DNA of 37,006 nt from an uncultured Bacilli bacterium. Lineage in GTDB: Bacteria > Bacillota_I > Bacilli_A > RF39 > UBA660. The notes beneath the pieces were generated by a model, which searched no databases, was not told the origin of the DNA, and saw nothing but the letters and a program-made list of their open reading frames with translations. Below are positions 1 through 37,006 of the stretch, piece after piece. The stretch spans positions 1 through 37,006 of the forward strand of contig CANQIN010000006.1 of assembly GCA_947623995.1 (NCBI GenBank). The letters are read 5' to 3'. The translations under genes were made by a program, and so were the position numbers. The first letter of the stretch is position 1; every line of letters begins with the position of its first letter.

Positions 1-25
1 TACTTTACAAAATTATAAATCATTC

Positions 26-54
26 TTGACTTATAATAATTTATCTTTTAAAAT
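26..54 (+). promoter_or_regulatory. Putative sigma-A promoter for the first pilin-like gene (TTGACT-N17-TAAAAT)
   Basis: TTGACT at 26-31, 17-bp spacer, TAAAAT at 49-54; GAGG RBS at ~69-72 ahead of ATG at 82. Confidence 0.5.
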
Positions 55-81
55 TAGATTATAGAAATGAGGTTTTTAAAT

Positions 82-474
82 ATGTCAAATTTATTAATAG
101 GAGCTGTTAATTTTTGTGCTAATACTGCAAATATATGGCAAATTGTTGGATATGTATTATTAGTATTTAAAATTGTTATTCCAATTATTTTAATTGTATT
201 TGGAATGTTGGATTTAGGAAAGGCTGTTGTCGGAAGCAAAGATGATGATATTAAAAAAGCTGTTAAACAACTTGCAATGCGTGCTGTTGCAGCTGTAGTT
301 ATATTCTTTATTCCAACATTAGTAAGTATGATTTTAGGTTTAGTATCTAATTTTCAAAATTCTGGAGCTAGAGAAGATTTTAATGTATGCCGTCGTTGTA
401 TAACTAATCCAAGTGATGATTGTCCTGAAGCACCTGATGCTTGGAATGGCGACTATTCTACTATAGATGAATAA
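82..474 (+). CDS. VirB2/TrbC pilin-like small membrane protein (stand-alone copy 1 of the repeated two-TM module)
   Basis: Two hydrophobic helices with motif GYVLLVFKIVIPIILIVFGMLDLGKAVVGSKDDDIKKAV...RAVAAVVIFFIPTLV and C-terminal CRRC; start moved to ATG 82, which has a better RBS than ATG 67. Confidence 0.75.
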   Translation: MSNLLIGAVNFCANTANIWQIVGYVLLVFKIVIPIILIVFGMLDLGKAVVGSKDDDIKKAVKQLAMRAVAAVVIFFIPTLVSMILGLVSNFQNSGAREDFNVCRRCITNPSDDCPEAPDAWNGDYSTIDE

Positions 475-482
475 TGTAAACT

Positions 483-508
483 AGAAAGTAATTAAACTTT
501 CTTTTTTT
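483..508 (+). terminator. Rho-independent terminator after first pilin-like gene
   Basis: AGAAAGT-AATTAA-ACTTTCT followed by a T tract. Confidence 0.65.
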
Positions 509-544
509 ATGACTTAATGTTAAAATAATTAAAAAGGTGAAGAA

Positions 545-1996
545 ATGAAAAAGTTAAAATATTCGTTTTTTATTATATTATTAATTGCTTTTAGTTTTGT
601 TAATATCAAATCTATTAACGCTTTAAGTAAAAAAGAAGCTGTTAATAAAGTTAATAATTATATAGTAGGGGCTATAAAGGATAATACATGGAAAGTTAGC
701 AATTCAGAAACTGATAAAGATTTTTATGATATAGAAATCTTTATAGGTAATATTAATAACGATTCAAATTTAAAAGAAGCAATTAATGGTGTTGCATATC
801 TATCACCAACAGACCATGAATCTTATAAATCAACTGTTTTATTGTTTGGATGTAAAAATGCTGATAAATGTGATGATGAACATAATTTTGAATATAATAT
901 TCATTTTAGATTAAAAAATGATGATAGTGGTAATATTTTTCTTTATACAGATTATTTTGTTACAAAAGATGAGTACAATGGGATGAAAAAAGCTAAAAAA
1001 GTATTGTATACTATAACTACTAATCGAAAAGGTTTGGAAGGAAATATAGTAAAAGAAGGTAGTTATTCGCAAAGCGTAAATATAAATGAAGATGAGATAG
1101 ATAAAACTGAAGGTAGGAGTGGCAATCCTAAATTAATTAGTGAGAACGAAACTATTACTATTCCAGAAAAAGATGATAGTTTTTGGAATGATTCAGGATT
1201 AAATAAATGTTATTATATTAAATTTAATTTCAGCAAATTTAAATTTGCTAGATATATTATTGAAGATAAAAATGCTGCTGGAAGTAATATTTTTATAAAT
1301 AGTACTGATTTAGCTAAAAATATTGTTGAAGATTGTAAAGATGGTGGGGTTTTTGGGATATCTAAAGATAATGTGTATGCTATTTGCAATTCTTTTGGTA
1401 AAACATATACTTTTAAGTACAAAGATAGTACCGAATTAAATACATGCACTGATAAGCAAAAAAAAGATGCAGAAAGCCAAAATGGAGAAGGTACAACTAA
1501 GTTGTTAACAAAGGAAGAACAAGAACAAATAATTAAGGATAATAAAGAAAAATATAAGGAAGATAATGGTAATTGGGACCCCAATAAATTATGTGATAAT
1601 GGCAATTGCAATATAGATATAACTAAGTTTTGTAATGACCCTTATGTGGCACGTACTTTAAAATTTTTAGGATTATTATTAGCAATAGCAAAAGTTTTAG
1701 TTCCAGCTTTAATAATTGGTCTTGGCTTTGTTGATTTGGCTAAAATTGTGATATCTGGAAAAATGGATGAAGCTAAAAAACAAGGAATAAATATAATTAA
1801 AAGAGTAGTAATTGGAGTTGTAATTTTCCTTATTCCAACCATTTTAATAACAATATATAATGTAGCATATAGTATAGCTAATGATAGTGAAGAAACATTA
1901 AATGGAGAATTAAATGTTCCTACTAATTTTAAAAATTGTGTTGGATGTATATTAGATGCTAATAATAAAGAAGCTTGTGTTGTAAATTCAGATTAA
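545..1996 (+). CDS. Secreted/surface protein with N-terminal signal segment, large extracytoplasmic region and C-terminal VirB2-like two-TM module
   Basis: N-terminal hydrophobic signal (MKKLKYSFFIILLIAFSFVNIKSINA); C-terminal ARTLKFLGLLLAIAKVLVPALIIGLGFVDLAKIVISGKMDEAKKQ...RVVIGVVIFLIPTI...NCVGCIL. Confidence 0.7.
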   Translation: MKKLKYSFFIILLIAFSFVNIKSINALSKKEAVNKVNNYIVGAIKDNTWKVSNSETDKDFYDIEIFIGNINNDSNLKEAINGVAYLSPTDHESYKSTVLLFGCKNADKCDDEHNFEYNIHFRLKNDDSGNIFLYTDYFVTKDEYNGMKKAKKVLYTITTNRKGLEGNIVKEGSYSQSVNINEDEIDKTEGRSGNPKLISENETITIPEKDDSFWNDSGLNKCYYIKFNFSKFKFARYIIEDKNAAGSNIFINSTDLAKNIVEDCKDGGVFGISKDNVYAICNSFGKTYTFKYKDSTELNTCTDKQKKDAESQNGEGTTKLLTKEEQEQIIKDNKEKYKEDNGNWDPNKLCDNGNCNIDITKFCNDPYVARTLKFLGLLLAIAKVLVPALIIGLGFVDLAKIVISGKMDEAKKQGINIIKRVVIGVVIFLIPTILITIYNVAYSIANDSEETLNGELNVPTNFKNCVGCILDANNKEACVVNSD

Positions 1997-2012
1997 GAAA
2001 GAAGTGAGTTTG

Positions 2013-2606
2013 ATGAAAATTGATTCAGTTGAATTACAGAAAATTGCGGTTAGACAAAGCCAATATCCTGAGAATAATAAACCTGAATTTTTGTTAGTTG
2101 GAAGAAGTAATGTTGGTAAATCTAGTTTTATAAATGCTGTAATAGGCCGTAAAAATTATGCTAGGACATCAAGTAAACCTGGTAAAACCCAAACGTTAAA
2201 TTTTTATTTAATTAATAATGAATTTTATTTAATAGATGTTCCAGGTTATGGATATGCTAATGTTTCAAAAGAAGTAAATAAGAAAATGGGATTGATGATT
2301 GAAGAATACATTAAAAGTAGAGGTAATTTAAGTCATGTATTTTTACTTATTGATTATCGTCATAAACCAACTGAAGATGATATCTTAATGTATAATTATT
2401 TACAATATTATAATTTAGATACAACGGTTATTGCTACTAAATATGATAAAGTAGGAGCCTCTTCTAGGATCAGTCAAGATAAGTTAATAAATGAAACATT
2501 AAAAATAGATGAATTTATTCATTTTTCATCTACTACTAAAAAAGGAAGAGAAGAAATATATAAAATTATTTTAAAAATTTTGGGAAAAAGTGACAAAGAA
2601 GAGTAA
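2013..2606 (+). CDS. engB: Ribosome biogenesis GTP-binding protein YsxC/EngB
   Basis: GRSNVGKSS (G1), GKTQTLNFY, DVPGYGYA (G3), TKYDK (G4); typical ~195 aa length; ORF track starts at upstream GTG 2004. Confidence 0.93.
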   Translation: MKIDSVELQKIAVRQSQYPENNKPEFLLVGRSNVGKSSFINAVIGRKNYARTSSKPGKTQTLNFYLINNEFYLIDVPGYGYANVSKEVNKKMGLMIEEYIKSRGNLSHVFLLIDYRHKPTEDDILMYNYLQYYNLDTTVIATKYDKVGASSRISQDKLINETLKIDEFIHFSSTTKKGREEIYKIILKILGKSDKEE

Positions 2607-2635
2607 AATATAGAGATTTTTATTTTAGGGTATGG

Positions 2636-2641
2636 TATAAT
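2636..2641 (+). promoter_or_regulatory. Putative extended -10 box (TGGTATAAT)
   Basis: TATAAT preceded by TGG, upstream of GTG/RBS of the ORF at 2666. Confidence 0.4.
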
Positions 2642-2665
2642 TTAGAAGAGTAGGAGCGTGATAAG

Positions 2666-3253
2666 GTGAAAAAAATACTGTTATTACTATTTTTATTTTT
2701 TTTAATTCCGACTGTTTATGCTTCTAGTTCTATTAAGTATTTACTTGAAAATAATCAAATTGAAATTATTAATTCAAATTCTAATGAAATAATAAAAATG
2801 GTAAAATCTAATAATAAAAAAAATACTAATAATGATTCTAATGATATCTCACCAACTGATTGGGGTAAAGTTGAAGATACAGATTTAGAAACCATTTGTA
2901 GTAAGCCAGAGCTTAGAAAACCATTAAAATTTATTGGCACGATAATATCAATTCTTAAAATTGCAATACCAATTTTAATTATAATATTTGGTATTATTGA
3001 CTTATTTAAAGCAATTCCTAATTCTAAAGATGACCGAATAATGGTTGCAATTAAGTCTATTGGTGTGAGATTTATTGCTGGTGTATTTATTTTCTTTATT
3101 CCGGGAATTATCCAGTTAATACTTGACTGGGTAAATGAATGGAGTAATTATCAGAATACTTGGTGTTGTTGTACTCAATGTATTTTAGATTCTGGAAAGT
3201 GTGATGTCAATTCATGTAGTAGTGATTCATGTAAAATAGGAGGTATGAATTAA
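2666..3253 (+). CDS. VirB2-like small membrane protein (module copy 3) with signal peptide
   Basis: GTG start; signal peptide; KPLKFIGTIISILKIAIPILIIIFGIIDLFKAIPNSKDDRIMVAIKSIGVRFIAGVFIFFIPGI; Cys-rich tail WCCCTQCILDSGKCD. Confidence 0.75.
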   Translation: MKKILLLLFLFFLIPTVYASSSIKYLLENNQIEIINSNSNEIIKMVKSNNKKNTNNDSNDISPTDWGKVEDTDLETICSKPELRKPLKFIGTIISILKIAIPILIIIFGIIDLFKAIPNSKDDRIMVAIKSIGVRFIAGVFIFFIPGIIQLILDWVNEWSNYQNTWCCCTQCILDSGKCDVNSCSSDSCKIGGMN

Positions 3254-3738
3254 TGAAAAAATATTTAGTATTATTAATAACTATAATATGTTTTGTAGGA
3301 ATTAAAAATGTTTATGCAGAAAATGCAAATTATAATATGAGAGTAAATATTGCTAACATTAAAGGTGAATATATTAAATTAGATGATGAAAATGAAGAAG
3401 TAAAATCAGCAATTAGTAATAAAAATCCATGTGTTAAATTGAAATCACCATTAAAATTTATTGGTTATATTTTACTTATTGTTAAAATTGTTATTCCTTT
3501 ATTATTAATTATTTTTGGTATTATTGATTTATTTAAAGCTGTTACGGGAGGCAAAGATGGAGAAGTAACTAAGTCTTTAAAAACTTTTGTATTTAGGCTT
3601 ATTGCAGGAGTTGCTATCTTCTTTATTCCAACAATTATTAGCTTTGTCTTTACATTGGTTGATGGATTTGATGACGTTGAATCTGAATATGAGTTATGTC
3701 AAAAATGTATTTTGAATGTAAGCAGTTGTGATAAGTGA
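3253..3738 (+). CDS. VirB2-like small membrane protein (module copy 4) with signal peptide
   Basis: TAATG overlap with previous gene; SPLKFIGYILLIVKIVIPLLLIIFGIIDLFKAVTGGKDGEVTKSLKTFVFRLIAGVAIFFIPTI; tail ELCQKCILNVSSC. Confidence 0.78.
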   Translation: MKKYLVLLITIICFVGIKNVYAENANYNMRVNIANIKGEYIKLDDENEEVKSAISNKNPCVKLKSPLKFIGYILLIVKIVIPLLLIIFGIIDLFKAVTGGKDGEVTKSLKTFVFRLIAGVAIFFIPTIISFVFTLVDGFDDVESEYELCQKCILNVSSCDK

Positions 3739-3765
3739 AAACATAATTGTTTTCATTTTTTTTTT
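3736..3765 (+). terminator. Rho-independent terminator whose stem includes the TGA stop codon
   Basis: TGAAAACA-TAAT-TGTTTTCA perfect 8-bp stem followed by about 10 T. Confidence 0.7.
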
Positions 3766-3775
3766 ATGTTATACT
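3747..3775 (+). promoter_or_regulatory. Putative promoter overlapping the terminator
   Basis: TTGTTT about 17 bp upstream of TATACT, ahead of ATG 3799. Confidence 0.4.
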
Positions 3776-3798
3776 TGCTATGTTAAGGGTGTTAATTT

Positions 3799-4194
3799 AT
3801 GAAGAAAAAACAGATTTTTATATTATTGATATTATTAATTATTTTTTATACTAATCCTGTTTTAGCAGATAATTATACTAAAAGTTACTGCACGGGATTA
3901 AAAAGTACTTTAAGAATTGTTGGAGAAATTATTAATGTTATTAGAATTGTTGTACCTTTAATAATTATTGGCTTGGCATTTGCTGATTTATTTAAAACAG
4001 TAACAGCTGGTAAAGATGATTATATTTTTAAATCAATAAAATCAATTGCAACTAGATTAATTTTAGGCGTATTGATTTTCTTTATTCCAGCTATTTTAGA
4101 GTTTGGATTTAGTTTGGTAGATGAATGGACTGATTATGAAACTAATTATCATGAATGTGTAACTTGTGTATTGAATGTTAAAGAATGCCGTTAG
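3799..4194 (+). CDS. VirB2-like small membrane protein (module copy 5) with signal peptide
   Basis: STLRIVGEIINVIRIVVPLIIIGLAFADLFKTVTAGKDDYIFKSIKSIATRLILGVLIFFIPAI; tail ECVTCVLNVKEC. Confidence 0.78.
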   Translation: MKKKQIFILLILLIIFYTNPVLADNYTKSYCTGLKSTLRIVGEIINVIRIVVPLIIIGLAFADLFKTVTAGKDDYIFKSIKSIATRLILGVLIFFIPAILEFGFSLVDEWTDYETNYHECVTCVLNVKECR

Positions 4195-5416
4195 GAGTGT
4201 GGCAAAATTGCAAGGACCAATTTTTGTTAAATTTTTTAGATGGGTTATTTTTGTATTCATTATTGGATGCTTTTCTTTTTTTAGTTTAAAACTTGTTTTG
4301 GCAATTAATAATTCGACTGCAAAAGATAATGAAAAAAGAATTTTATTGGAAGCTGCTCATGGCTCTGGATATATGCCTAATGGTAATGATGAATGTAATC
4401 ATGCCAGTAATACTATTGATGGAATAACATATTATGAAAATTTAGAATCTCGAATTATGATTAATAAAATAGCTGGATATTTAAAGACGGCAAATATTCC
4501 ATATGAAATAAGTAATGAAATTGTTGGCGACGAATATTTTGCTAATAGTAGTTGGCAAAGAAATGATTGCAACCCAATAGGTGATAAATGTTGTGGTTTT
4601 AGACAAGGAACTATTGGTAATTACAGCCCTCTATTATATAGTCATATTGATTCCGTTGGTGCAGACAAATATTTGTTTGCTTTAGAACTTCATTTTAATG
4701 ATTACCAAGAAAATAATATACCAAATGAAAGTGTTGTGTTGGTTAAAGATGTAAAAGAACCTTTTACTACTAATGGCAAAAAAATTACAGATGCAGTTGA
4801 TAAAATAATAGGTACAAGTGGTTCAAAAGTTGCAAATGACTATCAATATTTAAATACAAATTTAGAAACATTTAATAATTTATATGTTAAAAGAAATATA
4901 CCAGTGTATTATTTAGAAACTTTTTCTATGAATAATAATAAGCAATTAGAAAAATATCTTAGTAAAAAAGAAGAATTAGCTAAAGAAATAGCTCAAGCAT
5001 TAATTGAGATATCTGGAAATGAAATAAATTTAGATGCCGAGGAAGATGAATTTACTGTTGGTAGAAAAAGTGATCCTTTTAAAAATTATTCCTTAATAGT
5101 TAATAATAATGATTTTAATTGTAAAGCTATACTAGTTGATATTAATACTGGTGAACTAAATAATTTAGGAAAATTATTGCAAGATATTTTTACAATAATT
5201 AAAATTATGGGACCTGTATTAGCTATTTGTCTTTCTATTATTGACTTTATTAAGGCATTATCTTCTAATGAACCTAGTAAAGAACAAAAAAATGCTTTAA
5301 AAAGAACAGTTATAAGATTAGTAATTGCAATTATTTTGCTGTTTTTGCCTTACTTACTAGATTTATTATTTCATTCATTTGGTTTATATGATATTAGCCG
5401 ATGTGGGATAGAATAG
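4175..5416 (+). CDS. N-acetylmuramoyl-L-alanine amidase (Amidase_3-like) fused to C-terminal VirB2-like two-TM module
   Basis: N-terminal TM; ordered LLEAAHGSG, NLESRI, ELHFND, YYLETF match Amidase_3 zinc-ligand/catalytic pattern; C-terminal LLQDIFTIIKIMGPVLAICLSIIDFIKALSSNEPSKEQKNALKRTVIRLVIAIILLFLPYLLDLLF. Real start may be GTG 4199 or TTG 4208 (RBS TAGGAG). Confidence 0.75.
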   Translation: MLKNAVRSVAKLQGPIFVKFFRWVIFVFIIGCFSFFSLKLVLAINNSTAKDNEKRILLEAAHGSGYMPNGNDECNHASNTIDGITYYENLESRIMINKIAGYLKTANIPYEISNEIVGDEYFANSSWQRNDCNPIGDKCCGFRQGTIGNYSPLLYSHIDSVGADKYLFALELHFNDYQENNIPNESVVLVKDVKEPFTTNGKKITDAVDKIIGTSGSKVANDYQYLNTNLETFNNLYVKRNIPVYYLETFSMNNNKQLEKYLSKKEELAKEIAQALIEISGNEINLDAEEDEFTVGRKSDPFKNYSLIVNNNDFNCKAILVDINTGELNNLGKLLQDIFTIIKIMGPVLAICLSIIDFIKALSSNEPSKEQKNALKRTVIRLVIAIILLFLPYLLDLLFHSFGLYDISRCGIE

Positions 5417-5428
5417 AGGTTTAAAGTA

Positions 5429-6406
5429 ATGAAAAAAATATTATATTTTATGGTTTTATTCTTATTATTTCCAATGATAACTTTTGCTTATAATCTTAAT
5501 ACTGAAGGTATGAATAAAGAAATTGCTAATTTAATAGAAGAATTAGAAATAGATTGGCCAAGTGGATTAGATGAAGGCAGATTAGAAATAATAAGACAAG
5601 CAGGATTAATGATTAATAAAGGAACTACTTATGGAGGTCATACTGGTATATGTTATACTAATAAACCACCAAGTTTAGATTGCTCAGCTTATGTTTCTTT
5701 AGTTTTTCATCGTGCTGGAGTAACAGAAGTTGGGTGTGATTGGACTACCGCTGGATTTACTGGTTCTAGTTCATTTGAAAATATTAATGAATCAGATTTA
5801 AGACCAGGTGATATTGGCTTAAATAATGATACTCAAGCAACGGGTAATGCTAATCATGTTGGAATATATGTTGGAAAAAGAAATGGAAATAATATTTGGT
5901 TTCATAGTTCTAATTATAATGGAGTATCAGGACCACAAGTAAGAGAAGGTAACAATAATTTTGCCGTTTTTAAAAGATATAATAAATGGAATGAAGTGCA
6001 TGTTAGTAGCTCTAGTTCTAATTCTGGTATTGGTGGTGAATTAGGGGGCAGATTAGATGATCCATATGTCAATATGTCTTTAAATACTTCAAATGATTTT
6101 AATTGTGAAAATATATTTTATACAATGAATAGTGATGGTTCAAAAAGTGAAAAAACTTTAAAAGTAATATTAGATTGGTTATTTAATGCAATTACTTTTG
6201 TAGCACCTATTATTGCAATTATTTTAACAATTATTGATTATATAAAAATTATATCTAATAATAGTTCAGATGGATTAAAAAAAGCTAATATTAGAATGAT
6301 AAAAAGAATGGCTATTGCTATTTTAATTGTATTTTTACCATTTTTATTAGAATTTTTATTTAATATTTTTGGACTTTATGATTTAAGTAATTGTGGTATT
6401 TCATAA
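5429..6406 (+). CDS. NlpC/P60-type cell-wall hydrolase fused to C-terminal VirB2-like two-TM module
   Basis: Signal peptide; LDCSAYVSLVFHRAGV (catalytic Cys), RPGDIG, NHVGIYVG (catalytic His); C-terminal ILDWLFNAITFVAPIIAIILTIIDYIKIISNNSSDGLKKANIRMIKRMAIAILIVFLPFLLEFLF. Confidence 0.82.
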   Translation: MKKILYFMVLFLLFPMITFAYNLNTEGMNKEIANLIEELEIDWPSGLDEGRLEIIRQAGLMINKGTTYGGHTGICYTNKPPSLDCSAYVSLVFHRAGVTEVGCDWTTAGFTGSSSFENINESDLRPGDIGLNNDTQATGNANHVGIYVGKRNGNNIWFHSSNYNGVSGPQVREGNNNFAVFKRYNKWNEVHVSSSSSNSGIGGELGGRLDDPYVNMSLNTSNDFNCENIFYTMNSDGSKSEKTLKVILDWLFNAITFVAPIIAIILTIIDYIKIISNNSSDGLKKANIRMIKRMAIAILIVFLPFLLEFLFNIFGLYDLSNCGIS

Positions 6407-6419
6407 ATTATTGTATAAT
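6391..6419 (+). promoter_or_regulatory. Putative sigma-A promoter before VirB6-like gene
   Basis: TTGTGG-N17-TATAAT. Confidence 0.5.
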
Positions 6420-6465
6420 GTTGTGTGTAGAAGATTAATTTTAAATAGATTGGAGGTTTTAGCTT

Positions 6466-8727
6466 ATGTTAATAATGTCTCTTGGTACTTGGTTAAATAA
6501 TATGTTTCATAAAATATTATTATTAATTGATGGTTGTATTTATTGGGCTGTTTCACAAGTATATCAAATTTTTATTAAATTAGCTGATGCTAGAATCTTT
6601 CAAGATGCTTTTTTTAGTAATTTTGCTAAAAGAATATATGCTATTATTGGCGTCGTAATGTTATTTTATTTAGCATACGCTTTACTTAATTCTTTAGTAG
6701 ACCCAGATAAAGCAACTTCTGGTGATAAAAGTTTAACTAAACTTGCTCAAAATATAGTTATTTCTTTAGTTTTATTAGGCTTCCTTCCTACTATTTTTGA
6801 TTATGCTTATAAAGTACAAGGTGTTATTTTTAAAGAAAATGTGATTGGAACAATTATTTTTGGAACTGGTTCTACTAATTCAGATAATATTATTCAATAT
6901 GGAAATTATATGGCATATACTGCATTAAATCCTTTTTTAAATCCGGCTAATTATAACGTTAGATTAGATGATAATTATAGTTGGTTTGATTTAAAATATG
7001 ATTTAATAGAAAATGGTAATTTTACTAATTTACCAGTTTTATCAGATTGGGCTGTAGAAGACCAAAAAACAATTAGTGAGTCTTTAGTACCAAATGATGA
7101 TGGTGAGCCTGAAGTTATTTCTGAAGGAGAAATGGTTCCTTTAAATTATAGACCTATTATTTCAACAGCTTGTGGAGTAGCATTGCTATATATTATATTT
7201 TCATTTTGTTTAGATTTAGGTATTAGGATTGTAAAATTTGCTTTTTGCCAGTTAATTGCCCCTATACCTGTTGTTTTAAGAATGCTTCCAGGAAAAAAAG
7301 GAACATTTGATAAATGGCTTAAATTAACTTTAACGGTTTATTTTGAAGTTTTTATTAGAGTAGGAATAATGTATTTAGTAATTTATTTTTTTAGTGAAAT
7401 AGCTAATATGGATATGTTTAAATATGCAACTAGTGGAATTCAAGGTTTAATAGTATTGGCTATTATATTATTAGGTTTACTTGCTTTTGCCAAGCAAGCT
7501 CCTAAAATGCTAAGTGATATGTTAGGACTTGATTCAGGTAATATTAAACTTGGTATTAAAGATAAGTTAAAAGCTGGTGGCTTCTTTGCGGCTGGTGCTG
7601 CTATAGGAGGTGGAGCATTATCAATAGGTCGTAATTTGGTTGCAGGTGGGAAAAATTTTGTTAATCAATGGAGGACAAATAAAGAGCTGGCTGATAGGGA
7701 ATTTGCTTATCATCGAGAAAATGCAAGATATGAAAATGACCATTGGAATAGAGCTGGCGAAGCTTTAGATAATGCAAGAGCAGTTGGAGCATATGGAAAA
7801 CTGATTGGTCGAACTTTATTTAATGGGATAGGAGTTGGCTTATCTGCGGCAGGTGGTGGAATATCAGGATTAACTAGAGGTGGATATAAAGCAAAAGATG
7901 CTAAAAACTTGCATGATACTCGTAATGCTTCAATATCGGCAGCTGCTGAAGCAGAAGCAGCTAGAGCTGCAAGAGATGGTCGTGCTGATGCAGCTAGAGA
8001 TGCTAATCCAGATATTGCAGGAATTCCAATTATTGGTGGAGCATTGGCTTCGGGAGCTCAAGCAGTTCAAAATGCTGCAATTTCGGCTAATAATTTAATT
8101 CAGGGCGAAGCAAGTTATACCTTAACTGAATCTGAAAAAGCTCGTAAAGAAGTATTAGAAAAATGGCAATCACTTGTTAAAAACTATGAAAATTTATGGA
8201 AGGGCGAAAAAGCTTATGTTGATGCTGAAGCAAATCAAAGAAATGCTCATGTAGAAGCTGCTGTTGCTCAAAATGAATTTAATAATTTTGCTGCTAGTGT
8301 GAATAATGATTATCGTAATGAATTTACAAGAATTATGAATAGTAATCCAAACAAGAAAGTTGAAGATGCAAGTAGAGAAGCGTATAATACTGTTAGACAA
8401 AACCTTAGTCAAGCTGAAAAAACTCAGTTATTAAATCAAAAAGACCAATTTGCAAAGTTATTTAAAGAAATGCAACAAGCTAATAAAGCTTCATCAAAAG
8501 CAGATAGTATTTTAAAAGCTACAGTTGATGAAATTAAGAGAACTAAAGATTCTGCATTAACTTCTAATATGGCTCAAATTGATAACTTCCGTAAAAATCA
8601 TTCAATGTATGCTCAATATATTGGAAAAGAAGGGGATACTATTGATAAAAAACCAGTAACTAATGAATTAAATAGTTTAAGATTAAAAGAAGATACATTA
8701 TTGCAAAGAAAACAAGATAATAAATAA
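6466..8727 (+). CDS. VirB6/TrbL-like polytopic T4SS membrane protein with long Ala-rich coiled-coil-like C-terminal region
   Basis: About 6 TM helices in first ~330 aa, position upstream of PrgI- and VirB4-like genes; C-terminal ~380 aa rich in A/E/N/K. Confidence 0.72.
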   Translation: MLIMSLGTWLNNMFHKILLLIDGCIYWAVSQVYQIFIKLADARIFQDAFFSNFAKRIYAIIGVVMLFYLAYALLNSLVDPDKATSGDKSLTKLAQNIVISLVLLGFLPTIFDYAYKVQGVIFKENVIGTIIFGTGSTNSDNIIQYGNYMAYTALNPFLNPANYNVRLDDNYSWFDLKYDLIENGNFTNLPVLSDWAVEDQKTISESLVPNDDGEPEVISEGEMVPLNYRPIISTACGVALLYIIFSFCLDLGIRIVKFAFCQLIAPIPVVLRMLPGKKGTFDKWLKLTLTVYFEVFIRVGIMYLVIYFFSEIANMDMFKYATSGIQGLIVLAIILLGLLAFAKQAPKMLSDMLGLDSGNIKLGIKDKLKAGGFFAAGAAIGGGALSIGRNLVAGGKNFVNQWRTNKELADREFAYHRENARYENDHWNRAGEALDNARAVGAYGKLIGRTLFNGIGVGLSAAGGGISGLTRGGYKAKDAKNLHDTRNASISAAAEAEAARAARDGRADAARDANPDIAGIPIIGGALASGAQAVQNAAISANNLIQGEASYTLTESEKARKEVLEKWQSLVKNYENLWKGEKAYVDAEANQRNAHVEAAVAQNEFNNFAASVNNDYRNEFTRIMNSNPNKKVEDASREAYNTVRQNLSQAEKTQLLNQKDQFAKLFKEMQQANKASSKADSILKATVDEIKRTKDSALTSNMAQIDNFRKNHSMYAQYIGKEGDTIDKKPVTNELNSLRLKEDTLLQRKQDNK

Positions 8728-8745
8728 TAGAAATGGGGAATATAG

Positions 8746-9060
8746 ATGAATAATAACTATTTGATACCAGCAAATACGAAAAAGTCAAAATTAATTTTAG
8801 GATTTTTTACTGGAATTGATTTAGCCATTTTTGGAAGTGGATGTGCTATAACTTTGATAATGTTAGTAATCTTTCAAGGAATGAATTTTACTACCGCCTT
8901 AATAGTTATTTTACCAGCTTTGATATCAGGTTTTTTAGTTATCCCTGTTCCGAATTATCATAATGTGTTACAATTAATAACGAATATTGTAACATTTATG
9001 ATGGGAAGAAAAAGGTATTATTGGAAAGGTTGGTGTATGATACATGGCAAAGAAGAATAA
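8746..9060 (+). CDS. PrgI/VirB3-like small membrane protein
   Basis: 104 aa, two central TM helices, directly upstream of and overlapping the VirB4-like ORF, as in PrgI-VirB4 loci of Gram-positive T4SS. Confidence 0.72.
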   Translation: MNNNYLIPANTKKSKLILGFFTGIDLAIFGSGCAITLIMLVIFQGMNFTTALIVILPALISGFLVIPVPNYHNVLQLITNIVTFMMGRKRYYWKGWCMIHGKEE

Positions 9061-9619
9061 AAATGATAAAGAATTATTAAGTAAGTGGAGTGAAGATTGG
9101 GTTCCAATTAAAAATATTTTGAATGGAATGATTGAACTTGAAAGTGGTGAATATGTTACTGGAATTAAAGTAGCACCTCGAAATATTTTTATTTTAGATG
9201 CAGGAACTAGAGATAATGCTATTTATCAATTACAAAATTTTTATAATACAATTAATTATGAATTTTGGTTAGTTGTTGCTGATCGTCCTGTTGATATTCA
9301 AGTTTACTTGTCACAATTACAAATTTTATATAATAATGCTACTAATGCTAATACAAGAAAATTAATAACTCAAGATATTAATAAAGCTAATATGTTTATG
9401 TCTGCTGAATATAATGTTGTTGATACTGAGTATTATATTTTATTTAAAGAAAAGAAAATGGATGTTATTCAAAAACGTTTACATCAAATGATTAGTAATT
9501 TAGCTAATTGTGGATTAAATAGTCAACAAACATCTAATAATGATTTAAGAGTTATTTTAGATAATTTCTTTAATGGAGGAGTAATGACCTCTTATAGTGG
9601 GATGGTGAGTCCAGAATGA
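9044..9619 (+). CDS. VirB4-like ATPase, N-terminal part (split gene)
   Basis: N-terminal region resembling TraE/VirB4 N-domains (WVPIKNILNGMIELESGEYVTGIKVAPRN); ends TGA inside an ATGA overlap with next ORF. Confidence 0.7.
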   Translation: MAKKNKNDKELLSKWSEDWVPIKNILNGMIELESGEYVTGIKVAPRNIFILDAGTRDNAIYQLQNFYNTINYEFWLVVADRPVDIQVYLSQLQILYNNATNANTRKLITQDINKANMFMSAEYNVVDTEYYILFKEKKMDVIQKRLHQMISNLANCGLNSQQTSNNDLRVILDNFFNGGVMTSYSGMVSPE

Positions 9620-11400
9620 ACCTAAAAGCACAGATTGCTCCAAAGGGAGTAGAATTTAAACCAACTGAATTTATGATGAGTGGGAAGTATTGTACCATTT
9701 TAACTGTCGTAAGTTTTCCAAAATTTATTTCTCAAGGCTATTTAGCTAATTTAACTAATCTATCTGGTATTAAAATTGTTGCTAAACATATACCTATTGA
9801 GTTATCAACATTGCAAAGAATGATTAATAAAGAAATTGCCGATTTAAAAAGCCGTTATCAAACGGAAAGAGACCGTACCATTCAAGAGCGAATTAGACAA
9901 GATTATGAATCATTAGAACAATTTATTTCGATGTTAGTGGCTACGCAAGCAAGAATTTTTGACTTTCAATTACATATCTTTATTTCAGCAGATACCAAAG
10001 ATGAATTAAATAGTAAAAAAATGCAAGTTAGAAATTATTTAGATGCTTTAGGTATGCGAGGAATTTCTTTAATGTTTGAGCAAGAAAAAGTCATTAAATC
10101 AATGTTACCAATTTTCCCCAAACAAGATATTGAAGAACGAGTAGGAGCGCCTATTCCATCTGTTACCATCGCGGCTATGTATCCATTTATTTTTGATAGT
10201 ATTAAAGACCCAGGAAATAGTACTTTATTTGGTGTTGATTTTTCAGGAGGAGTTGTCTTATTTAACCAATTCTTATATCAGATTAAAAAAGAGCATAACC
10301 GTAATAATGCCAATATGATTATTTTAGGTACTACTGGTTCAGGTAAATCAACCGCAGCTAAATTATTACTTAGAAGTCACATTAGAAATGAATATAAAAT
10401 TGTCTGTGTTGACCCTGAAGGAGAATTAAAAGATATGGCTACTAATATGGGTGGAGACTTCTTAGACCTTGGTAAAGGTGGCGATTTTGGAATGGTAAAT
10501 CCATTAGAAATCGTTATTGATGCTGATGAAGAAGAAATAAATCAAGGCTTAGGTTATACCGTTTTAACTAGAACTTTACAACAATTAAAAGCTTTTATGA
10601 AATATTATTCACCTGATATTGAAGAAGATGTCCTAACCATGTTTACGGAAGTAGTAACTGATACTTATAAACGTTATAAGATTGATTATGATACAGACTA
10701 TACTAAATTTACTAGTGCTGATTATCCAACATTTGACGATGTCTATGCTACGATAAAAGGAAGACTTTTATCAATGACTGAGCGTACTCATGAACGAGAT
10801 GTAATGGAAAGACTTGAACTTAAAGTTAGACCATTAGTTAAAGAATTACGTTATTATTTTACAGGACATACAACTCTAGATATTAATAGTGATTTTATTG
10901 TATTTAATATAAAAGAATTAATGAATGCAGATGAAAATGTAAGAAATGCTTTGTTCTTTAATGTTTTAAAATATGCATGGGGTCTATGTTTAGATCCAAG
11001 TGTTAATACAGTTATGTATGTTGATGAAGCCCATGTTCTTTTATCAACTAAAAATGAATTAGGTGCTGAGTTCTTAGCTCAAATTCAAAGACGAAGTCGT
11101 AAGTATAATACGGGAACAATTATAGTTACTCAGCAACCTACTGACTTTGCCGCTCCAAGTGTAATTACTCATGGTAAAGCTATTTTTGATAATGCCGCAT
11201 ACTATCTAGTAATGGGCTTAAGAAAACAAGCTATTGATGATTTATCAAAATTAATTGACTTAAATGAAAGTGAAAAAGAAAGTATTAAATACTATAATCA
11301 AGGAGAAGCCTTATTTGTCTGTGGAAATAGAAGAATGAGAATTAATGTTATTGTAACTCAAGATGAATTAGATTCCTTTGGTTCTGGTGGTGGATTATAG
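9616..11400 (+). CDS. VirB4-like T4SS ATPase, main part
   Basis: Walker A GTTGSGKST; Walker B-like TVMYVDEAHVLL; RRSRKYNTGTIIVTQQPTDF typical of VirB4/TraC ATPases. Confidence 0.9.
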   Translation: MNLKAQIAPKGVEFKPTEFMMSGKYCTILTVVSFPKFISQGYLANLTNLSGIKIVAKHIPIELSTLQRMINKEIADLKSRYQTERDRTIQERIRQDYESLEQFISMLVATQARIFDFQLHIFISADTKDELNSKKMQVRNYLDALGMRGISLMFEQEKVIKSMLPIFPKQDIEERVGAPIPSVTIAAMYPFIFDSIKDPGNSTLFGVDFSGGVVLFNQFLYQIKKEHNRNNANMIILGTTGSGKSTAAKLLLRSHIRNEYKIVCVDPEGELKDMATNMGGDFLDLGKGGDFGMVNPLEIVIDADEEEINQGLGYTVLTRTLQQLKAFMKYYSPDIEEDVLTMFTEVVTDTYKRYKIDYDTDYTKFTSADYPTFDDVYATIKGRLLSMTERTHERDVMERLELKVRPLVKELRYYFTGHTTLDINSDFIVFNIKELMNADENVRNALFFNVLKYAWGLCLDPSVNTVMYVDEAHVLLSTKNELGAEFLAQIQRRSRKYNTGTIIVTQQPTDFAAPSVITHGKAIFDNAAYYLVMGLRKQAIDDLSKLIDLNESEKESIKYYNQGEALFVCGNRRMRINVIVTQDELDSFGSGGGL

Positions 11401-11446
11401 TTTGACATCAATTGCTTTTTTCGTTAAAATACGTTTAAAGTTAAAG

Positions 11447-11472
11447 AAAAAAAGGTGGTATACGCCTTTTTT
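11447..11472 (+). terminator. Rho-independent terminator between T4SS-like cluster and gltX
   Basis: AAAAAAGGTG-GTATA-CGCCTTTTTT with one G-T pair. Confidence 0.65.
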
Positions 11473-11492
11473 ATTATAAGGAGGATTAAGTT

Positions 11493-13139
11493 ATGAATGA
11501 AAAATTAGTAGAAAGATTATTGCCAGGCTTAACACATGACATAGATTATTATGAAAATATGTATCCTAAAAGAGATTTACCAGATAATGCTATTGTAACA
11601 AGATTTGCTCCAAGTCCAACCGGTTTTGTTCACTTAGGCAATTTATTTATGCTTTCTATAGCAAGAAAAATGGCTAGACAAACTAATGGAATTTTTTATA
11701 TGCGTATCGAAGATACTGATCAAGAAAGATTAGTAGAAAATGGCATTAGTAAAATTATTGAAGCTGTAAGAGAATTTGGTTTTAATTTTGATGAAGGTCC
11801 AATAAACGAAGAGGAAGAAGTTGGAAGTTATGGACCATATATTCAAAGTAAGAGAAAAGAAATATATCAAACTTATGCTAAAGAACTATTACTTAAAGGT
11901 CTTGCTTATCCAGATTTTACAACTAAAGAAGAGTTAGATATGATCAGAAGTGAACAAGAAAAAAGTAAAAGAAGAATTGGCTATTATGGTAAATGGGCGA
12001 GAAGTAGATTTTTGTCTGAAGAAGAAATTATTAAAAAATTAGATGAAGGAAAACCTTATATTATTCGATTAAGAAATAATGGTGATTTTAATAATAAAAT
12101 TGTTGTAATGGATGCAATTAGAGGAAAATTAGAATTACCAGAAGATGATATTGACCAAGTTCTAATTAAAAATGATGGTCTTCCAACCTATCATTTTGCC
12201 CATGTAATAGATGACCATTTAATGCATACAACTCATGTTATAAGAGATGATAGTTGGTTAAGTAGTCTTCCTATTCATGTTAATTTATTTAAAATATTAG
12301 GATTTGAATTGCCAATCTATGCTCATTTTTCACCATTAAATAAAAAAGATGGTGAGACAATTAGAAAATTATCTAAAAGAAAAGACCCTGAACTTGCAGT
12401 AAGTTATTATCATGAAATGGGTATTCCCAGTGAAGCTTTAATGCTTTATTTGGCAACTGTTACTAATTCTAATTTTGAAGAATGGTATTTAGCTCATGAA
12501 AATGAAGATATTGATAACTTTACAATGAGTTTTAATAAAGTAGGAATATCTGGGACAATTTTTGATATGGAAAAATTATTAAGTATTTCGAAAAATATTT
12601 TAAGTAAAATTACGGCTTTACAAATGTATGATAAAACATTAGAATGGGCTAGAAAATATGATGAAGAGTTTGCTTGCATTTTAGAAAAAAATCAAGATTT
12701 AGCAGTTAAAACTTTTAATATTGAAAGAAATTCCGTTAAGCCTCGTAAAGATTTTGCCATGTTTAGTGAAGTAAAACAAGGAATTTATTATATGTTTGAA
12801 GAATTATTTAAAAATGAAAACTATGAATGGCAAAAAATAAATGATATAAATGAAATTAAGAATATTTTAGATGTCTATTTAAATAAATATTATGATCCAA
12901 ATGATAATGAAGAAGAATGGTTTAATAAAATGAAAGAAATGTGTGATGAATTAGGATATGCTAGCAATATGAAAGAATATAAACAAAATCCTGAAAAGTT
13001 TAAAGGTAATGTTGCCGATGTTTCAACAGTAATAAGAGTTGCCCTAACAACTAAATCTAGAACTCCTAATTTATATAATATTATGCAAATTCTAGGATTA
13101 GAAACGATTAAAAAACGTTTTGAATTAGTAGATGAATAA
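11493..13139 (+). CDS. gltX: Glutamate--tRNA ligase
   Basis: RFAPSPTGFVHLGNL (HIGH-type motif), KLSKRKD (KMSKS-type motif), YLATVTN; AAGGAGG RBS. Confidence 0.93.
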   Translation: MNEKLVERLLPGLTHDIDYYENMYPKRDLPDNAIVTRFAPSPTGFVHLGNLFMLSIARKMARQTNGIFYMRIEDTDQERLVENGISKIIEAVREFGFNFDEGPINEEEEVGSYGPYIQSKRKEIYQTYAKELLLKGLAYPDFTTKEELDMIRSEQEKSKRRIGYYGKWARSRFLSEEEIIKKLDEGKPYIIRLRNNGDFNNKIVVMDAIRGKLELPEDDIDQVLIKNDGLPTYHFAHVIDDHLMHTTHVIRDDSWLSSLPIHVNLFKILGFELPIYAHFSPLNKKDGETIRKLSKRKDPELAVSYYHEMGIPSEALMLYLATVTNSNFEEWYLAHENEDIDNFTMSFNKVGISGTIFDMEKLLSISKNILSKITALQMYDKTLEWARKYDEEFACILEKNQDLAVKTFNIERNSVKPRKDFAMFSEVKQGIYYMFEELFKNENYEWQKINDINEIKNILDVYLNKYYDPNDNEEEWFNKMKEMCDELGYASNMKEYKQNPEKFKGNVADVSTVIRVALTTKSRTPNLYNIMQILGLETIKKRFELVDE

Positions 13140-13497
13140 AGAATTAATTTCTAAAAAACTAGAAGAATTAAATAAATCTTCTTTTAGGGCTAGTTTTCAT
13201 TTAAAAGAAAAAGATAAAGTTTATTTAAAAGAAAAAGGTTTTAAAGAAATTGAAAACCATGCTAGAAATTTTATAGCTAATCGTTTAGCGCCTCAAAATC
13301 CTTTAAATGATGGTAGTCAAACACCAATGAGAGGACATCCAGTTTTTATTGCTCAGCATGCTACTGCGACATGTTGTAGAAGTTGTTTATATAAGTGGCA
13401 TCATATTTCTAAAAATAAAGAATTAACTAAAAATGAACAAAATTATATTGTTAGTATAATTATGGCTTGGTTAGTAAAAAAAATGACAAGAAATTGA
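13132..13497 (+). CDS. DUF4186-like protein
   Basis: SFRASFHLKEKDKVYLKEKG...RLAPQNPLNDGSQTPMRGHPVFIAQHATATCCRSCLYKWHHI; overlaps the gltX end. Confidence 0.75.
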   Translation: MNKELISKKLEELNKSSFRASFHLKEKDKVYLKEKGFKEIENHARNFIANRLAPQNPLNDGSQTPMRGHPVFIAQHATATCCRSCLYKWHHISKNKELTKNEQNYIVSIIMAWLVKKMTRN

Positions 13498-13535
13498 CGT
13501 TTTTTTACAAATATTCCATAACAATTTTGCAAAAC

Positions 13536-13564
13536 TTTACATTCCTATGATTATTTGTTATAAT
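13536..13564 (+). promoter_or_regulatory. Putative sigma-A promoter
   Basis: TTTACA-N17-TATAAT upstream of the ORF at 13590. Confidence 0.55.
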
Positions 13565-13589
13565 ATTTTTGCGAAAGGGATGTTTTTAT

Positions 13590-13931
13590 ATGAATGAAGA
13601 AAGAGAATTTGAAATTGAAAAAATTGAAAATACAAATGATAAAGAGGCACTAATAGCTATGGCTGTAATTGCAGGGGTATCAGCTCTTGGAATAGCTTTA
13701 CCTATTTTAAATGCCACTAATCCTGATATGCAATTAATAGAGAGTTTAAAACAACTTGATATATTTGGAAATAAAACAGGATTTGAATGGGTTATAAATG
13801 GAATAGGGGCAATTTCAGCAACCAACTTTGTTATCGCAGCTAGAGCAGTTTTAAAAGAATTACTTAAAAAAGTTAAAATTATTAAAGATGAAAAGTTACT
13901 ATGCTTTGATGAAATGGGGATGGAAAGATGA
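13590..13931 (+). CDS. Small membrane-associated protein of unknown function
   Basis: ORF with hydrophobic segment; ATG at 13590 preferred over upstream start at 13569 (GAAAGGGATG RBS region). Confidence 0.6.
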   Translation: MNEEREFEIEKIENTNDKEALIAMAVIAGVSALGIALPILNATNPDMQLIESLKQLDIFGNKTGFEWVINGIGAISATNFVIAARAVLKELLKKVKIIKDEKLLCFDEMGMER

Positions 13932-14185
13932 ATATAAATGTTAAAGATCTTCTAACTCTTAATGATAATAATAAATATGTAGTAGTTAGCAAAATTGAAA
14001 TATCCGATAAAATTTATTTCTACCTAGTTGATATTAATAATTATGAAAATGTTTTAATTTGTTATTTAGAAAATAATAAATTAAAAGAAGTAACAGATGA
14101 AGAATTAGTAAAACAACTTATTAAAGTTTTTTCTGCTGAATTAAAAGATGATATTAAAAATATTATAGATTCTATAAATAATTAA
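13928..14185 (+). CDS. Small protein, possibly DUF1292-like
   Basis: ATGA overlap with previous gene; weak resemblance to ORF 17767-18006 (YVVxxK...YxYL...ENxLxxYxxN). Confidence 0.5.
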   Translation: MNINVKDLLTLNDNNKYVVVSKIEISDKIYFYLVDINNYENVLICYLENNKLKEVTDEELVKQLIKVFSAELKDDIKNIIDSINN

Positions 14186-14234
14186 AAAGAATTTATGGAA
14201 GTTTAGATAAAATTAAATCCATAAATTCTTTTTT
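14178..14234. repeat. 57-bp direct repeat, copy 1 (fragment of phosphomutase 3' end)
   Basis: 55/57 identical by eye to 15675-15731; minus strand encodes KKEFMDLILSKLP*, matching the phosphomutase C-terminus. Confidence 0.85.
14184..14234. terminator. Bidirectional terminator-like palindrome (copy 1), overlaps stop of the preceding ORF
   Basis: AAAAAGAATTTATGGA...TCCATAAATTCTTTTT: 16-bp perfect stem, 18-nt loop. Confidence 0.65.
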
Positions 14235-14297
14235 AGTTTACTTACAATATTTTTAATATAATTTTTGCTTAAAGAGTTAAGCATTTAAACTTCAATA

Positions 14298-14326
14298 TTG
14301 ACAATGCCAAATAATTTATGGATAAT
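14298..14326 (+). promoter_or_regulatory. Putative sigma-A promoter of surface protein gene
   Basis: TTGACA-N17-GATAAT; small palindrome TGCTTAA-AGAG-TTAAGCA just upstream at 14266-14283. Confidence 0.5.
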
Positions 14327-14351
14327 TAAAAAATAAAAAAGTGAGATAAAG

Positions 14352-15662
14352 ATGAAAGTAAAAATTATATTTAAAAAAATAATAATTATAAGTTTAGTCA
14401 TTATTTTATGCCTATTAACAATAATTTATAAAAACAATAATTCATATAATAATAATGTTTACTTTGCCTTTTATAAAGAAAATGAAAAATTAGAAAGTAT
14501 GCCAGAAAAAGATAATTTAGAGGATTTAGTGTTTAGTTATGGAAATTGCAATAATGGAGCGAGTATTGAATGGGATGATGAAGCATGGGCGCCTTTAGTA
14601 AAAAATTTAATCAAAAGTAAAACTAAATGTAATATTCACTTTAGAAAATCTTCTGGAATTGAATATATTAAAAATTTAGCTAAAACTTCATCTTCATTAA
14701 CATGGGATGGTAAAAAGACTGTAGGTATTTATGGGACAAATGATAATAATTTAAGATACATTGGGTCTAATCCAAATAATTATGTATTATTTAATAATGA
14801 ACTTTGGCGAATAATAGGAGTAATGAAGGTAAAAACAGATAATAATAATGTTGAAGAAAGAATAAAATTAATAAGGAAAGATGGTACAAGCGGTCAAAAA
14901 GATTTTGGACAATATAGTTGGGATAGTAAATCAAGTGGAAGTGGAAGTTCTGATAATGATTTGGGAAGTAATGATTGGACTGATAGTCAATTAAAAGATA
15001 TGTTAAATGGGATCTATTTAAATAGTGAAATTGGCGATTGTTATAAATCTAATCCAACTACTGTAAGTACTAAAACAAATTGCGATTTTACTGGTAATGG
15101 TTTAGAACCTAAAGGGTTAAATAAAGAATCTCAAGATATGATTGACTCTGATATAAAATGGAATCTAGGAGGTTGTGATAATACTAAAATAACTGTAAAT
15201 GAAATGTATGAAAATGAAAGAAGTAATAATGTTAATAGCAATAGACCAACAGAATGGTCGAAAGCAAATGATCAAAAATATCATAATGGTGTTGGATTAA
15301 TGTATTATAGCGATTATAGATATGCAACTGATGGAGGAACCATAGGAAGAGAAAAATGTTTAAGCCTGTTACTGGATATTAGTGAAGAAAGTTGGTACAT
15401 TTCTAAGTATAGAATCGAATGTGAAGGAAATGATTGGTTAAAGCCTAATAGATATGAATGGACTTTATCACATAATTTAACATACTCTTATCGAGCTATT
15501 TACATTTCTAATACTGATATAGGGTATAATCTTTGGGTTAGTTATACATTAGGTGTACAACCAACAATTTATCTGAAATCGTCTATTAAAATTCTTTCCA
15601 ATCCAAATCCAGAGTTAGAATATGGTACCATAGATAATCCTTTTCAATTAGGATATGTTTAG
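14352..15662 (+). CDS. Membrane-anchored surface protein, paralogue of 18011-19603
   Basis: N-terminal TM; shares RYIGSNPNNYVLFNNELWRIIGV, QKDFGQYSWD, LKDMLNGIYLNSEIG, PKGL, TIYLKSSIKI...NPxxEYGTIDNPFQL with ORFs at 18011/19403. Confidence 0.75.
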   Translation: MKVKIIFKKIIIISLVIILCLLTIIYKNNNSYNNNVYFAFYKENEKLESMPEKDNLEDLVFSYGNCNNGASIEWDDEAWAPLVKNLIKSKTKCNIHFRKSSGIEYIKNLAKTSSSLTWDGKKTVGIYGTNDNNLRYIGSNPNNYVLFNNELWRIIGVMKVKTDNNNVEERIKLIRKDGTSGQKDFGQYSWDSKSSGSGSSDNDLGSNDWTDSQLKDMLNGIYLNSEIGDCYKSNPTTVSTKTNCDFTGNGLEPKGLNKESQDMIDSDIKWNLGGCDNTKITVNEMYENERSNNVNSNRPTEWSKANDQKYHNGVGLMYYSDYRYATDGGTIGREKCLSLLLDISEESWYISKYRIECEGNDWLKPNRYEWTLSHNLTYSYRAIYISNTDIGYNLWVSYTLGVQPTIYLKSSIKILSNPNPELEYGTIDNPFQLGYV

Positions 15663-15674
15663 TATAGTTTAAGT

Positions 15675-15731
15675 ATAATTAAAAAGAATTTACGGAAGTT
15701 TAGATAAAACTAAATCCATAAATTCTTTTTT
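15675..15731. repeat. 57-bp direct repeat, copy 2 (native phosphomutase 3' end)
   Basis: See copy 1; overlaps stop codon and last 13 codons of the phosphomutase. Confidence 0.85.
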
Positions 15732-17048
15732 TATTGCTTCTAATTTTTCATTAGTTTTGGCTTCAAATCTTACGGTAATATTTGGACCAGTATTACTAAC
15801 CCTAATTAAACCCCAACCATTATTAGCATTAAATCTAATACCATCAATATCAGTATATTCTAAATTTTTAGCAATTATTTCTTGTTTAACCATGTCTACA
15901 ACCTTAAATTTTTCATCATTACTACAAGGTATTTTTATTTCTGGGGTTGAGTAATATTTAGGAATGTCAGCTAATATTTCTGATAAAGTTTGATTAGTTT
16001 TAGATAATATTTCTAAAATTCTTAAACCATCATAAATTGCACTACAAATTTCAGGACCTCGATCATTAAAGAAAATATGACCAGATAATTCGCCACCTAA
16101 TAAAATATTATTTTCTTTAGTAGCGCTTTGTGTAAAACTAGTTCCAGTTCGATTCATATAAATCTTACCACCTAATTTTTCTACTTCATCAATTAAAGAT
16201 TTTGAACATTTTACATCACATAAAATAGTTTTATTTTTAAAATCATTTATTAAAGCTTTAACGGCTACGATCATAATTTTATCAGCCATAATAAAGTTTC
16301 CTAATTCATCAATCATCCCAAGACGGTCACCATCACCATCATAAGCAATTCCACAATCAGCATGAACTTCTAAAACTTTTTTCTTTAACATTTCCATATT
16401 TTCTTCAACAGCAGGATCGGGATGATGATTGGGAAAAGTTCCATCATTTTCATCACAAATATAAGTTACATCAAGATTAGGAAATAATTTCATGGCATCT
16501 TTAACAATCGTAGTTGTAACACCGTTACCAGGATCGATAACTACTTTTAATTTTTTATCATTCATTAAAACATTTTCATTTAAATATTTTAAATATTCAT
16601 CTTTTATATCTCTTTCTTCATAAAGACCATGACCTTTTAAGAATTTTCCTTTATAAGTATAGTCTTTAAAATCAGTAATCATCTTGCCTCGAGCATTAGA
16701 TAAAGGATCAAAAGAGAATTTAAAACCATTATCATTTTTAGGATTATGACTTGCTGTAACCATTATGCCATAAGTATTTTCTATATGTCTGGTTAAATAA
16801 TGCATTGGAGTAGTTATCATTCCATAATTAATAACATTAATTCCTGAATCCAATAAACCTTTTATTAAAGATTTAGTTAAGCTTGGACTAGATAAGCGAT
16901 TGTCATAACCAACAACACACTTTTTCTTATCACAAAATTCTTGAAGGTAAGAACCATAACTTAAACCAATAGTATATGCTCCCTCTTCATTTATTTCACT
17001 TGGATAAATTCCTCTAATATCATAAGCTTTAAAAATACTATCTTTCAT
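15690..17048 (-). CDS. Phosphomannomutase/phosphoglucomutase family protein
   Basis: TASHNPKNDNGFKF (active-site Ser), DGDGDRLG metal-binding loop, GGELSGH, RVSNTGPNITVRFEA phosphate-binding loop. Confidence 0.93.
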   Translation of the reverse strand: MKDSIFKAYDIRGIYPSEINEEGAYTIGLSYGSYLQEFCDKKKCVVGYDNRLSSPSLTKSLIKGLLDSGINVINYGMITTPMHYLTRHIENTYGIMVTASHNPKNDNGFKFSFDPLSNARGKMITDFKDYTYKGKFLKGHGLYEERDIKDEYLKYLNENVLMNDKKLKVVIDPGNGVTTTIVKDAMKLFPNLDVTYICDENDGTFPNHHPDPAVEENMEMLKKKVLEVHADCGIAYDGDGDRLGMIDELGNFIMADKIMIVAVKALINDFKNKTILCDVKCSKSLIDEVEKLGGKIYMNRTGTSFTQSATKENNILLGGELSGHIFFNDRGPEICSAIYDGLRILEILSKTNQTLSEILADIPKYYSTPEIKIPCSNDEKFKVVDMVKQEIIAKNLEYTDIDGIRFNANNGWGLIRVSNTGPNITVRFEAKTNEKLEAIKKEFMDLVLSKLP

Positions 17049-17120
17049 TATTAACCCCTTTTCTATTTATAAATATATGATAACATAAAGTAAAGTAAAT
17101 ATAAATTTTAAAAACTTAGA

Positions 17121-17149
17121 TTGACACTTTTTTAAAAAACAGGTATGAT
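17121..17149 (+). promoter_or_regulatory. Putative sigma-A promoter
   Basis: TTGACA-N17-TATGAT. Confidence 0.6.
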
Positions 17150-17167
17150 TAAAATAGAAGAGGATAA

Positions 17168-17770
17168 GTGAAAAATATGGATGAAAAAGATTTAGAAATT
17201 AAACAAAAGATAGAAGATCGTAAATTAAAAAATGCGATTGTAAAATCAATTAGAAAAAGTCAAATAGAAGGATTTATGATTAAGTCTGCTATTGCAGCTA
17301 TAACAGCAATGTATGCAGCTAATGCTTATGCAATGACTGCTAATTTAGGAGAACAACATGATCGTAAAAAAGCCATGAAAAGTGTTATTGAACAAGATTG
17401 GACAACTTTAACTGATAAGAATAATCGTTATGAAGGATTATTAGATGAACAAGGTTATCCTAGAGGTTGGGGATATAATCATCAAAATATTGCTTCCAAA
17501 ATTAATGAATACTATGCTTTAAGTAAAGATTTAGGTGATATTCATTTAGCTGATATTGCTGATTTAATTGAATATGATGAAAATAATCAAAATATTGATA
17601 AAGTATTTAATTGGATAGATGATAATTATGTTGGTGAAGCTAAAAATTTTATAGAATACTATCAAAGTTTAGGCTTTCAAAGTGAAGAAGAATATTATCA
17701 AGCAATGATTGATTTAAATTATGAAAAAACATTAGAAGAACAAGAAGGGGTTGGAGGTCCAAAATTATGA
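17168..17770 (+). CDS. Unknown protein with N-terminal hydrophobic segment
   Basis: ORF with upstream AAGAGG RBS; start GTG 17168 or ATG 17177. Confidence 0.65.
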   Translation: MKNMDEKDLEIKQKIEDRKLKNAIVKSIRKSQIEGFMIKSAIAAITAMYAANAYAMTANLGEQHDRKKAMKSVIEQDWTTLTDKNNRYEGLLDEQGYPRGWGYNHQNIASKINEYYALSKDLGDIHLADIADLIEYDENNQNIDKVFNWIDDNYVGEAKNFIEYYQSLGFQSEEEYYQAMIDLNYEKTLEEQEGVGGPKL

Positions 17771-18006
17771 ATGATGAAATAACAGTTATGACAATCGATG
17801 ATAAAGATTATGTTGTATTAGAAAAAATATTAAAAGATGTTCATGAATATTTAATTTTATTTGAAGAAGAAAATCCTAAAAATATTTTATTAGTAGAATA
17901 TTATAAAAATGCTAGTCAAATAGAAGAAATAGAAAATAAAGATTTAAAAATTATGATATTAGAAGAATTTTTCAAAAGACATCCTGATTTAAAACAAGGT
18001 ATTTAG
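17767..18006 (+). CDS. Small protein, DUF1292-like
   Basis: ATGA overlap with previous gene; MTIDDKDYVVLEKI...EYLILFEEENPKNILLVEYYKN. Confidence 0.55.
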   Translation: MNDEITVMTIDDKDYVVLEKILKDVHEYLILFEEENPKNILLVEYYKNASQIEEIENKDLKIMILEEFFKRHPDLKQGI

Positions 18007-18010
18007 AAAG

Positions 18011-19603
18011 ATGGTATTTATGGAAGATAAAAAAGAAAATAAAACTTTTATAATGGTATTAATAGGAATAATAGGAGCTTGTTTAATTACAATTGGACTA
18101 ACTTATGCCTATTGGATACTAACAAGAGAGCAAACAGGCGAGAATGTTGTTAATACAGCTTGTTTAAATATTAATTTTAACGGTGAAAATGATATAACAC
18201 TTGATAAAGCTTATCCAATGAATAATGAACAACTAGAAAAATTTTTAAGTACAGCAACACCATATCATTTTACCATAGAAAATACTTGTGATGATCTAGC
18301 AAACGCCACAATTAATTTAGAAAGCTTAAATGCAGGAGCAGAAAAACAATTAGAAGATGAATATATAAATGCAATTCTTTATGAGACAGATTATCATACT
18401 AATTTAAATAGTATCAAGAAATTAAGTGCAAGTATGTATAATGATGAAAATAAAGTAATATCAAATTCATTACATGCATATCAGTTATACAATTTTGTTT
18501 TACAAAAAGGAGAAACAAAAAGTTTTAATTTATTACTATATATGGATCCAGATACACCAATGGTAAGTGCCAATATGAATGCTAGTTGGAAAGGTAAAAT
18601 AACTCTAAGTGCTAACTATAAAGAAGAGCCAACTGCTAATTTGAATGGATTAAAAATACCAGTAGTAGAAACTGGCGATGGCTTATATGCTGTAAGTCAT
18701 GATGTAAGCGAAATAAGTACCGATTGGAATAAAACTGAATACAGGTATGCTGGAACTAATCCAAATAATTATGTATCATTTAATAATGAAATTTGGCGAG
18801 TAATTGGTTTAGTAAATGTTCAAACAGATAGTGGTATATTGCAAAGAATAAAAATAGTAAGAACAGATGAGGTAAAAGATCAAAAAAACTTTGGTAACTA
18901 TGCATGGGATAAAGCATCATCACCAAATAATAATTGGACATCATCAGGTTTAAAAAATATGTTAAACGGTATTTATTATTCAAGCGATATTGGAGAATGT
19001 TTTACAGGAAATAACAGTAGTATGACAAATTCTTCGACATGTGACTTTAGCACAGGAACAAATTTGCCAAAAGGCTTAGATGAAACTGCCAAGAAATTAA
19101 TAGATAATGAATTAGTTTGAAAAATAGGATGTTGGAATACTGCTAATATAAATGTAAATCAATTTTATGAAAAGGAGCGTGGAACAACAATATGTAATAA
19201 TAATCCTGTTGAATGGAACAGTACAACTGATACAGAAAATAAATATAATGGAATAGGGTTAATTTATCCAAGTGACTATGCATATAGTATAGGTGGAAAC
19301 ATAAGAAACAGTTGTTTAGAAAGCAATTTAAATAATTATGATAGTGAAAAATGTAAAGATGGAACGTGGTTAAAACCAAATAATCAATATTTTTGGACTA
19401 TAATGCCTTCTTCAGCTAATGATTTTTCAGCGTCTCTTATTAATTCTAGCGGAAATATTGGAGTAGATTACTATACTGCTTCTTCTGGTGAAATTTGGCC
19501 AACCTTATATCTAAAATCTTCTGTTAAAATAACACCTAATCAAAATCCAGAACAAGAATATGGAACTGTAGATAATCCATTTCAATTATCAATATCTGAG
19601 TAA
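18011..19603 (+). pseudogene. Membrane-anchored surface protein (TasA-like N-terminal region) interrupted by a single in-frame TGA at 19118-19120
   Basis: ORFs 18011-19120 and 19403-19603 are in the same frame; the translation after the TGA (KIGCWNTANINVNQFYEKERG...) continues alignment with the paralogue at 14352 up to NPFQL. First in-frame ATG after the leader is at about 18020. Confidence 0.75.
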
Positions 19604-19604
19604 T

Positions 19605-19627
19605 AAAACCTAATTTTAGGTTTTTTT
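19605..19627 (+). terminator. Rho-independent terminator
   Basis: AAAACCTAATTTTAGGTTTTTTT. Confidence 0.7.
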
Positions 19628-19638
19628 CTTTTGGTTGT

Positions 19639-19667
19639 TTGACTATTTTAATTTATTAGCATATAAT
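19639..19667 (+). promoter_or_regulatory. Putative sigma-A promoter of ABC exporter operon
   Basis: TTGACT-N17-TATAAT. Confidence 0.6.
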
Positions 19668-19677
19668 GTAAGAGTTC

Positions 19678-21828
19678 ATGAAAGGATTGATTTTATTGAA
19701 GAGTATTTTTAAGATATTAAAAAAGTTTACAATACCAATAATTATAACAATCTGTTTATTAGTTTTACAGGCAGAGTTTGATTTAAGTTTGCCTGATTAT
19801 ACAGCAAATATTATAAATATTGGTATTCAAGAAAAAGGTATAGAATATGCTTATCCAAATGTTGTTAGAAAAAGTATTTTAGATAAAGTATTAGAAATAT
19901 CTGATGATAAAGAATTTATTAGGGAACAGTATAATTTAGATAATGATAAATATTATGTTAAAGATTTAAAAAAAGAAGATAAAGAATTATTAGAAGATAA
20001 AATAATTAAAGATTTTATGTTTATTATGATGATTGATTCTAATAATGAACAGATAAGAAATTCTTTAAATATTAATACTGATTTAAATACTTTTTATAGT
20101 ATGTTACCTGTTGAACAAAAAATTGCAATGAAAAATAATATGTTAGAAAATGTTAGTAATCTAGATGATACAATGATTAAACAAATGGCTATTGAATCAG
20201 TAAAACAAGAATATCAAAATAATGGTTTTGATCTTGATAAATTACAAATAGATTATATTATTTCTAATGGGCTTAAGATGATTTGTTTAGCATTATTATT
20301 AATGGTATGTGCAATATCAGTAGGCTTTTTAGCTAGTAGAATTGCTACTAAATTTAGTTATTTATTAAGAGAAAAAGTTGTTAGTAAAATTATGAGTTTT
20401 TCATCTAAAGAATTTAATTTATTTTCTCTTGCAAGTTTAATTACTCGTTCTACTAATGATGTTCAACAAATTCAAATGATTATCTTTATGTTTTTAAGAA
20501 TTATAGTATTCGCACCTATTATGGGTTTTGGAGCTTTATTTAAAGTTTTAGGTAATCAAATGAATTGGGTGTTAGCTTTAGCGGTAGGTTTAATTTTATT
20601 AATTGTTTTATTCTTATTTATATTTGCAATGCCTAAATTTAAATTAATTCAAAAATTAGTTGATAAGTTAAATTTAGTTACAAGAGAAAGATTAACAGGT
20701 ATTCCTGTAATAAGAGCTTTTGGAACTGTTAAAGTTGAAGAAAAAAGATTTGCAGATGTTAATAATGATTTAGCTAAAACCATTCAATTTTGTGATCGAG
20801 TAATGGGGATTATGATGCCTACTATGATGTTTATTATGAATGGCGTATCAATTTTAATTATTTGGGTTGGAGCATCGCAAATAGATGCTGGTACAGTTCA
20901 AATTGGAACTCTTATGGCTTTTATTACTTATTCAATTCAAGTTATAATGTCATTCTTAATGATTAGTATGGTATCAATTATGTTACCAAGATCATTAATT
21001 AGTTTTAAAAGAGTAGCTGAAGTTTTAAATAAAGAAAGTTCAATTTTAGAAAATGAAAATCCTGAAGAATTTAAAAATAATGAGGGAACAGTCGAATTTA
21101 AAAATGTTAGTTTTTCATATCCTGATGCAGATGGAGAAGTATTAAGTGATATTTCCTTTAAAGCTAAAAAAGGAACTACTACGGCTATTATTGGGTCAAC
21201 TGGTTCTGGAAAAAGTACGTTAATTAATTTAATTCCAAGATTTTTTGATGTAACTAAAGGAAGTATTTTAGTTGATGGTACAGATATTAAAAATGTGGAT
21301 ATTCATGCCTTAAGAGATCGAATAGGTTATGTTCCTCAAAAAGGTAATTTGTTTTTTGGGACAATTAAGAGTAATGTTTTATTTGGTCAAGATGAAAACA
21401 ATGAAAAAGTTTTAAAAGAAGCTTGTGAAGTCGCACAGGCAAGTGATTTTATAAGCAAACTGCCAAATGAATATAATTATGCAGTTAGTCAAGGTGGCAC
21501 TAATGTAAGTGGTGGTCAAAGACAAAGACTATCGATTGCAAGAGCCATAGCTAAAAAACCGGAAATATATATTTTTGATGATTCTTTTTCAGCCTTAGAT
21601 TTTAAAACTGATGCTAATTTAAGAAAGGCTTTAAGAGAATATACTAATGATGCTACAATATTAATTGTTGCTCAAAGAATAAGTACGGTTTTAAATGCTG
21701 ATCAAATTGTGGTTTTAGATAGCGGTAAAGTAGTTGGTATTGGTACACATGAAGAATTATTTAAAAATTGTGATGTATATAAAGAAATTGCTTTATCACA
21801 ATTAAAGGAGAGTGAGTTAAATGCATAG
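19678..21828 (+). CDS. ABC exporter half-transporter (permease-ATPase), degenerate-site subunit
   Basis: TM domain with large extracytoplasmic insertion; Walker A GSTGSGKST, signature VSGGQRQR, Walker B IYIFDDS (Asp at catalytic Glu position). Start could be the downstream TTG at ~19696. Confidence 0.9.
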   Translation: MKGLILLKSIFKILKKFTIPIIITICLLVLQAEFDLSLPDYTANIINIGIQEKGIEYAYPNVVRKSILDKVLEISDDKEFIREQYNLDNDKYYVKDLKKEDKELLEDKIIKDFMFIMMIDSNNEQIRNSLNINTDLNTFYSMLPVEQKIAMKNNMLENVSNLDDTMIKQMAIESVKQEYQNNGFDLDKLQIDYIISNGLKMICLALLLMVCAISVGFLASRIATKFSYLLREKVVSKIMSFSSKEFNLFSLASLITRSTNDVQQIQMIIFMFLRIIVFAPIMGFGALFKVLGNQMNWVLALAVGLILLIVLFLFIFAMPKFKLIQKLVDKLNLVTRERLTGIPVIRAFGTVKVEEKRFADVNNDLAKTIQFCDRVMGIMMPTMMFIMNGVSILIIWVGASQIDAGTVQIGTLMAFITYSIQVIMSFLMISMVSIMLPRSLISFKRVAEVLNKESSILENENPEEFKNNEGTVEFKNVSFSYPDADGEVLSDISFKAKKGTTTAIIGSTGSGKSTLINLIPRFFDVTKGSILVDGTDIKNVDIHALRDRIGYVPQKGNLFFGTIKSNVLFGQDENNEKVLKEACEVAQASDFISKLPNEYNYAVSQGGTNVSGGQRQRLSIARAIAKKPEIYIFDDSFSALDFKTDANLRKALREYTNDATILIVAQRISTVLNADQIVVLDSGKVVGIGTHEELFKNCDVYKEIALSQLKESELNA

Positions 21829-23617
21829 AGGACCTAGTACTGAAAAAGCTGAAGACTTTAAAGGGACTTTAAAAAAATTAATTCGCTATATCTCTAAATA
21901 TAAAGTATCATTAATTATTGTTTTTGTTGTGGCCATATTGAGTACCATTTTTTCCATAGTGGGACCTAAAATACTTGGAAATGCCACCCAAGAATTATAT
22001 GTTGGTGTTGTAAATAAAATAAATGGAACAGGTTCAATTAATTTTGGAGCCATTGGTAATATTTTGTTATTTTTATTAGCTTTATATGTTTTATCAGCCA
22101 TATTCTCTTATATTGAAAGTTGGATTATGGCAGGTATTAGTAAAAAGGTAACTTTTGGTCTTAGAAAACAAATGAGTGAAAAAATTAAAAAATTACCAAT
22201 GAATTATTTTGATAAAAATACCACTGGAGAATCATTATCATTATTTTCAAATGATGTTGATATCTTAGGAATGAGTTTAAATCAAAGTGCGGTTACTCTT
22301 GTAACAAGCATTGTAACGGTTATTGGTATTTTTGCTATAATGTGTTCAATAAATATTACATTAGCAATTTTAACAGCTTTAGTTTTGCCAATTGCAAGTA
22401 TTATTGTTAGTATAATTGTTTCTAAAAGTCAAAAACATTTTGCTAATCAACAAAAGTATTTAGGGCATGTTGATGGTGAGATTGAAGAAATGCTTGGCGG
22501 ACACATGGTTGTTAAAGCTTTTAATGCAGAAGACGAGATGTTGGCAAAATTTGATGAAGATAATAAAATGCTTTATGAATCAGCTTGGAAGAGTCAATTT
22601 TTATCAGGATTAATGCATCCAATTATGAATTTTATTGGTAATATCAATTATGTTATTATCTCAATTTTTGGAGCTTATTTTGTTATTCAAGGTAAAATTA
22701 CAGTTGGTAATATTCAATCTTTTATTCAATATTCTAAAAATTTTACTCAACCAATTGCCCAATTAGCAAATGTAATGAATCAATTACAACAAATGGTGGC
22801 AGCAGCAGAACGAATTTTTAAATTTTTAGATGAAGAAGAAGAAATTGAAGGTGAAAGAAAACCAGTAGTAGAAGAAAAAATTAAAGGAAATATTACTTTT
22901 TCACATGTTAATTTTGGTTATCAAAAAGATAAAACTATTATTCATGATTTTAATGCCAAGGTTAAAGCTGGACAAAAAATTGCTATTGTTGGACCAACGG
23001 GCGCTGGAAAAACAACAATTGTTAAATTACTAATGCGTTTTTATCCTTTAAATAGTGGAACAATATATTTAGATGGTGAAGATATTTCTAAATTAAATAA
23101 AGACGAATATCGTAAATTATTTGGGATGGTTTTACAAGATACTTGGTTATTTAGTGGAACAATTATGGAAAATTTACGTTATGGCAAAATAACAGCTAGT
23201 GATGAAGAAGTAATTGAAGCTGCTAAAAAAGCTAGAATTCATCATTTTATTACAACTTTAAGTGATGGTTATAATATGGAACTTAATGAAGAAACAAGTA
23301 ATATAAGTGGTGGTCAAAAACAATTACTTACTATTGCTAGAGCAATACTAGCTGACCCAAAAATATTAATCTTAGATGAAGCGACAAGTAATGTTGATAC
23401 TAGAACCGAAGGCTTAATTCAAAAAGCAATGGATGAATTAATGAGAGGAAGAACATCATTCATCATTGCCCACCGTTTATCTACAATCATTAATGCTGAT
23501 TTAATTTTAGTTATGAATGAAGGGGATATAGTTGAAGTTGGAAGTCATGAAGAACTATTAAAGAAAAATGGCTTTTATGCAAGTATATATAATAGTCAGT
23601 TTGATAGTATTAATTAA
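21821..23617 (+). CDS. ABC exporter half-transporter, canonical-site subunit
   Basis: Walker A GPTGAGKTT, signature ISGGQKQ, Walker B ILILDEA; overlaps previous gene. Confidence 0.93.
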   Translation: MHRGPSTEKAEDFKGTLKKLIRYISKYKVSLIIVFVVAILSTIFSIVGPKILGNATQELYVGVVNKINGTGSINFGAIGNILLFLLALYVLSAIFSYIESWIMAGISKKVTFGLRKQMSEKIKKLPMNYFDKNTTGESLSLFSNDVDILGMSLNQSAVTLVTSIVTVIGIFAIMCSINITLAILTALVLPIASIIVSIIVSKSQKHFANQQKYLGHVDGEIEEMLGGHMVVKAFNAEDEMLAKFDEDNKMLYESAWKSQFLSGLMHPIMNFIGNINYVIISIFGAYFVIQGKITVGNIQSFIQYSKNFTQPIAQLANVMNQLQQMVAAAERIFKFLDEEEEIEGERKPVVEEKIKGNITFSHVNFGYQKDKTIIHDFNAKVKAGQKIAIVGPTGAGKTTIVKLLMRFYPLNSGTIYLDGEDISKLNKDEYRKLFGMVLQDTWLFSGTIMENLRYGKITASDEEVIEAAKKARIHHFITTLSDGYNMELNEETSNISGGQKQLLTIARAILADPKILILDEATSNVDTRTEGLIQKAMDELMRGRTSFIIAHRLSTIINADLILVMNEGDIVEVGSHEELLKKNGFYASIYNSQFDSIN

Positions 23618-23634
23618 TTTAGTTTTTAATAATT

Positions 23635-23667
23635 GATATTGTTGGTTATAAGCAATATCTTTTTTTC
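23635..23667 (+). terminator. Rho-independent terminator
   Basis: GATATTG-TTGGTTATAAG-CAATATC followed by T tract. Confidence 0.7.
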
Positions 23668-23746
23668 TTATCTTTTGTTATTATATATTTAGTTTATTTT
23701 AGTTTAAAACTAAAAAGAATGTATATAATAAAGAAAGAGGTGCCTA

Positions 23747-25024
23747 ATGATGAAATACAAGCAATATGATTTTGAAAGTTTTAGGGTTTTAACAATTACT
23801 AGCGAACAATTTAAAAATGTTCATATGGAAATTAATTTTATTGATGATGTAGATAATATTTCTATGCCTCTACGTTCTTTTTTAGTTAATTTAATGGGTT
23901 ATACAAGTAAAATATATCCTACTAAAAGAGAAATGTTAATTGCTTTAGAAAATCTTTATAATAGTGTTTATTATACTAATTATTCAAGGGTTGGAAAATC
24001 TTATATTGCTAATTTTGTTTTAGATTTTGTTAGTCCTAGATATATTAAAGATAAAAAATATTTAGAAAATTGTATTAAGTTTTTATGTGAACAAGTTTTA
24101 AATCCTAATATTAATGATGATAAATTTGATGAGAGAAGTAAAGAAATTATTAAAGAACGTATTCATCAAAATATTGACCATTATAAAGAAAGTGCTTTTT
24201 CTTATGCTTTTTGTGAATCAAGAAAATTTTTATTTAAAGATAGTATATCTGGAAAGATGATTAATGGTACTCATGAAGAATTAGATAGTATTAATAATGA
24301 AGATTTAATTAATGATTATCATAAATTATTTGAAGATGCTAAAGTAGATATTTTAATTATTGGCGATTTAGATATGGATAAATGTGTATCTTATATTAAT
24401 AAATATTTTCAAAAAAAGTCTATTGTAGAAAATACTTATCAAAATAGTATCTCTAATAAAATTAATCCTTATGAAGAATTAGAAGTAGAAGGTAAATATG
24501 CCCAAACACAATTGTTAATGTATTTACAATTTGATGAATTAAGTGAATTTGAATTATATGCCGTATCTACTTTATATTTACAAATTTTAGGAAGAGCCAA
24601 TCAATCTGATAAATTAGCTAGATACTTAAGAATAGAAAATCCTTTAGTGTATTCAAGAGGTATTCGATTTGATTATCCTAATAAATATCTTTTAATTTAT
24701 ACAGGTTTAAAATATGATAATGTTAAAGAAGCTATTAAAGGAATTGATCGGGCTTTAAAAGAAATGGCTAATGGAGAAATTGATGAAGATTATTTTGAAC
24801 TTCAAAAAGAAAAAGTTTTATCTAATATGACTATGAATGAAGATGATGAAGAATATTTAATTGGGGAATATTATATGCATTCTTTATTTAATAGACCTCT
24901 TCCCAAAGATAGAAGAGAATTAATTAAACAAGTAACAATTGATGATATTAAAAAATTAGCTAAGAAATTTAAGAAAACTTTAACTTATATATTAAAGGAG
25001 ACTGTTGATGATGAAGGAAATTAA
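23747..25024 (+). CDS. M16 (insulinase-like) peptidase family protein, YmfF-like, apparently lacking the HXXEH zinc motif
   Basis: Located before an M16 member with HXXEH; EGKYAQTQLLMYLQFDELS and overall length typical of YmfF-like proteins; no HXXEH seen. Confidence 0.7.
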   Translation: MMKYKQYDFESFRVLTITSEQFKNVHMEINFIDDVDNISMPLRSFLVNLMGYTSKIYPTKREMLIALENLYNSVYYTNYSRVGKSYIANFVLDFVSPRYIKDKKYLENCIKFLCEQVLNPNINDDKFDERSKEIIKERIHQNIDHYKESAFSYAFCESRKFLFKDSISGKMINGTHEELDSINNEDLINDYHKLFEDAKVDILIIGDLDMDKCVSYINKYFQKKSIVENTYQNSISNKINPYEELEVEGKYAQTQLLMYLQFDELSEFELYAVSTLYLQILGRANQSDKLARYLRIENPLVYSRGIRFDYPNKYLLIYTGLKYDNVKEAIKGIDRALKEMANGEIDEDYFELQKEKVLSNMTMNEDDEEYLIGEYYMHSLFNRPLPKDRRELIKQVTIDDIKKLAKKFKKTLTYILKETVDDEGN

Positions 25025-26306
25025 AATAAAAGGAATAAATGAAAGTATTTATCATGAAACTTTAGACAATGGTTTAAATATTTATATCTGGGCTAATAAA
25101 CATTGTCATTCTTTTCAAGGTGTCTTAAATGTTTTTTATGGTGGTGATTATCTAGATTTTACTTGGAAGAATAAAAAATATCATGTTCATAGGGGGTCAG
25201 CTCATTATTTAGAACATATTATGTGTGAAAGTGATGAACCAATATTATCAAAATTTAATAAATTAGGTAGTTATAGTAATGCAGTTACAAGTAATATGAA
25301 AACAGCTTATGAATTTGTTGGAACAACTAAAATAAAAGAAAATATTGAATTACTTTTTAATACCGTTTTAGAAAAAGATTTTAGAGAAGAAGAAGTATTA
25401 CATGAAAGAGTACCAATTAAAGAAGAACAAAGAATGCGTGTTGATAGTGCATCTGTAATAGCCTATTTTACTTTAAATGATATGTTATTTAATAAATATC
25501 CTAATAATACTGAACTTGTTGGTTCTAAAAAAGATATTGAAAGTATTAATTTAGAAGAATTAAAATTAATTTATGATGCTTTTTATCATCCTGCTAATAT
25601 GGCTTTTGTTTTAACTGGTAATGTTGACCCTTATGAATGTTTAAAAATAATTAAAGAATATTTTAATAATAAAGAATTTTTAGAATGGAATAAACCAAAA
25701 TTAATGAATTATAAAGAAGGTAAAAAAGTAAATATTTTAAAAAAAGAAATAAAAGTTAATATTGAAGAACCAGAAATAACTATTGCCGTTAAAATACCAT
25801 TAAATTTATTTAAAAATTATGAAACTTTAATGGTTATAAATATTTTAAAATTATTATTAGAATCTAATTTTGGCAGTACAACATTATTTAAAGAAGAATT
25901 AGTTGAAAAAAAATTAGTTTATAATTTATATTATACGGCTTATAAAGTTTATGATTATATTATTTTAGAAGTAGGGTGTCGAACAAAATATCCTAATGAT
26001 ATAGTAGATATTTTAATGGATAAATTAATGAATATGGAAATATTTGAAGATGAAGTTAAAAGAAAAGTAAAATCGGCTATTGCTACTTTAGTTTTAAGTT
26101 ATGAAAATTTAGAAGAAGTAAATGATATTATTAGTAATGATTTAACTTATGAAGGTAGAGTTATTAACAATGAAAAAGAATTATTAGAAAATATTAATAT
26201 TAATGATATGAAAAAAATCTATGATAAAATATCTTTTAAAGAAACTTCAGTATTAATAATGTTACCAAAAGAAACAAAAAATAAAGCAGAAAATGCTTGC
26301 AAGTAG
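25005..26306 (+). CDS. M16 zinc metallopeptidase family protein, YmfH-like
   Basis: HYLEH (HXXEH) zinc motif, FYHPANMAFVLTGNVDPYE. Confidence 0.85.
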   Translation: MMMKEIKIKGINESIYHETLDNGLNIYIWANKHCHSFQGVLNVFYGGDYLDFTWKNKKYHVHRGSAHYLEHIMCESDEPILSKFNKLGSYSNAVTSNMKTAYEFVGTTKIKENIELLFNTVLEKDFREEEVLHERVPIKEEQRMRVDSASVIAYFTLNDMLFNKYPNNTELVGSKKDIESINLEELKLIYDAFYHPANMAFVLTGNVDPYECLKIIKEYFNNKEFLEWNKPKLMNYKEGKKVNILKKEIKVNIEEPEITIAVKIPLNLFKNYETLMVINILKLLLESNFGSTTLFKEELVEKKLVYNLYYTAYKVYDYIILEVGCRTKYPNDIVDILMDKLMNMEIFEDEVKRKVKSAIATLVLSYENLEEVNDIISNDLTYEGRVINNEKELLENININDMKKIYDKISFKETSVLIMLPKETKNKAENACK

Positions 26307-26337
26307 GGATAAACTATGATAAGATTAGTTTGTCGTT

Positions 26338-26414
26338 GGGGGATTAGCTCAGCTGGCTAGAGCACCTGCCCTGCACGCAGGGGGTCGCGGGTTCGAATCC
26401 CACATCCTCCACCA
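26338..26414 (+). tRNA. tRNA-Ala (anticodon TGC), CCA encoded
   Basis: Acceptor GGGGGAT/ATCCTCC (one G-T), D-arm GCTC...GAGC, anticodon arm CCTGC-CCTGCAC-GCAGG, T-arm GCGGGTTCGAATCCCAC, ACCA 3' end. Confidence 0.96.
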
Positions 26415-26437
26415 AATTGATTTTTACTCGGACTTTT
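26411..26437 (+). repeat. tRNA 3'-end direct repeat (att-like), copy 1
   Basis: ACCAAATTGATTTTTACTCGGACTTTT; matches 27209-27234 apart from one T indel. Confidence 0.75.
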
Positions 26438-26454
26438 TGCAGTTCGAGTTTTAA
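26427..26454 (+). terminator. Terminator following tRNA-Ala
   Basis: CTCGGACT-TTTTGC-AGTTCGAG-TTTT. Confidence 0.6.
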
Positions 26455-26578
26455 AATGTTTTAAAATATGTTACAATAATTTACAAATTTAAATTGATTG
26501 AATGTAAATTTAGAAAACAACTTGCATATTTGACAAAATAATATAATTTATATTTAAAAAAGGAAATGAGTTGAAATA

Positions 26579-27172
26579 ATGAATAATAAAAAAAATACAA
26601 TAAGATTAGATTTTAAAACTTGGCTATTTTTGCATTTGACTAAGGCAGTTGAAACCGAGCATATACCTGTTGTAGAGGAAAAAAATAAAAAAATAATGGA
26701 TGTTAAAGATAGCAGGTCAAATGAAATATATATATTTAAAAATTATGAGGAATATAGAAATTTCTTTTTAATGTATTTAAACGATGTAGACAATGATTTA
26801 ATAAATTTAGCTATATATACAAAAGGAAGCAAAGGACAAATAGTAGCTTTAAAAGGTTTATGTGAGCGTATTATTGTTAAAAGGAAAGTTAAAGAATTTT
26901 TAAATTCTATAACACAGGAACAAATAAATAATATTCATTCAAAAGGTAAATTAACGCCATTAGAAGCAGTGAAACAATGGGAAGCATTTGACTTATGTAT
27001 TGAAGGAAGCAAAACATTTTTTTTAAAGAATAGATGTGAATATTTTGATTATAATTGTCATGAATGCTTAATGGAAACTGCTTCACATAAATTAGAACAT
27101 GATAAAATTAATTTTTCATTAAATAATTCTATAATTGAAGAAACTGAGGTTACTAAAAAACTTAATTTGTAA
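26579..27172 (+). CDS. Unknown protein with C-terminal Cys cluster (CEYFDYNCHEC), located between the att-like repeats
   Basis: ORF with GGAAATGAG RBS-like sequence; only gene between the repeats. Confidence 0.65.
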   Translation: MNNKKNTIRLDFKTWLFLHLTKAVETEHIPVVEEKNKKIMDVKDSRSNEIYIFKNYEEYRNFFLMYLNDVDNDLINLAIYTKGSKGQIVALKGLCERIIVKRKVKEFLNSITQEQINNIHSKGKLTPLEAVKQWEAFDLCIEGSKTFFLKNRCEYFDYNCHECLMETASHKLEHDKINFSLNNSIIEETEVTKKLNL

Positions 27173-27208
27173 TAAATTATATGAAATTGTTATATATTCC
27201 TTTAGGGT

Positions 27209-27234
27209 ACCAAATTGATTTTACTCGGACTTTT
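27209..27234 (+). repeat. tRNA 3'-end direct repeat (att-like), copy 2
   Basis: ACCAAATTGATTTTACTCGGACTTTT. Confidence 0.75.
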
Positions 27235-27393
27235 ATAGTTTAAATCTTTAATATTTTGATGTATAGTACTTTTAATTTAAATCTTTAATATGAAGTAATT
27301 GATAAATGGATTTTAGTAATTTATAAAAAAAATAAAACATGCTATAATTTTTATAGAAAGAAGAAAGTATTTTAGAAAAGAAGGTAGATTTAT

Positions 27394-28188
27394 ATGGCAA
27401 AGTTAAATTTTGAATCTTATTTTGAAAGTATTGATACGCAATACTGTGATTCTAAATATATTATTACAATTTTAGAAAATATTTTAGAAAAAAAATTAGA
27501 TGATATTAAAAATGAAATTAACAATACCCAAATTGTTGTTACTAAAGAGCAGATAACTGCTTATTTAGAAAAAAAATTTGAAGAAGAAGATCCAGAACTA
27601 AAGAAAAGAATTGAAAGTTCAAAACCTAAAAGACCTAAAAACAATACTTCATGGACTGGTGAAGATATTAAAGTTGCTTCACAAGAATTTATGGATAGAT
27701 TAAGTGCCGAACGGTATTATTTTGAACCTTATGCATTAGAATATTTTAATAGATATGCAAATATTTTAAGAAATAAAGCTCTTCTATTAGTAAATATTAT
27801 AGAAAAAATTGGTTATAAGAATTCTTTATCTATTCAAGATTTATTAAATGAACTTGATATTCAATTAGATCAATATGGCAATATTTTAAAAGAAGATATT
27901 ATTCGTTTGATAACGCCTACTATTTATAACATTAGAGAATTGAATAATACAGTTGCTAATGCTAATCTTTTATCAACTTATTTAACTTTTAAACTATCAA
28001 AAAATTCGTTATATAGAGATGGTTGGTCTGAAGATGAAATATATCCAACAAGTTCACTTCAAAGCAAAAATTTATACTATAGTGATAGAGAAGGAAATGT
28101 AGATTTATCAGATAATCAAAGAGCAGAGTTAAAAAGAGAACAAAGAAGAAGTATGAAAAAAAGTGCCAAAATCTTATTAGATTTGTAA
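27394..28188 (+). CDS. Protein of unknown function, charged/helical
   Basis: 264-aa ORF with AAGAAGG RBS-like sequence and upstream TATAAT. Confidence 0.7.
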   Translation: MAKLNFESYFESIDTQYCDSKYIITILENILEKKLDDIKNEINNTQIVVTKEQITAYLEKKFEEEDPELKKRIESSKPKRPKNNTSWTGEDIKVASQEFMDRLSAERYYFEPYALEYFNRYANILRNKALLLVNIIEKIGYKNSLSIQDLLNELDIQLDQYGNILKEDIIRLITPTIYNIRELNNTVANANLLSTYLTFKLSKNSLYRDGWSEDEIYPTSSLQSKNLYYSDREGNVDLSDNQRAELKREQRRSMKKSAKILLDL

Positions 28189-28226
28189 TTCTTAAAGTTT
28201 AATTTTATTATACACATTGTAAAAGA

Positions 28227-29141
28227 CTATTTAACTAAAGTAACATTTTTAATATTTAAAGTATCTTTTAATGATAGAGTTATGGAATATTCAACTTGTT
28301 CTTTCATTTCTTCTTTATTTAATCCTTCATATAAAGCATCATTAAAACTTAACTTTATTTCTTCTTCTAATAGTTCATAACTATTTAATTCTGTTGAAGC
28401 ATTAAGATAACTCATTAAATTTGTTTCTAAATGAGGATTACTTTTTAATCTTTCAATAACTATTTCAACTTTATCTTTAGAATTATTTTCTAATAAAGTA
28501 ACAGGAACATAATAAGTTATATCGTTTAAAACGGCTAGATAATAAGTTGTTGTTTTTTTAACATCCCTGATATTATCAATATTATATATTGTATTAATAC
28601 CGATGTCTCTAGTTAAAATATGTGGTAGTTTTTTCTTACTGTTTGGTAATTCTTCTAATAAATTACCTTCTACTAATATAAGCAAGCCATCTACTTCATC
28701 TAAATCGGTAAAAGTATATACTAAACTTTCAATAAGTTTTTCTTCATAATCTTTAGGTAGATTTAAAAATTCTTTACTAAAATTTATTTTTAATAATTTA
28801 TCTTGAATATCTAAACTTAATACTTTTGTATCTTTAGGAATTATAGGTTTAAAAATATTGGGTAAATAAATATTGTTTTTACTATCTATTGTTAGAAAAG
28901 AAACTAATTCTTCTATTTTACTAATTGTTTCAGAATTTTTAGTTACAATTTCGGTTCTGGAAACATAATTTTCTTTATTTAATAAATAGATTGGCGTTTT
29001 ATAACCACTTATATAAGTTGTTTCGCTGATAGGATTTATTTCATCACTACTTGGGAAAAGTAAAGTAATAAAAAAGATAAAAAAAGCAAAAGAGGTTATA
29101 ATAAATTTCCTTTTAGCAAAATTTTTTATCACTAAAATCAC
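28227..29141 (-). CDS. GerMN (GerM-like) domain membrane-anchored protein
   Basis: N-terminal TM; IPKDTKVLSLDIQDKLLKINFSKEFLNLP...LIESLVYTFTDLDEVDGLLILVEG and a second related C-terminal half. Confidence 0.75.
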   Translation of the reverse strand: MILVIKNFAKRKFIITSFAFFIFFITLLFPSSDEINPISETTYISGYKTPIYLLNKENYVSRTEIVTKNSETISKIEELVSFLTIDSKNNIYLPNIFKPIIPKDTKVLSLDIQDKLLKINFSKEFLNLPKDYEEKLIESLVYTFTDLDEVDGLLILVEGNLLEELPNSKKKLPHILTRDIGINTIYNIDNIRDVKKTTTYYLAVLNDITYYVPVTLLENNSKDKVEIVIERLKSNPHLETNLMSYLNASTELNSYELLEEEIKLSFNDALYEGLNKEEMKEQVEYSITLSLKDTLNIKNVTLVK

Positions 29142-29250
29142 CTAATTAAACTTATGAAAATTTAAGTTAAAACATGAACAAAATAAGACATATTTATTAT
29201 TTGCATTATGAAAAGAAAATTATTATAATTATAAAAGGAGATTATAAAAT

Positions 29251-29730
29251 ATGAAAACTAAATTACATTTAAAAAAAGATGCTTATTTAATTATTATTAT
29301 TTTTGTTATAGTTTTACTTAGTATGGCTGGTTTTATATATGCTTTTTTAAAATATGAACCTAAAAAAGAATGTTTAAAAATTGATTATAATGAAGATATT
29401 TTAATAAATGAAATGAAACAAAATGAAGAATATAATTATCAAGTTAAAGTAAAAAATATTTGTGAAAAAACTAATTTAAATATTAGTATTGAAACTTTAA
29501 ATGAAAGTGTTGTTAAAGAAAATAATGTTTTAATAAACGATAAATTATTAAGTAGTTATCCTGCTAAAGTAAAAGAACTTAATGAAAGTGATAGTAGTCA
29601 TTTAATTTTTAATGAAGAAATTGATAATAATGAAGAAAAGATTTATGATTTTAAAATTATGATGAGTAATGATTTAATAGATGAAAATGTTGTAAATAAT
29701 TTATATCATGGAAAAATTGTAGTTAATTAA
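29251..29730 (+). CDS. Membrane-anchored extracytoplasmic protein, TasA-like N-terminal region
   Basis: N-terminal TM then CLKIDYNED...YNYQVKVKNICEKTNLNISIETLN, similar layout to the N-terminus of ORF 18011. Confidence 0.6.
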   Translation: MKTKLHLKKDAYLIIIIFVIVLLSMAGFIYAFLKYEPKKECLKIDYNEDILINEMKQNEEYNYQVKVKNICEKTNLNISIETLNESVVKENNVLINDKLLSSYPAKVKELNESDSSHLIFNEEIDNNEEKIYDFKIMMSNDLIDENVVNNLYHGKIVVN

Positions 29731-29738
29731 GGAGAATA

Positions 29739-30086
29739 ATGAAAAGGGTAGTAATTGTTTTAATAAGTATAGTTGTAATTATTAGTTTATTAGTAGGTAT
29801 AAGATATTTTAAATATCGTAATATTATTGGTGATTATGAAGCTAGTGAAGGAATAGGTATAGATAATACTAAAAAATTAAAATTAAATTTATTTAGCTGG
29901 AGTATTGGTAAAGAAAAAGATTTAAAATGTGATTTATGGGGTTGTAATGGTTATCAAAATGGTTCTTATTACGAAACTAAAAATAATAAGATTTATTTAA
30001 AATTTAAAGATGGGGTATTAGAAAGTAAAATTGAAATAAAAGACGATAATTTAATTATTGATGATGTTGTTTATAAAAAAGTTTAA
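29739..30086 (+). CDS. Small membrane-anchored protein of unknown function
   Basis: ORF with GGAG RBS, N-terminal TM. Confidence 0.65.
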   Translation: MKRVVIVLISIVVIISLLVGIRYFKYRNIIGDYEASEGIGIDNTKKLKLNLFSWSIGKEKDLKCDLWGCNGYQNGSYYETKNNKIYLKFKDGVLESKIEIKDDNLIIDDVVYKKV

Positions 30087-30087
30087 C

Positions 30088-30112
30088 TTGACATAAGTTG
30101 ACTTTTTTTGAC
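30088..30112 (+). promoter_or_regulatory. Three TTGAC direct repeats with exact 10-bp period
   Basis: TTGAC starts at 30088, 30098 and 30108; upstream of the 30188 surface protein gene. Confidence 0.6.
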
Positions 30113-30187
30113 ATTATTTTTATTTTAAAAAAATTGTCAATCCTATATAATTATTTTAAGAAGAATAATTGTAAGGAGCTGATTTAA

Positions 30188-33100
30188 ATGAAAAAATATT
30201 TGAAGATTATTGTTTTAGTGGTTATTGTTGGTCTTTTTAGCAATAAAAATTATGTTGATAATAATAAATATTTTATATCCACTCCTAATTATTTGGCGAA
30301 TAGTAATATAAATAAAGATTATCTATATTTATCAGATCTTAATTATGTAAATGAGCTAACTTATGTTAAACAAGGGTTTTATTTAAGACTTGATAAAAAT
30401 AGTTCAAGTGGTTTAATTACGGTTAATATTGATGGTAAGAAAAAAAGTTTTATTAAAGGTATATCTGCTTGGGCTACTTCTAATATTGTTTATGATTTAC
30501 AAGATTATGATTATGATTATTTTACAGCTTATTTAGGTGTTGATGCTAAAGAAATAAGTACTTACTATAATAGTGGGGTAACATTTAAAATATCTACTTC
30601 TAATGATGGTGAAAATTGGAATGATGTGTTAACAACTAATACCTTAAAAGGTTTTGATAATGCATACTATGCTAAAGTAAATATTAAAGGACAAAGATAT
30701 TTAAAATTATATGCTTATGAAAATGGTAATTCTTGGTATAGCCATTGGTATGATGATGCCGTTTATGCTAATGCTAAATTAATTAAGGAAGATTATGAAG
30801 AAAAAGATAAAGATATTCCATATCTTAAAACCGTAGAAGAATATGATGAAATAATTAAAAAAGAACCTACTAATAATTTAATGATTTTACAAAGACAGTT
30901 AGTTAGTAGGGTTGGTTATGATATTTTGAAGTCTTTAATTAATTATAGTGAAGATTATGAAAATATTATTAAATGGTTATTTAATGATGAACATATTTTA
31001 GAATTATATTTATTAGGGGGAGAACCTGATGGTAACTATGTTTCTTCTTTTAAAATTTTAAATGAATTATATCATGAATATCAAAGTGATTTAGAAGGAG
31101 AAAATAAAGAGCTTTATGAAAAAATGATGATTAGTTTATCATTAACGCATTCAGCAAGTGTTGGACTATGGGTTACAGGTGCTCCAGAAAATGAGTTTGA
31201 CCCAAATGGCTCAAGAGCTATAAAACGTTATGAAATATATAAATATTTATATGAGAATAATTTATTAGAAAATAAAATCTTTGAAAATTTAAGTGTTGAA
31301 GAAATGCGTTTTGTTATGAACAATATTATTGATGATGAAGAGATTATTTGGTTAAATAGTTATACTAAAGAAACTGATAAATATAATCCTTATAATTTTA
31401 TAACTTATCGTTTTGGATATGATTATAATAAAGATGATTATTATGATTATACTAAGTATAAATTATGGGATGAAAAATATCATTTAAGTAAATTTAAAAT
31501 TACTAATCAAAAAGATCATCCTAAATTATGGCAAGTATTTGAAGAAGGAGCTGTATGTGGTGGTATTTCTAAGACTGGTTCAAATATTAAAGGGGTGTAT
31601 GGTATCCCATCAAGTGTTATTTCGCAACCAGGACATGCGGCATATATTTATTTAACTTTAGATGAAAATGGTAATAAGATTTGGGATTTATATAATAATG
31701 TTTCTGGCTGGGCAATGTCTGGTAAAACGGAAAAATTAAGTGTTAGAATGCCTAATGGTTGGGGTAGTGGTGATTATGCTGGTACTTATCCGGCTAGTTA
31801 TATATTACTATCACAAGCTGCTTTAAATAATTATGAAGATTATCTATCTTCAGAAAAAAAGTTAATGTTAGCGAATGTTTATCATGGAAATTTTGCTAAG
31901 CAAGAAGAAATTTATAATGAAGCATTAGATATTCAAAATATTAATTTTGATGCTTGGTTAGGTTTAATAAATTTATATGAAGAAAATAATGTAGGTGAAG
32001 ATAAGTATTTAGAACTTGCAACAAGAATTGCTAATAACTTAACATATTATCCACTTCCAATGCATGACTTATTAGTAAAATTAGAAAAACATTTTAAAAG
32101 TTCAACAAATATTGGTAAATATACAACTTTAATTAATGGAGCTTTAACAAAAGCTAGTAATGCTACTAAAGAAAATGTTTTACAACCAGAACCTACTAAA
32201 ACTGTGGCTAATTATTTATTATCTAATAATGATACGGAACTAGCTAAATTCTCATTTAGTGGAGAAGATGCTAATAAAATTGTTTTAAGTGAAAGATTTA
32301 ATGATACTGAAGTAGTTTGGGAATATAATCTTACTAGTAGTGATAAAGAAAGTGATTGGCATCGTACTAGTGGAAAGAAACACTTATTAACAAATGAAGA
32401 ATTAAGTCTAATTCATCCTGATACTGATATTAAAGTTAGAATAGTTGGAGCTTTAGATAATGTTTATAATATTAATATTGATAAAGCTCTTATGCCTAAT
32501 ATTTATAGTAATGATTTAGAAAATAAAATTTATAATCTAAATAATATGATGGAATGGCAAGAAGAAGAGGGTAATTGGATTGATTTTAGTGATGAAGAAC
32601 CTGATTTAACTGGTAATAAAATTATTAATATTAGAGTAAAAAGTCATGATAATAAAATTAGTAGTGATATTGTTAAATTAGAATTTACTGATAATGAAGA
32701 TGAAAATAATAATTATATTCCAATTAATCGTTTGAGTATTGATGAAGTATCTTCTGAAGAATTAGTAAGAGAAGATAATAAAGCTTTAAATGCTTTAGAT
32801 GGTAATACTAAAACCATGTGGCATACTTCTTGGGATGGAAGTGATAAAGAAAAATATATGATTATTAAACTAGATAAAAAAGCCTTTATTTCTAGTTTAG
32901 AATATGTGCCAAGACAAGAAGGATTAAATGGGGTAGTTAAAAAAGTTCAAGTTGCAGTTAGTATGGATAAAGAAAATTGGGATGTTGTTTGTGAAGAAGA
33001 TTGGAATTTAGATACTACAACTAAAACAATTAGTTTAAATTCTGATAAACCAGCTTTATATGTAAAAATTGTTGGTTTAGAAACTGAAGGAGAATACATG

Positions 33101-34009
33101 TCTGCTTCAATGATCAATCTTTTTGAAGATGTTACCAAAATAACGGCACCAATAGCAAGTATTAATTATAATCATTCATATTTAACTAATAAAGATGTTA
33201 CAGCTACTCTTGTAAATCCATCTAAAAACATTACTATAACTAATAATAATGGTAATAATACTTATACCTTTACTGAAAATGGCGAATTTACCTTTAATTA
33301 TGTTGATGATTATGGTAACACGGGAACAACAATTGCTAAAGTTGATTGGATAGATAAAACAGTAGATGCTAATGTTGATTATGAAAAAGTAGAAAATAGT
33401 GAAGTTGTAAAAGCTATTTTAAAAAGCGATGAAGCAATTACGGTTTTAAATAATGATGGATTAGATACTCATTTATTCACGGAGAATGGTGAATTTACTT
33501 TTAAATATCAAGATGAAGTTGGAAATATAGGTACAACAACTGCTAAAGTTGATTGGCTAAAAACTGAAATACAGACTAGAGAAGTTGTAGAAAAAGAAGA
33601 AATTGATGAAAATATTATTGTTGATGATGAAGTTAATGAAAAAGAAAATGATAATGAACAAGATAAAAAAATAGTTGAAGAAGAACAAGAAGAGGCTAGT
33701 GAACAACCAAACTTTGAAATTAAAACTGATTATGTTGAACAAAATAATTCATCTAGTAATGAAGAAATAAATACTATTGATAATAATGAAGGATTAACTA
33801 TTGAAGCTGACAATCAAAATAAAGAAGAACAAGAAGAAACTTCAACAGATAAAGAACAAGAAATTAAACAGAATAATGAAGAAGCCAAAAATAATATTAA
33901 TGAATCTAATGAAAATAAAGCGAGTGTTTCGTTAACGCCTTTAATTATTGGTGGTTCTGTAGCAGTATTAGGAATTGGTATATTTGCTTGTTTAAAATTT
34001 AGAAAATAA
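30188..34009 (+). CDS. Large multidomain surface protein: NPCBM-like, transglutaminase-like, F5/8 type C (discoidin)-like, two Ig-like repeats, acidic linker, C-terminal TM anchor
   Basis: NPCBM-like N-terminal ~170 aa (WATSNIVYDLQDYDYDYFTAYLGVD...VTFKISTSNDGENW); AVCGGISKTGSNIKGVYGIPSSVISQPGHAAYIYL; ALNALDGNTKTMWHTSW...VAVSMDKENW; repeated YTFTENGEFTFNYVDDYGNTGTTIAKVDW; TPLIIGGSVAVLGIGIFACLKFRK. Confidence 0.8.
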   Translation: MKKYLKIIVLVVIVGLFSNKNYVDNNKYFISTPNYLANSNINKDYLYLSDLNYVNELTYVKQGFYLRLDKNSSSGLITVNIDGKKKSFIKGISAWATSNIVYDLQDYDYDYFTAYLGVDAKEISTYYNSGVTFKISTSNDGENWNDVLTTNTLKGFDNAYYAKVNIKGQRYLKLYAYENGNSWYSHWYDDAVYANAKLIKEDYEEKDKDIPYLKTVEEYDEIIKKEPTNNLMILQRQLVSRVGYDILKSLINYSEDYENIIKWLFNDEHILELYLLGGEPDGNYVSSFKILNELYHEYQSDLEGENKELYEKMMISLSLTHSASVGLWVTGAPENEFDPNGSRAIKRYEIYKYLYENNLLENKIFENLSVEEMRFVMNNIIDDEEIIWLNSYTKETDKYNPYNFITYRFGYDYNKDDYYDYTKYKLWDEKYHLSKFKITNQKDHPKLWQVFEEGAVCGGISKTGSNIKGVYGIPSSVISQPGHAAYIYLTLDENGNKIWDLYNNVSGWAMSGKTEKLSVRMPNGWGSGDYAGTYPASYILLSQAALNNYEDYLSSEKKLMLANVYHGNFAKQEEIYNEALDIQNINFDAWLGLINLYEENNVGEDKYLELATRIANNLTYYPLPMHDLLVKLEKHFKSSTNIGKYTTLINGALTKASNATKENVLQPEPTKTVANYLLSNNDTELAKFSFSGEDANKIVLSERFNDTEVVWEYNLTSSDKESDWHRTSGKKHLLTNEELSLIHPDTDIKVRIVGALDNVYNINIDKALMPNIYSNDLENKIYNLNNMMEWQEEEGNWIDFSDEEPDLTGNKIINIRVKSHDNKISSDIVKLEFTDNEDENNNYIPINRLSIDEVSSEELVREDNKALNALDGNTKTMWHTSWDGSDKEKYMIIKLDKKAFISSLEYVPRQEGLNGVVKKVQVAVSMDKENWDVVCEEDWNLDTTTKTISLNSDKPALYVKIVGLETEGEYMSASMINLFEDVTKITAPIASINYNHSYLTNKDVTATLVNPSKNITITNNNGNNTYTFTENGEFTFNYVDDYGNTGTTIAKVDWIDKTVDANVDYEKVENSEVVKAILKSDEAITVLNNDGLDTHLFTENGEFTFKYQDEVGNIGTTTAKVDWLKTEIQTREVVEKEEIDENIIVDDEVNEKENDNEQDKKIVEEEQEEASEQPNFEIKTDYVEQNNSSSNEEINTIDNNEGLTIEADNQNKEEQEETSTDKEQEIKQNNEEAKNNINESNENKASVSLTPLIIGGSVAVLGIGIFACLKFRK

Positions 34010-34044
34010 AAAATTGGTACATATAAATGTATCAATTTTTTATT
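34007..34044 (+). terminator. Rho-independent terminator overlapping the stop codon
   Basis: AAAAAATTGGTACAT-ATAA-ATGTATCAATTTTTT. Confidence 0.7.
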
Positions 34045-34128
34045 TAATTAATGTAAAATTTGTGTAAAGTGGTGTTTAAACATTAAAGTTATTATTATAT
34101 ACTTAAGATGTAATAGGGAGGTTTTAAA

Positions 34129-35934
34129 GTGGAAAAACAAGATTTAATATTATTAAAAGAAAAATTAAATAAATTAAATGAAAAAGAAAAAGACTTAAGA
34201 GATATTTATTTAAAAAAAATATCAAATGGGGATATTTTAGGCCCTATGACAGGATATCCTAGTATTGATAAACCAGCACTTGCGTTTTATGACGATAAAT
34301 ATATAACAGCACAAATGCCTAATATGACTGCAACTGAATTTTTGAAAAAAATGAATGAAAAAAATATGAATTTGCCTGCTATTGATTGTAGTGATGGGAT
34401 TATAACTTATCAGGATTTATTTGAGATGATTGATAAAACAGCTAAATCTTTGTATCAAATAGGTGCAAAAAAAGGAAAAATTATTGTTGGAATGTTGCCA
34501 TCTGATACGGCTCATGAAGTATATTTATTGTATGGGGCGTGTTCTTCTGGAAGTGCAGTATCATTTACAATACCAAATACACCTATTAATACTTTATGCT
34601 CTACAATAAACAATTTACCAACCGATTATTTTTTTGTATCTAATGATTACTTCACTTTAGAAATGGAAGAAATCATATATAAAAATACACATATTAAAAA
34701 TATTATTAATGTTAGTTCAAATCCAAATCTTACTAATGATAAAAGAACGATTAGTTGGACTGAATTTTTAAGTAAAGGAAATAATTTTGAATTACCACAA
34801 ATTAATCGTTCCCCAAAAGATTTATTATTTATTTCTAAAACTGGAGGTTCTTCCACTGGTGAACCTAAAAACGTTATGTTAAATGATAATGATTTTAATA
34901 TTATGGTTCATCAATTATTAAATTCTGATTTAGATTATAGTGTAGGAGATAAATGGTTAAGAATATGGTCTTTATTTTCAGCTTCTGCCGCTATATCAAG
35001 TAGTCATTTAGCATTATGTGCTGGAATGGTGAATGTTTTAAGAAAAATGCCTGAGCCCCAAAATTTTGCTAAGTTATTTATGGAAGAAAAACCTAATCAT
35101 TTATGTTTAGTATCAGCTTTAATAGATTTATTAATATATAGTGGATTAACTAAAGATGACATTAAGAGCTTTATTAAAACCGCTGGAATTGGTGGAGAAA
35201 GTATTACTCCTCAATTTGAAAAAAGAGCAAAAGAATTTTTGCCAACTTATTTAGGCTATGGTTATGGATGTACGGAAAATTCTTCATCTGCTGTAATGCG
35301 AATGAATAAAGAAACCGCAATTTCTGGAACAATAGGCATTCCGTTAGTTAAAACAACTGTTGGTATTTTTAATCCTGATACTTTAGAAGAATTATCATAT
35401 AATGAAGAAGGGGAAATATGTATTAAATCCTATACTCAAATGATAGGATATTATAATGATCAAAAATTAACAAAAGAAGTATTAAAACAACATCAAGATG
35501 GCTCAACTTGGATACATACAGGAGATTTAGGAATAATTAATGAAAAAGGATTTGTTTCAGTTACAGGAAGAATAAAAAGATTTATTTTTGTTTATACAGG
35601 CGAGAAAGTATATCCAGTTGTCTTAGAAAATATCATTTCAGAAGTACCAGGTGTAATCAAAGTTTCAGTAGTTAGTGCTCCAGATAAAAATCATGATGAA
35701 TATTTTGTTCCAACTGCATGCATTGTTGTAGATAAAAAATATAATACTGAAGATGTAAGAAAAAAAGTTATAGAGGCATGTCGTAATAAACTACCAAATT
35801 ATGCTTTTCCACAGGATATAATTATAAAAGAAGATTTACCATATTTAGCAAGTGGGAAGCCTAATTTGAAAAAAATGGAGAGTGATATTGCAAGAGGTAT
35901 GGAATTGGCTAAAAAAATACAAATTAAATTATAG
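34129..35934 (+). CDS. AMP-dependent synthetase/ligase (acyl-adenylating enzyme)
   Basis: FISKTGGSSTGEPKNVML (P-loop), YGYGCTEN, HTGDLGIINEKGFVSVTGRIKR, LASGKPNLKK. Confidence 0.88.
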   Translation: MEKQDLILLKEKLNKLNEKEKDLRDIYLKKISNGDILGPMTGYPSIDKPALAFYDDKYITAQMPNMTATEFLKKMNEKNMNLPAIDCSDGIITYQDLFEMIDKTAKSLYQIGAKKGKIIVGMLPSDTAHEVYLLYGACSSGSAVSFTIPNTPINTLCSTINNLPTDYFFVSNDYFTLEMEEIIYKNTHIKNIINVSSNPNLTNDKRTISWTEFLSKGNNFELPQINRSPKDLLFISKTGGSSTGEPKNVMLNDNDFNIMVHQLLNSDLDYSVGDKWLRIWSLFSASAAISSSHLALCAGMVNVLRKMPEPQNFAKLFMEEKPNHLCLVSALIDLLIYSGLTKDDIKSFIKTAGIGGESITPQFEKRAKEFLPTYLGYGYGCTENSSSAVMRMNKETAISGTIGIPLVKTTVGIFNPDTLEELSYNEEGEICIKSYTQMIGYYNDQKLTKEVLKQHQDGSTWIHTGDLGIINEKGFVSVTGRIKRFIFVYTGEKVYPVVLENIISEVPGVIKVSVVSAPDKNHDEYFVPTACIVVDKKYNTEDVRKKVIEACRNKLPNYAFPQDIIIKEDLPYLASGKPNLKKMESDIARGMELAKKIQIKL

Positions 35935-36053
35935 AAGAATAAATTAGTTCTAATTGCAATTTCTTTTACATAGATGATAAGAAATTATTTGTTTATTAAA
36001 AAAAAACTTTATACATTTTTAAATATTTGTTACAATTACTATAGGGTGATTAT

Positions 36054-37006
36054 ATGAATATGGATGATTTAAGACTTATTTCTATAACAGTAAATATTGT
36101 TTCAATGTTATTATGTATATTACTAGCATGCTTATATTTTCCTAAAAAAAGAATATTAACGAAAGAAAATAGCATATATAGTGCTTTATTAATAAGTAAT
36201 ATTATTTCATTGATTGGCGAATTATTCTTTTATTTAAATGCATATAGTGGCAATGAAACTATAATAACTTTTTCAGAAAAATTATATTATTCTTTTAATA
36301 GTATTTGGATTTTTCTTCATACTGTTTATATTTTAGTTATTATTAAAAATGATGTTAAAGCTAAATTTTTTAACTTGAAATTTTTAACTAAGAAATGGTT
36401 AGTAACTATTTCATTGCTTTTTATTCCAATTTTGATTTTTATATTACCTATACAACATAAATTTGATAATGGTAAACTAGCTGGTTCTTTTGGTGCTGGA
36501 AGTAGTTTTATGTATTTTTGGTGTATTTTGTTAGTTTTGTTAGATGTAATACTAGTTATAATTTATTTTAAAAAAATAAAAAAATCAAAGGCTATCCCAC
36601 TTATGATTTTTGTTTTACTTTTATTTATTGAAATGTTTTTAGGAGTATTTGGAATAAATTTATTATTAATTACTTTTCCAATGACAATAGTTTCATTTAT
36701 TATGTATTTTACAATTGAAAATCCTGATATTAAAATGATTGAACAACTTAATATGGCTAAAGACCAAGCTGAAAAAGCTAATCGGGCTAAAACTGATTTC
36801 TTATCAAATATGTCACATGAAATAAGAACCCCACTAAATGCAATTGTTGGTTTTAGTGAATGTTTATTAGATAATAAAGATTTGGATAGTGATGCTAAAG
36901 GTTTTGCTAATGATATTGTAGATGCTTCACATAATTTATTAGAGATTGTTAATGGAATATTAGATATATCTAAAATTGAAGCAAATAAAATGGAAATAAT
37001 TTTGAA
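36054..37006 (+). CDS. Membrane sensor histidine kinase, truncated by window end
   Basis: Multiple TM helices then [21 protein letters not shown] (HisKA H-box); no stop before window end so absent from ORF track. Confidence 0.85.

Follow-up and report, generated by a model that had tools for sequence, protein, structure and literature searches.

Can wall cutting be built into a pilin-like subunit of a type IV secretion system (T4SS)? In most descriptions, T4SSs pass the cell wall by means of a VirB1-type enzyme that is a separate protein. The question is raised by a 37,006-nucleotide stretch of DNA (hereafter, the window) from an uncultured Bacilli bacterium of the RF39 order, in which, according to a preliminary description, two adjacent genes each encode a hydrolase head followed by a two-transmembrane (two-TM) module. 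Both ORFs were found (Table 1), and the fusion is real, conserved, and syntenic. As far as the sequences can be read, these hydrolase heads on pilin-like proteins suggest wall cutting as an integral part of the secretion machine, which is related to conjugation systems and belongs to a family of gut bacteria with small genomes.

A T4SS locus with two hydrolase fusions

The two fusion genes lie between a pilin array (67-4194) that is interrupted by engB and the genes for VirB6-like, PrgI/VirB3, TrsD-like, and VirB4 proteins. The clustering of VirB4, VirB6, VirB3/PrgI, and TrsD is that of a monoderm (MPF_FATA-like) T4SS, VirB6 and PrgI being recognized by weak profile matches and synteny. A scan of flanking window genes gave no relaxase gene; flanks and neighbours alike are ordinary chromosomal genes, including engB and gltX. 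By its gene content, the locus is a chromosomal T4SS of monoderm type, apparently relaxase-less within the flanking genes scanned. A plasmid origin was rejected, as the amidase fusion has no plasmid match. A viral origin was also rejected, as a scan for close relatives in viral contigs gave no confirmed match to VirB4.

Table 1. Genes and domains of the T4SS locus, in window coordinates
Feature	Position	Strand	Size and basis
Small pilin-like two-TM protein	67..474	+	135 aa; T4SS_pilin E=1.5e-4 (below cut-off); fused-module profile 34.7 bits
Large ectodomain, then pilin-like two-TM module	545..1996	+	483 aa; 30.6 bits; syntenic orthologues 450-819 aa
EngB/YsxC-type GTPase, housekeeping gene within the array	2004..2606	+	MMR_HSR1 E=2e-18; same place in relatives
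Pilin-like two-TM protein	2666..3253	+	195 aa; 27.4 bits with fused-module profile; synteny
Pilin-like two-TM protein	3253..3738	+	161 aa; 32.9 bits with fused-module profile; synteny
Pilin-like two-TM protein	3799..4194	+	131 aa; 30.9 bits with fused-module profile; model: long helix, loop, proline-broken helix
Predicted Amidase_3-fold hydrolase + pilin-like module	4175..5416	+	413 aa; ORF, structure match
Amidase head	4322..5029	+	aa 50-285; Foldseek against Amidase_3 structures, conservation
C-terminal two-helix module of the amidase protein	5060..5413	+	aa 296-413; alignment, model
NlpC/P60 hydrolase + pilin-like module	5429..6406	+	325 aa; Pfam NLPC_P60 E=2.6e-8
NlpC/P60 head	5489..6013	+	aa 21-195; profile match to MepS/Spr, CwlO structures
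C-terminal two-helix module of the NlpC protein	6044..6403	+	aa 206-325; tblastn, alignment
VirB6-like polytopic membrane protein	6466..8727	+	NCBIfam Mbov_0396 family E=2.4e-6, below cut-off; synteny
PrgI/VirB3-like protein	8746..9060	+	weak Pfam PrgI/TcpE matches; conserved between virB6 and virB4
TrsD-like protein (VirB4 N-terminal part as its own gene)	9044..9619	+	NCBIfam VirB4_plasma E=1.3e-14, profile 92-276
VirB4 ATPase	9616..11400	+	NCBIfam VirB4_plasma E=1.8e-102, below equivalog cut-off; P-loop_TraG

Is this arrangement common in the genus? The gene order is kept in ten related loci, as far as their contigs extend. In nine of these ten, the neighbour of the amidase gene is a clear orthologue of the window NlpC fusion, and locus L094 has an additional head-bearing protein between the amidase and the NlpC-fusion orthologue. 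At least nine related genomes have the amidase-NlpC pair flanked by the pilin array on one side and by virB6-virB3-trsD-virB4 on the other. The last gene of the array overlaps the amidase-fusion gene by 20 bases, and the same is seen in L085 and L086. The split of VirB4 into two ORFs might be taken for a frameshift. However, TrsD (180-222 aa) and VirB4 (about 594 aa) are separate in every intact related locus. Thus, the split is not a frameshift; TrsD and VirB4 as a separate pair have also been described in Patescibacteria T4SSs (PMC12102498).

Two other features of the window may be mentioned here. The 545-1996 protein and its relatives (450-819 aa) have a large, highly variable ectodomain ahead of the pilin-like module and are possibly adhesins. 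A repeated family of secreted proteins sharing a domain (YAGTNPNNYVSFNNEIWRVIG...) is encoded at 14352-15662 and 18011-19603 of the window and at L007:15148-16503. The 14352-15662 protein has no Pfam match, and the 18011-19603 copy is interrupted in the window (18011-19120 and 19403-19603).

Hydrolase heads and their active sites

The NlpC/P60 label of the preliminary description was borne out by Pfam (PF00877, 34.2 bits, E=2.6e-8, above the cut-off of 23). In an alignment of the head profile with structures, C85, H143, and H159 line up with the Cys-His-His triad of MepS/Spr, and the three residues are invariant across ten orthologues.

The Amidase_3 label was upheld by fold but not by Pfam: the Amidase_3 Pfam model has no match in the 4175-5416 protein, and a PDB sequence search with the amidase returned no relatives. 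The fusion was modelled with AlphaFold2 (mean pLDDT 76.9, with blocks of the head often above 90). When compared with PDB using Foldseek, the modelled head matched Amidase_3 enzymes with E values of 1.8e-6 to 1e-4 and a probability of 1.00, the partners being endolysin catalytic domains, CwlD, and AmiC2 (TM-score by target mostly 0.55-0.76). The predicted structure of this head is of the Amidase_3 fold. H62, E88/E91, H173, and E248 are invariant across ten orthologues, and I take them to lie in the active site by motif knowledge rather than by residue-level superposition, the expected site presumably comprising the Zn ligands His-Glu-His and a catalytic Glu. Active-site residues, presumed ones in the case of the amidase, are, in short, present and invariant in both heads. 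Among the orthologues, the mean identity is 63% for the amidase head versus 52% for its module. Each of the two fusion proteins has a signal sequence, as judged from sequence and model.

The module is related to the stand-alone pilin-like proteins

Does the C-terminal module of the fusions really belong with the small proteins of the array? The modules of the amidase and NlpC fusions are 47% identical (tblastn). Conserved cysteines flank both TM helices, one before the first and the other after the second; in the amidase protein, these are C316 and C410 (alignment), and the model has helices at 330-362, 367-389, and 391-401. A profile was built from three fused modules only, namely those of the two window fusions and of an orphan copy that the same genome has on contig C4. 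It matched the five pilin-like ORFs of the window with 27-35 bits (E 1.8e-7 to 9e-10), against maxima of 13.2 bits for composition shuffles and 21.0 bits for 12-residue block shuffles of those ORFs (2,000 each). Profile-profile comparison of fused and stand-alone modules gave E=2.4e-14 over 75 columns. The stand-alone profile finds 74 of 74 fused-class proteins, and the fused profile finds 137 of 137 stand-alone-class proteins. The latter profile misses 166 of the 376 ORFs having at least two hydrophobic segments; thus, it is no generic TM detector. The predicted fused and stand-alone models are alike: in each, a short loop joins a long helix to a second helix that is broken by proline. By profile evidence, the fused module is homologous to the stand-alone pilin-like proteins beyond mere composition, as had been proposed, and a chance resemblance of hydrophobic helices is ruled out by the shuffle controls and the mutual profile matches. 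Of the two outcomes named beforehand as speaking against the proposal, a module that does not group with the stand-alone ones and missing catalytic residues on alignment, neither occurred.

In a tree, the fused class falls on one side of a branch (SH-aLRT 100, from few columns). Thus, the fused modules form a paralogue group separate from the stand-alone ones. Both fusions end in the GLYDxSxCGI tail (...FGLYDISRCGIE for the amidase protein and ...FGLYDLSNCGIS for the NlpC protein). This tail is confined to the fused class, and the small modules, which had been described as the same module, end in another cysteine-containing tail.

Is the module a VirB2 pilin? A signal sequence and two TM helices with a short loop are present, as in VirB2/TrbC/T4SS_pilin (hydropathy and models). 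In the window, no protein reaches the Pfam T4SS_pilin (PF18895) cut-off of 26.6 bits: the amidase fusion scores 20.3, the NlpC fusion 13.8, and the small ORFs at most 22.2 bits. Outside the window, the cut-off is exceeded by a head-bearing fusion in L058 (27.7 bits) and a family member in L119 (29.2 bits). A model of the stand-alone module (moderate confidence, pLDDT 71) has no fold match in PDB at E<=0.001, and no pilin was among the matches when the stand-alone pilin-like protein was compared with PDB by sequence and by fold. The term VirB2-like reflects a weak sequence similarity without a fold match. Since the Pfam cut-off is missed in the window and no fold match was obtained, membership in VirB2 is not claimed here; of the initial proposal of hydrolases fused to a VirB2-like subunit, the fusion stands, and the VirB2 identity is at best putative.

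Distribution of the module and variety of heads

Among the genomes scanned, matches to the module profile were obtained for 35 of 38 in the window's family and for one of 258 other Bacilli. The module is essentially absent from these 258 genomes. In the genus, the part N-terminal to the module exceeds 100 aa in 65 proteins, which form seven recurrent clusters plus singletons. The heads are Amidase_3-like (16 genomes), C39-like peptidase (15), NlpC/P60 (13), divergent NlpC-like and a second C39-like type (both assigned by eye), ELLD endolysin-like, and VgrG3-C lysozyme-like. The module also carries composite heads, M15+Amidase_3 and Amidase_3+NlpC among them. There are up to five copies per genome, and orphan copies occur away from the operon (for example, on contig C4 of the window genome). 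Some proteins of the fused class are headless, with a short N-terminus only. A divergent NlpC-like head in genome G006 (L039:6467-7657) lacks the presumed catalytic Cys and His kept by its orthologues and is perhaps degenerate and purely structural. The same fusions recur with intact frames in independent genomes.

Thirteen loci of other genera contain virB6, and in 12 of them the gene immediately upstream encodes a module protein of at least 290 aa that bears a head. No recognized hydrolase was found in the heads scanned at this slot in 11 other genera. The reverse domain order occurs elsewhere in the family, with an N-terminal or internal module and a C-terminal M23, C39, or GDSL domain; such loci are L109:697-1797, L106:15227-16240, L121:6414-8075, and L120:8777-10501 (M23 peptidase, GDSL lipase, C39 peptidase). 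In other Bacilli families, 13 long-frame T4SS_pilin loci contain no hydrolase fusion (G330, locus L169, was left out because it is cut at the contig start), and those of the 13 that are ICE loci encode no pilins other than small ones. The architecture is therefore wider than first noted, with many head types, a family-wide head-bearing slot, and orphan copies.

A second locus encodes a VirB1-like hydrolase

The preliminary description set the fusions against the separate VirB1-like hydrolases of known T4SSs. A replacement of such an enzyme by the fusions is not borne out. A second locus of the window genome (G000), L129:3300-8908 on contig C27, encodes a VirD4-type ATPase (E=2.4e-56) clustered with an 854 aa protein having M23 and phage-lysozyme domains; a single-TM protein of about 300 aa, VirB8-like by eye only, is also encoded there. 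In nine genomes of the genus, the VirD4-type ATPase and the intervening gene are found again, together with a relative of the M23+lysozyme protein. By its domains, the M23+lysozyme protein is a conventional, if putative, VirB1-like enzyme. Since it lies beside a VirD4-type ATPase, the fusions are additional to VirB1.

The window genome has further T4SS genes. L130:3779-9521 (contig C24) is a separate, probably mobile T4SS with a small pilin, an 819 aa VirB4, and an M23 protein. L131 (contig C74) has another VirD4 near a serine recombinase bearing a LysM domain.

Does the cell have a wall of its own?

The window genome has five transpeptidase hits, MraY, and MurA. Given the PBPs and MraY, a cell wall is probable. 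MraY and PBPs, and in most cases MurA, are kept in the window genome and its subclade (G001-G006, G008, G009, G017, and G026). MurB was not detected in 11 genomes of this subclade, whereas the congeners have it, and Mur ligase hits number at most two in the subclade versus mostly 3-7 in the congeners. The dcw cluster of G001 retains PBP, MraY, FtsW, and MurG, with a different gene after MurG where the congeners carry MurB; the loci concerned are L143, set against L147 and L148. The gap in MurB and Mur ligases would reflect either a loss of the middle precursor pathway or a systematic mis-binning of the metagenome-assembled genomes. The D-Ala-D-Ala ligase profile is unmatched in most of the genus and thus does not separate the subclade. 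Field et al. (2024) reported that the RF39 order misses precursor steps and inferred muropeptide scavenging (PMC10868615). A wall-less cell, whose hydrolases could target only others, is suggested by the Mur ligase counts, but this idea is weakened by the five transpeptidase hits, MraY, and MurA and further by MurG and FtsW in G001.

Possible roles of the fusions

What do the fusions do? To my mind, there is an even chance that they are membrane-anchored, machine-associated wall-cutting subunits of the T4SS, most simply acting on the cell's own wall. Two peptidoglycan hydrolases would be tethered in the membrane by a module paralogous to the pilin-like subunits of the array and would be the subunits with which a non-conjugative monoderm T4SS cuts the wall. 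As in VirB2, both ends of the module would be outside and a positively charged loop inside, and the two cysteines may pair as a disulfide. If VirB6 and the other pilin-like subunits are assembly partners of the module, the head would cut peptidoglycan at the very point where the machine passes through or touches a wall. The most economical target would be the cell's own wall at the machine, and the wall of a partner cell may also be one. The genes for a VirD4-type ATPase and a separate VirB1-like hydrolase lie at the second conserved locus.

This machine-associated role is favoured by the module homology, the operon synteny, the slot in 12 of 13 loci of other genera, the invariant catalytic residues (presumed ones in the amidase), the amidase fold, the partner locus with T4CP and VirB1-like genes, and the probable presence of a wall. 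Counted against it are the missing VirB2 fold match, the conventional VirB1-like hydrolase already encoded, the headless members, the G006 head without catalytic Cys and His, and the orphan copies. The great variation of heads also counts against a purely structural role at the cell's own wall, for which it would be unusual.

It is possible, rather than probable, that the module is a docking or display platform whose exchangeable enzyme heads break into or digest bacteria nearby, in the service of antagonism, epibiotic growth, or the salvage of muropeptides, by analogy with T6SS effectors on VgrG or Hcp. At least seven recurrent head families and composites on one module in one genus, with endolysin-like ELLD, VgrG3-C-like lysozyme, C39, and M15 types among them, are in line with such use, as are the up to five copies per genome with orphans and a VirB1-like enzyme that already covers the own-wall function. 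So are the seeming absence of MurB and Mur ligases from the subclade, the muropeptide scavenging predicted for RF39 (PMC10868615), and the finding that patescibacterial T4SS genes are essential to epibiotic growth (PMC12102498). However, no immunity-like genes were seen adjacent in the loci compared, and the amidase-NlpC pair is stably syntenic across the subclade, unlike typical toxins. It is rather doubtful that such heads, on a docking module derived from a pilin ("evolved pilins"), open or harvest neighbours' walls in support of an epibiotic or muropeptide-scavenging life in cells without part of the wall-precursor pathway.

It is unlikely that hydrolases of ordinary growth borrowed a duplicated pilin module as a two-TM anchor with no functional link to the T4SS. 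Orphan fusions outside the operon, the separate branch of the fused modules, and the members with a short N-terminus only would fit a mere anchor. A bare anchor would hardly explain why the genus keeps the fusions strictly between pilins and virB6 in the operon, why 11 other genera have the same slot, or why module residues, cysteines, and tail are conserved far beyond its needs. Finally, a chance likeness of hydrophobic helices, or false gene fusions from sequencing error, is highly improbable: TM-rich sequences of the window do yield many spurious Pfam matches (GPCR families, for example), but this explanation is refuted by the shuffle controls, the 166 of 376 hydrophobic ORFs that the profile leaves unmatched, and the identical fusions with intact frames in independent genomes.

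If the fusions are indeed wall-cutting subunits of the machine, a pilin-like subunit can have wall cutting, and possibly the choice of target, built in, through a family-wide variable-head slot filled with diverse wall hydrolases in one genus. It would also suggest an unrecognized contact-dependent lifestyle in uncultured gut Bacilli with reduced genomes, parallel to that of Patescibacteria.

Comparison with known systems

In the T6SS, exchangeable enzyme domains are found on a conserved apparatus component, in evolved VgrG/Hcp. This is an analogy only, a structural subunit fused to an effector in an unrelated machine. Gram-positive T4SSs are usually described as having no pilins (PMC12102498). 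Their VirB1-like proteins, PrgK, TraG of pIP501, and Orf14 of Tn916, are likewise multidomain wall hydrolases of monoderm T4SSs, and the M23+lysozyme protein of 854 aa encoded next to the T4CP resembles this kind; unlike for the fusions, neither a pilin-like C-terminal module nor a set of exchangeable heads on a common module has been described for any of them (PMC12857230). A search of open-access literature yielded no report of a hydrolase-pilin fusion, Patescibacteria genomes being outside the search. By NCBIfam, the VirB4, VirB6-like, and pilin-like proteins have relatives in the Mycoplasma ICE (the pilin-like Mbov_0395, Mbov_0396, and Mbov_0397), with scores below the equivalog cut-offs. 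That ICE is a mobile element, whereas the locus here is a fixed chromosomal operon, and in the TGA-reading families with small genomes, most pilin-like matches are small, headless ORFs.

In kind, the T4SS of Patescibacteria (CPR) comes closest. These belong to another phylum, their hydrolases are separate proteins with no pilin-hydrolase fusion in the published text, and most of their genomes with VirB2 lack VirB1, whereas the window genome has a VirB1-like protein (PMC12102498). "Ca. S. epibionticum" has peptidase and lysozyme genes near virB4 (PMC12102498). In other respects the two are alike: the patescibacterial system is chromosomal and mostly relaxase-less, with a VirB4 related to the MPF_FATA class, has TrsD, PrgI/VirB3, VirB6, and tandem divergent pilin-like genes or VirB2 arrays, and has its T4CP usually encoded apart from virB4 (PMC12102498).
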